64,000 bases of DNA, taken from Xenococcus sp. PCC 7305 (GTDB lineage Bacteria; Cyanobacteriota; Cyanobacteriia; Cyanobacteriales; Xenococcaceae). The position numbers were made by a program, and so were the translations under genes. Positions 1 through 64,000 of this stretch are shown piece by piece. The notes beneath the pieces were generated by a model. That model did no database searches, was not told the origin of the DNA, and saw only the letters and a program-made list of their open reading frames with translations. The DNA is taken from NCBI RefSeq assembly GCF_000332055.1, contig NZ_ALVZ01000233.1, positions 1-64,000 of the forward strand. Direction: 5' to 3'. The stretch's first letter is position 1, and each line of letters begins with the position of its first letter.

Positions 1-255
1 GGCAGAGGGCAGCGGTGAGACCCCGCGCCGCCGTCAGGCGCAAGGGAACGCTCACCAAGAGAGAGGGCAGAAGGATAAAACTACTTCTAACTTATCCCTT
101 TAGGTTGAATTCCTCCACGTCTTTAAGTGGAACAGGGCATAGTGGTGAGTCTAATTCTCCCACTATGCCAGATACCTTCTGCCTTCTGCCTTCATTCTTC
201 TGCCTTCGATTTAAATAACTCTTAAAGAATACTTACTGAAAAGGGAAGATACTTT
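1..255. other. gene-free left edge with a dispersed repeat
   Basis: No credible gene is seen. The stretch holds low-complexity runs of the type GGCAGAGGGCAG and TTCTGCCTTCTGCC that commonly fill intergenic space in cyanobacteria. Bases 63-103 recur identically at 53260-53300 (41 nt). A short open frame on the plus strand here is rich in such repeats and has no recognisable protein features. Confidence 0.6.
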
Positions 256-741
256 TTATCTATGAATTGGGTTTTGGGCTAGATCTCCTGTGGTAACAGC
301 CGCGCTATTTCTGGTCTCTTGAGGTAAGTAATCAGAGACTTTAGTGGGTTTAGCTTTCGGTTGCGTAATTCTTCCGCCCCAAACTAGGGGTAAGCTCAAG
401 ACCCCTAGTAGAGCAATGACTCCCGTAACGATCCAGATGGTATATCTACTAGGTCTATAGTTTCTCTGTTCGATTTGTCGATAAACCCTGTTGTAACGCA
501 GGGCTGCTAGTCCAACAATGATTAGTCCTGCAATAATTAAACTCATCCCCAAGATTTCAGAGTTAATTTGATGTGAGGTTAGATTGTCGGTTGTTGTTTG
601 AGACTGCCGCAAAAATAATCCGAAGCGAGCGATCGCTAAACCGAATCCAATCAAAGAAATAGAAGTACGAAGCCAAGCTAAAAAAGTTCGCTCATTAGCT
701 TGATGTTCTCTCTGACGAAGGTTTTTAATCTGTTTTGTCAT
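256..741 (-). CDS. DUF202 family membrane protein (YidH-like)
   Basis: A 161-residue protein of the DUF202/YidH family, whose biochemical role is unknown. The family signature lies near the N terminus: a charged stretch with QREHQANERTFLAWLRTS at about residues 10-27, followed directly by the first membrane helix. A second helix (about 68-85) and a third (about 100-120) follow, the usual three-helix layout. The C-terminal 35 residues are polar and probably cytosolic. The start codon directly follows the stop (742-744) of an open frame upstream that has no usable start codon, so this gene may be what is left of a two-gene unit. The family call is firm; the function is not known. Confidence 0.85.
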   Translation of the reverse strand: MTKQIKNLRQREHQANERTFLAWLRTSISLIGFGLAIARFGLFLRQSQTTTDNLTSHQINSEILGMSLIIAGLIIVGLAALRYNRVYRQIEQRNYRPSRYTIWIVTGVIALLGVLSLPLVWGGRITQPKAKPTKVSDYLPQETRNSAAVTTGDLAQNPIHR

Positions 742-1197
742 TCATTTTTGTGGTTGGTTTTCGTCTTGCTTATGTATAGCATCAGAATCATCAAGTTCAA
801 AAGCATAGTTATAGGTTAACTGCGATTGCTCAATACTCGAAATATTTTTCTGTTTTAATGTCTTTTTAAAGCTTTCTAAATAAGCAATCCAAGGAAGTAT
901 TCTTTTATGTTAATAGCAAAATATCTTAGTGCGATCGCAAAAGGCTTGGTTGCTTTGTCGGTAGTGCTAAACTTTGATTTAGATCGGAGAATATTTTAGA
1001 TCTAAAGAATTTTTATGACTATCATTGCTGGATTCATCTTTTTTAGGGATTTCCCTAACACCTAACACCCAACACCTAAAACCTTTTACTCGCAATTAAC
1101 TTAATTTTGCCAAGTCGTGTGTTTTATATCATTGCTCCTACATGAATACCGAGGTTGATAAACCTCGGGGAAGTATCTACATGAATACTTAGGCAGC
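742..1197. other. 456-base gene-poor stretch
   Basis: No intact gene. On the minus strand about 55 codons stay open from roughly 909 down to the TGA at 742-744, touching the DUF202 start, but no ATG, GTG or TTG start is available, so this is either a decayed gene or chance. A HIP1 site lies near 943. The 1060-1085 region contains repeated ACACCTAACACC-like words, and a hairpin flanked by direct repeats lies at 1138-1188. Confidence 0.5.
1138..1188. repeat. perfect hairpin between 12-bp direct repeats
   Basis: CCGAGGTT (1149-1156), loop GATA, AACCTCGG (1161-1168) form a perfect 8-bp stem. The word CTACATGAATAC occurs at 1138-1149 and again at 1177-1188, on either side. No T-run follows, so it is not a canonical terminator. 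A hairpin with the same CCGAGG/CCTCGG core occurs at 28726-28742. Confidence 0.7.
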
Positions 1198-1302
1198 TTA
1201 AGGTAAATACCTAATTTCTAGGCTTAGGATTTGATTTATAGTATATAAAAAGCTTATGCCGACAAGTACACCACCGAGATACAATAAAGCAGTAATAATC
1301 AT
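1198..1302 (-). CDS. 34-residue single-helix membrane peptide, unrecognised
   Basis: A short open frame of 34 codons plus TAA. An AGGAGG Shine-Dalgarno lies five bases before the ATG, among the strongest ribosome sites seen here. The product starts MIITALLYLGGVLVGISFLY, an uninterrupted hydrophobic stretch of about 20 residues, and has a polar tail ending in LEIRYLP. Such single-helix peptides are common in cyanobacterial photosystem, cytochrome b6f and NDH-1 complexes, but I could not match this one to PetG, PetL, PetM, PetN or the small Psa/Psb subunits from memory. It stands alone, transcribed towards the DUF202 gene. The call rests on the ribosome site and hydrophobic profile, not on homology. 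Confidence 0.5.
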   Translation of the reverse strand: MIITALLYLGGVLVGISFLYTINQILSLEIRYLP

Positions 1303-1457
1303 GTAACCTCCTGAGCGATCACTTTAAATCACTTAGGTTATGACTAGGAAGGATATGCCTCAGTTATGCAATGAGTAAAAATGCTTAGCTATAAAATAAC
1401 TCATTGGGAAGCCTTTCAAGAGTAGAACAAAAAATCAAATGAGATAGCCTTCAATGG

Positions 1458-2963
1458 TCAATGCTTAGTGTATCGATGCTTAACTCCCACGGGGAAATAG
1501 TTGGGGTCGCCAAAATTATAAAGACTAATATCGGGTAACTGGCGCTGGGAGGGAACATAATTGGCATACTCGCTATTGAGTCGTATAAGTTGCGCATGAA
1601 TAGAATTGGCGATCGCATCTTGTAACTCCTGAGTGCTGTTTACGGCAATGGCTAACTCAACCGCGATCGCTAAATAGGAATTGTGATCTTGATCTTGCCT
1701 AATTTCCATAACAAACTTTCCTGTTACCGAATCACTAATATCCGTTTGCTCTAAGCCAACTTGAATATTTTCAGGATAAATATTTGCTCCATAGTAGGAA
1801 AGCACAAAATTAGCGCGGCCAAAAACGTAAACAAACGGCAAAGGATAATGGGGGCTATTATCACCAGAAGCTAATTCTGCTAAAGGATTAAAGCCTTGCT
1901 CATTCAGGTAGGCCAACATTTCTTGATAGGAAATAATACCTCCAGTATCAGCAATGTGATAGCGAATCAGCGGGATGCCATTATTTCCAGAAAAGAGCAA
2001 AGTACCGTCTTGCACTTCAAAATAGCGACTTGTGGGATCGTATTGGACTAAAGTTGGTAAGCGAGATTCTCCAAAAAACTCCCGAGCGCGATCGGGATGG
2101 CTAGCAAAAAAACGACGAATGCAAATACTCAAAGCTGTTTCATTTCCCAAAACCCCGGCATCGGCTGTCCCGTAGAGTGAGGCAAAATCATAACAGGGAT
2201 TAGTAGAGCCAATCCTGGCCGCGACTAAATCTCGCCATTCTTCACTAAAAACTTCTCCTGCCATCACTAATTTAATCCCATAGTTTTGCCATGGAATGCC
2301 TTTACTCAGGCCAGTATCAATAACATCTTTCAGGAAAGGAGGATAGCCGAGCAAGACAACGCGCTCAAACAGAGGGGCTAATTGCTCAATAATACGAAGG
2401 ATTTCGGTTTTATTGCTACCGGGAGTGACCACCGTGAGAGGATAACCTTTGGTTGCCAAATGACGACAACAATTCGCGGTATAAATTCCGCCCACCCAAG
2501 TTCCCAAACTGAAACAAACTACGGCCAGGGTGTTTCCCTGATCTGCCTGGAAACTATTTTGAAATATTTGTTCGAATCTCGTGGCAATCTGATATTCGTC
2601 GGTAATAAAACGAGGCCAGAATGTAGGTTGTCCCGTAGAACCTGAAGATACGGCAATCAGATCGCAACTGGCTATTTCCCCTTCATAACAGCGATCGCCT
2701 AAAGGATAAGCCCGAATGTAATTTTCTTTATCGATTAAAGGTAAGGACTGAAAATCTGCAATAGTTTTAATCTCTTGAGGATTTATCTGATGTGCTTCGA
2801 GGAATTTTTGATAAGCAGGAACCCGATTGCTTACTTGGTGAAATAAATTGATGATTGCCTGTTCTGGGTCAGTATTCAGAGATTTTTTCAGCTTGGTTTC
2901 TAACGGAGTGACAAATTCTTGCCAAGCATTTTGTAATCGCTGCTGTTTGCTATTTTCTCTCAT
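1458..2963 (-). CDS. phenylacetate-CoA ligase (PaaK)-like adenylate-forming enzyme
   Basis: A 501-residue protein of the ANL (AMP-dependent) superfamily, closest to the PaaK/coenzyme F390 synthetase branch. The phosphate-binding loop SSGSTGQP is at residues 106-113. The adenylate-binding motif appears as DFASLYGTADAG (near residue 260) and the later aspartate motif as IRYHIADTGG (near 335). The C-terminal third resembles the mobile lid domain. Such enzymes activate a carboxylate with ATP and usually transfer it to CoA. The substrate cannot be read from sequence, and no aromatic-catabolism or biosynthetic partners lie next to it, so phenylacetate itself is unlikely to be certain. The preceding gene on the other strand (DUF72) is divergent and starts about 180 bases away. 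Confidence 0.8.
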   Translation of the reverse strand: MRENSKQQRLQNAWQEFVTPLETKLKKSLNTDPEQAIINLFHQVSNRVPAYQKFLEAHQINPQEIKTIADFQSLPLIDKENYIRAYPLGDRCYEGEIASCDLIAVSSGSTGQPTFWPRFITDEYQIATRFEQIFQNSFQADQGNTLAVVCFSLGTWVGGIYTANCCRHLATKGYPLTVVTPGSNKTEILRIIEQLAPLFERVVLLGYPPFLKDVIDTGLSKGIPWQNYGIKLVMAGEVFSEEWRDLVAARIGSTNPCYDFASLYGTADAGVLGNETALSICIRRFFASHPDRAREFFGESRLPTLVQYDPTSRYFEVQDGTLLFSGNNGIPLIRYHIADTGGIISYQEMLAYLNEQGFNPLAELASGDNSPHYPLPFVYVFGRANFVLSYYGANIYPENIQVGLEQTDISDSVTGKFVMEIRQDQDHNSYLAIAVELAIAVNSTQELQDAIANSIHAQLIRLNSEYANYVPSQRQLPDISLYNFGDPNYFPVGVKHRYTKH

Positions 2964-3141
2964 AGATTTTTCTCATCGAATTTTTCCAGAATTGATAAAT
3001 ATGGTAGGTTTAAAAACAACAAAAAGGTTCTCAAAATCATGAGGTGCATTTTCCCGTTCCCCGTTCCCCGTTCCCCGTTCCCGAAAGCTTCAATTTGCTG
3101 TACCTCGCGAGTAAAAGAATTGCGATCAATCATTTTAAATT

Positions 3142-4029
3142 GTGTCTGCAAATATCATTAGTCAACAACAAAAAGCTGCTATCTATTTAGGTTGTGCAGT
3201 CTGGTCTTACAAAGGCTGGCTAGGTAATTTGTATCCTGCTAAAACTAAGCCTAGCGAATTTCTTCGTCTCTATAGTGATAAATTTGCCACCGTCGAAGGC
3301 AATACTACCTTTTATGCGGTTCCCCAACCAAAAACCGTAGCGAAATGGGTTGAACAGACCCCAACTGAATTTAGGTTTTGTCCCAAATTTCCTAAAGAAG
3401 TTACTCATCAGGGTTTATTGGAGCAAAATATAGCTAAAGCTCAGGACTTTTTGACGATCATGCAAGGATTGGGAAAAGGCTTAGGCATTGTGTTTGCTCA
3501 GCTACTACCTAGTTATAGTCCTTATTATTTCGATGATTTGAGGCGATTTTTGGTTACATGTTCCCAAAAAGATTTATCTCTTGCGGTAGAAGTTCGTCAC
3601 CCAGGATGGTTTCAAGAAGTTAGTGCCAATCGATTGAACCAGATGTTGAGGGAGTTAAATATTACCAGGGTGCTCCTCGATACTCGTCCAATTTATAATT
3701 CTCCAGGCGATCCTCAGGCTAGTTCTTCTCGTCGTAAACCTAATCTTCCGGTGCAGCCAATTGTTACCAGCGATCGCGCATTGGTGAGATTTATTAGCCA
3801 TCCTGAAAGAAAATACAATGAAATCTATCTAAAAGAATGGGTAGATCAAGTTGAGGGCTGGGTTGAACAAGGTAAAACCGTATATTTCTTTGTCCATTGC
3901 CCAATTGAAGAGCGATCGCCTGAGACGGCTGATTACTTTCAGGATTTACTCGAACAACGAGGTCTTACAACTGTTAAGACAACTAGCAAGCATCAGCCAG
4001 ATAATCCGACCCAACTAAGTTTGTTTTGA
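3142..4029 (+). CDS. DUF72 domain protein (YecE family)
   Basis: A 295-residue protein of the DUF72/YecE family, which adopts a TIM-barrel-like fold and has no settled activity. Family features include YLGCAVWSYKGWLGNLYP near the N terminus, FATVEGNTTFYAVP at about residues 49-62, FRFCPKFPKEVTH at about 77-89, and VEVRHPGWF around 150. The start is GTG at 3142, the first start codon after an in-frame TAA at 3136-3138; no clear Shine-Dalgarno is seen. About 60 bases upstream lies a run of CCCCGTTCCCCGTTCCCCGTTCCC-type repeats typical of cyanobacterial spacers. It is divergent from the PaaK-like gene. Its length fits the family. Confidence 0.85.
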   Translation: MSANIISQQQKAAIYLGCAVWSYKGWLGNLYPAKTKPSEFLRLYSDKFATVEGNTTFYAVPQPKTVAKWVEQTPTEFRFCPKFPKEVTHQGLLEQNIAKAQDFLTIMQGLGKGLGIVFAQLLPSYSPYYFDDLRRFLVTCSQKDLSLAVEVRHPGWFQEVSANRLNQMLRELNITRVLLDTRPIYNSPGDPQASSSRRKPNLPVQPIVTSDRALVRFISHPERKYNEIYLKEWVDQVEGWVEQGKTVYFFVHCPIEERSPETADYFQDLLEQRGLTTVKTTSKHQPDNPTQLSLF

Positions 4030-4068
4030 GCGTAAAATATGTTTTCAAAATCGGATCGAACATCAGCC

Positions 4069-4818
4069 TCAACCGCCGAAGATAACAGCATCAGGTATCT
4101 CGTAACGCTCCTGACCAATGCGAATAATGCTCAAATCTCCTTGCTCTTCAACCTCAAATTCTCCAGGGTCTGCTTGACTGGCATCATATCCAGTGGCCTT
4201 GCCATCCTCGAAGAAGATCGTACGAGTTTGCCCATCTAGTTTTGTTATAGTAACGAGGCCAGTTCCATTACCTTCTCTTTTGACTCCAAAAAAACAAGAG
4301 CCAGTTGGTTGCTCAGAAGTCATAGCACAGGGAATATTTCCTGTGGCGTTATATTCAGTGCCTTCTACTAGAGCATCATTGTCGTAGCTATCTTCGGCTT
4401 CAGTAATAATCATTTCAAGACGGTAGTTGGCGACCTCATTGCGACGAGCTGCATTTCGCATCATGTAGACTCGAACTTTATAATCACCGCTTTTTTCGAG
4501 AATCCCTTCGTACTGATTTTCTCTGATAGAGCCATTGAACATTGCTACTTCATCTTCCCCAGGCATGAGGATGTTGAAGTAATTGCTAAGATTATCCGTC
4601 GCCATGCTGATGTTCATATATTGTCCTTCACTGGCACCCAAAACATAATCGACTATTTCATAACCAGTAATTGAACTCTCTGCGATCGCACTGCTGGCCC
4701 CTGGTTGAAACTGAACTCGTTCTTGGCGGATATCGGTTTGTCCCAAAGCTGGGGCGAAATTTGTCACTGTTGCCGTCGTTAAAGCAGCAATCAATACGGC
4801 AGAAAAAATTCTTCTCAT
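4069..4818 (-). CDS. secreted protein with a PPC-like beta domain, function unknown
   Basis: A 249-residue protein. The N terminus is a clear Sec signal peptide (two arginines, a hydrophobic run ALTTATVTNF, likely cleavage after ALG), so it is exported to the periplasm or beyond. Residues about 45-135 (including YMNISMATDNLSNYFNILMP and SGDYKVRVYMMRN) have the alternating pattern of bacterial pre-peptidase C-terminal (PPC)-like beta sandwiches. The second half includes an IPCAMTSEQPTGSCFFGVKR segment with two cysteines that could form a disulfide. No catalytic motif is visible. It is convergent with the DUF72 gene, 39 bases apart. The PPC resemblance is my reading of the pattern. Confidence 0.6.
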   Translation of the reverse strand: MRRIFSAVLIAALTTATVTNFAPALGQTDIRQERVQFQPGASSAIAESSITGYEIVDYVLGASEGQYMNISMATDNLSNYFNILMPGEDEVAMFNGSIRENQYEGILEKSGDYKVRVYMMRNAARRNEVANYRLEMIITEAEDSYDNDALVEGTEYNATGNIPCAMTSEQPTGSCFFGVKREGNGTGLVTITKLDGQTRTIFFEDGKATGYDASQADPGEFEVEEQGDLSIIRIGQERYEIPDAVIFGG

Positions 4819-5396
4819 TCTTCTTTATTACTAATTTTCGAAATCAAGATTAATCATAATGTTCTAAATGGCATTTTATCAAGCGATCGCAGAATGAAAG
4901 AATAAGCTTAATAGTCTTCAGATATCGAGATTTTACTTATATTGAGACTAGAAACTTATATTGAGACTAGAACTTTTCAGCGATCTCGCGAAGCGAGGCA
5001 CTGCGCGATCGCAAAACATAAAAGCTTGCTCTGCCGTGCATCCCAGTTTATTGTTAACTCGTGAGTTTTTTCCATCAACAAGTAAGTGTTCTAAACTTTG
5101 ATTCTCTAAACCACAAGACTAAACACAGCCTAAATTAATCAACATGGGCTAGAACTCCTATCATTCAATACTTACAGCCCAAATAGATAGGTCTATTCAA
5201 TTTTGAAAATAATTTGAGAGGTTGAAGTTCAATAATACGGAGGTTTTTTTGAACAAAATAAATCTAACTTTGCTAAAATTTGCATCTGAAACAAATAAGT
5301 AATAACAATTTATATTTCTCAACAAGTTAATGTCTTCACTCAAAAAGTTTTAGGATTAATACCGTAGCTAATACATCAAATACTCAACAAAAATTT
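4819..5396. other. 578-base gene-free region upstream of the STAND operon
   Basis: No gene is seen on either strand. It contains several HIP1 sites, a tandem duplication at 4935-4972, a small hairpin CTCGC-GAA-GCGAG at 4985-4997 inside a GCG-rich patch, and an AT-rich last 200 bases that probably hold the promoter of the two genes starting at 5397. I could not single out a convincing -10/-35 pair. Confidence 0.55.
4935..4972. repeat. two perfect tandem copies of a 19-bp unit
   Basis: The unit ACTTATATTGAGACTAGAA occurs at 4935-4953 and again at 4954-4972, followed by a partial third start. It lies in the spacer before the STAND operon. Its role, if any, is unknown. Confidence 0.8.
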
Positions 5397-5777
5397 ATGG
5401 ATATCATTACTACAGCTATTATTGCTGCTTTAGCTGCTTTGAGTAAGGATGCTATCTATGACAGTTACAATGCTCTCAAATCTGCTTTGAAGAAAAAATT
5501 TAGTTCTGAAAGCGCAGTTATTAATGCAGTTGAGGAATTAGAAAAAAATCCAAATTCTAAAGGTCGTCAAGCTACCTTACAAGAGGAAATTGAAATCACC
5601 AAAGCTAATGATGATGCTGAAATTGTTCAATTAGCACAAGATTTACTCAATAAATTACAAAACCAACCTTGTGGGCAAAAGATTATCAATCAAACTCAGA
5701 CCAACATAGCGAGAGAAAATACTGTAAGTGGAGATTTTAACTTTTCGCCAATTCAAGAAGGTTTCAAGAAATCTTAA
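5397..5777 (+). CDS. small helical protein with C-terminal amyloid-like motif (putative effector/partner of the STAND protein)
   Basis: A 126-residue protein. Residues 1-35 are an amphipathic, hydrophobic N-terminal segment (MDIITTAIIAALAALSKDAI...) followed by helical, charged sequence to about residue 90. This resembles small proteins often found just before NTPase-WD40 genes in cyanobacteria, and the membrane-active Bell (HeLo/HELL-like) effector domains described for bacterial amyloid signalling. Residues 103-117 (NIARENTVSGDFNFS) match the N terminus of the next protein at residues 15-29 (NIVKDTTIGRDLTFA): same length, with N, I, T, D and F identical and A/V, R/K, E/D, V/I and F/L conservative. 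The stop is 14 bases before the next ATG, so the two genes are surely co-transcribed. Effector function is inference; no homolog has been checked. Confidence 0.75.
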   Translation: MDIITTAIIAALAALSKDAIYDSYNALKSALKKKFSSESAVINAVEELEKNPNSKGRQATLQEEIEITKANDDAEIVQLAQDLLNKLQNQPCGQKIINQTQTNIARENTVSGDFNFSPIQEGFKKS

Positions 5778-5791
5778 GCAATAGTTCAGTC

Positions 5792-8700
5792 ATGAATCAG
5801 CTGAATCCAGAGTATAAATACCAAAAACAAGAGAATATCGTCAAAGATACTACGATTGGACGTGACTTGACTTTTGCTTCTCAGCAGATTGAAACTTACA
5901 TCGAGACTCAAATAATAGAGATTTCGGCTGAAAAAGTCACTCAGAAAGAATTAAATAAATCATCTCCCTATAAAGGACTTAAAAGATTCAACCAAAGTGA
6001 TCGCGAATACTTTTTTGGTCGTGATACACTCCTTGCTAAATTATTCAACGCAGTAAATAAAAGTAGCTTTACATTAGTCTTTGGTGCTTCTGGAAGTGGT
6101 AAATCATCATTAATCCGTGCTGGATTAATTCCTGAATTCAAAAAATCACTTCAATCACAAGAGTTATATGATTTTATTTTTACTCCTAATCAAGATCCTT
6201 TTGAGTCTCTATATGGTTGCTTGCTCAGTGAAGAAAAAGATTATCATTTCAGTGCTTCAGATGTTGAATTTGTTAGACAAGGAAAACCTAATACACTTTC
6301 TAAATTAGTAAGTAAATTGACTCAAGATAAAAAGCGATCACTTTTTTTTATTGATCAGTTCGAGCAATTATTTATTGATACAGATGAAAAAAAACGTCAG
6401 AATTTCATTGGAGAAATTGTTCGGATTGCCAAAAAAGAGGAGAGTTCTGTCAGAATTATCCTAGCAATGCGGTCTGACTTCTTAGAACAGTTGAGTTTCT
6501 ATCCAACTTTGGGTGCGTTAGCCAATCAATATAATATGCATCTGGTTACTCCAATGTATTCTGATGAAATAAGACAAGCTATCGAGCAGCCAGCAGCTAA
6601 ACATGGAGTAGTCTTTGAACCAGCACTAGTCGAACAAATCATTAAAGAAGTAGAAGGGCAAAGCGGTTATCTTCCTTTGTTACAACACACTCTAGATTTA
6701 CTTTGGGATAAAGAGTGTACAACTAAGTCTTTCGATGGTCGTTTATATATTGAAAACCGTGTTTTGAATAAAGTAAATTATGCAGTTCTAGGTGGAGTAA
6801 GGGGTTCACTGCAAAATTATGTTGATGATATCTTCAAAAATATATGTAAAGAAAACAGAGATGGAGAATTAGTAACTAAGCAAATATTGTCGAAGTTAGT
6901 AAATATTGTTGAATCCGATTCGGGAACTAGAGTAGTTAGTAGGCGAGCTTATCATTATGAATTTGTCGGGGAATCGGTAAAAAAGATTCTCCAGATATTT
7001 ATTAATAAAAATTTACTAGTCAGCAACTATGAGTATTTAAGCGAAGAAAAACCACTTAGTCAGGAAAGTAAAAAACAGAAACAAAACGCTACGGTTGAGA
7101 TAGCTCATGAAATTCTACTTTCATCTTGGGATCAACTAAAACGTTGGCTAGAAGTAGAAAAAGAAGCGATTATTATCAAAAATTGGTTAGCTGATGAAAC
7201 AAGAAGATGGTCAAAAATTTTAGCAGAGAATAAATCTAAAGCTAATGATGAACTTTTGAAGGGATCTAGATTAGGACAGATAGAAAAATTTCAAGAGGAA
7301 AATGCTTTTGAAAAATTAGGAGGTTTATCTCAACAAGAAAAAAAGTTCGTTGATGCCAGTATTGAATGGCGCAAGCGAGAAGCCAAACTCACCAAACTTC
7401 GTGAAGGATTAATCATTGGTGCTTCAATTACTATTTCAATATTTGCCGGTATTGCTATCAGGCAATTACACAAGTCGAGAATTAATGAAATTAATGCTAT
7501 TAGTAACTCTGCTGAAACACTTTTAACAACGAACCAAGAACTTGAAGCACTGGTAACTCAACTCGAAGCAGGAAAAATAATTAAAAAATCTATATTTAGC
7601 GCAGATACGAAAACTGAAATCAAATTTTTAGGAATATTGCAAAATATTTTTTACCAAATCAGTGAATTTAATCGCTTAGAAAGACATGGCGCCGATGTCA
7701 TAGGAGTTCGATTTAGTCCAGATGGCAAAATAATTGCTTCTATAAGTTTAGATAGAACAGTTAAACTCTGGAATCTACGAGGAGAATTGCTCAGCTCTTT
7801 TCCATTTCATAATTTTAGTACCAATAGCTTAACATTTAGTCCAGATAGCACACAGATACTGATAGGGGATTCAAACGGAAAAGTTAATATTTGGAGTTTA
7901 CAAGGAAATCTTATCCGTACTCTTAATGGTCATGGCGATAGAGTTAGCTATGTATTGTACAGTTCTAATGGTAAGACTATTGCTTCTGCAAGCAGTGATA
8001 AAACCATTAAGCTTTGGAATTCAGAAGGAAAACTGCTTCATACTCTTACTGGTCATACAGCGAGTATAAGCAGCTTAATATTTAGCCCAAATGGGCAAAT
8101 TATTGCTTCAGGAAGTTTTGACGATACTCTAAAACTTTGGAATCTTAAAGGGGAATTAATTCACAGTTTTGATAAATATTCTGAGCATATTAAAAAAATA
8201 TCCTTTACTCCTAATTCCCAAAATATTATTTCTATAAGTGCAGATAAAAAGATCAAAATATGGAATATTCAAAGAGAAAGTATTGCAGGATTTAATTTGA
8301 ATACTGACTATAGTGACAATCTATTATTTACTAATGATGGTCGAGTTAGAGATGTAGACACACAAGATAAAAAAGAGCTAAGAAATAAAAGCTTTAAATC
8401 CATATCTAAGGTGCCTAGTATCCTTTCTGATAATGTTACTTATGATAAACTAAAGAAATTAGAGAGTAACATTAGAGAAAAAATTATTATTAGCTCCGAT
8501 AGGAAAATAATTGCTTCGACAAACATAAAAGACAAAAATATTAGACTTTGGAATATAAAAGGAGGGTTACTTCATACTTTAGCTGGGCATACAGACATTA
8601 TTTTGCGTATCAAATTTAGTCCTGATGGAAAAACTCTAGTTTCTTCTAGCTTAGATAGAACAATACGACTATGGGACTTAGAAGGTAAGTTACTTAATAC

Positions 8701-9805
8701 TATGTATGGCCATCAAGATCATATTTGGGATGTAGAATTTAGCCCCGATGGAAAAATCCTTGCTTCTTCTAGTAGAGATAAAACAGTAAAGCTCTGGCAT
8801 CTTCAACAAGAACTACTTCCTGCTTTAAAAAGTCATACTAGTTTTGTCACTAGCCTAGCATTTAGTCCTGATGGAAAAACTATTGCCTCTGCAAGTGTTG
8901 ATAAGACAATTAAGCTGTGGAATCTTCAAGGAAAACTTTTATCTACTTTCTATGGGCATAAAAGTTCGGTGGGAAGTGTAGTATTTAGTCCCGATGGAAA
9001 AACTATTGCTTCTGCAAGTGCTGATAAGACAATTAAGCTGTGGAATCTTCAAGGAAAACTTTTATCTACTTTCTATGGTCACAGAAGTAATATTCTTGGT
9101 TTAGCATTTAGTCCTGATGGAAAAACTATTGCTTCTGCAAGTGCTGATAAGACAATTAAGCTGTGGAATCTTCAGGGAAAAGTAGTCCATACATTAAATG
9201 ATCATATTAAAACTGTTGAAGATGTTGCATTTAGTCCAGACGGTGAAATTCTTGCCTCAGCTAGTTGGGATGGTACTATCAAATTTTGGAATCTGAAGCC
9301 AGAGGAAAAACCAGTTCATCCTATCAATACGATCCAAGGTCATACCAAAGGAGTTAAAAGCGTAGCATTTAGTCCTAATGGGAAAATAGTTGCTTCAGCT
9401 AGTGACGATGAAACAGTAAAACTTTGGAGTTTACAAGGGGAATTAATTCACACTCTTAAAGGACATATTTATCCTGTGACTAGCGTAGCATTTAGTCCAG
9501 ATGGGAAAAACCTTGCTTCTTCAAGTAATGATGGGACAGTAAAGTTTTGGAATTTAGAAGGTGAATTTATCTTTACTCTCAAAGGTCACGATAAACTTGT
9601 CAACAGCGTAGTATTTAGTCCAGATGGGAAAAACCTTGCTTCAGCTAGTCTTGACAAAACAGTTCGGATTTGGAGTTTGAAATTGAATGATTCAAATAAT
9701 ATACTTTCGCTTGGTTGTGACTGGATTCTTCACTACTTAACTTACAACCCTAACGTTAGTAAAGTAGATCGCAAACTATGTGAGAGCTTTAAAAACAACT
9801 ATTAA
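5792..9805 (+). CDS. nSTAND1-type NTPase with about 15 WD40 repeats (NLR-like sensor)
   Basis: A 1337-residue protein. Residues 15-29 carry the short motif shared with the preceding small protein. The nSTAND1 module begins at SPYKGLKRFNQSD (about 58-70), with Walker A GASGSGKSS at 98-106, Walker B LFFIDQFE at 184-191 and an arginine-bearing RIILAMRSDF at 221-230; a winged-helix-like region with VEIAHEILLSSWDQLKRWL follows. A single membrane helix or hydrophobic linker lies at about 536-557. From about 633 to 1302 there are about 15 WD40 repeats of the FSPDGK...DKTIKLWNLQG type, divided by a degenerate stretch near 840-910. The C terminus (CDWILHYLTYNPNV...) is the tail usual in cyanobacterial WD40 proteins. 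STAND proteins act as ligand-triggered switches that oligomerise; the ligand here is unknown. Three adjacent repeats are almost identical in DNA. Confidence 0.9.
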   Translation: MNQLNPEYKYQKQENIVKDTTIGRDLTFASQQIETYIETQIIEISAEKVTQKELNKSSPYKGLKRFNQSDREYFFGRDTLLAKLFNAVNKSSFTLVFGASGSGKSSLIRAGLIPEFKKSLQSQELYDFIFTPNQDPFESLYGCLLSEEKDYHFSASDVEFVRQGKPNTLSKLVSKLTQDKKRSLFFIDQFEQLFIDTDEKKRQNFIGEIVRIAKKEESSVRIILAMRSDFLEQLSFYPTLGALANQYNMHLVTPMYSDEIRQAIEQPAAKHGVVFEPALVEQIIKEVEGQSGYLPLLQHTLDLLWDKECTTKSFDGRLYIENRVLNKVNYAVLGGVRGSLQNYVDDIFKNICKENRDGELVTKQILSKLVNIVESDSGTRVVSRRAYHYEFVGESVKKILQIFINKNLLVSNYEYLSEEKPLSQESKKQKQNATVEIAHEILLSSWDQLKRWLEVEKEAIIIKNWLADETRRWSKILAENKSKANDELLKGSRLGQIEKFQEENAFEKLGGLSQQEKKFVDASIEWRKREAKLTKLREGLIIGASITISIFAGIAIRQLHKSRINEINAISNSAETLLTTNQELEALVTQLEAGKIIKKSIFSADTKTEIKFLGILQNIFYQISEFNRLERHGADVIGVRFSPDGKIIASISLDRTVKLWNLRGELLSSFPFHNFSTNSLTFSPDSTQILIGDSNGKVNIWSLQGNLIRTLNGHGDRVSYVLYSSNGKTIASASSDKTIKLWNSEGKLLHTLTGHTASISSLIFSPNGQIIASGSFDDTLKLWNLKGELIHSFDKYSEHIKKISFTPNSQNIISISADKKIKIWNIQRESIAGFNLNTDYSDNLLFTNDGRVRDVDTQDKKELRNKSFKSISKVPSILSDNVTYDKLKKLESNIREKIIISSDRKIIASTNIKDKNIRLWNIKGGLLHTLAGHTDIILRIKFSPDGKTLVSSSLDRTIRLWDLEGKLLNTMYGHQDHIWDVEFSPDGKILASSSRDKTVKLWHLQQELLPALKSHTSFVTSLAFSPDGKTIASASVDKTIKLWNLQGKLLSTFYGHKSSVGSVVFSPDGKTIASASADKTIKLWNLQGKLLSTFYGHRSNILGLAFSPDGKTIASASADKTIKLWNLQGKVVHTLNDHIKTVEDVAFSPDGEILASASWDGTIKFWNLKPEEKPVHPINTIQGHTKGVKSVAFSPNGKIVASASDDETVKLWSLQGELIHTLKGHIYPVTSVAFSPDGKNLASSSNDGTVKFWNLEGEFIFTLKGHDKLVNSVVFSPDGKNLASASLDKTVRIWSLKLNDSNNILSLGCDWILHYLTYNPNVSKVDRKLCESFKNNY

Positions 9806-10045
9806 TTCTTCGTTATTCACTTTTCAGGGAATTTTTTTCAGCTTTTTTATTTCACTCCCGATAATAGAGAAAAATCGACCATTCAATCAGCACTGATAAG
9901 AAGACCGCAGATAGCGTAGAAAATAGGTTCCATTCAGAGCAATATCACCTACTTTGAAATGCCCCAAAATTACCAATATTGTTGCTTATCCGAAAATACT
10001 CTCTTTTTGACGCTCCCACCGGTAAACCACATAAGAGTATTAATT

Positions 10046-10327
10046 TCATGTTTCAAGGACAACTGTAATCGGGAAATGATCTGAGAATCCGTCTTCATCA
10101 AAGTTACGTGATGGCCTCCCAAAGCGACGGGGAGCACTGGCCGATCCTTGAATTTCATCAGGACGAAAAATAGCAACGGTTTCGCGACGAATTTAAATGG
10201 GACTATTACTTAGAAGCATGCCTTGAGAAACAAGAAATTGATCTAGCATGTTCCAATCCGAACCAAAGCGAAAAGTTCCGGGATTCTCCTGGCTCATCAG
10301 AGGCCACATCAGATTACTCAAACAAAG
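10046..10327 (-). pseudogene. 3' remnant of an endonuclease/exonuclease/phosphatase family gene
   Basis: Read on the minus strand from just after the mrpB stop, one frame gives LMWPLMSQENPGTFRFGSDW and then NMLDQFLVSQGMLL before a TAA. A shifted frame then continues with ETVAIFRPDEIQGSASAPRRF and ends GFSDHFPITVVLET with TGA at 10046-10048. Together these look like the C-terminal part of an endonuclease/exonuclease/phosphatase (EEP) hydrolase, including the terminal SDHFP motif that carries the catalytic histidine. The N-terminal part is missing, there is at least one frameshift and a stop, so it is not functional. The remnant abuts the end of the Mrp operon, which suggests a deletion or rearrangement that brought the two together. 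Confidence 0.75.
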
Positions 10328-10990
10328 TTAAAGTAATCCTCGATAGCGAATAAATAGTAGAATAACTGCCCAGGAGCCTAGGGCTACTTTGATTCCTACT
10401 AGTATATTGAGCAAGGGAATAGCGCCACCACTAAAAAGTGCCCCTAATTGACCCAAAGGCAATTCAATCCCCATCAGAGTTATCACGGCCAATAAGATAA
10501 AAATCAGAACAGATACTTTTTCCCAAGTGGCCGCATGCCATTTTTTATAAGTTTGCTCCATCCAGACTGATGAAGAGGTGATCGCAATCAAACCGATCGC
10601 AGTTCCCCCAGCAACTCCAGCCGCGAAACCGCCCCCAGGACTCAGATGACCACGAATAGCAAGCTCAATACTCACCAATGCCGCAATGGTTGCACCCAAG
10701 CGAGCAAGCACCATAGAGGGTTCATCACTAAATTGGTAAACCATTGTGGTGGGTTGTTCATTGGAAAGGAGAAATCCCACTCCTAAAACCGCGATCGAAA
10801 ATACTACTACTTCGAAAATAGTGTCATAGAGACGATTGCGAAAAATAATCCCAGAAACCGCATTGGGAACTCCAGCATCTTCTACTATCGAACCAACAAT
10901 CGAAAATTCTTCCCATTCTGCTGTGGGATTAGGCATGATCAACATTTTAATAAATAATGCGATTCCCGCCACAATATAAACCCATTTCAT
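10328..10990 (-). CDS. mrpB: Mrp Na+/H+ antiporter subunit B
   Basis: A 220-residue membrane protein, the last gene of the Mrp operon. Residues about 90-220 are the MnhB domain, with SPGGGFAAGVAGGTAIGL in the middle, the most conserved part of this subunit. The N-terminal 80 residues (including VSGIIFRNRLYDTIFEVVVF) resemble the piece that in other bacteria belongs to the C terminus of MrpA. Mrp complexes are multi-subunit antiporters related to complex I that export Na+ (or other cations) for H+. Its ATG shares a base with the stop of the previous gene (TAATG), implying coupled translation. The assignment is secure. Confidence 0.9.
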   Translation of the reverse strand: MKWVYIVAGIALFIKMLIMPNPTAEWEEFSIVGSIVEDAGVPNAVSGIIFRNRLYDTIFEVVVFSIAVLGVGFLLSNEQPTTMVYQFSDEPSMVLARLGATIAALVSIELAIRGHLSPGGGFAAGVAGGTAIGLIAITSSSVWMEQTYKKWHAATWEKVSVLIFILLAVITLMGIELPLGQLGALFSGGAIPLLNILVGIKVALGSWAVILLFIRYRGLL

Positions 10991-11568
10991 TAATGTTTTT
11001 CCTCCAAGCTTGATATGTTGATATAGTTTAGAGAAGTTTCTGCTGAAGTTAACTCCGTTTGTAAAATCTCAAACAGACGATGCACTCTAACTTTTGTTTG
11101 ATAGTTAGTTTTTGTTTGATAACTAATTTTATTATTCGGTGCTAATTCTGTGTTGTTAGTACAGATAGCATGGACTTCTTTAGCTGCTAATGCCTGTTCT
11201 AAAGCTTGTGAATTAGAATATTCCACCAATTCTAGACGTAAATGATGCTTTTGCATAACTGTTTTCAAGCTAGCTATGATTTCTGGGAAACAATCTTCCG
11301 ATATTGTTTGCTCCTCTTGTACAATTCCCAAACGCATCACAAAGGAGGAACGAACTGCAATGACATAGAGCGTAACGGCCAACATAGTACCGACCAAAGC
11401 TTCGGTTAAAGCCACATCTGCTCCGCCCAATACTGCATAGACTAATGCGGCCACTGCACCTAATATACCTCTAAGAATTAAGGCGTTATAGGGGTTGGTT
11501 TCAAACAGCAAAATTGCAGCGGTTAAAGGTAGCAAAGCTACTATGACGTAAATATATTTATCAATCAT
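10990..11568 (-). CDS. DUF4040/MbhD-like subunit (MrpA C-terminal part) of Mrp antiporter
   Basis: A 192-residue protein. The first 85 residues contain membrane helices and the stretch GGADVALTEALVGTMLAVTLY, the hallmark of the DUF4040/MbhD domain, which in canonical MrpA is the C-terminal part of a much longer chain. In this operon, as in other cyanobacteria, it is a separate gene. The remaining 100 residues are soluble (including MQKHHLRLELVEYSNSQALE) and resemble nothing I recognise; they look like a small alpha/beta cytoplasmic domain. The gene overlaps mrpB by one base and follows mrpG after a 44-base spacer with CCTAATACCTAATACC repeats. Confidence 0.85.
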   Translation of the reverse strand: MIDKYIYVIVALLPLTAAILLFETNPYNALILRGILGAVAALVYAVLGGADVALTEALVGTMLAVTLYVIAVRSSFVMRLGIVQEEQTISEDCFPEIIASLKTVMQKHHLRLELVEYSNSQALEQALAAKEVHAICTNNTELAPNNKISYQTKTNYQTKVRVHRLFEILQTELTSAETSLNYINISSLEEKH

Positions 11569-11612
11569 TATCTTTTTTTGAGATTTACCTAATACCTAAT
11601 ACCTAATACCTT

Positions 11613-11885
11613 TCACTGTTCATCAGAACTTGAGCAGTATGCCAACACATAACCCAATACAGTATTCCAAATTGCTAGGGTAATAATTGCTAAAAGTAAT
11701 AATGGCCATTCATTAGGTATACGAAGGAGCAATCCTATAACAATAATCATCGAGCCCAAAGTGTCTGATACCGAAAGACTGTGCAGTTTAAACAACACAG
11801 ATCGGTTTCCTATCAGAGGCAATGTTCCCCAAAACCAAAAAATTATGCCGACCACAATGCAGCTATAACTTAAAATTTCAATCAT
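11613..11885 (-). CDS. mrpG: Mrp Na+/H+ antiporter subunit G
   Basis: A 90-residue protein with three predicted membrane helices and the MnhG pattern: an N-terminal helix, a short loop GNRSVLFKLHSLSVSDTLGS with the conserved H-x-x-S-x-x-D-T-x-G core, then two helices. It belongs to the small hydrophobic subunits of the Mrp complex. Its start overlaps the stop of mrpF in an ATGA, so the two are translationally coupled. The length fits the family, and the position (E-F-G) is the standard gene order. Confidence 0.9.
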   Translation of the reverse strand: MIEILSYSCIVVGIIFWFWGTLPLIGNRSVLFKLHSLSVSDTLGSMIIVIGLLLRIPNEWPLLLLAIITLAIWNTVLGYVLAYCSSSDEQ

Positions 11886-12136
11886 ATTTCGTTAATCCTT
11901 TTGAGTAAATGAGCGAGTAACATTAATCCTGCTTCACCGACACTAAGGATAATGACGGCAACGACGCCAATTGACCAATCATCACGTAAGACCGAAATAA
12001 ATAGCATAATAATCGAGGTTTTGGTAGCAATACTGGCAAATGCGAGCATTTTTTGCCAAATATCACCATCTTGCCAAGCTTCATAAATAGGGATTAGTAA
12101 AGCCAAAATCATGGCGATCAAAATTGAGTCCATCAT
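11882..12136 (-). CDS. mrpF: Mrp Na+/H+ antiporter subunit F
   Basis: An 84-residue, three-helix membrane protein of the MrpF/PhaF family. Its place between mrpE and mrpG, size and hydrophobic profile identify it; LAFASIATKTSIIMLFISVL is the central helix. The first ATG (MMDSIL) overlaps the mrpE stop in TAATG, with a second ATG one codon later; either would leave the genes coupled. The end overlaps mrpG by four bases. Confidence 0.85.
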   Translation of the reverse strand: MMDSILIAMILALLIPIYEAWQDGDIWQKMLAFASIATKTSIIMLFISVLRDDWSIGVVAVIILSVGEAGLMLLAHLLKRINEI

Positions 12137-12528
12137 TATTTTCTGTTCTTTTTCCTTTTCACTCTATGAACCTGATACCAACCTTGTTCCTGATACTTTA
12201 AGACAATTGTTTTGGGCGTAAAAGTAATCAGAAATATATCGAGAAAAATTAGTCCAGGAGTTCTTCTCGGTTTAACTCTTTCTGAGACTATATCTTCTTC
12301 ATTATGAGGACGCACCATAATTTCGACCGCTTCGACAAAAGCCTGGGGAATCGCCATCATAATTTCACAAAAAGTTTGTAGCCAATCCTTGAGCGGTGCC
12401 GATTTGAGATAGCTACGGGGTAATAAAAACGCGATTGCAACTCCAATAGCAATATTGCCCACACTAAAATCAGCCGTCAGCAAAAACCAAATTACCAGTC
12501 GCAATATCAGATCAAGATAGCCAATCAT
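12136..12528 (-). CDS. mrpE: Mrp Na+/H+ antiporter subunit E
   Basis: A 130-residue MnhE-family subunit with two N-terminal membrane helices (MIGYLDLILRLVIWFLLTAD...) and a cytoplasmic C-terminal half. I place the start at 12528, where ATG overlaps the TGA of the upstream antiporter gene (ATGA), as at the other junctions of this operon. An in-frame ATG 18 bases further upstream (12546) would give a longer overlap and six extra residues (MDGVGS) and is less likely. The C terminus is strongly basic (RVKRKKNRK), consistent with a cytoplasmic tail. Confidence 0.88.
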   Translation of the reverse strand: MIGYLDLILRLVIWFLLTADFSVGNIAIGVAIAFLLPRSYLKSAPLKDWLQTFCEIMMAIPQAFVEAVEIMVRPHNEEDIVSERVKPRRTPGLIFLDIFLITFTPKTIVLKYQEQGWYQVHRVKRKKNRK

Positions 12529-13973
12529 GCTGCCCACACCATCCAAAAAATTAAGATAAACATCAAACTCATCATGCCAATTAGATGATCAAATTTTTCG
12601 CTAACTCGCGAGATTTTAAGTAGCGATCGCTTAAAAATCAACAAGTACATAATCCAACCAACTCCTATGGTTATCAAAGGTTTGACAATATTTTTGAAAC
12701 TGTAAGCTTCGTAATAAAATCCATTGGCAGCAATCAATCCCCCCAGTAAAACAATCATTGCTAACCAAAAACCAGGTGAGAGCTTTTTCTCTTCCTTAGT
12801 CTTGACTATTTTTTGATGAGGTAAAAAGATAAATTTGGCAAAGGAAATAGCCGTTCCCAAAGCAGCAATATTCATTGCAATAACTTGCCAAGGCAAGAAA
12901 TTTTTACTAGTCAAAACCTTGGCACCAAAGCCTGACAATAAAGGAAAACCAGAGATCGAAAAACTAGCGATCGCTAAAGCTAGCCAAATCTGATTACTAA
13001 GAGGCTGATATTGCAATTCCTTAAAATTACGACTGGGCAAAACTCCGGCAATTAAAAACAAAGCTGACTTAACTAATCCATGAGTTAAAGCGTAAAATCC
13101 TCCCACCACTGGTGCCGCGAGCACAAAACCTAACTGAGAAATGGTATGAAAAGCCAACATACGCTTGGTATCTTTTTCCCATACGGCATAACCCACCCCT
13201 AAAACCGCTGTCGCCACGCCAAAAAACCTGACAATCGGATCAAGTTCTTCTAGCATCAGCGCAAAACGCACTAAAGGAAACACTCCTGCTTTGACCACCA
13301 CTCCCGACAACATTGCTGAGACTGGACTTTCTGATTCCGAGTGAGTTAACGGTAACCATAAACCTGAGAAGAAAATACCTCCTTTGACGAGCAATGCCAG
13401 AATAATTAGCGCGATCGCCTCTGGAGGAGCACCTCGCAAACCAGCATAATTAAAAGAGTGATGAGCTTGATAAACCAAAATTGCTCCTACCAAATAAAAC
13501 AGCATCGCTGTATTACTCACAAACAGATAGCGCAACCCAACCCAAATTGATTTATCGGTTCGAGGATAGGCAATCAGCAAAAATGCCGCAACACTAATAA
13601 CTTCTAATGCCACATACAAACTAATCAAATCAGCGCAGATAAAACTCGCATTCACGCTGCCATGCAAGATTATCGTCTGCATATAAAAAAAGCTTGTTTT
13701 TTGCGTAGACCAACAATAGAGAATAACTGCTGCGGTGACTAAAGCATTAGTCAGGATAAAAAAGCCACTCAATTGGTCGATTACCAAGGTAACCCCAAAA
13801 TTATCTAGTAGCTGAATATTTAAAGGTGCAGACTCAACAAACGCCTGATATGCATAAACAGCAGAAACTATTGTTATACCTAAAGCCAGCCAGCGATCCA
13901 GCTTGGGAAATAGATAAATAACAAATCCCACAAAAAAAGGTAGGGCAATCCAGGCGATCGTAAAGTTGGTCAT
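12525..13973 (-). CDS. mrpD: Mrp antiporter subunit D-like (NuoM/NuoL family), second copy
   Basis: A 482-residue proton-antiporter-type membrane protein (complex I NuoL/M family) with about 14 helices. The 5' part is very similar to the gene upstream (14021-15478) at both protein and DNA level, so the two are tandem duplicates. Conserved features include ADLISLYVALEVISVAAFLL (with the intramembrane glutamate), LLVKGGIFFSGLWLPLTHSE and FEKD/WEKDTKRMLAFHTISQL-type segments carrying the lysine of the proton channel. In Mrp complexes, MrpA and MrpD are the ion-translocating subunits; here two such chains sit where many bacteria have one MrpA and one MrpD. It overlaps mrpE by four bases. Which copy plays the MrpA role cannot be told. 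Confidence 0.88.
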   Translation of the reverse strand: MTNFTIAWIALPFFVGFVIYLFPKLDRWLALGITIVSAVYAYQAFVESAPLNIQLLDNFGVTLVIDQLSGFFILTNALVTAAVILYCWSTQKTSFFYMQTIILHGSVNASFICADLISLYVALEVISVAAFLLIAYPRTDKSIWVGLRYLFVSNTAMLFYLVGAILVYQAHHSFNYAGLRGAPPEAIALIILALLVKGGIFFSGLWLPLTHSESESPVSAMLSGVVVKAGVFPLVRFALMLEELDPIVRFFGVATAVLGVGYAVWEKDTKRMLAFHTISQLGFVLAAPVVGGFYALTHGLVKSALFLIAGVLPSRNFKELQYQPLSNQIWLALAIASFSISGFPLLSGFGAKVLTSKNFLPWQVIAMNIAALGTAISFAKFIFLPHQKIVKTKEEKKLSPGFWLAMIVLLGGLIAANGFYYEAYSFKNIVKPLITIGVGWIMYLLIFKRSLLKISRVSEKFDHLIGMMSLMFILIFWMVWAA

Positions 13974-14020
13974 ATAGTATTAATTAATTATCCCGGCGTT
14001 GATTAAGTCCAAATATCCAA

Positions 14021-15478
14021 TCATACTTTTACCATCCAAAAGACTAAAATTAGCATCAGACTCATTCCCCCAATCAAATGATCGAATTTTTCGATCTCAC
14101 GAGGCAATTTAAAAACTATTTTATTAAAAACCAAAAGATAGATTAACCAACCTATAGCGATCGTCACCAGGGGCTTAAAAATATTAGCTATGGTATAGGC
14201 CTGGTAATAGAATCCATTGGCCGCAACCAATCCCCCCAGTAAGATTGTCATTGCCCACCAAAACCCGGCTTGTGGCTTGGCGTTTTCTCCGTCTCCCTTT
14301 AGTTGAGAGGGCGAAGTCCGGTGAGAGATAAAAATAAATTTGGCGAAAATGATCGTTGTTCCGATAGTTGCCAGATTCATGGCAATAACCTGCCAAGGAA
14401 ATAGGTTTTTCGTCGTCAAAATCTTGGCGCCAAAACCCGACAGTAAAGGAAAGCCTGAAATCGAAAAACTTGCTATCACTAGGGCTATCCAGACAGCATT
14501 ACCAACTGGGCGATGTTGCAGTTCCTTAAAGTTGCGACTTGGCAAATTGCCGGCTATTAGAAAAAGCGCGGATTTAACCAATCCATGAGTTAGAGCATAA
14601 AATCCTCCTACTTCTGGTGCGGCGAGGATAAACCCCAATTGAGAAATAGTGCTAAAGGCCAAAGTTCGTTTGGTATCCTTTTCAAAAATGGCCCCCAACA
14701 CCCCTAAAAGTGCAGTGGTAACGCCGAAGATACGAATAATAGGTTCGATTTCTTCTACCATCAAGGCATAACGCACGAGGGGACAAACTGCCGCTTTGAC
14801 CACGACCCCCGAAAGCATTGCCGAAACTGGCGATTGGGATTCGGAATGAGTTAGAGGCAACCATAAACCCGAGACGAAAATACCCCCTTTGACCAGCAGT
14901 GCCATAATAATCAAAGCAACTGCTTCTGGTGGAGAACCGCGCAAACCTTGAAAGTTAAAGGAGTGATGAGCCTGATACACAAGTACTGCACCCACGAGAT
15001 AAAAGAGCATTGCTGTGTTGCTCACAAACAGATAGCGCAAGCCAACCCAAATTGACTTATCTGTTCGAGGATAGGTAATTAGTAAAAATGCGGCAACACT
15101 GATTATTTCTAGAGCTACATACAAACTAATCAAGTCTGCACAGATAAAACTAGCGTTAACGCTGCCATGCAGAATAATCATCTGCATATAGAAAAAACTC
15201 GTTCTCTCGGTAGACCAACAATAGAGAACAACTGCCGCGGTGACTAAAGCATTAGTCAGGATAAAAAAGCCACTTAATTGGTCGATTACTAGAGTAACCC
15301 CAAAATTATCTAGTAGCTGAATATCTAATGGTGCTGGGGCAACAAATACTAGATAGGCATAAACAGCAGAAACTATTGTTATACCTAAAGCCAGCCAGCG
15401 ATCTAGTTTGGGCAGCAGATAAATAACAAATCCCACAAAAAAGGGCAAGGCAATCCAGGCGATCGTAATCTCAGTCAT
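14021..15478 (-). CDS. mrpD: Mrp antiporter subunit D-like (NuoM/NuoL family), first copy
   Basis: A 485-residue paralog of the next gene in the operon, from which it is separated by 47 bases. Both begin with TIAWIALPFFVGFVIYL and share long identical stretches through the first 180 residues; they diverge in the last third. It has the same NuoL/M features: ADLISLYVALEIISVAAFLL, LLVKGGIFVSGLWLPLTHSE, EKDTKRTLAFSTISQLGF. The start overlaps the mrpC stop in an ATGA. The product would be one of the two large ion-conducting subunits of the Mrp complex in the cytoplasmic membrane. There is no sign of decay in either copy, so both are probably used. Confidence 0.88.
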   Translation of the reverse strand: MTEITIAWIALPFFVGFVIYLLPKLDRWLALGITIVSAVYAYLVFVAPAPLDIQLLDNFGVTLVIDQLSGFFILTNALVTAAVVLYCWSTERTSFFYMQMIILHGSVNASFICADLISLYVALEIISVAAFLLITYPRTDKSIWVGLRYLFVSNTAMLFYLVGAVLVYQAHHSFNFQGLRGSPPEAVALIIMALLVKGGIFVSGLWLPLTHSESQSPVSAMLSGVVVKAAVCPLVRYALMVEEIEPIIRIFGVTTALLGVLGAIFEKDTKRTLAFSTISQLGFILAAPEVGGFYALTHGLVKSALFLIAGNLPSRNFKELQHRPVGNAVWIALVIASFSISGFPLLSGFGAKILTTKNLFPWQVIAMNLATIGTTIIFAKFIFISHRTSPSQLKGDGENAKPQAGFWWAMTILLGGLVAANGFYYQAYTIANIFKPLVTIAIGWLIYLLVFNKIVFKLPREIEKFDHLIGGMSLMLILVFWMVKV

Positions 15479-15810
15479 GGCGTATTGCTTTCTTCGATCG
15501 CACTAATTTCTAGAGTTGGATTATCTTTCGCTAGTTTCATAACCCCGACTAACATCAAAGCTTGAATAGAAAACCCAATTACAATTGCCGTTAAGATAAC
15601 AGCCTGAGGAACAGGATCAGAGTAGGTAACATCTTCAGCCTGAGCCAAAATAGGGGTGTATAACCCTTCTCTTGAGGCAATTAATACGTAGTAAGCAATG
15701 ACTCCCGTACTCATGACGTCCATTGAGATTGTTTTCATCACCAAGTTTTTCTTAAAGATAATGCCAAAAAATCCTAATAAAATAGTGGCAAAGACAAAAG
15801 CTTCTAACAT
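15475..15810 (-). CDS. mrpC: Mrp Na+/H+ antiporter subunit C (NuoK-like)
   Basis: A 111-residue, three-helix protein of the NuoK/MnhC family. The conserved core is SMDVMSTGVIAYYVLIA (helix 2) and DPVPQAVILTAIVIGFSIQALML (helix 3, with the PQALxLTAIVIG motif typical of MrpC). It heads the tightly coupled part of the Mrp operon and overlaps the first mrpD copy by four bases. Its upstream spacer (15811-15882) is short and holds only TCAGTTATTAGTTATCAG-type repeats. Confidence 0.9.
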   Translation of the reverse strand: MLEAFVFATILLGFFGIIFKKNLVMKTISMDVMSTGVIAYYVLIASREGLYTPILAQAEDVTYSDPVPQAVILTAIVIGFSIQALMLVGVMKLAKDNPTLEISAIEESNTP

Positions 15811-15882
15811 AAATCAGTTATCCCCATTCGAGGACCTAGTCAGTTATTAGTTATCAGTAGGAGATAGTCAGTTATAGCGACG

Positions 15883-16104
15883 TTAAAGACTATTTTTTAG
15901 GAGAAATAGCATCGGAACAATCAAAACAGTGCGTAATACTAACTGAGAAGCAAATTGCAAAGCTCTTTCATTAGTAACTTCTGCCGTAACTAGTTGATTA
16001 TTAGATTTTTTATTAGTGCTGGGAACTAGAAAAATGATGGTTATGGCATACAAAATGAAATAAAGCCACACCAAAGAATTATGATCTGAAAGTAAGTAAT
16101 TCAT
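15883..16104 (-). CDS. 73-residue two-helix membrane protein within the bicA-Mrp cluster
   Basis: A small protein with helix 1 at about residues 10-30 (SLVWLYFILYAITIIFLVP) and helix 2 at about 53-70 (LVLRTVLIVPMLFLL), joined by a polar loop with TNKKSNNQLVTAEVTNERAL. I do not recognise the family. It lies between the CPA2 antiporter (78 bases upstream) and mrpC (72 bases downstream), all on the same strand, so it is probably co-transcribed and may be an accessory subunit of one of them. That role is inference from position alone. Confidence 0.6.
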   Translation of the reverse strand: MNYLLSDHNSLVWLYFILYAITIIFLVPSTNKKSNNQLVTAEVTNERALQFASQLVLRTVLIVPMLFLLKNSL

Positions 16105-16182
16105 GATTTATACTCAATTAGAATTGTTTTGGAGGACTGAGCACTGAGTCAGGATAAATACTCAATGCTCAACACTTAAGGC

Positions 16183-17604
16183 TCAATTTTTAACTTCTAA
16201 AGCTAGATCCGAATTTTCTGCGACTTCTTCTACTACTTCGCCTTCTTGTTGGAAAGCAAAACGTAGTAAAGGAGGTGCTACAAAGGTTGTCAAAATTACC
16301 ATGATAATAATGGCTGCTTGTAAAGGCTTATCCAAAACGCCGCTAGCAGCACCAATGCCTGCAAAAACTAGGCCAACCTCTCCCCGAGGAATCATGCCAA
16401 TACCAATTGCTAAACGATTGATTTTCTCTTTGCCCCAGATGGCCCAACCAGTGATAATTTTGCCGATGATAGCTACGACAACTAAAAAAGCAGCAATAAC
16501 CAATCCTTCGCGATTATCTGCACTAGCAGGATTAAGAACACTAAGGTCTACTCTTGCTCCTACTGAGACAAAGAATATGGGAACTAAAATATCGGCAATG
16601 GGGATGATTTGTTGATCCAGTTCTTTTCGTTTGTCTGTTTCATCTAAAACTAAACCAGCCGCAAAAGCACCTAATATTGCCTCTAAATGAATCGCATTCG
16701 CTAAAAACGCCATGGAAAGAGCAAATATTAAAGCGGGAATAACCAACTTCCCTCTAGTTTGTAACTTTTCTGCGATCGCAACGAAACTTTTATTAAAGAA
16801 TTTACCTAAAAATATTGAACCCAACAAGAAAGCTGTGGCACTAATAATTAAGTAAACTAAATTGACGATATCGACATCTCCAGTTTTTGCCAAACTAGCA
16901 ACTACCGCTAAAACAATGATACCGAGAACATCATCAATAACCGCCGCCCCAACAATAATTTGTCCTTCTGTAGATTTGAGTTGTCCTAATTCTGAAAGAA
17001 CTTTGGAGGTAATCCCAATACTAGTAGCGGTCAGAGCTGCACCAGCAAATACTGCGGGGATAGTTGGCATACCAAAGATTAACATCAGTCCTGCTGTGCC
17101 CGCGATAAAGGGAGCGACTACCCCGACTACTGCAACGATCGCAGCTCGGGAGCCCACTTTTTGTAATTCTCTCAAATCGGATTCCAAGCCGATTTCAAAC
17201 AAGAGAACAATGACCCCAAGCTCTGCTAGGACGGAAATAACCTCGCTCTGAGTGCTAAATACTGACCCAACAGCTTCAGGAGTCAAGCCGCCAACTTGTT
17301 GCAGAATAGTCATCACAACCGAATCACTAGCCGTTGCCCCTGTTTCAGGAAAAACTAATAAATGTAATGCCGAAACCCCGACGACTACACCAGCAACCAA
17401 TTCACCCAGTACTGGAGGTAAATCAACTAACTTGGAGAGTTCTCCTCCCAATTTACTTGCTAGATAGATAAAAACAAGACTTAATAAAACTCCAGCCAAC
17501 ACCAGGGATGTGCTTTCCGAGCTGGGCTCGGTGGCAAGCAATGGTGAGCCCACAACAAAATCAGGAATTAATCCACTATGAAATATTGATGCTAAATTTA
17601 TCAT
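16183..17604 (-). CDS. CPA2-family Na+(K+)/H+ antiporter (NapA/NhaS3-like)
   Basis: A 473-residue membrane protein of the cation:proton antiporter-2 family with about 13 helices. Helix-borne features include PPVLGELVAGVVVG near residue 60, FEIGLESDLRELQKVG near 140, and the paired aspartates in GAAVIDDVLGIIVLAV near 222, which bind the cation in this family. EAILGAFAAGLVLDE marks a conserved later helix. The related Synechocystis NhaS3 and other NapA-type proteins exchange Na+ for H+ in plasma or thylakoid membranes. The gene follows bicA by 50 bases on the same strand, as expected if it recycles the Na+ that enters with bicarbonate. The N terminus (before residue 28) is not strongly hydrophobic. 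Confidence 0.88.
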   Translation of the reverse strand: MINLASIFHSGLIPDFVVGSPLLATEPSSESTSLVLAGVLLSLVFIYLASKLGGELSKLVDLPPVLGELVAGVVVGVSALHLLVFPETGATASDSVVMTILQQVGGLTPEAVGSVFSTQSEVISVLAELGVIVLLFEIGLESDLRELQKVGSRAAIVAVVGVVAPFIAGTAGLMLIFGMPTIPAVFAGAALTATSIGITSKVLSELGQLKSTEGQIIVGAAVIDDVLGIIVLAVVASLAKTGDVDIVNLVYLIISATAFLLGSIFLGKFFNKSFVAIAEKLQTRGKLVIPALIFALSMAFLANAIHLEAILGAFAAGLVLDETDKRKELDQQIIPIADILVPIFFVSVGARVDLSVLNPASADNREGLVIAAFLVVVAIIGKIITGWAIWGKEKINRLAIGIGMIPRGEVGLVFAGIGAASGVLDKPLQAAIIIMVILTTFVAPPLLRFAFQQEGEVVEEVAENSDLALEVKN

Positions 17605-17654
17605 GGTGATTTTTTATTCAGTTACAGAATTATTAATTAGCTTTGAACCTTTAG

Positions 17655-19349
17655 TTATCCAATTGCTTGGGGACTAATTGTGTCACGACCCAGTTCCGTA
17701 ACATGCTCGTCAACATAATTGACTGCTTGTTGGAGAGCCGTAGTGCGATCGCTGACCATATGACTACTGGGCACTATTTTCATAACCCCCAACTTTCTCA
17801 GACGTTTTTCTGCCTGTCCGCTAACGCCAACAAGGAATACCTGGCGATCTTTTTCTACTGCCTCTTCAATGGCATTTTCCAGCGCCAAGGAAGAAGTTAC
17901 TCCCAAAATTGGGACTTCCGATAAATCTAAAACTAATACTTGATAATCATTAATTAAATTATGTTCACGAGAAATTGCTTTTGCTACCCCAAAAATCATG
18001 GGGCCACTGAGATAGAACAAGAGAACGCGGCCATTGGCTCTTTCTAATAAATTCTTCTCTTCTGCATTAAGCTCAATTTCCTCGTCATCATAGGTAACAG
18101 CTTTAACCGAATCTGCACGGTGATTAGAAAGACGCTCAATAGTAAGGATATTGGCAACGAAAACCCCTACCCCAACAGCAACAATCAAGTCAACAAATAC
18201 CGTTAGAGCAATTACTCCATACATAATAGTTGCAGCTTTGGGAGAAATTTTGTGGGCGCGTTTAAGAAAGCCCCAATCCACAATGTCGATACCTACTTTC
18301 AAAGCAATACCAGCCAAGACCGCACTGGGAATACCTGTCAAATATTGACTCAATCCTAAAACTACGACTAGCAAAACTAAAGCTCTGGTCAAACCAGATA
18401 CCGCAGTTCTCCCACCAGTTTGGATGTTGACAACTGTTCCCATGGTTGCTCCAGCACCAGGCATGCCACCGAATAAACCAGAAACCAAATTCCCAATACC
18501 TTGACCGATTAATTCTTTATTCGAGTTATGTTCAGTTCGAGTTAAACTATCGGCAACCAATGAAGTTAGCAAAGCATCGATGCAACCCAACATACCTAAG
18601 ACTAAAGCGTCAACTAGCATGGTTTGTATTTGAGTGGCACTGAAAGTTGGCATCTGTAAGCTAGGTAACCCAACAGAAATTTCTCCAATGGTGCGTATCT
18701 CAGAATTACCAAGGAAGAAAGTCGCAATTAACGTTCCCACAATTAGGGCTAGAAGCTGAGGCGGCAAAAATTTCTTAAGTTTACTAGGGTAAAACAAAAG
18801 AATTGCTACTGTTAAACCAGCTAAAAAAGTCTCTAATGGATTAATTCCTGCAATTAGCGTCGGTAAATTTTGGATTGTTCCGAGCACCCCACCCTTGGGA
18901 CTAGACTGACCTAAAAATGGTGCAGTTTGCAGAATAATTAGAATCACCCCGATCCCGGACATGAAACCAGAGATAACCGTGTAGGGCATTAGGGTAACGT
19001 ATTTGCCAAGCTTCAAAGCCCCAAAAATAATTTGAAAAACCCCAGCCAACATCACAACAGTAAATGCCATTGCCAAACCAGTTTCAGGATTGGCAGCAGT
19101 CAGACTGGCAATAACTGCGGTGAACACAACAGTCATTGGCCCTGTGGGTTCAGAAATCAGGGTAGGCGTACCGCCAAAAAGAGCAGCAAAAAAGCCAACT
19201 AAAATTGCGCCCCATAAACCAGCAGAAGCTCCTGCACCAGAGGCAACCCCGAAAGTTAGAGCCATTGGCAAGGCGATCACCGCAGCAGTGACGCCCCCGA
19301 AGATATCTCCTTGGAGATTTCTAAAATGAATTTTGTTAGTAATCGACAT
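17655..19349 (-). CDS. bicA: SulP-family Na+-dependent bicarbonate transporter BicA
   Basis: A 564-residue SulP transporter. The N terminus ITNKIHFRNLQGDIFGG and the segment GGTPTLISEPTGPMTVV (about residues 59-75) are those of cyanobacterial BicA, the low-affinity, high-flux Na+/HCO3- symporter of the plasma membrane. Twelve to fourteen helices are followed by a cytoplasmic STAS domain from about residue 430, including VLVLDLSEVPILGVTSSLAL. It supplies inorganic carbon to the carboxysome-based concentrating mechanism. It is the first gene of a long same-strand cluster with a Na+/H+ antiporter and Mrp subunits, which fits its need for a Na+ gradient. The roughly 280-base spacer upstream probably holds its promoter. 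BicA versus another SulP is a strong call. Confidence 0.9.
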   Translation of the reverse strand: MSITNKIHFRNLQGDIFGGVTAAVIALPMALTFGVASGAGASAGLWGAILVGFFAALFGGTPTLISEPTGPMTVVFTAVIASLTAANPETGLAMAFTVVMLAGVFQIIFGALKLGKYVTLMPYTVISGFMSGIGVILIILQTAPFLGQSSPKGGVLGTIQNLPTLIAGINPLETFLAGLTVAILLFYPSKLKKFLPPQLLALIVGTLIATFFLGNSEIRTIGEISVGLPSLQMPTFSATQIQTMLVDALVLGMLGCIDALLTSLVADSLTRTEHNSNKELIGQGIGNLVSGLFGGMPGAGATMGTVVNIQTGGRTAVSGLTRALVLLVVVLGLSQYLTGIPSAVLAGIALKVGIDIVDWGFLKRAHKISPKAATIMYGVIALTVFVDLIVAVGVGVFVANILTIERLSNHRADSVKAVTYDDEEIELNAEEKNLLERANGRVLLFYLSGPMIFGVAKAISREHNLINDYQVLVLDLSEVPILGVTSSLALENAIEEAVEKDRQVFLVGVSGQAEKRLRKLGVMKIVPSSHMVSDRTTALQQAVNYVDEHVTELGRDTISPQAIG

Positions 19350-19631
19350 TGTGAAAATCTAGAAGGTTGTTTGATTCCGTTTTTATAAGTTTTTAATATT
19401 ATGCTTTAAGAAAGCTATTAATAAAATTGGTTTCCGGCGGCAAATATTAATGAAACCTAAATTTCATTCTTTAAAATCTATCGTTGAATTGTTTAGGATT
19501 GAGTTAAGTCAATAAAGAAATTGTACAGCAATCATGACAAAAAACAATATCTAAGGCAAAAAGTTTTTTTATCTCACTGCTAATTAAGACTTATGAATTG
19601 GCAAGACTCTGCTATCTAATTCAGCTTCAAT

Positions 19632-19847
19632 TCAATCTTCAGGAACAGGATCATAACCACCAGGATGAAAAGGATGACATCGCAAAATCCTTTTGGCTGC
19701 CAGAAAACTACCTTTAAAAACACCGAATTTTTCGATCGCGGTTATTGCATAATTAGAACAAGTCGGCTGAAAACGACAAGTGGGAGGAAACAGCGGCGAA
19801 ATCAACAGGCGATAGCCCCGAATTAATTGGATTAGTAAATATTTCAT
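19632..19847 (-). CDS. yidD: membrane protein insertion efficiency factor YidD
   Basis: A 71-residue protein of the YidD family. The characteristic cysteine and proline pattern is present: [20 protein letters not shown] at residues 16-35, then [20 protein letters not shown]. The N terminus is a short amphipathic or membrane-associated helix. YidD helps YidC insert and process membrane proteins. In many bacteria it lies beside rnpA and yidC; here it stands alone, divergent from the kinase-like gene 18 bases away. Confidence 0.92.
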
Positions 19848-19865
19848 GATTTTTATAAATATTAA

Positions 19866-20540
19866 ATGTTAAATGCAACATATCCTCTAGCTATCATTTT
19901 TCTTTATCTGGTAGTCCTAGTGACGATCGCAGAAACCTTAAGTCGTTTCATCACTGATGATCCAGAACTCACCCGCAAAATTGTTCATATTGGAAGTGGT
20001 AATGTTATTTTACTTGCTTGGTGGTTGGGAATCTCCGGTTGGGTGATTATTGTCGCTGCGGCGATCGCGTCTGTAATTGCGATCACATCTTATCTGTTGC
20101 CTATTCTTCCCAGCATCAATAGCATTGGTCGCAAAAGTCTGGGAACCTTATTCTACGCCATTAGCATTGGGATTTTAACTGCCATATTTTGGGAGCAGCA
20201 ACCTCAATATACGGCGATCGGCATTTTGGTCATGGCTTGGGGCGACGGCATGGCAGCAATCATTGGCCAGCGTTGGGGAAAACATCAATATCAGGTTTTC
20301 GCGATGACCAAAAGCTGGGAAGGCTCCTTGGCAATGGCAGCTAGTACTTATATTGTGACTAATGCGATTTTATTATTTGTCCTGGGGAATCATTGGCAAA
20401 CTTGGCTCATATCTGCGATCGCGGCTTCAGTAGCCACCAGTCTCGAAGCTTTTTCCAAATGGGGTATTGACAATCTCACCGTTCCTCTAGGGACCGCCAT
20501 TGTTTGCTACTACTGCCAATTTTTAGGATTAATCTTATGA
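19866..20540 (+). CDS. phytol/polyprenol kinase-like membrane protein
   Basis: A 224-residue integral membrane protein with six or seven helices of the phytol kinase/dolichol kinase/phosphatidate cytidylyltransferase-like family. [18 protein letters not shown] at about residues 38-55 and the CTP-site region [18 protein letters not shown] (about 124-141) with KSWEGSLAM shortly after are diagnostic. Cyanobacterial and plant members (VTE5 type) phosphorylate phytol with CTP for tocopherol and chlorophyll-phytol salvage; which alcohol is used here is not certain. The stop overlaps the next ATG (ATGA at 20537-20540), so it is translated together with the polyferredoxin fusion, a link that has no obvious explanation. 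Confidence 0.8.
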
Positions 20541-23053
20541 ATATTCGGGATCTGATTATTTTTCTTAAGGAAAGAACCGCTTTAAGTATTTTGCCAGAGA
20601 ATATTTTAGAAGCGATCGCCCCGCTACTGCAAGAAATCATAGTCCCTTCTAATAAAATCATTGTCGAAGAGAATCAGACGACTGATAAATTATATATTCT
20701 GCAAACTGGCCGCTTAACCAGTGAATCGCAAACAAGACAACAAGATCTTAGTTTACTTCCTGGCTCCATTTTGAATTTATACTCCTCCTTATTAAAAGAG
20801 CCTGCTCAATATACCGTTAAAACATTAAGCCAAACCCGTCTTTGGTTTCTTGAGCAAGAGCAATTTAAGGATTTAGTGCAACAATATCCCGAAATCATCC
20901 AAGTTTTTTCCCGACAAATAGCAGCCCAGGTTAAACAACTATCGTCACAGTTAAATTTTGAACAAACCAGACAAACAATCTTAAGACCCTATCTAGTGAG
21001 CAAAGCCAAAAGAGGGGTCATCGGCAAAAGTCGTTATGCCGTGAGGCTTAGAACAGAGATTAAAAAAGCTGCCAAAAATCAAGAGCCAGTATTAATTTTT
21101 GGAGAACCTGGTTTAGAAAAAGACAATCTAGCTGCCCTGATTCACTTCGGCTCTGCACTACGTCGTGAGGCAATTATTATGGTTGATTGTGCCAAGCTAC
21201 AAATCAGTGGTGCCGATTTGTTTGGCAGGGCAGGGGGCAAACCTGGTTTGCTAGAAGCCTTGGGCAAGGGAACCTTAATCTTAAATAATATCGAGCAATT
21301 GCCTCAGGAATTATGGTCTGCGATCGCAAAATTAATTAAAACTCGGCAATATCTGCCCGTGAGCTCTCAAGCTCAATCTTCCGGTGCCGCAAAAACCTCC
21401 GCTGCGCGAATTATTATCATTTCCGAAAAAAGAGTTAAACAAATCAAATCTTGTGTTCCTAATGTGATTAAAGTTCCCCCCTTAAGAGTTCGCAAAGCAG
21501 ATTTAGACGAACATATCAATTATTATATTAATTTAATAAGTCGCAATAAGTGCATTAAGAAAACTCGCATAATTCCTGAGGCATTGCGAAAACTCCAAGC
21601 CTATGATTTTCCCAATAATTCACGGGAATTAGCCAGCATTGTCGAGCGAGCTCTAACTCAGCTACAAGGTTGCGAAGATATTACGGAAGAAATTGTTTGG
21701 CGATCGCAATCGAAGAAAAAAAGATATCGTTTTAATTTACTCAATAGATATCCCCAATTGCGTAACTTCCTCAGAAGTAACTGGTATCCAGAACGGATTA
21801 ATTATTGGGTTAGTGCACCTTTGTTTGCTTTTGTCGTTGCTGTGCTGTTTCTCGCGCCCCAAAACCGTCAGGAAAATTTTGCGCTCAACATATTTTGGGC
21901 TTGGTGGTGGCCTTTAATTTTAATCGGCTTTCCTTTTATCGGTAGATTATGGTGTACCTTTTGCCCTTTTATGATTTATGGCGAAATCACTCAAAAAATA
22001 TCTTTGTACTTTTTCCCGAGGCAACTCAAAAAATGGCCTCGACAGACAGCCGACAAATATGGTGGTTGGTTCTTATTTGCTCTATTTGCCTTGATTTTGC
22101 TTTGGGAAGAATTATGGGACTTGAACAATACTGCCTATCTTTCTGCTTGGTTATTACTGTTAATCACTGCCGGTGCGATCGTTTGCTCTCTGCTTTTTGA
22201 ACGGCGTTTTTGGTGTCGTTATTTATGTCCGATTGGCGGGATGAATGGGATGTTTGCCAAACTCTCGATCACAGAATTAAGGGCGCAACAAGGAACTTGC
22301 TCCGCAGAATGCAGTACCTACCAATGTTACAAAGGTGGGGTTGCTAAAGGAGAAGGCCAGGAAACTAATGGTTGTCCTTTATATTCCCATCCTGCCCAAT
22401 TAGAAGAAAACAAAGATTGCGTTTTATGCATGACTTGTTTAAAAGCTTGTCCCCATCGTTCGGTCGAATTTAACTTACGGCCTCCAGGTATTGAATTATG
22501 GACTAGTCATAGGCCGAAAACCTATGAAGTGGCATTATTGTTTCTATTACTAAATTTAGTTTTTCTCCATCATTTATCAGACATAGAAAACCAATTAAAT
22601 TTGAATTTTCATCTTGATTTATTTTCTAGTCATTTGAGCTTCGCGATCGCGGCTCTAGTTTTGCCTCTTCTCTTGCCTTTATTCGCTCAAGCTCTGATTA
22701 ACTTAGTTAGTAAATGGCAAAATATTAAGACCCTAAAATTCATTGACCTTGCTTATGGTTATTTGCCTTTAGTGCTGGCAGGAAATTTAGCTCATTATCT
22801 AGATCTGGGATTAAATGAAGCTGGCAGAATTTTACCCGTGACTATGGCAACTGTTGGGCTGAATGTTAGTAATTTGCCAATACTCGTGGCTCATCCTGCG
22901 GTAATTAGTTTTTTACAAGGTACTACTTTAATTGTTGGTGTTTTATGCTCTGTAATTCTCACTCAAAAAATTGCCCGTCAATCCTTTAAGTTTTTACTGC
23001 CTCAGCATTTAGTAATTATTATGTTGGCTTTCTCTATGAGTCAAATTATGTAA
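20537..23053 (+). CDS. cNMP-binding / degenerate sigma54-type AAA+ / NapH-like polyferredoxin fusion
   Basis: I start the protein at 20537 ([14 protein letters not shown]), where ATG overlaps the preceding TGA; an in-frame ATG at 20504 lies inside the previous gene. The 838-residue chain has three parts. About 15-140 is a cyclic-nucleotide-binding fold (TDKLYILQTGRL, LWFLEQEQFKDLVQQYP). About 160-390 resembles the AAA+ domain of sigma54 activators, but the Walker A is GEPGLEKDN and no GAFTGA loop is seen, so ATP hydrolysis is doubtful. From about 415 the chain becomes a NapH/NosR-like membrane polyferredoxin with RLWCTFCPF, WCRYLCPIGG and the 4Fe-4S motif CVLCMTCLKACP, plus further helices to the end. 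It likely passes electrons at the membrane under control of an N-terminal sensor; this is inference. Confidence 0.8.
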   Translation: MNIRDLIIFLKERTALSILPENILEAIAPLLQEIIVPSNKIIVEENQTTDKLYILQTGRLTSESQTRQQDLSLLPGSILNLYSSLLKEPAQYTVKTLSQTRLWFLEQEQFKDLVQQYPEIIQVFSRQIAAQVKQLSSQLNFEQTRQTILRPYLVSKAKRGVIGKSRYAVRLRTEIKKAAKNQEPVLIFGEPGLEKDNLAALIHFGSALRREAIIMVDCAKLQISGADLFGRAGGKPGLLEALGKGTLILNNIEQLPQELWSAIAKLIKTRQYLPVSSQAQSSGAAKTSAARIIIISEKRVKQIKSCVPNVIKVPPLRVRKADLDEHINYYINLISRNKCIKKTRIIPEALRKLQAYDFPNNSRELASIVERALTQLQGCEDITEEIVWRSQSKKKRYRFNLLNRYPQLRNFLRSNWYPERINYWVSAPLFAFVVAVLFLAPQNRQENFALNIFWAWWWPLILIGFPFIGRLWCTFCPFMIYGEITQKISLYFFPRQLKKWPRQTADKYGGWFLFALFALILLWEELWDLNNTAYLSAWLLLLITAGAIVCSLLFERRFWCRYLCPIGGMNGMFAKLSITELRAQQGTCSAECSTYQCYKGGVAKGEGQETNGCPLYSHPAQLEENKDCVLCMTCLKACPHRSVEFNLRPPGIELWTSHRPKTYEVALLFLLLNLVFLHHLSDIENQLNLNFHLDLFSSHLSFAIAALVLPLLLPLFAQALINLVSKWQNIKTLKFIDLAYGYLPLVLAGNLAHYLDLGLNEAGRILPVTMATVGLNVSNLPILVAHPAVISFLQGTTLIVGVLCSVILTQKIARQSFKFLLPQHLVIIMLAFSMSQIM

Positions 23054-23169
23054 GTCTATGAGAATCTAGTGCTTGGGTAAATGCAGTGGAGGAAAAGAAT
23101 GGCGATCGCTGATGCCAATATTATTCTTCGCTATATTCTCAACGACCATATTTAAGGTAATAATTAATC

Positions 23170-23523
23170 ATGAATCCTATAGCTACAACAAAAAATATCA
23201 GCTTTGAGCAAATTTATCAGACTTTGCAACAGAATTTCAATAAGTTACAAGAGCAATATTCGGTCAAAACTCTAGGTGTTTTTGGTTCTTATGCCAGAGG
23301 GAAAGCGACAGTAAATAGTGATCTAGATATTTTAGTTGATTTTAATGAGGATTTAACTTTTGATAAGTATATGAATTTAAAGTTTTTTCTCGAAGATTTA
23401 TTTGCTAGAAAAGTAGATTTAGTTATTAAAGACGACCTCAAACAACAAATAAAAGAAAAAGTTTTAGGAGAAACGATCTATGTCTCGCGATCTAGCTCTT
23501 TATCTAACCGATATTCTTCATAG
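23170..23523 (+). CDS. mntA: MNT-domain nucleotidyltransferase antitoxin (MntA)
   Basis: A 117-residue minimal nucleotidyltransferase. The signature GSYARGKATVNSDLDILVDF has the G-S motif at residues 39-40 and the metal-binding aspartates D51 and D53. In HepT-MntA modules this protein neutralises the HEPN toxin by adding AMP groups to its conserved tyrosine. It overlaps the hepT start by 44 bases, so the two are co-translated. The 3' end of the polyferredoxin gene and the 120-base leader of this gene are duplicated at 25325-25475. Confidence 0.88.
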   Translation: MNPIATTKNISFEQIYQTLQQNFNKLQEQYSVKTLGVFGSYARGKATVNSDLDILVDFNEDLTFDKYMNLKFFLEDLFARKVDLVIKDDLKQQIKEKVLGETIYVSRSSSLSNRYSS

Positions 23524-23827
23524 CATTGCCAAAATAGAAAATTATACGAGAAAAATGACCTATGAAGAGTTCTCAACAGACGAAAAAACTTTAGATGCAG
23601 TAATTCACAATTTACAGATTGTTGGGGAGGCAACCAAGCAAATACCCAAAGCAATAAGACAAAAATATGGTGAGATTGAGTGGCAGAAAATTGCTGGATT
23701 GAGAGACATAATTGCTCATGCTTATTTTAATGTTAATCCGAAAATTGTTTGGGATATTTTAACAACAAAGCTAAAACCGCTTCGAGACTGTATTGCTTTG
23801 ATTCTACAAAATGAGGATTTGTCGTGA
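23480..23827 (+). CDS. hepT: HEPN-domain RNase toxin HepT (DUF86)
   Basis: A 115-residue HEPN/DUF86 protein. The catalytic R-x4-H-x-Y motif is intact as R75-DIIA-H80-A-Y82 in LRDIIAHAYF. Proteins of this type cut RNA and are held inactive by the MntA partner, which modifies the motif tyrosine. The ATG lies inside the 3' end of mntA. A 13-codon fragment of the same 5' end (MSRDLTLYLTEMI then stop) survives at 25483-25524. A second, unlinked pair lies at 48563-49188. Confidence 0.88.
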   Translation: MSRDLALYLTDILHSIAKIENYTRKMTYEEFSTDEKTLDAVIHNLQIVGEATKQIPKAIRQKYGEIEWQKIAGLRDIIAHAYFNVNPKIVWDILTTKLKPLRDCIALILQNEDLS

Positions 23828-24195
23828 TGAGGAGGAATGAAAGACATAAATATAGCCGAATATATTGAAATAAAATGTGAAGGAATACTTTTCGAGAAAT
23901 TCTGTTACTTTTTAAAGAGTTCAAAATATGAAAATGTAACAAAAGAAAAGTGACCACCGTAAATTGAGTTTGTCCGTTTCCCAACTTGTTTCACTTAAAG
24001 TTTAAGATTTAAATCCTAACAAGCTATTATTTTAGAATAATAATTCTATCGCTTATCTCAGACTGTAAAACTCTATGAAGTAAAAAAGAGGTTTATATCA
24101 AGAAATATGAATAAGTTGTTCTGACAAACTTAAATGCAAACTACATTTAAAGTATGTAGTTTCAAACATTAACTTACTTTAAAAGGAAGGATTGT
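23828..24195. other. 368-base gene-free region upstream of the catalase-like gene
   Basis: No gene is supported on either strand. The stretch is AT-rich and probably holds the promoter of the gene at 24196, with a perfect 9-bp inverted repeat at 24138-24162 and an AAGGAAGG ribosome site just before the ATG. Confidence 0.5.
24138..24162. promoter_or_regulatory. 9-bp inverted repeat, possible operator
   Basis: AAACTACAT (24138-24146), spacer TTAAAGT, ATGTAGTTT (24154-24162): a perfect dyad of 9 bp with a 7-bp spacer, ending 33 bases before the ATG of the catalase-like gene. Size and placement fit a dimeric repressor site. A TetR-type regulator is encoded 2.6 kb downstream, but a link between the two is only a guess. 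There is no T-run, so it is not a terminator. Confidence 0.5.
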
Positions 24196-25161
24196 ATGAC
24201 CATTAACAGTGATCTGCAAGAAAAACTAACTGATGCGATTTTGCATTCTAGCTTAGAAAAGCAACAGAAGACAGGACCAAAATTAAGACAACTTCATCCT
24301 AAAAGTCATGGTCTTGTATCTGGGAAGTTTACTATTGAGGAAAATATTCCCGAAAAATGTAAGGTTGGAGTTTTTGCCCAATCGAACGAGTATGATATCT
24401 TTGTTCGTTTTTCTAATGGTTCGCCACCAAAAGAGCTTAACGTCCTCCACCCTGATCAAAAAGGAGATGTTCGTGGCATGGCAATCAAACTGAATAATGT
24501 TGAAGGAGATAAGGTTCCTAGTGATGAGAATGATACCCAAGATTTTGTCTTAATCAATCATCCCGTACTCTTTCTGCAAGATGTTCAAGGCTATATTGAC
24601 CTTGGTAAATTTCAAGCCTTAGTTGGAGAGGGTCAAGATCCTGATCCAGAGTTGGCTAAAAAGTTAGCGCCTTCCTTTGCCATACTGGAAGCAATTAATG
24701 GGAAAGTAATAGGTAATCCACTTTCTGTCCAATACTGGAGTACAACGCCCTACAAACTGGGTTCTAACTTCATTAAGTTTTCTGCGAAACCCCACGAAAT
24801 TGAAGCCAAGCCTAGTTCAATCCCTGACTCATCACATTATCTGCGCGAAGCTATGGTCAATCATCTCACAACTGAGCAAAAGCAGTCTACTTTTGACTTC
24901 TTGATTCAATTTTATGTCGACGATGAAAAAACTCCCATTGAAAAACCGATGCAGGAGTGGGAAGAGGAGGTTTCTCCTTTTATTAAAGTAGCAACAATCA
25001 CAATTCCTCCTCAAACATTTGATTGCGATGAAAGGAAAGAATTTGATGAGAGCCTCTCATTTACCCCCTGGCATACTTTGCCTGAGCATGAACCTGTAGG
25101 CAGCATTAATTTATCGCGCAGAAAAATTTATCAAGAAATTTCTAAGGCCCGACGCCAGTGA
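24196..25161 (+). CDS. catalase-like heme protein (short catalase superfamily)
   Basis: A 321-residue protein with the catalase-fold core but only about two thirds of the length of a true catalase. HPKSHGLVSGKFTI (about residues 35-48) occupies the position of the distal histidine segment, FVRFSNGSPP matches the RFS-G motif, GDVRGMAIKL is the usual V/D-RG-A-K motif, and NPLSVQYWSTTPY matches the region before the proximal side. Related small proteins act as peroxidases or fatty-acid hydroperoxide enzymes. The reaction here cannot be predicted. The ATG has a strong AAGGAAGG site and an inverted repeat upstream. It lies between the mntA-hepT pair and the rearrangement scar. Confidence 0.82.
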   Translation: MTINSDLQEKLTDAILHSSLEKQQKTGPKLRQLHPKSHGLVSGKFTIEENIPEKCKVGVFAQSNEYDIFVRFSNGSPPKELNVLHPDQKGDVRGMAIKLNNVEGDKVPSDENDTQDFVLINHPVLFLQDVQGYIDLGKFQALVGEGQDPDPELAKKLAPSFAILEAINGKVIGNPLSVQYWSTTPYKLGSNFIKFSAKPHEIEAKPSSIPDSSHYLREAMVNHLTTEQKQSTFDFLIQFYVDDEKTPIEKPMQEWEEEVSPFIKVATITIPPQTFDCDERKEFDESLSFTPWHTLPEHEPVGSINLSRRKIYQEISKARRQ

Positions 25162-25225
25162 ACTTTATTATAGATATAGATTGGTAGCGATCGCAGCTTC
25201 CAAAATCGCGATCGCAAACTCTCTG

Positions 25226-25524
25226 GACAACTACCCACTACATTTTATATTTAAACTCCAGCAGTTCCTTCATAGCCAGATATCTCAGCCAATTCACTCA
25301 AAACCTTAGTTCCCTGATACAACATTATTTTGGCTTTCTCTATGAGTCAAATTATGTAAGTCTATGAGAATCTAGTGCTTGGGTAAATGCAGTGGAGGAA
25401 AACCATAGCGATCGCTGATGTCAATATTATTCTTCACTATATTCTCAACGACCATATTGAAGGTAATAATTAATAACGCTCTATGTCTCGCGATCTGACT
25501 CTTTATCTAACCGAGATGATTTGA
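25226..25524. pseudogene. duplication scar: VKOR 3' end joined to polyferredoxin 3' end, mntA leader and hepT 5' end
   Basis: Three pieces are joined. Bases 25226-25323 repeat 27689-27786 (the 3' end of the VKOR gene and its flank). Bases about 25325-25475 repeat 23017-23168 (the last codons of the polyferredoxin gene, its stop, and the leader of mntA), with a few differences. Bases about 25476-25520 repeat the start of hepT (23471-23516), so mntA is deleted. The hepT fragment encodes MSRDLTLYLTEMI before TGA. The piece order, end of VKOR then end of polyferredoxin, is what the junction of a tandem duplication of about 23.0-27.8 kb would give, followed by loss of genes from each copy. None of the fragments is functional. 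Confidence 0.8.
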
Positions 25525-25573
25525 TTAACACTATACCGTTTGATAAATAATCGACGATATAGAAAAGCTGCTA

Positions 25574-26587
25574 TTAATAATCATCCTTATTAATTATTTT
25601 GTATTTTGATTCTTCCCAGGTCACAAAATTTCGTTTCACCCAATCCATACCCACTTCATTATTCAATTTAATGTTCTGTGGTGCATTAGGATAGATTTTA
25701 GTCAGTATCCTAGCATCTTGCTCTACTATAACTTTACTAAATTCTAAAAATTGATTTTTGAATAGCTGAGCAAAAGAATTTTTTAATTGAGCAAATAGCA
25801 GAATATAAGTCCGAGTTTTAGTTAAAGACTCGGGAATAAAAAGGTGGCATTGGGCAATTTTCCCCAACGGGCCATCACCATAAAAAATAACTAAAGAGGG
25901 AAAATAGTTTTCTAAATGAGCCTTAATAACATCAGGCAGCAAAAACTGATTGGGTTGTTTTAGCTTTTGCCAGAAAGTTTTAGGGGCAGTGAGATTGTCG
26001 TAAAATGCCTCGGAATGATAACCATTATCGATAAATCTTTCAAATTTAACCTCAGTGATTTCAAATAAATCGCGATGTGTCCCATTTTGATGATTGTAAT
26101 CATGCATATTCAAAAGCATTGATCGCAAGTCAGTATCTACACTTGTATCTGCTGTATGACCAATAAATTGATAGTTTTGGCTAATTTTCTCTAAAATGCC
26201 GGGAATGGGTGTTTGCGGTGCACAGCCACCATAGGACCAAATGAAATCATCCTGAACAATGAGCTCCAAGGGTTGTAGCTGAGGTAGAGTTTTTCGGTCT
26301 GTGCCAGGTAAAATGGTACAGCCATCGTGATCGAATTCTAAAGCATGAAAAGGACAAACTATCTTACTAGATCCATCTGGGAGAGCTTCACACCATCCTT
26401 CTGATAGCATTGCTCCCATATGAGGGCAGACATTAGCTAAGGCATTAACTTGTCCTACTTGATCTTTCCAGAGCACATAATCCTTGCCATAAAGAGAAAT
26501 TTTTATGGGCTGATTTTTTTGTAACATCGATTTATGAGCCAATAGCCAAGGCGCACCTTCCAACATCGACATACTAAATTTCTCCAA
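25574..26587 (-). CDS. Rieske [2Fe-2S] non-heme iron oxygenase
   Basis: A 337-residue Rieske-type oxygenase. The cluster ligands are C54-x-H56 in NVCPHMGAML and C78-x2-H81 in IVCPFHALEF. The mononuclear iron site follows the family layout in MHDYNHQNGTHRDLF (two histidines, with an aspartate nearby). The C-terminal 150 residues form the substrate-binding domain. Single-component relatives in phototrophs act on chlorophyll breakdown products, carotenoids or sterols, but the substrate here is unknown. It is divergent from the TetR-type gene, and that regulator probably controls it. The window has no dedicated reductase nearby; housekeeping ferredoxin could serve. Confidence 0.85.
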   Translation of the reverse strand: MEKFSMSMLEGAPWLLAHKSMLQKNQPIKISLYGKDYVLWKDQVGQVNALANVCPHMGAMLSEGWCEALPDGSSKIVCPFHALEFDHDGCTILPGTDRKTLPQLQPLELIVQDDFIWSYGGCAPQTPIPGILEKISQNYQFIGHTADTSVDTDLRSMLLNMHDYNHQNGTHRDLFEITEVKFERFIDNGYHSEAFYDNLTAPKTFWQKLKQPNQFLLPDVIKAHLENYFPSLVIFYGDGPLGKIAQCHLFIPESLTKTRTYILLFAQLKNSFAQLFKNQFLEFSKVIVEQDARILTKIYPNAPQNIKLNNEVGMDWVKRNFVTWEESKYKIINKDDY

Positions 26588-26615
26588 TAATAAATTTTGG
26601 TTCGATAGGTGTCTG

Positions 26616-26641
26616 GCGACAATTAAAATAAAAGATGTCGC
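26616..26641. promoter_or_regulatory. inverted repeat between Rieske and TetR genes
   Basis: GCGACA (26616-26621) and TGTCGC (26636-26641) form a 6-bp dyad with a 14-bp spacer in the 147-base divergent promoter region. It could be an operator for the adjacent TetR-type regulator. The arms are short, so chance cannot be excluded. Confidence 0.3.
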
Positions 26642-26734
26642 AAGTTGCCAATCACAATCATATAACTACAACTTTTAGTCAGATAATTATTTCGATTGCT
26701 TTAAATATATGACGTATTATTCGCTTTTGTCAAG

Positions 26735-27616
26735 ATGAATCTTCAAAATAATCCGCTTCGTCGTCAACCCCAACAAAAACGTAGTCAAGAGCGTGTAGAG
26801 AAAATTCTAGACGCAGCAGCCATAGTCTTTGACGAAGTAGGTTTTGAAGCTGCGACTACTCATGCGATCGCTGCTAGAGCAGAGACAGCAGTCGGTTCAC
26901 TTTATCAATTTTTCCCTGATAAAGCGGCGATTTTCAATGCTTTGGAATTACGACATGTTGAGCGAGTTTATGTTATTTGGGAGCGGTTATTGCGTCCTGA
27001 AATAGCACAATTACCTTTTGCTGATTTTATTCATGTCCTGATTACTCAATTCCAAAACCTATTTGAACAACCCACCTCTAAGATTGTTTTCTCGCAGTTT
27101 TTTACTTCTCCTAAAATCTTTAAAAATATTGATGCTAGTTTTACTCAAGAAGCGATCCAATTCACAGCTAATTTATTTCAAAAACGCAACACAGCCTTGA
27201 CAGATAAACGAGTACAGCTTCTGGCAGAAATATCTGTTCATGGAATCAATACTCTAATTCTTTTGGCATTACGTAGCGATCACGATCATAGTCAAGCAAT
27301 ATTTATTGAGATGGAAAATCTACTCAGAGAATATTTAAAAAATGATCTAGGAGACAAACCAATAGATAATCGATTCGACATTCTAGATCAGCTAACTAAT
27401 TCTTATAAGCTAAACCATCGTCAAAGATTAATCTTAAGCTATGCAGCTAAAACTTCTGAAATATCGATCACAAACTGCGAAACGATGCTTCCAGACATCT
27501 CACGACGTACTTTACAAAGAGATTTAAAAGGCTTGATTACACATAAACTATTATTGCCCAAAGGCAATACCGACCAACGGCGCTATTGTTTGAACTCCCA
27601 ATTCAAAAATCAGTAA
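26735..27616 (+). CDS. TetR-family regulator with an extra C-terminal helix-turn-helix
   Basis: A 293-residue regulator, longer than the usual 190-220 of TetR proteins. Residues about 17-65 are the TetR DNA-binding domain (ERVEKILDAAAIVFDEVGFE, then TTHAIAARAETAVGSLYQFF). The ligand domain follows to about 200. The last 80 residues (LNHRQRLILSYAAKTSEISI, SRRTLQRDLKGLITHKLLLP) look like a second, winged helix-turn-helix of the DeoR/LexA type. It is divergent from the Rieske gene and probably represses it in response to the oxygenase's substrate. The start is the first ATG with no in-frame alternative nearby. The tandem HTH arrangement is unusual and should be checked. Confidence 0.82.
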   Translation: MNLQNNPLRRQPQQKRSQERVEKILDAAAIVFDEVGFEAATTHAIAARAETAVGSLYQFFPDKAAIFNALELRHVERVYVIWERLLRPEIAQLPFADFIHVLITQFQNLFEQPTSKIVFSQFFTSPKIFKNIDASFTQEAIQFTANLFQKRNTALTDKRVQLLAEISVHGINTLILLALRSDHDHSQAIFIEMENLLREYLKNDLGDKPIDNRFDILDQLTNSYKLNHRQRLILSYAAKTSEISITNCETMLPDISRRTLQRDLKGLITHKLLLPKGNTDQRRYCLNSQFKNQ

Positions 27617-27700
27617 CAACTTGCGACAACTAATGACAAGACAAATACTACCTTCGTTTAATAGTGATCGGCGTTACTGATATAGACAGACAACTACCTA

Positions 27701-28678
27701 CTACATTTTATATTTAAACTCAGCAGTTCCTTCATAGCCAGATATCTCAGCCAATTCACTCAAAACCTTAGTTCCCTGGTACAACTCATCATTAATTTCC
27801 CAGGTAGGGTAACTAGTGATTTGGGCTTCTTTGCAAGCTGCACTTTGGGCGCGAGGATTTTCCAAATCGGCACATTCTATATAATCAATTTCGCTAAAAG
27901 CTTCTTTGCCAAATAATTGTTTTTGTTCAAAGCAATGGGGACACCAAAAAGCGCCATATTTCTTGGCTCCGATCGCAGTAAGATATTCGGCCAATTCAAT
28001 TTCCGATTCTCCCGAAATCGTAGTAATCTCCCAGCCTTTTGGTGGTTCAGGAGAAGTTTGAGGCCGCGTGATTTTGATCAAACCATCGGCATCAGGTGTT
28101 TCTACTATGGGATTATTAACATTCGCATAGACGCCCAAAGCTCCAACTAGAGTAAGCATCGCCACAATTACACCAGTAAAGAAAATTTGACCAATATCTT
28201 CCCAATCTCGACCAATAAGAGTCAAAACAAACATACTTAGAGCAAACAAAGCAGAACCAATGCAATAGAAGCACAAAGTCTGGATTTTGAATGCCAAAAG
28301 ATACATCAAATAGCCACTAAATACCGCCATTGCCGTGCTACCGGCTAACAATAACAGCCAAGTCCAATTCTCTAAATTTTTTCTTAAACTCTTGTTCTGC
28401 TCTGGATTAATCAAAAGAGGAGCCAGGGCAAAAACCGCCATACTAAGATAGGCGAGACAACCGAACAAACTTAAAGGTTGGCCAAACACAGTGCCATAGG
28501 GGCCATTTAGTACATCCCCACAACTCCCTGCCGTGCCCTCAGCAGTACAAACCACTTCTCCGCCAAATAATTTTGTGAAAGTTAAATAAGCGGTGAGAAC
28601 TGCCCCCGCGATCGCGATCGCTCCGATTAAGGGCCTGGACAAGCGATATATCAAAGGTAGAGAACGTTTACGGCGCAT
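27701..28678 (-). CDS. VKOR-thioredoxin fusion (disulfide bond formation)
   Basis: A 325-residue fusion typical of cyanobacteria and plastids (LTO1 type). The N-terminal four- or five-helix VKOR domain has loop cysteines C44 and C53 and the active-site pair C136-FY-C139. The C-terminal thioredoxin-like domain (about 220-325) has C246-PH-C249 in the lumenal or periplasmic part. The protein moves electrons from the thioredoxin-like domain to quinone and so drives disulfide formation in exported proteins, including photosystem assembly factors. The last 30 codons are duplicated as a fragment at 25226-25323. Confidence 0.92.
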   Translation of the reverse strand: MRRKRSLPLIYRLSRPLIGAIAIAGAVLTAYLTFTKLFGGEVVCTAEGTAGSCGDVLNGPYGTVFGQPLSLFGCLAYLSMAVFALAPLLINPEQNKSLRKNLENWTWLLLLAGSTAMAVFSGYLMYLLAFKIQTLCFYCIGSALFALSMFVLTLIGRDWEDIGQIFFTGVIVAMLTLVGALGVYANVNNPIVETPDADGLIKITRPQTSPEPPKGWEITTISGESEIELAEYLTAIGAKKYGAFWCPHCFEQKQLFGKEAFSEIDYIECADLENPRAQSAACKEAQITSYPTWEINDELYQGTKVLSELAEISGYEGTAEFKYKM

Positions 28679-28725
28679 GATAAATTTAAAAAACTTTTGA
28701 CTTTTGACTTTTGACCGAGAAGGGT

Positions 28726-28742
28726 GCCGAGGTTTCCTCGGC
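28726..28742. repeat. perfect 7-bp hairpin in the VKOR upstream spacer
   Basis: GCCGAGG (28726-28732), loop TTT, CCTCGGC (28736-28742). It lies in a spacer with repeated CTTTTGACTTTTGAC words. The core matches the hairpin at 1149-1168, so the two may belong to one family of small dispersed repeats. Confidence 0.6.
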
Positions 28743-28823
28743 TTACCCTATCGAGGTGTTGACTCTTGACTTTTGCACAGCGATACTGGCTAATATGATT
28801 CTGATTTTAGCTTAGGCTCTTGT

Positions 28824-29672
28824 TTAATTGTGAACCTTAATTGAACTATCAGTTTTTTGAGACTTTTTTTCTTGTACTGTTGTCTGAGCCGCTTCGACAA
28901 ATTGAGAAACGCGAATTGGATCAATCGTTTCATTGATGTTCCCTTTACGCTTTAAGGAGCTCGCGACAATCACGCCATCGGCTGCCTGCATTAGTTGGGA
29001 AATATTTTCCCAATTGGCACCACTCCCAATAAATACTGGGCTGTCTCCTGCTGCTGCACTAGCAAGTTCTAAATCTTCTTTGTTTGGAGGGCTTCCTGTT
29101 GCCCAGCCCGATAAAATCACACCGTCGGCTAAACCTCTATAGATCGTATCTTGTACCGCAGTTGTCAAATTAGGAGTGCCCAAAGGACGAGCATGTTTGA
29201 CCAAGACATCAGCTAAGATTCCTACATCCGAACCTAATTCCCGACGGTAGCGTAGCAGTTCATGGGCTTGACCTTCAATTAACCCTTGATCTGTTGCCAT
29301 TGCCCCAGTAAAAACATTAACTCGAATAAATTCTGTTTGCACACAAGTTGCGATCGCGATCGCGCTATGGGCATCATTTCGTAGTACATTAATCCCAATA
29401 GGAACAGTAACCATGCCTTTGAGCCGATCCACAATTAGTGTCATGGCACTAACCACTGCCGGATCAACGTTATTTTTCGCAAAAGGAGCATCAAAAAAAT
29501 TCTCGACAATAATACCATCCACTCCTCCAGCTGCCAGAGCAGTAGCTTCCTGTTCTGCCCTAGAAATAACAGCTTTGAGATTCCCTCCCCACCGAGGAGA
29601 AGTCGGCAAAGGCAGCAGATGAACCACTCCAATCACCGGATTGTTTGTTTTAAAAGTTTGTTTTAAGTCCAC
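28824..29672 (-). CDS. btpA: BtpA family photosystem I biogenesis protein
   Basis: A 282-residue TIM-barrel-like protein of the BtpA family. It begins with NPVIGVVHLLPLPTSPRWGG and continues with AALAAGGVDGIIVENFFDAP, both diagnostic. In Synechocystis BtpA is a thylakoid-associated protein needed to stabilise the photosystem I reaction-centre proteins. Its chemical activity is unknown. The length fits the family; the last 20 residues are polar and variable. It is transcribed towards the VKOR gene and divergent from the DUF1824 gene. Confidence 0.92.
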   Translation of the reverse strand: MDLKQTFKTNNPVIGVVHLLPLPTSPRWGGNLKAVISRAEQEATALAAGGVDGIIVENFFDAPFAKNNVDPAVVSAMTLIVDRLKGMVTVPIGINVLRNDAHSAIAIATCVQTEFIRVNVFTGAMATDQGLIEGQAHELLRYRRELGSDVGILADVLVKHARPLGTPNLTTAVQDTIYRGLADGVILSGWATGSPPNKEDLELASAAAGDSPVFIGSGANWENISQLMQAADGVIVASSLKRKGNINETIDPIRVSQFVEAAQTTVQEKKSQKTDSSIKVHN

Positions 29673-29761
29673 TTAATATAATCCTTGCACCAACCAGCTT
29701 ATTATCTTATCTCGTTCAAGACCTTTTATTACCCTAAAGTCTCTCATAATATAAAAGAAAT

Positions 29762-30190
29762 ATGTCAGAATCTCCTAGTAATTCATTAACTATTGCCGAA
29801 GCAGTAAATTTTCTGAAAAGATATGGTTGCGATCGCGATCGACAAAATAACAGTTCGGCAGATTATCCTCTGTTGCGTCAGGCTTTACTTTTAATTATCA
29901 AAGAATCGGAATGGGAAAATTTGGGAGTTTGTGCTGATAATCCAAACCAGGGTTTGGCAGCAGTCAAAAGTTATCTAGCGGCGATCGGCTATCAAGATAA
30001 TTTTGTCGCAGAGATTCCCGAGGATTTGTTAGATGAACCTGTTTATATTAAATTTAATACCCAAAAAATGTCTTGTTATCTAGATTCTTATACAGGTGAT
30101 TATCGAGGGGTTTTAGTGGCAATTCAGGGCGAAGATGAACGAGTGTTGGGAACCTATGGTCATTTTCCGTTGGATTTATTTGAGGATTAA
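29762..30190 (+). CDS. DUF1824 family protein
   Basis: A 142-residue protein of DUF1824, a family confined to cyanobacteria and plastid-bearing lineages. The conserved parts are the DYPLLRQALLLIIKESEWEN segment, LGVCADN, and the C-terminal YTGDYRGVLVAIQ and YGHFPLDLF motifs. It is soluble, acidic and has no catalytic motif that I can recognise. It is convergent with the HCF173-like gene, with a 48-base spacer of GGGAATAGGG-like repeats. The function is unknown. Confidence 0.85.
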   Translation: MSESPSNSLTIAEAVNFLKRYGCDRDRQNNSSADYPLLRQALLLIIKESEWENLGVCADNPNQGLAAVKSYLAAIGYQDNFVAEIPEDLLDEPVYIKFNTQKMSCYLDSYTGDYRGVLVAIQGEDERVLGTYGHFPLDLFED

Positions 30191-30238
30191 TAGGGAATGG
30201 GGAATGGAGAATAGGGAATAGGGAACAGTTCGGAAAAA

Positions 30239-31744
30239 TCAAATATTTCCTTCATCTTCATCTTCATTTTTAGTTAACCCAGAAAACAACTTTTGCCAGT
30301 TGGTTTCTCCTGGTTGCGATTCTTCTTTGACTTCAAAAGTTTTATTGACGGCTTCGGGTAATTGAATGGCTTGAATCGCCAATTCAGCGATCGCGTCTCG
30401 GCCAACTTGTCCTTTAAGATTATCTCCTTGCTCAACGTATAACGGTTTATCCCCTGGGTTTTCCGTCAACGCACAAGGACGAATGATCGTATAGTTCAAA
30501 CCACTAGCTTGAACAACTTCTTCTCCGCGCAATTTCCAGGTCAGAATACCACCTAATTGCTCATTCATGCGCACAGCGGGAGGTTCTTCTTCCAAGTTGA
30601 GACCAGGTCGGCCAGGACGGGTCACGCCAGCTGAACTAATCAAGACAAATTGTGATTTTGGTTTGGTGTTATAGGCTTTGATATATTCTATTTCAAGACC
30701 AAAAGAGCCAGCTTCAAACTTGGGGTTTAAGGTCCCGTCATATTCAAATTTACTGAGCATAAGCTGCATTGAGTAGACTTTGCTCGCATCTAGTTGCTCA
30801 GCTTCGGCAACAGTTTTGGCCCGGAAAACAGGAATCAAACATCGGAAAGGAATGCGAATGGTGGTGGGGAAATTGTAGACTGTATCGAAGGAATAGCAAT
30901 AACCAATCCCATCCCATTTTCCTTCGCAACGAGTAATAAATTTATAACGTTTGCCATCTCCTTTTACTCTCAGTTCAATACCTTCAAAGTCGGACAGATC
31001 TAATGGTGGTTGAAAGTTGCGAGTACGTACCGAGGCAAATCCTCCGTTATTATCAGTAGAAACGATGCCGCCAAAAATTGCCCGATTATTCACTAAACGA
31101 ATATTACTTTGGCTGACTCCACCCATTACCACGTCATCTAGAGCTCCCCAGGTTTCTTTGATGTCAGTGGTGGGATTGCTAAAGTTGAATAGAACTTTAT
31201 CGGTAATTGGTTGAATATGTTGGGAGACTAGCTGAACTAGATTTTGCATGCCCCGATATTCTACTTGTTCCGGACTATCGGCAACTTCAGGAAGATAGAA
31301 TTTAATTCCCTGATAATATTTTTCTCTGGTGGGAGTGTCCCCTTCTACGGGTTGAACTTTGGTGCCGCTGCAACAGATAACTGCTGAGACCCCTGAGATC
31401 ATTTCTGGTTTGAGAGTTTCGGGGATTGTCAGATCTCCTTCCCAAAGCTTAACGCGATCGCCAAGAATTTCTTTCCCTCGTATCCCGTCTCGAACTAGGG
31501 CCATAACATCATAATTTTGTTCTACAAGGCGTTTGACAACTCTTTTGCCAACACCACCGGTGGCGCCTACTACCAATATTTTCATTTTTGCTTGTTGATT
31601 ATATGTTTGCGGTCGCGAATTGTGGCTTGCTGCTCGCGGAGAAAATAATTTTTGCCAACAATTAACTAGAGGAATTATTTCAAAATAGGTTACGGTTTGC
31701 CAAAATCTTCCCAAATCCCAACGGGAGCGTTGCTGATTGCTCAC
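30239..31744 (-). CDS. SDR/NmrA-type Rossmann protein with CIA30 domain (HCF173-like)
   Basis: A 501-residue protein. Residues 1-52 form a short N-terminal extension (WDLGRFWQTVTYFEIIP) that probably associates with the membrane and is typical of cyanobacterial members, so I keep the start at 31744. The Rossmann domain starts at residue 54 with the G-x2-G-x2-G motif in VVGATGGVGKRV. At about 190-370 a CIA30 (NDUFAF1-type) beta domain is inserted, with WGALDDVVMGGVSQS and IELRVKGDGKRY, after which the Rossmann part resumes. This architecture is that of plant HCF173, which promotes psbA mRNA translation. A matching role in photosystem II synthesis is likely but is inference. There is a ribosomal spacer of 146 bases to glgB. 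Confidence 0.85.
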   Translation of the reverse strand: MSNQQRSRWDLGRFWQTVTYFEIIPLVNCWQKLFSPRAASHNSRPQTYNQQAKMKILVVGATGGVGKRVVKRLVEQNYDVMALVRDGIRGKEILGDRVKLWEGDLTIPETLKPEMISGVSAVICCSGTKVQPVEGDTPTREKYYQGIKFYLPEVADSPEQVEYRGMQNLVQLVSQHIQPITDKVLFNFSNPTTDIKETWGALDDVVMGGVSQSNIRLVNNRAIFGGIVSTDNNGGFASVRTRNFQPPLDLSDFEGIELRVKGDGKRYKFITRCEGKWDGIGYCYSFDTVYNFPTTIRIPFRCLIPVFRAKTVAEAEQLDASKVYSMQLMLSKFEYDGTLNPKFEAGSFGLEIEYIKAYNTKPKSQFVLISSAGVTRPGRPGLNLEEEPPAVRMNEQLGGILTWKLRGEEVVQASGLNYTIIRPCALTENPGDKPLYVEQGDNLKGQVGRDAIAELAIQAIQLPEAVNKTFEVKEESQPGETNWQKLFSGLTKNEDEDEGNI

Positions 31745-31824
31745 TGTTCTTACTTTTTATTTCTTCAGTTAATAACCTTTTGCCTCCTCAAGTCACTTTA
31801 ACAATTGTTGAACTAATTGGAACT

Positions 31825-31854
31825 AAAAAAGCGATCGCGTTTAGATGCGATCGC
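31825..31854 (-). terminator. glgB terminator built from two HIP1 palindromes
   Basis: Read on the minus strand after the glgB stop: GCGATCGC (31854-31847), loop ATCTAAAC, GCGATCGC (31838-31831), then TTTTTT (31830-31825). Because HIP1 is its own reverse complement, the two copies pair as an 8-bp GC-rich stem followed by a T-run, the form of a Rho-independent terminator. It lies 37 bases downstream of glgB. Confidence 0.75.
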
Positions 31855-31890
31855 CAATCTCCAATTCCATAACTAATCGAAAAGTTGCAC

Positions 31891-34185
31891 TTAAGAACCT
31901 TGGATTGCTTTCTCAGTTTTTACCCGATCTAATTTAAAGACCATCACCGCCAAAGGAGGCAAACAGAGATCCAGAGAATAGGGAAGATTGTGGAAAGACC
32001 ATTCATCAGTCCATTTACCACCCATATTACCCATATTACTGCCGCCATATTTGCCAGCATCACTATTGAATAATTCATCATAGTATCCCGCTTCAGGAAC
32101 CCCAATGCGATAGTGACTATGGGGTTGGGGAGTGAAATTACAAACTATTACTAGAAATTCGTTAGGATTTTTTCCTCGACGCAGGAAAGAGACCACACTG
32201 TGATTGTTGTCACTACAGTCAATCCAATCAAATCCAGGCTCTTCAAAATCTCTGTCATAAAGTGCTGGTTGGGCTTTATACATCCCATTGAGATCACTAA
32301 AGAATTGCTTTAATTGCTTATGGGGGTCGTATTGCAATAAATTCCAATCGAGATCTGTCCAAACATTCCACTCATTCCACTGACCAAATTCCATACTCAT
32401 GAACATGGTTTTCTTACCTGGATGAGCAAACATATAGCTAAAGAGAGCGCGAATATTGGCAAATTTTTGCCATTCATCCCCAGGAACTTTACCAATGATA
32501 TTACTCTTACCGTGAACAATCTCATCATGGGAAAGAGCCAGCATATAGTTCTCACTATGGTGATACCACATACTAAAGGTGAGATTATTTTGATGGAATT
32601 GGCGGAACCAAGCATCCATGCTGAAATAATCTAAATTATCGTGCATCCAGCCCATATTCCATTTGAGGTTGAAACCCAAACCACCTGTATAAGTCGGCCA
32701 GGAAACCATCGGCCAAGCGGTGGACTCTTCGGCGATCGAAAGGGTTCCTGGGAAATAACTAAAGAGCAGACTATTGACATGACGCAAGAACTCTACAGCT
32801 TCTAAATTTTCGGCACCGCCATATTCATTAGCAATCCATTCACCATCTTCACGAGCATAGTTAAGATAGAGCATTGAAGCTACTGCATCAACCCGAATAC
32901 CATCAATATGGTACTTATCAAACCAGAATAAAGCATTAGCGATCAAAAAGTTTCTAACTTCGTTGCGACTATAGTTAAAAACTAAAGTTCCCCATTCTTT
33001 ATGTTCTCCTTGACGTGGATCAGCATGCTCATATAAATGAGTCCCATCAAAAAATGCTAAACCATGACCATCCTTGGGAAAATGCCCTGGCACCCAGTCG
33101 ACAATAACCCCAATGTCATTTTGGTGACATTTATCGATGAAATACATCAAATCTTCGGGATTACCATAACGGGAAGTCGGAGCATAATAGCCTGTAACCT
33201 GATAACCCCAAGAGCCATCAAAGGGATGTTCCGCAATGGGTAAGACTTCAATATGGGTATAACCTAATTCTTTAACATAGGGAATTAACTTATCTACTAA
33301 TTCGTAATAGGTCAAAAATCGGGCATCTTCATTCCATTCCGAAACGGCTACAGGTTCACCTGCCCCCGATAACAATTGGGGTGTGTCGGAGTAGGCAGCG
33401 TGCATCCAAGAACCAAGATGAATTTCGTAAACGGATACAGGTTGATTTAATGGTTCGCTGTTGCGACGCCGTTCCATCCAGTCGCTATCTTGCCATTGAT
33501 ACTTGTCAAGATCAGCTACAATCGAAGCCGTTTTGGGTCTTACTTCTTGGTGGAAGCCATAGGGATCAGATTTCTCGTAGATATGCCCTTCCCAGTTTTT
33601 AATCTCATACTTATAGGCTGTGCCAACAGTTAATTCGGGGATAAACAGCTCCCAGATGCCATTGCCACTTTTTCTCATCTGATGTTCCCGACCATCCCAA
33701 CTGTTAAAATCACCCAGAATGGAAACATTCCTGGCATTAGGTGCCCAAATAGCAAAATAGACTCCTGCAACTCCGTCCAAGGTTGTGAGATGTGCACCTA
33801 GTTTTTCGTAAATACGATGGTGATTCCCTTCGGCAAACAGATGAATATCGACATCACTAAGGTGAGGTGAATCGAAAGCATAGGGGTCATAAATGACTCT
33901 GTCGCGATCGCCTTGTTTAATGCGTAGTTGATAGTTGCCCAGTTGAGGTGTCTCGATTATACAGACAAAAAAATGAGAGTTATGCTCAACATGCATGGGA
34001 TACTCAGTTCTCTCTTCTGGACAAACTACCCAAGCGGAATCAGCTTTGGGAAGATAAGCACGAACTACCCAGCTTTTTATTTTACCGTTTTGTTCAAGGG
34101 GATGAGCGCCAAGAATCTCAAATGGATTTTGGTGGAGATTGTTGACTATTTGATTAACTTGTTCAGGAGCAAGGGTTGAGGACAT
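31891..34185 (-). CDS. glgB: 1,4-alpha-glucan branching enzyme GlgB
   Basis: A 764-residue GH13 branching enzyme. An N-terminal carbohydrate-binding (E-set) region (about 1-220) with FEILGAHP and [20 protein letters not shown] precedes the (beta/alpha)8 barrel. Catalytic motifs are intact: [12 protein letters not shown] (nucleophile aspartate near residue 417), SIAEEST (acid/base glutamate near 470) and [11 protein letters not shown] (transition-state aspartate near 537). The enzyme makes the alpha-1,6 branches of glycogen from linear glucan. No other glycogen gene lies in the window. The upstream 350 bases hold no gene, and a HIP1-based terminator follows. Confidence 0.97.
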
Positions 34186-34541
34186 TCAATCACCAGTATT
34201 AAGAGGTTTATTAAGAGAAAATAATTATTTTCTTAAAATTAAGACACAATTTTATAAATACTGTAACCATTTTTGGGTTCGATATAAAATTTTTATGCTT
34301 TTTTCAACCCACAAGATGATATTTAAGCATAGGTGAGCATCTCTTAGGGATTAATAACTAGGAGACGTGAGTGGGAAAGCTAGGCTATCTATCAACAAAG
34401 AGCAAAAATTAGGTTGTAGGTGGCAGGCTTGAAGTTATAGCGCTACGCGCAAGTCAAGAGTCAAGAGTCAAGAGTCAAAAGTTCGCCAGCCATAGGCTTG
34501 AACGTTTACTAATGTCCTAACCAAATTGCGTAGTGCTATAA
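34186..34541. other. 356-base gene-free spacer upstream of glgB
   Basis: No gene is seen. It holds a short hairpin GCGC-TAC-GCGC (34440-34450) and three tandem copies of the 7-mer AAGAGTC from about 34456, words common in cyanobacterial spacers. The AT-rich part before 34260 probably contains the glgB promoter. Confidence 0.55.
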
Positions 34542-35879
34542 CTAACTTCCAATCTTCAAAGATGGTAAGAAACTTACGATGCCTGGGAAAGCAATAATTA
34601 AGAATAATACCAATAACTGCAATAAAATAAAGGGAATTGCTCCGCGATAAATATCTTGAGTCTTCACTTCTGGTGGCGCAACCCCTCGCAGATAAAATAG
34701 CGCAAAGCCGAAAGGTGGAGTGAGGAAAGAGGTTTGTAAATTGGCACCGATAATTACGCCATACCAAACTAAATCTAAGCCTAATTTTTGGGCAATGGGG
34801 GCAAAGATGGGAATGACAATAAAAGCAATTTCAAAGAAATCAATAAAGAAGCCGAGGAAAAAGATTACCACCATATTGACTAGGAGAAAGCCGATCGCGC
34901 CTCCTGGAATATTAGTTAGAATCTCTTCCATAAAGCGATCGCCACCCAACCCGCGGAAGACCAAACTAAAAGCAGTAGAACCGAGTAAAATAAACATTAC
35001 CATCGAAGTAATGCGTAAAGTGGCATCACATACTTGGGCGATCGCACCCCAGGTTAATTTCCCATTAAAATAAGCAAGAATCATCGCCCCCAAAGAGCCG
35101 ACAGCACCAGCTTCTGTCGGCGTAGCGAACCCAAAGAAAATACTACCTAAAACTATTAAAATCAATCCCAAAGGTGGCAACATCACCTTAATAACTCTTG
35201 TGATCAAAGCTTTACTGCCAATATCTCTAACTTCCTTGGGCAAAGCTGGGGCCATTTCAGGTTTGAGCCAAGCGACGATAATTACATGGAGACAAAAAGC
35301 TCCCGCCATCAATAGTCCAGGAATCAATGATCCAATAAAAAGATCTCCCACCGAAATTCCCAATTGATCTCCCAGAACAACCAAGACCACACTAGGGGGA
35401 ATAATTTGACCTAAAGTACCTGATGCAACAATGACTCCTGTAGCCAATTCTTTGTTGTATCCATAGCGCAACATAATCGGCAGAGAAATCAAGCCCATTG
35501 CCACCACTGTCGCTGCAACTACTCCCGTCGAAGCTGCAAGTAAAGCTCCCACAATCACCACCGCTAGAGCCAAACCGCCGCGCATTCTGCCGAAGATAAT
35601 CCCCATGGTTTCGAGTAGCTTCTCGGCTATGCCAGTTTTTTCCAGCATCGAACCGAGAAAAATAAAATAGGGAATTGCCAGCAAAGTATAGTTTGCCATA
35701 ATGCCGAAAATTCGACTGGGCATAGCATTGAAAAAACTCAGACTAAATTCGCCCAAGGCCGCACCAATGAGGGCAAAAATAATTGCTACCCCACCAAGGG
35801 AAAAAGCGACAGGATAACCAAAGGATAATAAGAATAATGCTCCTGCGAACATTGCAATCCCCAGCCAGTCATAATTCAT
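34542..35879 (-). CDS. dctM: TRAP transporter large permease (DctM)
   Basis: A 445-residue DctM/SiaM-type permease with about 12 helices. Family features include SRIFGIMANYTLLAIPYFIF, GVVAATVVAMGLISLPIMLR, ASGTLGQIIPPSVVLVVLGD and FATPTEAGAVGSLGAMILAY. TRAP systems import organic acids using the Na+ gradient together with a binding protein (DctP) and a small permease (DctQ). The small permease is the preceding gene, and the two overlap by four bases. No binding-protein gene is in the window, so it is encoded elsewhere. Relatives in cyanobacteria import glutamate or 2-oxo acids; the substrate here is unknown. Confidence 0.92.
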   Translation of the reverse strand: MNYDWLGIAMFAGALFLLSFGYPVAFSLGGVAIIFALIGAALGEFSLSFFNAMPSRIFGIMANYTLLAIPYFIFLGSMLEKTGIAEKLLETMGIIFGRMRGGLALAVVIVGALLAASTGVVAATVVAMGLISLPIMLRYGYNKELATGVIVASGTLGQIIPPSVVLVVLGDQLGISVGDLFIGSLIPGLLMAGAFCLHVIIVAWLKPEMAPALPKEVRDIGSKALITRVIKVMLPPLGLILIVLGSIFFGFATPTEAGAVGSLGAMILAYFNGKLTWGAIAQVCDATLRITSMVMFILLGSTAFSLVFRGLGGDRFMEEILTNIPGGAIGFLLVNMVVIFFLGFFIDFFEIAFIVIPIFAPIAQKLGLDLVWYGVIIGANLQTSFLTPPFGFALFYLRGVAPPEVKTQDIYRGAIPFILLQLLVLFLIIAFPGIVSFLPSLKIGS

Positions 35880-36442
35880 AGGTTGTTCTCCTGGCGACTA
35901 GATAATGAAGAGTTTCCGCGATCGCGATAATTAGTCAAAACAGCCCAGTTTTTAATTGCTTCTGATATGCCCTGAAAGATTAATAACAAAAGACCAATAA
36001 TGATAAAGGATTTGATCGGATAGCGAGGCAAACCTCCAGGATCGGGAGACGTTTCCCAAATTTGCCAAGAACTGAGCACTGTTCCCCAGGAAAAATAAAT
36101 TACCCAAGCACAAAAAATAATCAGAAATAATATTGAGCCCACAAAATTGACAAGGGCTTTGCGACGAGGATTCAAGTCTTTATAGAATATATCTACTCTC
36201 ACATGTTCATTATGTTTTAGGGCATAAGCTCCACCCAAGAGAAACACTAAATCAAACAAATACCATTGAATTTCGATTAAGGCATTGGAGGTGAGATTTT
36301 GTCCCACCAGTCTTCCTAGGTATCTGCCGACTACATTCCAAACTCCGACTAGTACCATGAACAATACTAGCCAATAGGTAAGACGACCAATCCATTCATT
36401 AACAGTGTCGATAAATCTAGATAGCTGTAATAATTTACGCAA
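35876..36442 (-). CDS. dctQ: TRAP transporter small permease (DctQ)
   Basis: A 188-residue DctQ-type protein with four membrane helices. GRLTYWLVLFMVLVGVWNVV is helix 1, FDLVFLLGGAYALKHNEHVR shows the conserved L-x-A-x-A-L-x-x-x-x-H-V-R segment between helices 2 and 3. The start at 36442 is the first ATG of the frame, and the end overlaps dctM by four bases. The C-terminal 25 residues are polar and cytoplasmic. Confidence 0.88.
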   Translation of the reverse strand: MRKLLQLSRFIDTVNEWIGRLTYWLVLFMVLVGVWNVVGRYLGRLVGQNLTSNALIEIQWYLFDLVFLLGGAYALKHNEHVRVDIFYKDLNPRRKALVNFVGSILFLIIFCAWVIYFSWGTVLSSWQIWETSPDPGGLPRYPIKSFIIIGLLLLIFQGISEAIKNWAVLTNYRDRGNSSLSSRQENNL

Positions 36443-36578
36443 ACTATTCCCTCTAATCTTTGTTACTCGGACTTTAGTTGCTCATGCTATCGGTTTAAGT
36501 ATAGTTTCGTCTAGAGGTTTTATTTTATTTGTAGGCTAAAATAAATTTCTGCATACTCTAGTCGGAGTATTAAATCTT

Positions 36579-37199
36579 ATGACTACACAAATAGGTTTAG
36601 AACAATCGAGAATAGCTGACAATTTATCTTGTGTTTTGCCGGGTCACTATAGTTGGCAGCAATTTAAAACTATTCAAGGCATTATCAAGGAACAGCCAGG
36701 TGTCAGAATAATCTATTTAGATGGAGTAATAGAAATTATGACCATAGGTGAAGGACATGAAACAGTGAAGAGTTTGATTGCGCTGTTGCTAGGACTTTAC
36801 TTTTTTCATCAACAAATTGAGTTTATCCCTGTGGGGAGTGCTACTCGTGAATCCGAGGAAAAAGGAGTGTCCTTTGAACCAGATGAGTCCTATTATATTG
36901 GCGAGAAAAAGGAGAATCCTAATTTAGCAATTGAAGTCAATATTACTAGTGGCAGCTCTCGAAAATTAGAAAAGTACTTGAAGTTTAAAATTTCTGAGGT
37001 TTGGTTATGGAGTAATGATAGTATTGCCGTTTATTGTCTGCGAGATATTGAAGATGGAACGAAGCTTAGATATGAACAAGTGTCTGGTAGTGAGTTATTG
37101 CCAGATTTGAATTTATCTTTATTAGTTCGTTGTGTTTTGATGTCATCCAAACTTGAGGCGATGAATGCTTTTATGAAGGAGATACAGGTAAATGAGTAG
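36579..37199 (+). CDS. Uma2 family protein (DUF820, PD-(D/E)xK-like nuclease fold)
   Basis: A 206-residue Uma2/DUF820 protein, a family very numerous in cyanobacteria and related to PD-(D/E)xK nucleases. SFEPDESYYI (with D102) and LAIEVNITSGSSRKLEKY (with E119) carry the acidic residues of the presumed metal site. Many members are thought to derive from mobile elements; the cellular function is not established. It is divergent from dctQ. An ATG at 36579 fits the family's N terminus. Confidence 0.85.
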   Translation: MTTQIGLEQSRIADNLSCVLPGHYSWQQFKTIQGIIKEQPGVRIIYLDGVIEIMTIGEGHETVKSLIALLLGLYFFHQQIEFIPVGSATRESEEKGVSFEPDESYYIGEKKENPNLAIEVNITSGSSRKLEKYLKFKISEVWLWSNDSIAVYCLRDIEDGTKLRYEQVSGSELLPDLNLSLLVRCVLMSSKLEAMNAFMKEIQVNE

Positions 37200-37204
37200 T
37201 TTTG

Positions 37205-37390
37205 TTGATTTTTTAGTTTCTGAAAAGTTTCAAGTTGCAACTGTTTCCCAAAAAGAGAGGCAAAGTCTGCGAGAGACTTAGTTACAAAATAATAGTTTTC
37301 AGAAGCTAAACCCTGTTCTATAGCAGTAAAGCAAGCCTCAAATTCAGTACAACGGTCTTGCAGCTCAACTTTGAAAGATTTTTTAAATTC
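37205..37390 (-). pseudogene. decayed open frame between Uma2 and SDR genes
   Basis: On the minus strand about 60 codons stay open before entering the Uma2 gene in antisense: EEFKKSFKVELQDRCTEFEA, then CFTAIEQGLASENYYFVTKS and LADFASLFGKQLQLETF. The amino-acid usage looks protein-like and the ending in FGKQLQ-x-ETF resembles the C terminus of small cyanobacterial hypothetical proteins, but there is no start codon and the normal stop has been lost. I take it as a remnant. The family is not identified. Confidence 0.35.
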
Positions 37391-37441
37391 TTCTCTTTAT
37401 CGCTCCGCCATAATTTGCTACTAATTTAAGCAAGAAATAAT

Positions 37442-38221
37442 CTAAAATATTTTTGCTATTTGTTTAAGCAAGAGATCCCTAGGCAAAAATCTTGGTAAAT
37501 TAACAATAATTTGGTTAACAAAACCGCCAGTTACAATATTAGACTGTTTGCTTTCCAATGCTTTGAGCGCATCGGCAACGACTACAGTATTAGAAGTTAA
37601 TTTCATACTGCTGTTGTTTTTGTCCATCAATGAGGCAGGGAATTCAGCTGCTTTAAAGAATTCCGATTCTGTGGGGCCTGGGCATACTGCCAAAATCTTG
37701 ACACCTGTATCTTTATTCTCCACCCATAGAGCCTCGGTAAAGTTGAGCACAAAGGCTTTGGTGGCTGCATAAACAGACATTCTAGGAATTGGTTGAAATC
37801 CTGCAATAGAAGAAATATTGATAATCGCACCTTCTCCTCGGCGTTTCATCGCTGGTAAAAATAGGCCAGTCAACTCTACTAAAACATTGACATTTAGTTG
37901 AATCATCGACATTTGCTTTTCTAAAGGGCGATCGCTAAAGGTTCCATAATCGCCAAACCCAGCATTATTAACTAATAAATCTATGTTTAATCCTTGATGC
38001 TCAATTTTTTGATAGATAGTTGCTCCTGCTTGCGGTGCCGTCAAATCTTGGGCGATGACATAGGTTTGAATCCCTTGTTCTGATTCCAACTGAGCCGCCA
38101 ACTCTTGAAGTTTATCTTCTGAACGGGCAACTAAAACAAGATTGGTTTTTTGCGCTGCTAGTTGTCGGGCAAATTCGGCACCAATTCCAGTCGATGCACC
38201 TGTAACTAAAGCTGTTTTCAT
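37442..38221 (-). CDS. short-chain dehydrogenase/reductase
   Basis: A 259-residue classical SDR. The cofactor motif TGASTGIG is at residues 7-14, the structural NNAG is at about 89-92, the catalytic serine is in INISSIAGFQ, and the Y-x3-K is in SVYAATKAFV. The arginine after the first strand suggests NADP(H). Its closest type is the DltE/YdfG-like group of membrane-associated ketoreductases; the substrate cannot be inferred. It is a single-gene unit. Confidence 0.88.
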   Translation of the reverse strand: MKTALVTGASTGIGAEFARQLAAQKTNLVLVARSEDKLQELAAQLESEQGIQTYVIAQDLTAPQAGATIYQKIEHQGLNIDLLVNNAGFGDYGTFSDRPLEKQMSMIQLNVNVLVELTGLFLPAMKRRGEGAIINISSIAGFQPIPRMSVYAATKAFVLNFTEALWVENKDTGVKILAVCPGPTESEFFKAAEFPASLMDKNNSSMKLTSNTVVVADALKALESKQSNIVTGGFVNQIIVNLPRFLPRDLLLKQIAKIF

Positions 38222-38443
38222 ATTTACTCATTAGATATTCAAATATTTGTTAAAAATTGTAACGTCAAAAGCCTTAAATAATGAATTCGAGGGCAAGTTC
38301 TGGCAGAGGCAGTAAAAATATGACAAAAAGAGATTTACGAGGAAATCTCTTTGAACACAATAATCTACAAGACTATAAAACTCTTGACTGACAGTTCTAC
38401 TTAATAGCAAAGTTGTCAATCAAGAGAATAAAATTCAACGGTT

Positions 38444-39610
38444 TTATTGAGCGAAAGCAACAGGCATCGTTGACCAACCGCTATTTTGACGGAGTAGGGT
38501 TACATCTGTGCGTCCATCATTGTTAAAATCCCCAGCAAATGGCAAAACATCACTAACAGTGGCCCAATTAGCAAAGTTACCAATAGTTTCATTGGTGATA
38601 CGCCAAGTCCCGTCGTTATTAGCAAAAGCAACAGGCATTGTTGCCCAACCACTATCTTGACGGAGTAGGGCAACATCTGTACGACCATCGTTGTTAAAAT
38701 CTCCAGTTAAAGGAAGAACACCACTGGTAGTGGCCCAACCAGCAAAGCTACCAATAGTATTATTGACAATCCTCCAAGTACCGTCGCTATTAGCAAAAGC
38801 AACAGGCATCGTTGCCCAACCATTATTCTGACGGAGCAGGGCAACATCTGTGCGTCCATCACCGTTGAAGTCGCCAGTTAAAGCATGAACATTACTTAAT
38901 GTTGCCCAACCAGCAAAACTACCGATATTTTCATTGGTAATACGCCAGGTACCGTCACCATTGGCAAAAGCAATAGGCATCGTTGCCCAACCACTATTTT
39001 GACGGAGTAGAGCAACATCTGTAAGTCCATCACCATTAACATCTCCAGTTAAAGGAAGAACGCGACTGGCAGTGGCCCAACCAGCAAAACTACCAATGCT
39101 TTCATTGGTAATGCGCCAGGTACCGTCACCATTGGCAAAGGCAACAGGCATCGTTGCCCAACCGCTATTTTGACGCAACAGAGCAACATCTGTACGTCCA
39201 TCGTTGTTGAAATCTCCTGTTAAAGGAAGAACACCACTGGCAGTGGCCCAACCAGCAAAGCTACCAATACTTTCATTAGTAATACGCCAGGTGCCGTCAC
39301 CATTGGCAAAGGCAATAGGCATCGTTGCCCAACCGCCATTTTGACGTAGCAGAGCAACATCTGTACGTCCATCATCGTTGAAATCTCCAGTTAAAGGAAG
39401 AACACCACTGGCAGTGGCCCAACTAGCAAAGCTACCAATACCATGATTGGTAATGCGCCAATTACCGTCACCATTGGCAAAAGCAACAGGCATCGTTGAC
39501 CAACCACTATCTTGACGAAGCAGGGCGACATCCGTGCGTCCATCGTTATTGAAATCCCCAGTCAGTGATCGTACATTATTGCGAGTTGCCCAGCTAGCAA
39601 AGTTTGATAT
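38444..39610 (-). repeat. seven tandem coding repeats of 171 bp
   Basis: The word GCAACAGGCAT followed by GTTGCCCAACC (plus strand) recurs about every 171 bases, for example near 38630 and 38801. The units encode the C-terminal repeats of the metalloprotease and differ by only a few bases, which points to recent duplication or gene conversion. Confidence 0.85.
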
Positions 39611-40951
39611 ATCGCCATTGGTTATATTGAAACTCCCGACACTGGGATTGCGAAACATGCTCACAGTAGCGGCAGTGATATTAATGGCAGCGCGATTATC
39701 CGCAGCTTGTGGGTTACCAATCGGGACTCCCATAATTGTGCCGTCTCTAGTAACGTCTGGGTTAGACCAAAACTGGATACGAGTGCAGTTAACGCCGCTG
39801 TTCCTGCATTGATTATTGTAGGCCATGACTGTACGCCAACGATTAGGTACACTTACAAAGCCATGATTAAAAGCGAATGGTCTGTTATCTGTCGGGTCAG
39901 CTAGGCGATCATGACGAGCAGATAATATATGGCCAAACTCATGCCCGAATGAGAAGTTACCAGTTGCACAATCCCGCTTTGTTACAGCAAATCCAAAGTT
40001 TTCAAAGGCAACAGACACGGGGTTCATGATGTAGGCAATACCACAGCCACCTCCAGATTCAACTAACAGACCGACAAGATCAGCGTTGTACTGATCTCTC
40101 AAATTATGGATGTTATCCATAAAGCCATCAGATGGGTTTTGAAGGCGATTTCTGTCAGTTCGAAGATTACCACTTTCTGTATAGTCAACTTGAGTACTAT
40201 GCACTAAATTAATGCGTGTATTTATCCCACTATTCCGAAACGAAACATTTGTTTCCAGCATCGCCAGTGCAATCTCTGCATCAATATCTGATGATCCCTG
40301 ACGTGCGTCATCTGTGTATAAAACCATGACATCGATGATCGGTGTCTCATCCATCTCAATATTTGAGTTTGATTCCAGGTCTAAAGTATCAGACGCATCA
40401 AATTGGGGTTCTTCGGAATCCAATTCTTCTGGAAATGCATTGCGATCAATCTCCGCAATATTATGTAGTCCGTCCTCGGATGGGCGAATACTGAAAAACC
40501 GATTCCCAACTGTCACATTCCCTGTTAGCTTGTTATCGTCGACAATAAATATAAAATTGGTAAAATCAGATTTCTCTGTGTGACCAATCCAATTCGTGAG
40601 ACCAGTTTCTAGCGTATCGAGTTCTTCAGTGACCACATTAATGCTGATATCGTCAAAAAGAGGAATGTTGATAGGTCCTGGTTTAGCGTCTAAGGATCTA
40701 TCCATTACTTGATTTGATAGAACAGAACTATTCAGTTGAACAGTTCTTTCGCGAATAACTACGCCTGGTTCAACGGTATCTGCAAACTTTGGGCTATCAG
40801 CTATTCGTGCATCAACTTCTGAAATAGCTTCAAAGAGTCTTGGTGCGTCTGCCTGTGATTGTGCCATAGCAATTCCTGGCATTACTATCAAGATCATCAC
40901 AGCGAAACATAATACTAAAATTGTTTTAGCGTAGTTTCTGAGCTGAAACAT
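38444..40951 (-). CDS. secreted reprolysin-like zinc metalloprotease with seven C-terminal VCBS/FG-GAP-like repeats
   Basis: An 835-residue exported protein. A signal peptide (hydrophobic run LVLCFAVMILIVMPGIAMAQ) opens it, followed by a propeptide-like region to about 190. The metzincin zinc site HEFGHILSARHD lies near residue 340, with the Met-turn VMAYNNQC about 40 residues later, so it is an M12-type (reprolysin-like) peptidase. From about residue 455 to the end there are seven repeats of 57 residues, each with GDFNNDGRTDVALLRQ (a calcium-binding FG-GAP/VCBS core) and GWATMPVAFANGDGTWRI. The last repeat stops after AFAQ, so the propeller is incomplete or closed by the first strand. The protein probably acts outside the cell. 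Repeats are nearly identical in DNA. Confidence 0.85.
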   Translation of the reverse strand: MFQLRNYAKTILVLCFAVMILIVMPGIAMAQSQADAPRLFEAISEVDARIADSPKFADTVEPGVVIRERTVQLNSSVLSNQVMDRSLDAKPGPINIPLFDDISINVVTEELDTLETGLTNWIGHTEKSDFTNFIFIVDDNKLTGNVTVGNRFFSIRPSEDGLHNIAEIDRNAFPEELDSEEPQFDASDTLDLESNSNIEMDETPIIDVMVLYTDDARQGSSDIDAEIALAMLETNVSFRNSGINTRINLVHSTQVDYTESGNLRTDRNRLQNPSDGFMDNIHNLRDQYNADLVGLLVESGGGCGIAYIMNPVSVAFENFGFAVTKRDCATGNFSFGHEFGHILSARHDRLADPTDNRPFAFNHGFVSVPNRWRTVMAYNNQCRNSGVNCTRIQFWSNPDVTRDGTIMGVPIGNPQAADNRAAINITAATVSMFRNPSVGSFNITNGDISNFASWATRNNVRSLTGDFNNDGRTDVALLRQDSGWSTMPVAFANGDGNWRITNHGIGSFASWATASGVLPLTGDFNDDGRTDVALLRQNGGWATMPIAFANGDGTWRITNESIGSFAGWATASGVLPLTGDFNNDGRTDVALLRQNSGWATMPVAFANGDGTWRITNESIGSFAGWATASRVLPLTGDVNGDGLTDVALLRQNSGWATMPIAFANGDGTWRITNENIGSFAGWATLSNVHALTGDFNGDGRTDVALLRQNNGWATMPVAFANSDGTWRIVNNTIGSFAGWATTSGVLPLTGDFNNDGRTDVALLRQDSGWATMPVAFANNDGTWRITNETIGNFANWATVSDVLPFAGDFNNDGRTDVTLLRQNSGWSTMPVAFAQ

Positions 40952-41236
40952 CGCTAACCTCCTGAAATACTTATGTACAAAAAAGTATCAGACGTTTGGT
41001 GCGGATTGAGTTATAGAATCCTTGCCATTCTGCTAAAAATTTTAAAATGGCGATTTTATAAGAGCATCAGAACCCTTGTGAAATAAGAGTTATTTTTGGT
41101 TTGCACCAAAATCATCATACTTGAACTATCTAAAATACATAATATGTGAAAACTCTTCATATAATAAAAAGTTGTTACTTTATTCAATAAAGCGACTTGG
41201 CAATCTATGTCTGATTTTGGAGAGGGAAAAAGTTTT

Positions 41237-44200
41237 CTAAGCAATTAGAAAATCATTAGCTTCTAAATCTGCAATATTGGCATTTTCCACTACCGCTAAT
41301 ATTTGATTATCCCCAGCGATCGCAATCTCCACAGAATTACCATTCTGACTCAAAGCTAGATCACTAAATTCTAAGCTTCCCAGGCTAAAGCGATCGCTAA
41401 GCAAGAATTTATCGACGCCATCTTGATAATCCTTAATAAGATCGCTGCCGACATTATTGCCTCTAGTTAGTTCAAAGCGATCGCGACCGGCATTGCCGAA
41501 GAGAGTATCAGTGCCATCCCCACCAAACAAAAGATCATTGCCGGCTCCGCCGAAGACCAGATCACTATTAGCTCCCGCTTCTAAAGTATCATTCCCCGAA
41601 TTTCCCTCTAGCTCATCAGCTCCATTGCCACCGAACAGCAGATCATTACCGTTGTTGCCAAAGAGAGTATCATTCTGATTACCCCCTTTAAGCGTATCGT
41701 CGCCATCTTCCCCCGCAAGACTATCATTACCAAGTTTGCCATCAATATAGTTATCTTTCTCATTGCCTACCAAAACATCGGCTCTTGTCGTACCAATCAA
41801 ATCATGGGTCTGATAAAAATCTTGATGGTCTAATTGCTCAACAGAGGTATTTTTCACTAAAGCAATCAGTTGATTATCATTACGGAGTCTGATTTCAACA
41901 TTGTTACCCGATTGATTGATGAGTAATTTGCTGAAAGTCAATCCTCCTGTCAGTTGGAATTTGTCCGCCCCATCCATATAATCTTCCACAACCGTCTCGT
42001 TAAGACTACTGCTTTTGCGCAGTTGAAACAGATCTAACCCGGCACCGCCAACTAGGGTATCGCTCCCCAAACCACCAAAGAGTGTATCAAAGCCAGCCCC
42101 ACCTTCTAGGCGATCGCTATCTTCCCCACCTTCTAGTAAATCGTCTCCAGCATCACCTATAAGAGTATCTTCGCCCAGGCCTCCAAGAATAGTATCAAAT
42201 CCATCATTGCCCACTAGGCGATCATTGCCCAAACCGCCATCAACAAGATCATCGTCAGCTTGCCCTTCGAGGGTATCATTACCGATCAGACCCAAAAGAC
42301 TATCTTGGCCTTCACCCCCCAAAAGAAGATCATTTCCCGAACCCCCTTCCAAAGAATCATCATTCATATTCCCGAAGAGAGTATCGTTGCCAATGCCGCC
42401 GACTAGAGTATCATTGCCGCTGTTCCCTTCTAGGCTATCGTTGCCATTGCTACCTTGGAGAGAATCATTGCCCAACTGACCAAAAAGAAAATCATCTCCA
42501 TTGCCGCCCAGGAGTGTATCTGACCCATTATTGCCGAATAAGCGATCGCTGTTATCTCCGCCATCGAGAAGATCATTGCCACCATTGCCAATAATGGTAT
42601 CTTCACCTTTTAAACCATTGATTTCTTCTCCTTTAACGCTTCCTTCTAAGGAGTCATCCTCATCTGTACCTTCAATAACCTCGGTATTATTGCCAAATAA
42701 AACGTAACTATTGCCCGAATTAGCTTGCTCATTTGCCGAGCCTCCCGGAGCCCCAATAATGACATCGTCTACGCCATCATCATTGATATCTCCCAAATCA
42801 CTGACTACCAGACCTAAATTTTCTCCTTTTGCGATCGCATTAACCACCAAGCCACTACGACGATTCAAAGAAGCCAGATCCAGATTGCCATCACTGCCAA
42901 CATTTGCCCCACCGTAAACAATGTAACTTTGCCCGGCATCATTCTGTTCATCGGGGTCAGCTGCGGGGGCCCCAATCATCAGATCATCAAATCCATCTCC
43001 GTTAAAATCTCCCGCCTTACTCACCGAAGCTCCAGAGCGATCGCCACTATCGATGCCATTAATCACAAATCCATTATTGCCATTAATTTGATTCAGATTT
43101 AAGGAACCAGTATTCCCCAGAGTTGACTTGCCAAAAATCACATAGGTTTGTCCCGCAAAATTATTGCCATTAGCCCGGCCATAGCGTGCTCCCACCAGTA
43201 GGTCTTGAATGCCATCCCCATTGATATCTCCTGCTTGGCTCACAGAGGAACCAGCGCGATCGTTCTTCCGCGTGCCCCTAATCTCAAAACCATTGTTACC
43301 GTCAAGATCGGCAAAATCTATTACCCCAGTATTGCCAAGATTATTACTGCCAAAGACAACATAACTTTTTCCTGCAACAGTTGGATCACTATTTTCCGTC
43401 CCAACTATTAGATCATCAATGCCATCACCATTCACATCTCCCGCATTGGTAGCAAAGATACTTAAACTATCGGGGGCATTGGCTTGCTTAAGGACAAAAC
43501 CGTTGTTGCCATCGAGATTGTCAAGCTCGAAATTTCCATTATTGCCGAGATTTTCCGCTCCAAAAATAACGTATGCTTCGCCTAAATAACCATTATTATC
43601 ACCATAAATATCTTGACTACCGATCACAAAATCTTCGATGCCATCACCATTGACGTCTCCGGCATCACTGACCGATATCCCCAGGCGATCGCCAATGCTT
43701 TTCCCTTGAACAACAAAACCATTATTGCCATTGAGCTGGGACAATTCTAAACTACCGTTATTGCCAATCGTGGCTCCACCTAAAACCACATAGGCGGCCC
43801 CCGCATCAATATTGCCATTAGAATCGGCATCGCGCGCGCCAATAATCAAATCTTCGTAACCATCATTATTAACATCTCCTGCCCGACTAACTCCGAACCC
43901 AGCTTGGTCTCCAATGCCCTCACCATTGATTACAAAACCATTGGTGCCATCAAGATTATCTAGTTGTAAGAGATCATTATCACCAAGATTTTTATTGCCA
44001 AAAATCACATAGCTTTGACCCGAATTATTACCATTGGGGTCGCCTCTTTTGGCCCCAATCAAGATATCGTTAATGCCATCCCCATTGAGATCTCCAGCAC
44101 TACTAATAGCAGCACCAGACTCGTCAAACTTATTAATTCCGTTGATGACAAAGCCATTGCCATTATTGATTTGGTTCGTGTTAATTGATTTGGTGAACAT
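41237..44200 (-). CDS. RTX calcium-binding exoprotein with seven FG-GAP repeats
   Basis: A protein of about 987 residues. I choose the ATG at 44200 (MFTKSINTNQINNGNGFVIN); an earlier in-frame ATG at 44248 would add residues encoded by ATGGGTTACTAACTGATAAC-like spacer repeats. Residues to about 470 hold seven FG-GAP repeats (GDLNGDGINDILIGAKRGD and relatives), enough for a seven-bladed integrin-type propeller. Two blocks of RTX nonapeptides (GGNGDDFLFGQLGNDSL and similar) follow, each ended by a beta region with DLFQLRKSSS...EDYMDGADKFQL or DRFELTRGNN...KDYQDGVDKFLL. No signal peptide is present, as expected for type I secretion through the C terminus. No secretion genes lie in the window. The function is probably surface or adhesive. 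Confidence 0.85.
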   Translation of the reverse strand: MFTKSINTNQINNGNGFVINGINKFDESGAAISSAGDLNGDGINDILIGAKRGDPNGNNSGQSYVIFGNKNLGDNDLLQLDNLDGTNGFVINGEGIGDQAGFGVSRAGDVNNDGYEDLIIGARDADSNGNIDAGAAYVVLGGATIGNNGSLELSQLNGNNGFVVQGKSIGDRLGISVSDAGDVNGDGIEDFVIGSQDIYGDNNGYLGEAYVIFGAENLGNNGNFELDNLDGNNGFVLKQANAPDSLSIFATNAGDVNGDGIDDLIVGTENSDPTVAGKSYVVFGSNNLGNTGVIDFADLDGNNGFEIRGTRKNDRAGSSVSQAGDINGDGIQDLLVGARYGRANGNNFAGQTYVIFGKSTLGNTGSLNLNQINGNNGFVINGIDSGDRSGASVSKAGDFNGDGFDDLMIGAPAADPDEQNDAGQSYIVYGGANVGSDGNLDLASLNRRSGLVVNAIAKGENLGLVVSDLGDINDDGVDDVIIGAPGGSANEQANSGNSYVLFGNNTEVIEGTDEDDSLEGSVKGEEINGLKGEDTIIGNGGNDLLDGGDNSDRLFGNNGSDTLLGGNGDDFLFGQLGNDSLQGSNGNDSLEGNSGNDTLVGGIGNDTLFGNMNDDSLEGGSGNDLLLGGEGQDSLLGLIGNDTLEGQADDDLVDGGLGNDRLVGNDGFDTILGGLGEDTLIGDAGDDLLEGGEDSDRLEGGAGFDTLFGGLGSDTLVGGAGLDLFQLRKSSSLNETVVEDYMDGADKFQLTGGLTFSKLLINQSGNNVEIRLRNDNQLIALVKNTSVEQLDHQDFYQTHDLIGTTRADVLVGNEKDNYIDGKLGNDSLAGEDGDDTLKGGNQNDTLFGNNGNDLLFGGNGADELEGNSGNDTLEAGANSDLVFGGAGNDLLFGGDGTDTLFGNAGRDRFELTRGNNVGSDLIKDYQDGVDKFLLSDRFSLGSLEFSDLALSQNGNSVEIAIAGDNQILAVVENANIADLEANDFLIA

Positions 44201-44250
44201 CTTTTGAATAGGTAATGGGTAATGGGTTACTAACTGATAACTGATCACTG

Positions 44251-47200
44251 TTAACTGATCACTGAAATATCAGTGTTTTCGAGGGTGGGATTATTGCTAA
44301 AGTTGGTAATAACTATTGCTTCATTGCTGCCTGTGCCATCGCTATCGAATAGCAATCTGTCATTGTTGGCGTTATAAATAAATCGAGTATTCTCATCAAC
44401 TGCGACATTGCCTAGGACAAATTGCGACTCGTCGAGAACACCAAGTTCTAGTTCGATCCCAAAAGCAGAACGATCAATCACGATCGCATCTTCTCCAGAA
44501 GTGAAATCCGTAATCGTATCATTGCGATCGCCTCTGCTGGTATAGATAAAGCGATCGTTGCCATCTCCTCCCGTCATGACATCAACAGCGGCACCACCGG
44601 TGATCAGGTCATCTCCCGCACCACCAATCAAGGTATCTCTGGCTCCACGACCATTGAGTTGCAGCTGTAAGCTTGTAACCGCTGAGCCGTCTAAGACGTT
44701 AACTCCGCCGCCGCCAAAAATTTCTATGGCTTCGATGTTGTTGAAACTATCAATACCTCGTCCGATTAATTTGCTATCAGTGATTGTAAAGTTAAAATCT
44801 CCCGTTTCGACAATGATGTCGTAACCCGCGCCACCATTGAGTAAATCATTACTGTTTCCACCTTTGAGAGTGTCACTGCCATTGCCCCCATTGAGAGTAT
44901 CCTGACTTCCTTCTCCATCAAGGTAATCATTCCCGTTGCCACCATTGAGGGTATCGAAACCACCACCACCATTGATTGTGTCATCACCGCTCCCTCCCGA
45001 CACTAGATCATCGCCTTGTTGACCACGGATAATATCCGCACCTTCGCCCCCGTCAATAGTGTCCTTGCCTAACCCACCAAAAAGTAAGTCACTGTCTTGA
45101 TTGCCTTCAATGCTATCGTTACCTGCACCACCTTCAATCAGGTCGAAATCAATCCCACCTTTGATCGTGTCATTGCCCGCATTGCCCCGTAAGGTATCTC
45201 GATTATTGCCCCCATCGATATAATCATCATCGCCATCACCATTGATCGTATCCTTGCCATCATTGCCAACCAGAGAATCAAACCCTATTCCCCCGAAGAT
45301 AAAGTCATTTCCTCCTTCTCCCTTAATGGTGTCATCCCCATTATTGCCTTCTAGGCGATCGAAACCATCACCACCAGTTAAATAATCATTATCATCACCA
45401 CCTCGAAGAAGATCTGAGCCGACTCCCCCCATGAGAGTGTCGCTATCGGCACCACCAACGAGGCTATCATTTCCCGCGTCACCAATCAGGCGATCGTTCC
45501 CCCGCAGACCGACAATCGTATCATTGCCTGCTAAACCTTCAATTCTGTCGGCTTTGACTCCACCAACTAGAGAATCATTATTCTCATCACCCATAACATT
45601 ATTGCTAAAGGGTTCGGTGACTGTCAGAATTTGATTAACTGAGACGTTATTGAGTATTTGAGTTCTGCCCGATGGCCATTTGATTTCAACACGGTTAATC
45701 TGCTCATCTTGACCTAAACCAAAATGGAGACGTTGATCATTTTGCGCAAAGTTGTGAGTTCCGCTATTTTGTTCCCGTAATTGGGTTGTGCCCCCAGAGG
45801 TCACTCGGACTTGGGCACCAATGCCGTCACGATTAGATTCAATGCCGACTAGTTTAATTTGCAGCCAATTATTATTATTACCCTGATTTTCAAAGAGTTG
45901 GCTCGTATTACCTAGATAAGTTTTTCGAGGAGATTTGGTAATCGTAGAACTACTGAAAATATCGATCGCACCATCATTGTTCACATCGGCTGTCGCGAGT
46001 TTAGAACCTGTCTCAAAATCCAACCAAACAGGCCCCACAGACTCACTCTGGGCTCCCCCCGCCAGAGTTACTTTGATAAAAGTGCCATCACCTTGATTTT
46101 CGTAGAGAATATTTGGTTGATCATAGGTAGCATAGGAATTAGATATATAAATATCAAGATCTTTGTCGTTATCAAAATCTGCGGCAACGGCTGATTGGGC
46201 ATTGGTTAATTCGGTTAAACCAGCAGCAACACTACTATCCTCATACTGACCTGTGGCTTCGTTATAGATCCAAAGTTGATCGCTTAAGGCATTCTCTAGA
46301 GGATCAACATTGGTAAAACCGATCGCTTGCAGATTGGTAATATTGGCGGTGGATTCTACTGCCGAGCGAATCTTCTCGAAGTTATAACCATTGACCCGAA
46401 CTTGCCAGGTTTGATTATTGGCATTGTATCCAATATAAATTCCCCGAGCTGAGCGATCGCTTTTGATGCCTCCTATATTCGCACTATTAGGATTTAGGGC
46501 TAAAGCTGATACCCGATCTACTTCGTTGGTTCTGGGGTTATCATTGCTGGTTGCTGTTTCTGTAGTTTCTGAGCTGATATTAATAAAGGCTTCAAGCTCA
46601 GCAGCAGTTGGGTTGCGACCAGAGGAGCCAATGAAGATTTGACTAGGATTGATATCAATGGGCAGCGCATTAGGGCTAAAGAAATCGATCGCGACTGTTC
46701 CCGTAGTCCTAAAACTATAACCAGTCTCGGGGACGGCATTACTAAAAACTAAATCCGCCGCCACAATGCGATCGTTATTCTGGGAAACACTAGCATGATC
46801 AATATCATGACGCGATCGCACTAGGAAAATATCGTTATTTCCATCACCATCAAAATCAGCAATAATCGTATCTCTGGCCGATTCATGATCCGCAAAATCT
46901 TCTGATTGGTCGGGGTTCCCTTCGTTATTAATCGGGATATCAGAAGTTAGGGGAAAATTATAATCACTAGTGACATCAACAAAGCTATTGCCTGAGGAAA
47001 TATCGTAGACTTTGAGGGGAAATTCAAAGGTTCCTTGAATAATTAAATCTAGTTTGCCATCACCGGTAAAATCAGCCAACTGACCATAACGAGAAGAACC
47101 AGGGACATCGAAGCCGACAGCCTCCGAGCGATCGATAAAAGTTCCGTTGGGTTGTTGTTCAAAATAGGCATTTGCCGAACTTCCATCGGGTCGAGCTGCA

Positions 47201-47748
47201 ACTAAATTGACAAAATCTAGTAAACCATCGTTATTGCCATCAAACCAAATAGCGGCTCTGGTGCGAGCAAGTTTGTAACCAATATTGTTGTTTTCAGCTT
47301 CGTTAGTTAATAGATTAGAGTCGCGAAAACGATTGACAAAGAAATGATTGGATTGTCCTCTGCCATCTCCAACAATGCCGCCTAGTTGACCGCCCCCAGC
47401 GACAAATACATCGGGATCTCCATCATTATCCGCATCAATCCAAGTACTGCCATGGGTATCTCCCCCGCTACCCTGTCGCCAGTCTTCATCTAATAAATTG
47501 GTAAAGGTTCCGTTGCCATTATTAATGTAGAGAAAGGGAAATTTGGCATCGGGAAATAATACTTGATTGGCAGCATTATTGCTATTTATTGCCCCATTGT
47601 AACCATGGCCACTAATCCAAAGATCGACTAAACCGTCACTGTTGTAGTCTAACCAAGAAACGCTAATTGCTTCATCGCCTCGTTGTCTTGACCAGGTTAT
47701 ACCAGCAGTTTCTGCTGTATCTTGAAATGTATTGGATTGTAAGACCAT
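44251..47748 (-). CDS. CRTAC1-like (VCBS/ASPIC-UnbV) exoprotein with C-terminal RTX repeats
   Basis: A 1165-residue protein. The N-terminal 570 residues contain VCBS/FG-GAP repeats (SVSWLDYNSDGLVDLWISGH, STWIDADNDGDPDVFVAGGG, DFDNDKDLDIYISNSY). About 605-690 is an ASPIC/UnbV domain (WLQIKLVGIESNRDGIGAQV, NRVEIKWPSGRTQIL). From about 720 to 1060 a long RTX array (GNDSLVGGADSDTLMGGVGS and similar) follows, and the end (DRFIYTSRGDRNDTITDF) resembles the C-terminal module of RTX exoproteins secreted by type I systems. It has no signal peptide. It precedes a second RTX protein by 50 bases and is probably co-transcribed with it. Both are likely calcium-dependent surface or extracellular proteins. 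Confidence 0.87.
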   Translation of the reverse strand: MVLQSNTFQDTAETAGITWSRQRGDEAISVSWLDYNSDGLVDLWISGHGYNGAINSNNAANQVLFPDAKFPFLYINNGNGTFTNLLDEDWRQGSGGDTHGSTWIDADNDGDPDVFVAGGGQLGGIVGDGRGQSNHFFVNRFRDSNLLTNEAENNNIGYKLARTRAAIWFDGNNDGLLDFVNLVAARPDGSSANAYFEQQPNGTFIDRSEAVGFDVPGSSRYGQLADFTGDGKLDLIIQGTFEFPLKVYDISSGNSFVDVTSDYNFPLTSDIPINNEGNPDQSEDFADHESARDTIIADFDGDGNNDIFLVRSRHDIDHASVSQNNDRIVAADLVFSNAVPETGYSFRTTGTVAIDFFSPNALPIDINPSQIFIGSSGRNPTAAELEAFINISSETTETATSNDNPRTNEVDRVSALALNPNSANIGGIKSDRSARGIYIGYNANNQTWQVRVNGYNFEKIRSAVESTANITNLQAIGFTNVDPLENALSDQLWIYNEATGQYEDSSVAAGLTELTNAQSAVAADFDNDKDLDIYISNSYATYDQPNILYENQGDGTFIKVTLAGGAQSESVGPVWLDFETGSKLATADVNNDGAIDIFSSSTITKSPRKTYLGNTSQLFENQGNNNNWLQIKLVGIESNRDGIGAQVRVTSGGTTQLREQNSGTHNFAQNDQRLHFGLGQDEQINRVEIKWPSGRTQILNNVSVNQILTVTEPFSNNVMGDENNDSLVGGVKADRIEGLAGNDTIVGLRGNDRLIGDAGNDSLVGGADSDTLMGGVGSDLLRGGDDNDYLTGGDGFDRLEGNNGDDTIKGEGGNDFIFGGIGFDSLVGNDGKDTINGDGDDDYIDGGNNRDTLRGNAGNDTIKGGIDFDLIEGGAGNDSIEGNQDSDLLFGGLGKDTIDGGEGADIIRGQQGDDLVSGGSGDDTINGGGGFDTLNGGNGNDYLDGEGSQDTLNGGNGSDTLKGGNSNDLLNGGAGYDIIVETGDFNFTITDSKLIGRGIDSFNNIEAIEIFGGGGVNVLDGSAVTSLQLQLNGRGARDTLIGGAGDDLITGGAAVDVMTGGDGNDRFIYTSRGDRNDTITDFTSGEDAIVIDRSAFGIELELGVLDESQFVLGNVAVDENTRFIYNANNDRLLFDSDGTGSNEAIVITNFSNNPTLENTDISVIS

Positions 47749-48087
47749 ATTAGTAATCGATATGCTTGAAGCAAATTAGTTTTAAGGAATTTTCTTCACG
47801 GAAAATTTGGCGCTTTTTCCTTTATTTAGGTGGCACCTTCGATGAAGATAAGATTCGGTATTTACGGACAAAAATAGAGCTATATATAAAATGTATTTAT
47901 TTTGTTTCAATAGTATTATGCACAGAATATCAGTCTTTCTATTTAATTAAACGTAGTTCAATGCATTTACATAGAAATGTAGCAATTTTGTAAGTTTGAT
48001 ATTATGTGTTTAGACTACGTCTAATTTGAAACCTGTAGTTTTTGTAATTGTTTCGGGAATAGGGAATGGGAAATAGGTTTTAGGTAA
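47749..48087. other. 339-base spacer without a supported gene
   Basis: A 75-codon frame opens at 47766 on the plus strand but has no ribosome site, no recognisable domain and unusual composition, and I do not accept it. The last 40 bases hold GGGAATAGGGAATGGG-type repeats that run up to the shortened Uma2 gene. This region should contain the promoter of the RTX genes. Confidence 0.5.
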
Positions 48088-48543
48088 ATGGAAGGAAAAC
48101 ACAGCACTATTCAAACAGAACTATCTGCGGCTCTTAATGTAGCTCTCAAGCCCCAGAAGACTGCTCGTGCTTTTTCTGAATTGAGATGTACTTTTGGTGG
48201 ACGCTCTACTGTTCCTGATGTGACTGTTTTTACCTGGGATAGAATACCTCGGGACGAGGACGGAGCGATCGCGGATTCTTTTGAAGTTGCACCAAATTGG
48301 ACAATTGAAATCTTATCTCCTGAACAAAGTCAGACGAGAGTGACCAAAAACATTTTGCATTGTTTGGATAATGGGACAAAGTTAGGTTGGTTAATCGATC
48401 CTGGCGAGCGATCGCTATTCGCCTATTATCCTCAGCAACAGTTTGCGTTTTTTGAAGATGCTAATGATGTTTTACCTGTTCCCGATTTTGCAAGTTCGTT
48501 TCAGTTGACTTTAGGGGAATTGTTTGGCTGGCTGATGGAATAG
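48088..48543 (+). CDS. Uma2 family protein, 5'-shortened
   Basis: A 151-residue Uma2/DUF820 protein. The body of the domain is intact, with D44 in STVPDVTVFTWDRI and the glutamate in PNWTIEILSPEQS followed by a basic residue pair. Family members normally have about 40 more residues at the N terminus (a helix-strand unit before GKHSTIQTELS). Here the frame starts right at MEGKHSTIQ, and the upstream sequence is spacer repeat, so the 5' end appears to have been lost. Whether it is still translated is uncertain. Confidence 0.7.
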   Translation: MEGKHSTIQTELSAALNVALKPQKTARAFSELRCTFGGRSTVPDVTVFTWDRIPRDEDGAIADSFEVAPNWTIEILSPEQSQTRVTKNILHCLDNGTKLGWLIDPGERSLFAYYPQQQFAFFEDANDVLPVPDFASSFQLTLGELFGWLME

Positions 48544-48562
48544 TTGTCGCAATTCTCAATCT

Positions 48563-48901
48563 TTAATCATGTAGTTTTTTTAATATCTCTAAAACCATTT
48601 TCTTCAAATTTGGTAATTCTTCTGTCACAACTTTCCAGATTATTCGGCTATCTATTTGGAAATATTCATGAACTAGAATATTTCGGAAATCAATCATATC
48701 TCTCCAAGGTATTTCAAGATGATTTTCCATAAATGTTTTAGACATTGCCGAACTAGCCTCCCCTATGATTTGCAAATGGTAAACAATCCATGTGTAAACT
48801 AATTCATCTTGCTCAAATCTCTGTTTACCTTGTTTGGTATATTTTTCGATATTTTCAATAGCTTCTAAAATATCTCTTAATCTTTCGGTGTCACTTCTCA
48901 T
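48563..48901 (-). CDS. hepT: HEPN-domain RNase toxin HepT (DUF86), second pair
   Basis: A 112-residue HEPN protein with the intact R-x4-H-x-Y motif (R73, H78, Y80 in DFRNILVHEYF). It overlaps its MNT partner upstream by four bases. It belongs to the same family as the toxin at 23480-23827 but shares little sequence beyond the motif, so the two pairs are not recent duplicates of each other. Confidence 0.88.
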   Translation of the reverse strand: MRSDTERLRDILEAIENIEKYTKQGKQRFEQDELVYTWIVYHLQIIGEASSAMSKTFMENHLEIPWRDMIDFRNILVHEYFQIDSRIIWKVVTEELPNLKKMVLEILKKLHD

Positions 48902-49188
48902 AGAGGAATGGCTTCTTTGATGACTCTATTTTTAATGCGAGCTTTTAGTCCAGTTCCTGTTACGATGTCGACTTTTCTTCCTAGCAATTTTTCTAGATCG
49001 CGAATTAATCGGACAGGAAACCAAGGGCTTAGATTTTCTCCCAAATCTACCAAAAAATCAATGTCACTATTAATATCAGCTTCTCCTCTAGCCACTGAAC
49101 CGAATATTCTGATATTGTATGCGCCATGTTGATTAGCAATCTTGATAATTTCTTCTCGTTTATCTTGAATGTTTTCTTGAATATCCAT
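48898..49188 (-). CDS. mntA: MNT-domain nucleotidyltransferase antitoxin (MntA), second pair
   Basis: A 96-residue minimal nucleotidyltransferase with FGSVARGEADINSDIDFLVD (G30-S31, D42, D44). It is the first gene of a two-gene operon with hepT. As in the other pair, it probably adenylylates the motif tyrosine of its partner toxin. It lies next to the shortened Uma2 gene and 143 bases from the end of the NACHT gene. Confidence 0.88.
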   Translation of the reverse strand: MDIQENIQDKREEIIKIANQHGAYNIRIFGSVARGEADINSDIDFLVDLGENLSPWFPVRLIRDLEKLLGRKVDIVTGTGLKARIKNRVIKEAIPL

Positions 49189-49331
49189 TTTTTAATGCTT
49201 CATGATAAATGTTGTTCTATTTTACGGTTTGAGTACTCAAGCGGAATTAATTAAATGTTGATGTCTTCTGTTGCCTGTTGCCCGTTCCCCGTTCCCTAAT
49301 CATCCCTAAATAATTTATTTTGCATAAGTAC

Positions 49332-52300
49332 TTATATATAACCATCTAAGATTCCTTTTAACGGGTTGCTGGCCTTCCGTTCCCTATCTTGTCCGTAGCG
49401 CCATAATGTAGTACAGGTTCCCAATACGATAAACCAAGTTCCTAGTATGATTAGCCAATTTAAACTAATAGATTGCAAGGTAAGAAATCGCAGCATAAAT
49501 CGAGTTGAGAAAACAACCACAATCGGGAACCAGCAGAAATAAGGAAAAGCCAAGATAGCTAAAAATCTTATCCAATCTTTTTTGGTTTTGGCTCTATCCC
49601 AAACTCCAATACCTATCCCTATTAAACTAAAAACAACAACAACAAATGAAGCTGCCAAAGCACTTTCCAAATATAAAGCAGCAGCAAATAAAGCAGAAAC
49701 AAACAAACTCCAAAAAGTATTATCTTTAATAGTTGAAAGACCAAAAATAGCAAACATACCAGTTGCACCAATAACACCAGCAACATTCGCAACATTCGCA
49801 AGTACAATACTACTAGAAGAAATTACATAACCCGTAATAAACGCGCCAAAAAAGCCAAAAGTATAAAAACCAAAACTAGTAGCAAAGGCAGATTCATTAA
49901 CGAGTGAAATTTCAGCCCAGACTAGATTATCTTTGAACAACCGCTGTATTTTCGTTCCGAAAGTCAAAATTCCAAATAATCCAAGCTGAAGAAAAGTACT
50001 GGGTTTTAATCTTTCTTCAATTCCTTTCCAGAAAGAAACCCAGAAAACAAATAATACATAAATTGGGAATCCCCAAGCAACATTGTTCCAATTATCAGGC
50101 TGACGAAGAACAAGTAAAACTATTTCTGCAATAGCCATAATAGAAGCAATAATTCCCATAGCTAGAACTAATCGATAATGATAGCTACTTTTGAATTGAT
50201 ACTCTATTTCCAAGAATAAGTTACGCCAATCAGAAATATTGGGACGACGCTGATTAGCAAAGCGATTGATTAAATCTAATTGCAATCTTGGTTTTAAAGT
50301 AGATAATATTTTTGACCAGGAAGCACTGGAAAATGGAGTACCTAAAATATGATTAACTTGTTCATTAATTTTTTCCTCTATTTCAGGAGTTTGTTTCTGT
50401 TGTTCTAACAGTGAATCTGTCAGCGAATTCCACTCCGGATCACTTGGAATATTAATCGGATCATGGATAGAAAGTAGAGGAATAATTAAACGTGGGTCTA
50501 GTTGTGGTAAAGAATTAGGCATTAATTCGGTGGGGGTTCTATCCAACATATCAACAATTCGACAGGCAATTATTGATAAGCTCTTGCTTGACGAATCATT
50601 AAATGGTTGCCAAATCCAATCTAGATCTTTTTCATTTTTCTGTTCAGCAGTTAACTCAATATCTTTTAAAGCTTCAGTATTGTCATTTTGAATAAATAAT
50701 TCTGCTAAACTCCAAGCAGCACTAAAACATATAGACTCATCGGGATGCCAAAGAAAAGGAACTAGAGCTATAGATGCATCAGGGGTAGCTATCTTAGTTA
50801 GATCTTGAATAAATTTAATATCTTCCTTTTCAGCTAGAATAGCTAGTTGGGGAACAGCAAGATCTCCCATTCTCACTAAGGATTCCCTGATATTTTCTAA
50901 GCAATTTTTATGATCTTGATCTACTAAATTTTCACAGTATTCTTGCTTTCTCTTATATTCCTGAGCAAGTATTTTGGCTGCTTGAGGTAAATTAGTAAAT
51001 GATAAAGCCTTGGCGGATGCTTGTTGTTTTGATGGACCTGAATTGTCATTAAGAACTGTTTCTAAAAAATCAAATACTGACTTTCGTCGACTGTTTTCTC
51101 GTAAATCAGCCGCAACAGCTCCAAAAGCTTTCGCTAAGTCATCATCAACAATTACTTTTTCTAACTGCTGTTTATAATAATCAATAATTTCATCAGCTAA
51201 GGTTTGCTCTACTTCCTTCGCATCAGCTAAACATTCAAAACCTGTCAGAGCATCATGCTGATGAACTTGCTTAATTAATGGTGTTTTATCTCCAGTCAAG
51301 CCACACCAAAGTTTAACTGTTTCTCGCCAGGTTACGCTATCTTGCTTAAATCTATTGACTAGTTCTTCTTCTTGATTAGATAAGGCTTCGGCTGCAAAAT
51401 ATTCCTGTAACGTGAGGTGAGAAAATTGATATCTTTGTCCTCCATCAATTGGTAATAATAAGCCACTACGATCCACTATTTCAGCTAAGATTGCCTTAGT
51501 CTCTTGTTCTGGATTTAAATTTAGAGAAGGCAACAAAGCTCGAATTTGTTCTACAACTTGTTCATATTCAATATTGCGGCGATCGCGTTCTTGTAAACTA
51601 GCATTATCCTGGGCAAATAAGGCCAATTTTTGTAAAACTCTGCGTTTATGAATTGCTTCAAATTGATTAGGAATCTGTCGTTCTTCATCCCGTAACTTTA
51701 ATAAATGGGTAACAGCTTCTTCATAAAAGGCTGCTCGTGAATGAGGCAAGATAAATTGTTTATCTGCATAGAGATAAGCAATAATTGTTAGAAGTAATGG
51801 ATTACGAGCTAGAGTAATAATTTGTGGGCGATCGCGTAAAGTAGAAATCAGCTGATTAATAGATTTCTCTGGTGGTAATTCTGGTTCCCATACCTTGAGA
51901 AAATTCCGAATCTGGCGATCGCTAAATTCAACAATCTCTAAAGTTTGATCAACACAATTATTAAATTCATTATGATAAACAGCACTACGACAAGTAATAA
52001 TTACAGGACATTGTTCGTAGGTATCCAATAAATCTTTGATTAAATTGATAACGCGATCGCGAACGTTACTATTAACCTCATCCAAGCCATCTAATAACAA
52101 CATCAAATTGCCATTATCCAAGGCTTGACCAATAAAATTCTTAGCCTCAGGAAAATCTTCTCGTTTAAAGGCTTCGACCAATTTCGTTTGTAAATTATCT
52201 ATATCAAACTTTTCTAGTTCGTTTAAGCGATTGAGTTCTAATAAAACAGGTGTAAAGTTAGTTGATATCTTGCTTGATTTTTCGTCTGCCCAAGAAAATG

Positions 52301-53036
52301 CCAAATATTTCAACAACATTGATTTTCCTGAGCCAGGACTACCTTTGATCATCAACCGAGGATATTTACTAATCGCATCAAAAGCATCAATCTGACTATT
52401 ATCTGATTTCCCAGAAACCTTTAACGGCACAAAAATATCCTTCATTTCCAAAGGACGATTGGGACGAAAAGGAATTTTTAATTGTTGATATTTATTAAAT
52501 AAAGAGCCGCGATATCGCTTGAGAGAAACTGACCAGAAAAACTTTAAACCAGAAACTTGATTGTAGAGCCAATCCCCAGTTTTACTATAAAGATTCTCAA
52601 TCCAATTAGTTAGCTTCTCTTTGAGAAAGAATAAGATCCCGACAATTAATGCAATACTCCAACCTAAACCATTAAATAAATTGTCATTGATTTTTTCCCA
52701 GACATCAGCATCCTTGATTTCCTTTAATCGGGTATATTCATCTTCATAAATATTCGCGATTTCTGGCGCAGTTAAACCAAAAGCATTCGTCTCATAAAGT
52801 TTAATTACCAATGATGTGTCCATTGCCTTCTCATTCTGGACATGGCGATTGGCAAATTCTTTAATATCTTCAATCAAAGCTTCGCGATCGCTGTTTTGGG
52901 GATTCTGAGAATAAATCGGCGACGCTAATCCCAACCAAACAGAAATTGCTAAAGACAGCACAAACACACTAACCAATCTTCGCGTTTTGAAACGCTTGCG
53001 CGAAAACTTTTCCCAGAGTCGAACGAACTTGATCAC
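49332..53036 (-). CDS. membrane-anchored NACHT NTPase with HEAT-like and C-terminal transmembrane region
   Basis: A 1234-residue protein. Helix 1 at residues 20-40 (LVSVFVLSLAISVWLGLA) ends in a signal-like ASPIYSQ and helix 2 lies at 122-138; the roughly 80 residues between them could be extracytoplasmic. The NACHT domain follows: Walker A GSPGSGKS at 232-239, Walker B LLLDGLDE at 313-320, PVIITCRSAVY shortly after, and YQFSHLTLQEYFAAEAL near 540 at the end of the module. About 640-870 looks like alpha-helical HEAT/PBS repeats. The C terminus from about 950 has seven or so membrane helices. NACHT proteins in bacteria include anti-phage NLR-like defences and regulatory switches; the membrane region at both ends is unusual. 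The ligand and effector activity are unknown. Confidence 0.87.
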   Translation of the reverse strand: MIKFVRLWEKFSRKRFKTRRLVSVFVLSLAISVWLGLASPIYSQNPQNSDREALIEDIKEFANRHVQNEKAMDTSLVIKLYETNAFGLTAPEIANIYEDEYTRLKEIKDADVWEKINDNLFNGLGWSIALIVGILFFLKEKLTNWIENLYSKTGDWLYNQVSGLKFFWSVSLKRYRGSLFNKYQQLKIPFRPNRPLEMKDIFVPLKVSGKSDNSQIDAFDAISKYPRLMIKGSPGSGKSMLLKYLAFSWADEKSSKISTNFTPVLLELNRLNELEKFDIDNLQTKLVEAFKREDFPEAKNFIGQALDNGNLMLLLDGLDEVNSNVRDRVINLIKDLLDTYEQCPVIITCRSAVYHNEFNNCVDQTLEIVEFSDRQIRNFLKVWEPELPPEKSINQLISTLRDRPQIITLARNPLLLTIIAYLYADKQFILPHSRAAFYEEAVTHLLKLRDEERQIPNQFEAIHKRRVLQKLALFAQDNASLQERDRRNIEYEQVVEQIRALLPSLNLNPEQETKAILAEIVDRSGLLLPIDGGQRYQFSHLTLQEYFAAEALSNQEEELVNRFKQDSVTWRETVKLWCGLTGDKTPLIKQVHQHDALTGFECLADAKEVEQTLADEIIDYYKQQLEKVIVDDDLAKAFGAVAADLRENSRRKSVFDFLETVLNDNSGPSKQQASAKALSFTNLPQAAKILAQEYKRKQEYCENLVDQDHKNCLENIRESLVRMGDLAVPQLAILAEKEDIKFIQDLTKIATPDASIALVPFLWHPDESICFSAAWSLAELFIQNDNTEALKDIELTAEQKNEKDLDWIWQPFNDSSSKSLSIIACRIVDMLDRTPTELMPNSLPQLDPRLIIPLLSIHDPINIPSDPEWNSLTDSLLEQQKQTPEIEEKINEQVNHILGTPFSSASWSKILSTLKPRLQLDLINRFANQRRPNISDWRNLFLEIEYQFKSSYHYRLVLAMGIIASIMAIAEIVLLVLRQPDNWNNVAWGFPIYVLFVFWVSFWKGIEERLKPSTFLQLGLFGILTFGTKIQRLFKDNLVWAEISLVNESAFATSFGFYTFGFFGAFITGYVISSSSIVLANVANVAGVIGATGMFAIFGLSTIKDNTFWSLFVSALFAAALYLESALAASFVVVVFSLIGIGIGVWDRAKTKKDWIRFLAILAFPYFCWFPIVVVFSTRFMLRFLTLQSISLNWLIILGTWFIVLGTCTTLWRYGQDRERKASNPLKGILDGYI

Positions 53037-53259
53037 TGTTTATCTAACCAGGCTTTAAAGAATTTTGTGTCCTGATTATAGCGATTATGCTACACCAAAT
53101 CAAATCAAGATTGTCACGAAGAGTTCACTCTTTACTGGTTCAGAACAAAGGTTTGGGGATTTAGGGATTTAGGGATTTAGGGATTTAGGGAAAAGCCTAT
53201 TACTTCCGTTGTTCAACTTGGAAAATTTAACGGGGCTTTGCCCTTGAAGGCAGAGGGCA

Positions 53260-53300
53260 GAGGGCAGAAGGATAAAACTACTTCTAACTTATCCCTTTAG
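53260..53300. repeat. 41-nt dispersed repeat, second copy
   Basis: Identical to 63-103, from GAGGGCAGAAGGATAAAAC to ATCCCTTTAG. Copies this exact and 53 kb apart suggest a short mobile or frequently copied spacer element. Confidence 0.85.
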
Positions 53301-53375
53301 TAAGATTGAAAATCAAACAACCACCAAGACGAGCCCTAATTTTTCAACCCATTAGTCAAACCTTCGCCGGGGGTC

Positions 53376-53425
53376 TGGGGCGGGCGGTTCGCCCCAGTTG
53401 GGGGTTTGGGGGACTAGTCCCCCAA
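53376..53425. repeat. GC-rich hairpin followed by 20-bp palindrome
   Basis: TGGGGCG (53376-53382), 7-nt loop, CGCCCCA (53390-53396) is followed after nine bases by TTGGGGGACT/AGTCCCCCAA (53406-53425). The arrangement resembles dispersed palindromic elements of large cyanobacterial genomes. It lies downstream of psbM and of the divergent end of the NACHT gene's upstream region. Confidence 0.7.
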
Positions 53426-53528
53426 TAGAAATCATGGATCTTGTCGGACATCTCAAAAAAAACAAGCAACCCCCAAAAATAACGAGATTGCTTTATATAC
53501 TATAATTTCTTTTTTTATAAAAAGGTTA

Positions 53529-53639
53529 TTAAGAATTCCCACCAACCTTGTTAGTTTGGATATAAAGAATAAGCAAAAACACAGTGGGAACTAAAATAAA
53601 TAAAATAGTTGCAACAAAACCGAGATCATTAACTTCCAT
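53529..53639 (-). CDS. psbM: photosystem II reaction center protein M
   Basis: A 36-residue single-helix protein starting [20 protein letters not shown], the unmistakable PsbM sequence. PsbM sits at the monomer-monomer interface of photosystem II. The frame is open 25 codons further upstream, but the family start is the ATG at 53639. The tail (TNKVGGNS) is polar and faces the stroma. It is probably a single-gene unit, with the ferredoxin gene about 150 bases upstream on the same strand. Confidence 0.95.
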
Positions 53640-53788
53640 AAGAACAGTAGCACCTAAGTAACTTACAAATTGACGAATAACTCTACTGAGGCAAGCCTTA
53701 GCAAAGGAATGCACGAGTCTGACAATTATTAGAATATCATTACTTAGGTTGCATGATAATTGGTTGTCGCAATAATTACAGTTTGCGC

Positions 53789-54139
<351 letters not shown>

Positions 54140-54147
54140 TTATAATA

Positions 54148-54237
54148 TTAAGAAATGATAAGAAATAATTGAGCAATAAGCAAGAGACCAATAAGAAAGG
54201 AAGACAGAAGAACTAGGACAAAAGCAAAAAATTTCAT
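54148..54237 (-). CDS. 29-residue hydrophobic peptide coupled to the histidine kinase gene
   Basis: An open frame of 29 codons, MKFFAFVLVLLSSFLIGLLL and then IAQLFLIIS with TAA. Its ATG overlaps the kinase stop in an ATGA (54234-54237), and an AGAGG-like ribosome site lies inside the kinase end, five or six bases before the ATG. The product is almost entirely hydrophobic, one membrane helix. I do not recognise it among photosystem or cytochrome b6f small subunits. Translation coupling is the main support; function is unknown. Confidence 0.5.
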   Translation of the reverse strand: MKFFAFVLVLLSSFLIGLLLIAQLFLIIS

Positions 54238-56207
54238 TTAGCCTCTGGTAGAACCACAGGAATTGTAAAGTGAAACTGACTTCCTTGATTTTCCCCCTCA
54301 CTAGTTGCCCAGATAGTGCCACCCATATTCTGAATAATCTGACGACAAATAGCTAAGCCCAAGCCCACACCACTAACGCTGCGACGAAGATAACTTTCTG
54401 TTTGGGAGAAACGATCAAAAACTTTTTCCAATTGTGATGGTTCAATGCCCCTTCCCGTGTCAGCAATGACAATTTCTAAAGTTCGCGCCTCCGAAGACAA
54501 GTTACTTTCTGGGTGATTAATTTTTGCTTGGATCGCAACCTTTCCCGTCTCGGGCGTAAACTTGCAGGCATTGTCTAACAATTTTACTAAAACTTCGACT
54601 AACCCCTCCGCATCTGCGGAAATTATGGGAAGATTTTTGGGTAATTTGGCTTCAATTTCTGGTTTAGCCGCATTTTGATAAATTGATTCTATTCTTCGCT
54701 GGGCTAAGGCGATCGCATAGTCTAATTGTAGAGGCTCAATGCGACGATAGACATTGCCAGTTTCCAATTTAGAAAGAGTTATAAAATCTTGAATCAACTG
54801 ACGTAATCTCTCAGTATCACCGAGCGCCGTGTTTAACATCGCCGTTCTAATAGCAACTGGCATTTCAGGTTCTTCGGCCAAACTTTCTAGAAAAATCCGA
54901 ATTGTCGATAAAGGGGTGCGTAATTCATGCCCGACAATAGCAATTAGATTACTTTGAATTCTTTCAATTATTTCCAATTGATGGTTTAACTCGACTAAAT
55001 CTGTATAAGCACTAGCTTGTGCGATCGCAACCCCCACATTGGTCGAAACAGCTTCTACCAGAGCAATATCCGCCGCTTGCCATTTATGCTCTGCGACTCC
55101 GCCATAATGAATTTCTAACATGCCCAAAAGATTGTCTTGGTAACGGATCGGAATCAGTAACCAACTGCGAATTTGAGCTTGACTGATCTTCGCTTGCAAA
55201 AACTCATTTTTTTTGATGTAAACATTGCTCTCGGCATTATTAATTGCTAAAGCCCCATTAGTTGCTTGAGCCGCCACAAACAGAGGATTATTACTCAGCA
55301 ACCATTTCTCCCCCACTAGAGAAGTCATTTCTGGGGCAGCAGATTCACATTCAATAGTCACAGAACTATCTTGCTCCTTCAACCTATAGAGTAAACAACG
55401 ACAGTGAGGAAATAATTTACCCAATTCATTGACCGTAATCTGTAAAACTTCTTGAGGGTCTAGAGAACTACGCAAAGCAGAAGAAATAGAATTAATTAGT
55501 CGTTCTTTGCGTTCTGCCGTGGCAATAACTTGATAAGCCTTGAATAATTTATACTGTCCTGCCTGTAAATAGGTGACCAGTCTTTGAGTGAAAATCTCTA
55601 AATCTACCGATTGAGTAGCTAGCAGAAACTTTCTAGTGGGAGTTTTCAAGCTCAGATTATATAGTTCCCGAGTTTGCCGCAAATTCTCAGTCAGCTCAGG
55701 ATGGGCAACAGCAATTTTGTCGAGCAACCATTTAGCTGCGGCATGACAAATATTCCGCTCAAACGTCCAAAAAGCTTCAAATCTTTTTCCTTGGTCAATA
55801 AAATCATCATTTTCTCCCTGTTCTCGTCCAATAACACAGGCAGTATACTGTTGACCAACAATAACTAGATGTCTTTCCTCGATCGCAATATCTGTTGCGC
55901 CCAGGGCAATAGCTCGATAATTAGATTGTTTTTCTGTGGTATCTTCGATATCTGATTGTTGGGTAGAATCGACAAAAATATAAATTTGATCCGTTATCTG
56001 GGAAATTCTTTGATAGCGACGCATCTCAGGACGAAAGAATTGTCCTAGACGAAAATTGGCAATGATCAAAGGTGCGTCATCTCCTGCTAAAACTAAGTCT
56101 TCCATCGCACGACATAAGGCCATCAAAGGAGACTTAAAATACATTTGAGGACGTAAATGGGAATAAGCTGTTACTAAATGCTTGAATAGGGATTGATTTT
56201 TAGTCAC
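54234..56207 (-). CDS. DICT-GAF sensor histidine kinase
   Basis: A 657-residue soluble kinase. Residues about 10-220 are a DICT sensory domain (RAMEDLVLAGDDAPLIIANF, RYQRISQITDQIYIF), a module mostly known from cyanobacteria. A GAF domain follows (about 235-395, LLIPIRYQDNLLGMLEIHYG). The HisKA part has the phospho-acceptor histidine near residue 425 in IVGHELRTPLSTI. The ATPase domain shows N-box LLDNACKFTP and G1/G2 boxes in ADTGRGIEPSQ and SGVGLGLAICRQI. It has no membrane helix. No response regulator is adjacent. It is divergent from an ammonium transporter fused to a HAMP-like domain, so it may take part in ammonium or redox signalling; that is inference. Confidence 0.9.
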   Translation of the reverse strand: MTKNQSLFKHLVTAYSHLRPQMYFKSPLMALCRAMEDLVLAGDDAPLIIANFRLGQFFRPEMRRYQRISQITDQIYIFVDSTQQSDIEDTTEKQSNYRAIALGATDIAIEERHLVIVGQQYTACVIGREQGENDDFIDQGKRFEAFWTFERNICHAAAKWLLDKIAVAHPELTENLRQTRELYNLSLKTPTRKFLLATQSVDLEIFTQRLVTYLQAGQYKLFKAYQVIATAERKERLINSISSALRSSLDPQEVLQITVNELGKLFPHCRCLLYRLKEQDSSVTIECESAAPEMTSLVGEKWLLSNNPLFVAAQATNGALAINNAESNVYIKKNEFLQAKISQAQIRSWLLIPIRYQDNLLGMLEIHYGGVAEHKWQAADIALVEAVSTNVGVAIAQASAYTDLVELNHQLEIIERIQSNLIAIVGHELRTPLSTIRIFLESLAEEPEMPVAIRTAMLNTALGDTERLRQLIQDFITLSKLETGNVYRRIEPLQLDYAIALAQRRIESIYQNAAKPEIEAKLPKNLPIISADAEGLVEVLVKLLDNACKFTPETGKVAIQAKINHPESNLSSEARTLEIVIADTGRGIEPSQLEKVFDRFSQTESYLRRSVSGVGLGLAICRQIIQNMGGTIWATSEGENQGSQFHFTIPVVLPEAK

Positions 56208-56521
56208 AAAGTTGCTTAGGGGACGGGGAACGAGGAACGGAAACCAAAAAAGTTATTCTATGAATTTGAGTATAGTCCTTCTTCAATTAATACTAATTAT
56301 TCAAGCTCTCTGGCAGAAAAACTGATGAATCTATACAATAGTCTCACTGAAAATCAAGTTTAAAAACTCTAATACTCGGTTATTGGTATCATTAGCTACA
56401 TTTAAGTCAAATCTGCCCAAAATTGCTGAAGAGAAAGTTACTCTTTCTCGTAAGATCACTATAATTGATTCTATCAAGCGCCACATCATATCAGAAGCAA
56501 AGGAGCAAGCACTAAATTACA
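56208..56521. other. 314-base divergent promoter region between kinase and amt genes
   Basis: No gene is seen; a short open frame from 56383 runs into amt and is not accepted. The region holds GGGGAACGAGGAACGG-type spacer words near 56221 and an NtcA-like box at 56386-56399. Confidence 0.55.
56386..56399 (+). promoter_or_regulatory. NtcA-like binding box upstream of amt
   Basis: GTATCATTAGCTAC matches GTA-N8-TAC exactly. It lies 123 bases before the amt ATG. NtcA activates ammonium transporter genes in cyanobacteria under nitrogen limitation. No TAN3T box at the ideal spacing of about 22 bases was found, and such matches arise by chance about once in 4 kb, so support comes from the neighbouring gene. 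Confidence 0.45.
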
Positions 56522-58225
56522 ATGATCGATCAACTCTGGATATTACTCTGTTCGGGTTTAGTGCTTCTGATGCAAGCAGGTTTTATGTGCCTGGAGTCGG
56601 GCTTAACTCGCGCTAAGAATAGTATCAATGTCGCAGTTAAAAATATTGCTGATTTTGGCATATCAGTAGCCTTATTTTGGGCCTTTGGCTTCGGCATTAT
56701 GTTTGGACTCTCTCAATACGGATTAGTTGGCACTAGCAACTTTTTTCCCTCCGCTGAAGCAGAGCAATCATCGATGATTGTTTTTTTTCTCTATCAAGCG
56801 ATGTTTTGCGGGACAGCAACCACAATTATTTCTGGAGCCATAGCAGAACGCCTCAAATTTAGTGCCTATATCATTATTGCCGTCTTAGTCTCAGGGATGG
56901 TTTATCCTGTATTGGGTCATTGGGCTTGGAATGACAACGGTTGGCTAAAACAGTTAGGTTTTATTGATTTTGCAGGTAGTACGGTAGTTCATGGTGTTGG
57001 AGCCTGGGTCAGTTTAGCAACCTTAATTATCATCGGTGCGCGGCAAGGTCGATTTGGTTCTGCCAAAACCGTCAATAAAATTCAGGGAACCAATTTACCT
57101 TTTGCTGTTCTTGGTGCCTTACTACTTTGGGTAGGCTGGCTTGGTTTTAATGGGGGAAGTACGTTAGCTCTTAATGAACAAGTCCCAGGAATTATCCTCA
57201 ATACTGTATTGTCTGGGGTAGCGGGAATGCTAACTGCAACTTTATGGAGTCAGTTGCACTACGGCAGAATTGAGGTTGAAGAATTAATTAATGGCTCGAT
57301 CGCAGGCTTAGTGGCAATTACTGCCTGTTGTAACCTGGTGGCAACTCCTTTATCTGTGATTATTGGAGCGATAGGCGCGATCGTCGCTCAGTTAGTTTCG
57401 CGGACTCTTCAAAGATGGGGCATTGATGATGCAGTGGATGCGGTGGCAGTTCATGGAGCAGCAGGGGTTTGGGGAACGGCTTGTGTGGCCTTATTTGGTA
57501 AATTGGGGATAATTGACACGGGTTTAAGCCGAATTAGTCAGCTTGGAGTCCAATTACTGGGCATCGCGGTAATTTTTGGTTGTGCTTTTGGCCTAACTTT
57601 AGCCTTACTTAAATCACTAAATTTCTTTTTTGAGTTACGAGTATCTTCTGAAGCAGAACAGTTGGGCTTAAATGTCTCCGAACATCAAGCAAAAACCGAC
57701 ACCTACGAGTTGTTTCAGGTTATGGATCTCCAAGCTAGAACTAATGATTTGAGTTTAAGAGTTCCTGTAGAATCTTTTACCGAGATTGGACATATTGCGA
57801 CTCGCTACAATCAGGTTATGGATTCACTCCAGAAAAATCATCAACAAAGTGCCGAGTCATTAGAAGAACTCTATGCTGTAACCGCAACAGTAATTTCCGC
57901 AGTGGAAAACAAAAAGTTCTCCCCTGAGGATTTTGCTGCTTTTGCCTCTCGTTCTGATGAATTGGGCATTCTGGCACGAGTTCTACAACAAATGGTGGAG
58001 ATGATCAATGCTCAACAGCAGGAGCTGGGGAAAATTCAAGGAGCATTGCAAACATCTGTCGTCCAACAGCAAAATTTAATCATCGAGATTTTAAAAGGTC
58101 GTTTTGATGATATTCCCGAGTCGATTATTAATCAGGTTCAATCTAATCAAGATTTAGATCAATTGTCCTCATTTATGCAGAAGGCGATCGCAATTCCCAA
58201 TTTAGAAGAATTTACCCCTCAGTAG
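56522..58225 (+). CDS. ammonium transporter with C-terminal HAMP-like signalling domain
   Basis: A 567-residue protein. Residues 1-390 are an Amt/Mep/Rh channel with about 11 helices (LVLLMQAGFMCLESGLTRAK at the start, DFAGSTVVHGVGAWVSL, DAVDAVAVHGAAGVWGT with the twin histidine region). The remaining 175 residues are an amphipathic helical region: NDLSLRVPVESFTEIGHIAT resembles a HAMP domain, followed by coiled coil to the end (QQEL, QTSVVQQQ). Amt proteins fused to signalling domains act as ammonium sensors, but no kinase, cyclase or methyl-accepting output is attached here, so output would have to be through a partner. The kinase gene upstream is divergent. The AAGGAG site lies about 17 bases from the ATG, rather far. 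Confidence 0.88.
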   Translation: MIDQLWILLCSGLVLLMQAGFMCLESGLTRAKNSINVAVKNIADFGISVALFWAFGFGIMFGLSQYGLVGTSNFFPSAEAEQSSMIVFFLYQAMFCGTATTIISGAIAERLKFSAYIIIAVLVSGMVYPVLGHWAWNDNGWLKQLGFIDFAGSTVVHGVGAWVSLATLIIIGARQGRFGSAKTVNKIQGTNLPFAVLGALLLWVGWLGFNGGSTLALNEQVPGIILNTVLSGVAGMLTATLWSQLHYGRIEVEELINGSIAGLVAITACCNLVATPLSVIIGAIGAIVAQLVSRTLQRWGIDDAVDAVAVHGAAGVWGTACVALFGKLGIIDTGLSRISQLGVQLLGIAVIFGCAFGLTLALLKSLNFFFELRVSSEAEQLGLNVSEHQAKTDTYELFQVMDLQARTNDLSLRVPVESFTEIGHIATRYNQVMDSLQKNHQQSAESLEELYAVTATVISAVENKKFSPEDFAAFASRSDELGILARVLQQMVEMINAQQQELGKIQGALQTSVVQQQNLIIEILKGRFDDIPESIINQVQSNQDLDQLSSFMQKAIAIPNLEEFTPQ

Positions 58226-58245
58226 AGGCCAACGGCCATTCGCCC

Positions 58246-59121
58246 CTAGGAAATTTCTTTCATCCAGGCAATGCATTCAGTAAGCTGTTGCTGCATAGCG
58301 TGGCGATCGCTATGATAACGACGACCATGACCAGGTAAGACCCATTCAAAAGAATATTCAGTCAGTTTTGCCATCGATTTGATTTGTTCTGACCAAGAAT
58401 AGAAACAGTAACGGGGGAAGGCATTCAAATGTTGCAAATGAGACGACCAGGCTAAATGATCTCCTGTAAACAGAAATTTCTGCTGATAAAGCAAAACTGT
58501 ATGACCCTTGGTATGTCCTGGGACAGGAATAATTAATAAATCATCGGCTAATGCGATCGGCTCAGTTCCCGATACAATAATTTCTACATTTTTTGTTCCC
58601 TCACGAATATCATCTTCATGGAGAATCCGCTCACAACCAAAATGCTGCTGGAATTTTTCGTGATCGGCAACGTCATCTTGATGAGTCAGATATAGATATC
58701 GAATACCGCCCAACTCTTCGAACCTTTTGACTAAAGGTGGTGTGAAACGCGGCGAATCGATTAAAACATTACCATCAGGTCTTTGAATAAAATAAGTAGT
58801 CGCACCAAAGGATTTCTCGGAATGATAACCGCAATGATAGACATTATCTGTGATTAATAAAGGAAAGGTTTGCTGGACAGATTTGATGTCTCGCGGTTTT
58901 TCAACGGTCCCAATAGATGCCGTGGGACAAGATAATAATGCTTGGATTGCTTGTAATCTCGAAGCAGATTCCTGGGGTTGCTGATACACAGCCGATTGGG
59001 TTCCTTGGCGATTAAATATTTCTGGTGCCATCCACCGACAGGTATCGCAATCTATACAACTAGAATCGACATAAAAATCACCGATCGCATTCTCGCTTCT
59101 TCTCTGTTTAAGTGTTGCCAT
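58246..59121 (-). CDS. MBL-fold hydrolase with N-terminal [4Fe-4S] ferredoxin domain
   Basis: A 291-residue fusion. Residues 15-40 hold a single ferredoxin-like cluster motif (SSCIDCDTCRWMAPEIF), with a fourth cysteine near residue 65 in LLSCPTASIG. The rest is a metallo-beta-lactamase fold. The usual HxHxDH is altered to THQDDVADH; later metal ligands are seen in GHTKGHT and FTGDHLAW. Other cyanobacteria have the same fusion. The combination suggests a redox-linked hydrolase or oxidoreductase; no substrate is known. It is convergent with amt, 20 bases apart. Confidence 0.85.
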   Translation of the reverse strand: MATLKQRRSENAIGDFYVDSSCIDCDTCRWMAPEIFNRQGTQSAVYQQPQESASRLQAIQALLSCPTASIGTVEKPRDIKSVQQTFPLLITDNVYHCGYHSEKSFGATTYFIQRPDGNVLIDSPRFTPPLVKRFEELGGIRYLYLTHQDDVADHEKFQQHFGCERILHEDDIREGTKNVEIIVSGTEPIALADDLLIIPVPGHTKGHTVLLYQQKFLFTGDHLAWSSHLQHLNAFPRYCFYSWSEQIKSMAKLTEYSFEWVLPGHGRRYHSDRHAMQQQLTECIAWMKEIS

Positions 59122-59197
59122 GATTTTTCAACAAGTCATAATCATTACGACTTTATTTTAGCAATTATTTATTTGATTCTGAAGAATAGATTGGGTA

Positions 59198-60019
59198 TTA
59201 GCCAAATTTTGCGTTTTCTATGATTGACCGGAAAAAACTCCAATGGTTATTTTGTTCCAAGCACCAACCAGCTTTGACTACCGAAGGAATTGTATATCCG
59301 CCAAAAGTCTCTTCCGATATCACTTCTGCTTCAAAGAGCAGATATTGCCAGCTGCCATCTTCAGTTTGATTGCTCCAACGAGGTAAAGAAATTTTGCGGA
59401 GTTTGCCGTCAGAATCTATGGTGAGGGTTAAAGTGGTTGATTCACGGGCTATGTGTAAACTGGCTTGGATAGTGTTATTTGCGATCGCCTGCCAGGTTAC
59501 TTGATTATGCGGTAACAATGCCGAGGGCAACCAAATATATGCAGCTACCAGCCTACCAATACTAGAACGCGTGATCTGCTTATTTTGAGCATCCATGAAA
59601 GGAAGCAAACCCCAAAATGAAAAGCATGTTCTACCTTGGCCTCGATAAAAATAATCTGCCCCTCGAAATCTTGCTAATTTTTCACCGATATTTGCTTGCC
59701 AGACAAAGCCTGGCGCAACAGAAATGATTTCAGAAGCTTGCATTGGTAGCCAGGCAGTTGTTGGTTTTAACTGGAAACTGCCGCTCATTGATAATTCTAC
59801 AGAGGTCGCTAAGACTGTTTCCGGGGCGATCGCATGTAAAAAATACCTTTGAACAGGTTCTTCTAAATCGGCAATCATTGCGAGATTAAACGCGAGATTG
59901 GTTGCTGGAGAGTTAAGAGATCGCCAAATTTGCCTAATAATGCGATCCGATCTGAGTCGGATTAAAATTAGCATGCCCAGAGTCGCGATCGCCAAGAAAA
60001 TTATCCAAATTTGCCTCAT
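59198..60019 (-). CDS. DUF6544-like protein, intact copy
   Basis: A 273-residue protein that begins with a membrane helix (QIWIIFLAIATLGMLILIRL) and continues with a soluble domain containing LEEPVQRYFLHAI and SGSFQLKPTTAWLPMQASEI, YFYRGQGRTCFSFWGLLPF. I believe it belongs to the DUF6544/DUF6920 group, of unknown function. I start it at 60019 (MRQIWII), which aligns with the start of the partial copy at 63631; an ATG four codons upstream is possible. A shortened paralog lies at 63286-63631. Confidence 0.75.
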   Translation of the reverse strand: MRQIWIIFLAIATLGMLILIRLRSDRIIRQIWRSLNSPATNLAFNLAMIADLEEPVQRYFLHAIAPETVLATSVELSMSGSFQLKPTTAWLPMQASEIISVAPGFVWQANIGEKLARFRGADYFYRGQGRTCFSFWGLLPFMDAQNKQITRSSIGRLVAAYIWLPSALLPHNQVTWQAIANNTIQASLHIARESTTLTLTIDSDGKLRKISLPRWSNQTEDGSWQYLLFEAEVISEETFGGYTIPSVVKAGWCLEQNNHWSFFRSIIENAKFG

Positions 60020-60143
60020 GATCGATAACACTCAAGAATAAGCTTTAGTATTCTCCAATTCTAGACTTGTGGGCTTTGTGCGATCGCTCTACTTCATGTA
60101 CTTTAGTGAGAGGCTACTTGATATTCTCAACAGAACATTTACC

Positions 60144-61994
60144 TTAACCATTATCTTGAGAATTATTAAATAATTTACCGATGCCATTAATTTTAAAGCC
60201 TGGCGGTACATAGTCACTCGGTAAGTAATTTTCAGGTATTGTATTTTGATTACCATCTCTAATGGCAGAATATTGCGGCGACAGAATTTCGATATCAGCC
60301 TCATTGCACTTATCCTGAATATTTTGATGGAGTTGAGAAGTAGTTAAAAGTTTGGTTTTTACAGTTGGTATGTGAGCTCTCAATTCATAGCTAACATAAA
60401 AATCATCTAGACTAGTCTGGAAAACACTGGGAGCAGGCTTTTCTAGAACATTTTCTGTAGCATGCGCCGCATCAAGCAAAACCTGATGTACTTTCCGCCA
60501 AGGCACATCATAACCAAGAGTCACGGTGGTGCGAATCATCAGTGGTTGTTTAAGCTCTCGCTCCAGCGCATTGTAATTAATAATACTAGAAGACATTAAA
60601 TTAGCATTAGGGATAGTAACAATTTCACCAGTGATTGTACGAATACGGGTCGAAAGAATAGTTTTTTCATGGACAAAACCAAAGTGATCTTCAGTTTTAA
60701 TCAGATCACCAAGACGAAAGGCTCGGGTGTAAATAATCACAGTACCTCCTACTAGGTTAGAAACTGTAGCAGCTCCACCAAAGGTAATCAGAGCACCAAC
60801 TAGCAATGAAATACCTTGAAAAGCAGGAGAATTATACATTGGGAGATAAGGGAAAATGATAGCCAAAGCACTAGCAATAATGAGAATAACTACTATTTTT
60901 TTTGTAGGTTCAGCCCAATCTTGATCAAATCCTGGTAGGCTAATTATCTCTTGCTCTATCGCTTTAAAAAATAGGTTACAAAATCTTATCAAGTAATAGG
61001 TAATAATAACCGCTAGTATAATAACGAATAAGTTGGGTAAAAAATTTGCAAAACCGTTAAAAGCTAACTTTAAGGCTCCGTAAATTGGTCGGCGAAATTG
61101 CACTCCAAATCTTCTAGTTTGAGGAAAAATGCGAAAAATAAGGTCAAAATAGAATGACAGAAGAAGAAGTACAATTATTAGCCTGCTAAATTTAATTAAA
61201 CTAGATAAAAACTTGGATTCATTTTCGACAGAAAATAGTTCCAGTCCTTGAATTCTTAAGCCTCTATTATTTGAACGCCTGGCTTCAATAAAGTTCTGAG
61301 TAATGGATACCAATTTAAAAATTAAGCGGATTACGATAACTAGCCCAAGAGTCAAAGCTACGCTTAAAATAATATTCTCAAATAGGCCCTCACTACTTCG
61401 TACTTTTCTATATTCAACAATGGCATTTGCGATAGCTTGAGCATATTGATTAGCTAATTTATTCAAAGACTGATTAGCCTCTTTTGCATCGTCATTCGTG
61501 ATCCCGAAGATAAGTATCTTCTCCTGCCCGTCATCTTCTGCTGTAATAAGAATTACTTCTTCAAGATCTTGAAGCTCGATAGAATCAACAGATATAGAAT
61601 AGTTTTTAGCAATTGTTTCAATCTGTTTAGTGACTATGTCTGCCCGCTGCTCAGCAGTTGTCGTCCGGCCATCAACTTTAATCGTAAATAGGGTTTTGCC
61701 ATCTAGAAGAACGGGAAATTCAGTTGTTTTCCCCTGGGAGATATCTCTTTCTGGCTTTAATTCTTTATCAAGAGGCTTTGGTTCGGTGTCATTTATATCT
61801 TGGGCAATGATATTTACAGCACTGGGGTAATAGTATTTATCTTGAAAGTTAGCTAAATATATTTGTCTATCGCTTGCCCATCCATCCTGTGCCCAAGAAA
61901 ATGTTATCGACCCATATTGTCCAATAATAAAAGAGCTCAACAGAAAAATTATTAGTAATCCTATTAGCTTTTGTGTTATTTTTGTAAGACTCAT
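60144..61994 (-). CDS. MscS family mechanosensitive ion channel
   Basis: A 616-residue channel. An N-terminal hydrophobic segment and an extracytoplasmic domain (about 30-200) precede several membrane helices. The pore helix and beta domain are seen in GGAATVSNLVGGTVIIYTRA, FRLGDLIKTEDHFGFVHEKT and TIPNANLMSSSIINY, all typical of MscS. Channels of this type open on osmotic downshock. The long N terminus places it with the larger MscS-like proteins of cyanobacteria. There is a CXXC-free N-terminal loop with charged repeats (KPLDKELKPERD). It is flanked by the two DUF6544-like copies. Confidence 0.9.
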   Translation of the reverse strand: MSLTKITQKLIGLLIIFLLSSFIIGQYGSITFSWAQDGWASDRQIYLANFQDKYYYPSAVNIIAQDINDTEPKPLDKELKPERDISQGKTTEFPVLLDGKTLFTIKVDGRTTTAEQRADIVTKQIETIAKNYSISVDSIELQDLEEVILITAEDDGQEKILIFGITNDDAKEANQSLNKLANQYAQAIANAIVEYRKVRSSEGLFENIILSVALTLGLVIVIRLIFKLVSITQNFIEARRSNNRGLRIQGLELFSVENESKFLSSLIKFSRLIIVLLLLSFYFDLIFRIFPQTRRFGVQFRRPIYGALKLAFNGFANFLPNLFVIILAVIITYYLIRFCNLFFKAIEQEIISLPGFDQDWAEPTKKIVVILIIASALAIIFPYLPMYNSPAFQGISLLVGALITFGGAATVSNLVGGTVIIYTRAFRLGDLIKTEDHFGFVHEKTILSTRIRTITGEIVTIPNANLMSSSIINYNALERELKQPLMIRTTVTLGYDVPWRKVHQVLLDAAHATENVLEKPAPSVFQTSLDDFYVSYELRAHIPTVKTKLLTTSQLHQNIQDKCNEADIEILSPQYSAIRDGNQNTIPENYLPSDYVPPGFKINGIGKLFNNSQDNG

Positions 61995-62334
61995 TATTAA
62001 TAGGCGGTTTCGATTAAAGCTGAGTTAAGGAAAGAAGCTAATCTATAAGCTTTCAAACTCAAAAACCAGCAATTACGGGCATTATATCGGATTCAGAGAA
62101 AAGCACCGAATTTTTTCCTAATATTTTCCGTGAGTTTCCTGAGCTTTCTCATAATTGCAGGATAGATTTTTTCTAAGACTTGCGACTAGTTCCATAATCT
62201 CGATTAAATTCATTTAATCTGCCCCCTATTGCACAGTTAATGCATAATATTCAACCCATTCAGGGGGCAAGTGCAAACTAATTCAAAGGGTCACCCACTC
62301 TTTGACTAAATTAGTCTTGTCAGGTTAATAAAAA
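61995..62334. other. 340-base gene-free divergent spacer
   Basis: Divergent promoter region between the MscS gene and the gene at 62335. No gene is seen. A 13-bp dyad GACTAA-A-TTAGTC lies at 62304-62316, 18 bases before the ATG, and could be an operator or part of the leader. Confidence 0.5.
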
Positions 62335-63285
62335 ATGAACAAAATTTTAAGTGTTTCTTTTAGCATTATAGGCGTCCTATTCACTGCAACATCATTACTA
62401 GCTCAAGAAAGTCCCGAGTCTGAAATTTCTGAGCCGTCAACTAAAATCGCCACTGAACAGTCCAAAGAGCCGAAATGGGAAGTCGACATTGAGCCAACCT
62501 TGTTAGTTCCTCTTAATCTTGATGGGGGCGTTGGTGTTGAGATTGATGGAGATGAAGATGGAGATGGCAGTGATGAAGGTAATAGTAGTGGTGTAATTGA
62601 GATTCCTATCGCTGTAAAAGGAGATTCCGAATTTAACTTTGACGAAGCACTAAGACTATCTGGTCGGATCGAAGCTTGGCACAGAAAAGGACTTGGTATT
62701 ATTTTTGACGGTACCTATACTCGCTATGGAGAAAGTGGTTTTGTTGCTGCGGACATTGAATTAATAGAGAGCGATCCCTTCTTTCGTATTGAAGTCCCGA
62801 CTGAGATACTCGTCCAGCAGGGTATCTTTGTCTTGGCAGCAGGTTATGAAGTAATTGAGTCAGAGCTTGGCCGCAGAAAATCCCCCGACCGGCCTGGATA
62901 TCCGATTCTAAGATTCAGGCCATTTTTGGGAACGCGATTTACTTTTATTGATATCTCCGCTGATTTTGAGGGTATACCAGATATAGATATTGATGACTCT
63001 TTCTTCGATTTAATGGTCGGAGCACACCTCGATTTTCAGGTATCTCAAAGGTGGAATTTTGGAGTTAGGGCAGATTACTCCGGTTTTGGAATCGGTGACA
63101 GTACAGACAGTACGGTTACAGTAGTTGCGGGAGCAGAGTGGAGTGTGTCAAAACTTGTCGCATTTCGATTAAAGTATCGGTTTTATGAAATTGATTTTGA
63201 TCGCAATAGCAAGCTTCTAGAAGACAACTATACAATTAATTTTGAAGAGCAAGGCCTTTGGTTGGGAGTCAGTTTCAGGCTTTGA
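62335..63285 (+). CDS. putative outer-membrane beta-barrel protein
   Basis: A 316-residue exported protein. A signal peptide (MNKILSVSFSIIGVLFTATS) ends around LLAQ. An acidic insert with DGDEDGDGSDEGNSSG at about residues 70-90 could bind calcium. The rest is a pattern of alternating hydrophobic residues and ends in VSFRL, the type of aromatic-hydrophobic ending seen in outer-membrane barrels. I do not recognise a specific family. It is divergent from the MscS gene and its TGA abuts a truncated DUF6544 copy on the other strand. Confidence 0.65.
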   Translation: MNKILSVSFSIIGVLFTATSLLAQESPESEISEPSTKIATEQSKEPKWEVDIEPTLLVPLNLDGGVGVEIDGDEDGDGSDEGNSSGVIEIPIAVKGDSEFNFDEALRLSGRIEAWHRKGLGIIFDGTYTRYGESGFVAADIELIESDPFFRIEVPTEILVQQGIFVLAAGYEVIESELGRRKSPDRPGYPILRFRPFLGTRFTFIDISADFEGIPDIDIDDSFFDLMVGAHLDFQVSQRWNFGVRADYSGFGIGDSTDSTVTVVAGAEWSVSKLVAFRLKYRFYEIDFDRNSKLLEDNYTINFEEQGLWLGVSFRL

Positions 63286-63631
63286 CTAGTTTTTCACCGA
63301 CATTTGCTTGCTAGACAAAATCTGTAGCTAAAGAAATGATTTCGGAGATTTGCATCGGTGGCCAGGCAGTTGTTGGTTTTAACTGGAAACTGCCGCTCTT
63401 TGCTAATTCTACAGAGGTCGCTAAAGCTGTTCCCGAAGCGATCGCATGTAAAAAGTACCTTTGAACAGGTTCTTCTAAATCGGCAATCATTTCGGGATTA
63501 AATGCAAGATTGGTTGCTGGGTATTTTAGCGATCGCCAAATTTGCCTAATAATGCGATCCGATCTGAGTCGGATTAAAATTAGCATGCCCAGAGTCGCGA
63601 TCACCAAGAAAATTATCCAAATTTGCGTCAT
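63286..63631 (-). pseudogene. truncated DUF6544-like copy with an amber codon
   Basis: The first 106 codons (MTQIWIIFLVIATLGM...) match the intact gene at 59198-60019 closely. Codon TGG of the intact copy (59699-59701) is TAG here (63311-63313). Homology continues past this stop (QANVGEKLV) and ends at about 63286, the end of the plus-strand gene. So the copy has both a nonsense mutation and a lost 3' part. Homology also extends a few bases upstream of the start. Confidence 0.88.
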
Positions 63632-63643
63632 GATTCAGTACAC

Positions 63644-63862
63644 TCAACTGTGAGCCAGAGGAGAGGGTTTATTTGCCCAACTAGGCAAACCAATTGGTTG
63701 TTGTAGCAGTGTTTCTAGTTCTTGCTCAGAAATGTACAGTCCCTGGAATTGAGGATCGCTTGCTTGCTGTTGCCGTGCCTGCCAAACTTGAACTCGAACT
63801 AGTAAGTCAATGCGTTCTAGCTCAGCTAAAAGATGTTCAACTGATGTAGCATAGTAGTCCAT
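63644..63862 (-). pseudogene. N-terminal stub of a cyanobacterial AAA ATPase gene
   Basis: A 72-codon frame begins MDYYATSVEHLLAELERIDL and continues with YISEQELETLLQQPIGLPSW. This is the start of a family of cyanobacterial AAA-type ATP-binding proteins, as far as I can recall, in which several hundred residues with Walker motifs follow. Here the chain stops after NKPSPLAHS and the partial DUF6544 copy begins. I take it as a truncated gene rather than a small protein. Confidence 0.6.
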
Positions 63863-63964
63863 TTGACTTAGGTGATAGTAGACACGGTTTATGTTGACAT
63901 AATTTTTCTCTCAACAGCTATTAATCATTCTAATAATTCATACTGTTTTGCAGTCGGAAGAGGC

Positions 63965-63989
63965 GATCTCATTATGAACCAATGAGATC
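63965..63989. repeat. 9-bp inverted repeat at the right edge
   Basis: GATCTCATT (63965-63973), loop ATGAACC, AATGAGATC (63981-63989): a perfect 9-bp stem, followed by a HIP1 site at the window edge. The upstream bases of the AAA stub lie here. Its role is unknown. Confidence 0.6.
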
Positions 63990-64000
63990 AGAGCGATCGC

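Follow-up and report, generated by a model that had tools for sequence, protein, structure and literature searches.

An Amt protein without an output domain is associated with an RCK potassium channel gene in cyanobacteria

An Amt Gene Beside a Histidine Kinase Gene

The Amt protein encoded in the window, by which we mean the whole 64,000-nucleotide stretch of Xenococcus sp. PCC 7305 DNA that was analyzed, is associated with a potassium channel of the RCK type; this association is strong and rests on domain anatomy, clade membership, operon conservation, co-occurrence and matching trees. The best reading, which we favor by a little over an even chance, is that the Amt is an ammonium receptor acting in trans on a separate, MthK-like RCK potassium channel. 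A more specific version, a split ligand-gated channel in which an Amt receptor for external ammonium would control the RCK potassium channel in trans via a tandem HAMP tail, is offered tentatively; physical contact between the two proteins, the direction of gating and the physiological purpose are what we infer beyond the association. The initial annotation had paired the Amt with the kinase gene next to it, which we found to be a matter of ordinary proximity; the receptor-channel pair is conserved and functionally unexplored, and the mechanism that we propose for it is hypothetical. The features of the locus are as follows (positions are those of the window).

54234..56207, minus strand: soluble histidine kinase with DICT-CHASE6_C-GAF-HisKA-HATPase_c domains, 657 aa, GTG start (Pfam)
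56208..56521, no strand: divergent intergenic region, 314 bases
56386..56399, no strand: GTATCATTAGCTAC, a match to GTAN8TAC, with class-II spacing to TAAACT in the kinase direction only
56522..58225, plus strand: putative output-less Amt receptor (Amt3-type), 567 aa (Pfam, 18-ortholog alignment, AlphaFold2, tree)
57692..57841, plus strand: HAMP-like segment 1, residues about 391-440, common to fused Amt receptors
57869..58021, plus strand: HAMP-like segment 2 with DELG motif, residues about 450-500, typical of short Amts

Both genes and the gap between them are real, the kinase and Amt open reading frames being divergent with exactly 314 bases between them, as had been annotated. Pfam placed the kinase domains at residues 7-129 (DICT), 137-223 (CHASE6_C), 250-395 (GAF), 418-484 (HisKA) and 532-651 (HATPase_c). 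Elsewhere in the window, positions 49332-53036 encode a large protein of the NACHT STAND type, which contains HEAT-like repeats and whose hydrophobic ends apparently span the membrane, and positions 58246-59121 encode a 4Fe-4S ferredoxin domain fused with a metallo-beta-lactamase fold domain.

The Amt Protein Resembles Ammonium Receptors

In the full-length Amt, Pfam detected a complete Ammonium_transp core (residues 5-391, E 3e-118) and a weak HAMP match besides. The tail, which starts after residue 391 and comprises about 175 residues, yielded two HAMP stretches when scanned alone, the first at about 392-440 and the second at about 450-500, and HAMP was found by Pfam in 15 of 18 Amt orthologs. 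AlphaFold2 (mean pLDDT 80) modeled the tail as helices at residues 394-407, 421-463 and 480-527; connectors break the long helices at two points, the arrangement that two serial HAMP modules should show. The Pfam scan of the tail showed HAMP-like relay segments and no catalytic output domain in cis, so that the earlier description of an Amt lacking an output domain and carrying a HAMP-like tail stands, with a Pfam core followed by two such segments. Matches of fused homologs to the window Amt usually end near residue 438-450, past the first HAMP-like segment, and the second is typical of the short-Amt clade. The C-terminal end (residues about 515-555, window 58066-58190) is weakly DUF4351-like, with E 0.0026 when the tail is scanned alone; some orthologs have it and others lack it.

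The short Amts came out as one clade (SH-aLRT 96, 27 rows) in a tree built from Amt domains. This clade lay within the Amt-HK, Amt-SpoIIE and Amt-MCP fusions, at a long distance from canonical Amts, and in it the window Amt grouped with those of Xenococcaceae MO_167.B52, Waterburya and two further genomes (G008 and G019). Its best PDB match was Sd-Amt1 in both the ON and OFF states (TM 0.93 on target, 44% identity), and the sensor Ks-Amt5 was also among the closest solved structures. By the tree and by the PDB sequence and fold ranking, the Amt core is homologous to characterized receptors rather than to uptake Amts. The annotated role of an ammonium sensor without an output of its own gains support from the placement among fusions and from the structural matches to Sd-Amt1 and Ks-Amt5, and these comparisons likewise support the view that the window Amt would belong to the Amt-sensor clade as an ammonium receptor with no fused output.

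In known Amt receptors such as Ks-Amt5, a fused output is controlled by the binding of ammonium to the Amt core (PMC5764959). The top structural match, Sd-Amt1 of Shewanella denitrificans (PDB 8QJ3, 8QJ4, 8QPF), is an Amt-core sensor, as described from the PDB titles, and Ks-Amt5 of Kuenenia (PDB 6EU6, PMC5764959) shares with the window Amt a sensor-type core and a structural match; the linker past the Amt core is similar to that of the window Amt in both Sd-Amt1 and Ks-Amt5. Ks-Amt5, however, carries its kinase in cis and has no HAMP, whereas the window Amt lacks an output domain and has two HAMP-like segments. The AmtB-GlnK system has the Amt fold and intact pore motifs in common with the window Amt, but canonical Amts form a distant clade and lack the HAMP-like tail. 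Four loci (L203, L147, L152 and L039) encode an Amt fused to an MCP signaling domain (Planctomycetota) or to SpoIIE phosphatases (cyanobacteria), and these fusions represent Amt-receptor outputs other than kinases.

Short Amts Are Linked to an RCK Potassium Channel Gene

In four genomes (G008, G018, G019 and G031), a channel gene lies directly upstream of the Amt ortholog, on the same strand and touching or overlapping it, and encodes a protein of 355-399 aa with Ion_trans_2, TrkA_N and TrkA_C domains (Pfam). From Pfam on close orthologs and an alignment that includes the copy in the window's own genome, the channel consists of a 2TM pore with a GYG filter, RCK_N and RCK_C. These parts are common to MthK, a calcium-gated RCK potassium channel, which the channel matches in sequence along almost its entire length (E about 1e-17); unlike MthK, the Amt-linked channel has the filter FGVGYGE, with Gly replacing Thr, and a gene linked to an Amt.

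The same pattern was seen in each of our samples, which were class-wide (390 genomes), order-wide (245 genomes) and a set of 80 named loci. There were 29 distinct short-Amt loci, 26 of them evaluable, and at 22 of these 26 the channel gene lay on the same strand and at most 400 bases upstream, with gaps of -53 to +227 bases and commonly -4. One further evaluable locus had the channel 3 kb upstream, and three had no adjacent channel (L142, and L145 and L149 from Spirulina). At fused Amts, a channel was found upstream in 0 of 59 loci (short versus fused, Fisher 8e-18, uncorrected for ancestry). Of the 218 good-quality genomes of the order, 52 had the channel, among them all 21 that had a short Amt (co-occurrence Fisher 2e-15, likewise uncorrected for ancestry). 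The channel family occurred in 186 of 390 cyanobacterial genomes and is widespread without an Amt, which implies that it can work alone; in G024, which has a partial Amt ortholog, no channel was found.

The window's genome departs from the operon arrangement: its channel gene (C111:307-1377) and the Amt gene (on C233) are on separate contigs, and the channel is not directly upstream of the Amt on the same strand; only 307 bases lie between the channel gene and the end of its contig. Amt and channel are also apart in G418 and G502. This own-genome channel is 78% identical to the operonic one and nests within the Amt-linked channel clade (support 99), in a position that matches that of the Amt in the Amt tree; the paralog outgroup of the channel tree was poor and its root was not used. 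Distance matrices of Amt and channel were correlated across 20 pairs (r = 0.83, with 0 of 2000 permutations as high), a value that is uncorrected for ancestry and to which species history contributes. The simplest history would be that the two genes were once linked and came apart in the lineage of the window's genome. Since the operon is intact in Picosynechococcus sp. PCC 7117 and in Synechocystis salina, tractable relatives exist.

The pair very probably corresponds to Sll0536 and Amt3 (Sll0537) of Synechocystis, and this orthology to the PCC 6803 pair rests on annotation as a potassium channel homolog and an Amt, on consecutive locus tags and on the operon of Synechocystis salina LEGE 00031 (L144), in which the genes are joined, unlike in the window's genome. 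Sll0536 has been stated to have no known function (PMC13099474), and a 2015 predicted interaction network placed Sll0536 and Sll0537 in one sub-network and left this uninterpreted (PMC4614683). Our literature search found no paper tying an Amt mechanistically to a potassium channel.

A Proposed Receptor-Channel Mechanism and Its Alternatives

The short Amts have no output in cis and are constantly accompanied by the RCK channel, which makes this channel the best candidate for their output. We propose that ammonium at the Amt core would shift the conformation of the trimer, that the tandem HAMP-like tail would relay this change into the cytoplasm, and that the tail would there act on the RCK gating ring of the channel, opening or closing it. 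Since RCK rings take their gating signals from cytoplasmic ligands or partners, an action of the tail on the ring is reasonable. As to purpose, the potassium flux might offset the charge of ammonium entry, or closure of the channel might limit ammonium leak through it. Counting against this reading are the mismatch in symmetry between the Amt, a trimer, and the channel, a tetramer; the separation of the genes in the window's genome, G418 and G502; the three short-Amt loci with no adjacent channel; the failure to find a channel in G024; and the wide occurrence of the channel in genomes that lack the Amt. If true, a transporter-derived receptor would pass HAMP-type signals to a potassium channel; Amt receptors would thereby gain a new kind of output, and nitrogen sensing would be tied to membrane potential and potassium balance. 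The reading also gives a specific, testable role to Sll0536 of a model cyanobacterium and to Amt3, a little-understood homolog of ammonium permeases.

The residues Phe95, Trp136, His157, Phe209, Ser213 and His311 (window numbering), which we take to be the equivalents of the AmtB Phe gate, Trp, Ser and twin-His positions, were invariant in 18 orthologs, and with its pore residues intact the Amt may simply transport. Channel and Amt would then be co-expressed operon partners without signaling, the Amt a working transporter and the RCK channel a means of offsetting charge or ion imbalance, an explanation that we regard as rather unlikely. Expression data are in keeping with it: excess ammonium repressed both sll0536 and amt3/sll0537, given in separate lists, in a 2023 Synechocystis transcriptome (PMC10094980), a result that also speaks for the receptor-channel reading, and nitrogen starvation raises the expression of amt genes (PMC12638213). 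Transport, however, needs neither the tandem HAMP-like tail nor a position in the receptor clade. Moreover, Amt1 provides nearly all of the ammonium uptake of Synechocystis.

We think it quite improbable that the Amt-HAMP receptor serves some other cytoplasmic partner, such as PII/GlnK or a stand-alone cyclase or phosphatase, and that the channel is only co-regulated with it. The outputs of the sister clades, namely SpoIIE phosphatases, kinases and MCPs, would fit such a partner, but it is the channel that recurs beside the short Amts, and no other recurring gene was noticed in the loci that were viewed, unsystematically.

The Neighboring Kinase Is Not a Conserved Partner

The adjacency in the window's genome and the histidine kinases fused to related Amts both speak for the annotated model, in which the divergent DICT-GAF kinase receives the signal of the Amt; the occurrence of the kinase in other genomes does not. 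Each of the 40 relatives that were searched had a kinase homolog; apart from the window's own genome, 12 genomes had one at 54-83% identity, and in the others the identity was near 48%. Across these 40 relatives the presence of a close kinase showed no association with that of a short Amt (p = 0.19). Orthologs of the kinase have other neighbors elsewhere, with no Amt in the eleven orthologous kinase neighborhoods that were read, and none of the other short-Amt loci examined contained a kinase of the DICT-GAF type. G001 is the one further genome of the genus that was compared. There the kinase is intact (83% identical) and persists while the Amt has decayed to a remnant that lacks residues 42-313 and contains a stop (C350:3457-3912, L037); the channel ortholog is absent from this genome, in line with the receptor-channel reading. 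The kinase also has sensory domains of its own.

The window Amt thus has a kinase neither in the same polypeptide nor kept beside it in relatives. The two genes lie apart in related genomes, an outcome that the initial annotation itself had taken to count against the pairing. Because the two are adjacent in none of the other genomes examined, are distributed independently, and the conserved neighbor of the Amt is the RCK potassium channel, we rejected the pairing on the grounds of neighborhoods and distribution; signaling from the Amt to this kinase is very improbable, and the kinase is a coincidental neighbor rather than part of a conserved system.

The NtcA-Like Box and Nitrogen Control

The NtcA consensus described between the two genes, GTATCATTAGCTAC, is present at 56386-56399, but the meaning attached to it did not hold up, as the motif is neither enriched nor conserved. 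The window contains 5 copies of GTAN8TAC where 7.5 would be expected, with an expectation of about 0.1 per 350-base upstream region. Of 26 regions upstream of the Amt-channel pair, 4 carried the motif against 2.5 expected; it is absent from most ortholog upstream regions, and no box was present at the 83% identical kinase gene of G001. A TAN3T -10 element at the right spacing accompanies the window box in the kinase direction only (GTAGCTAATGATAC-N23-TAAACT), with no TAN3T at 20-24 bases after GTAN8TAC toward the Amt. Given its chance frequency, its lack of conservation and a -10 element only toward the kinase, the box is unusable as an argument for nitrogen control of the Amt, and we rejected it as evidence for NtcA control of both genes. 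A sigma-70 promoter scan gave one weak match, at chance level. Nitrogen control, which had been proposed along with the box, is nonetheless plausible for the Amt by analogy with the published expression of its Synechocystis homolog. The channel gene of the window's genome (G000 C111, L057) has a class-II NtcA-like arrangement, GTATCTTTAATTAC-N23-TAGATT, 189 bases upstream, which does not hold across the channel family.

The Channel Filter

In our alignment, nearly all of the Amt-linked and stand-alone channels displayed, among them the member at L034:4534-5601, have the filter FGVGYGE. Its Gly takes the place of the Thr of TVGYG channels and could alter ion selectivity.
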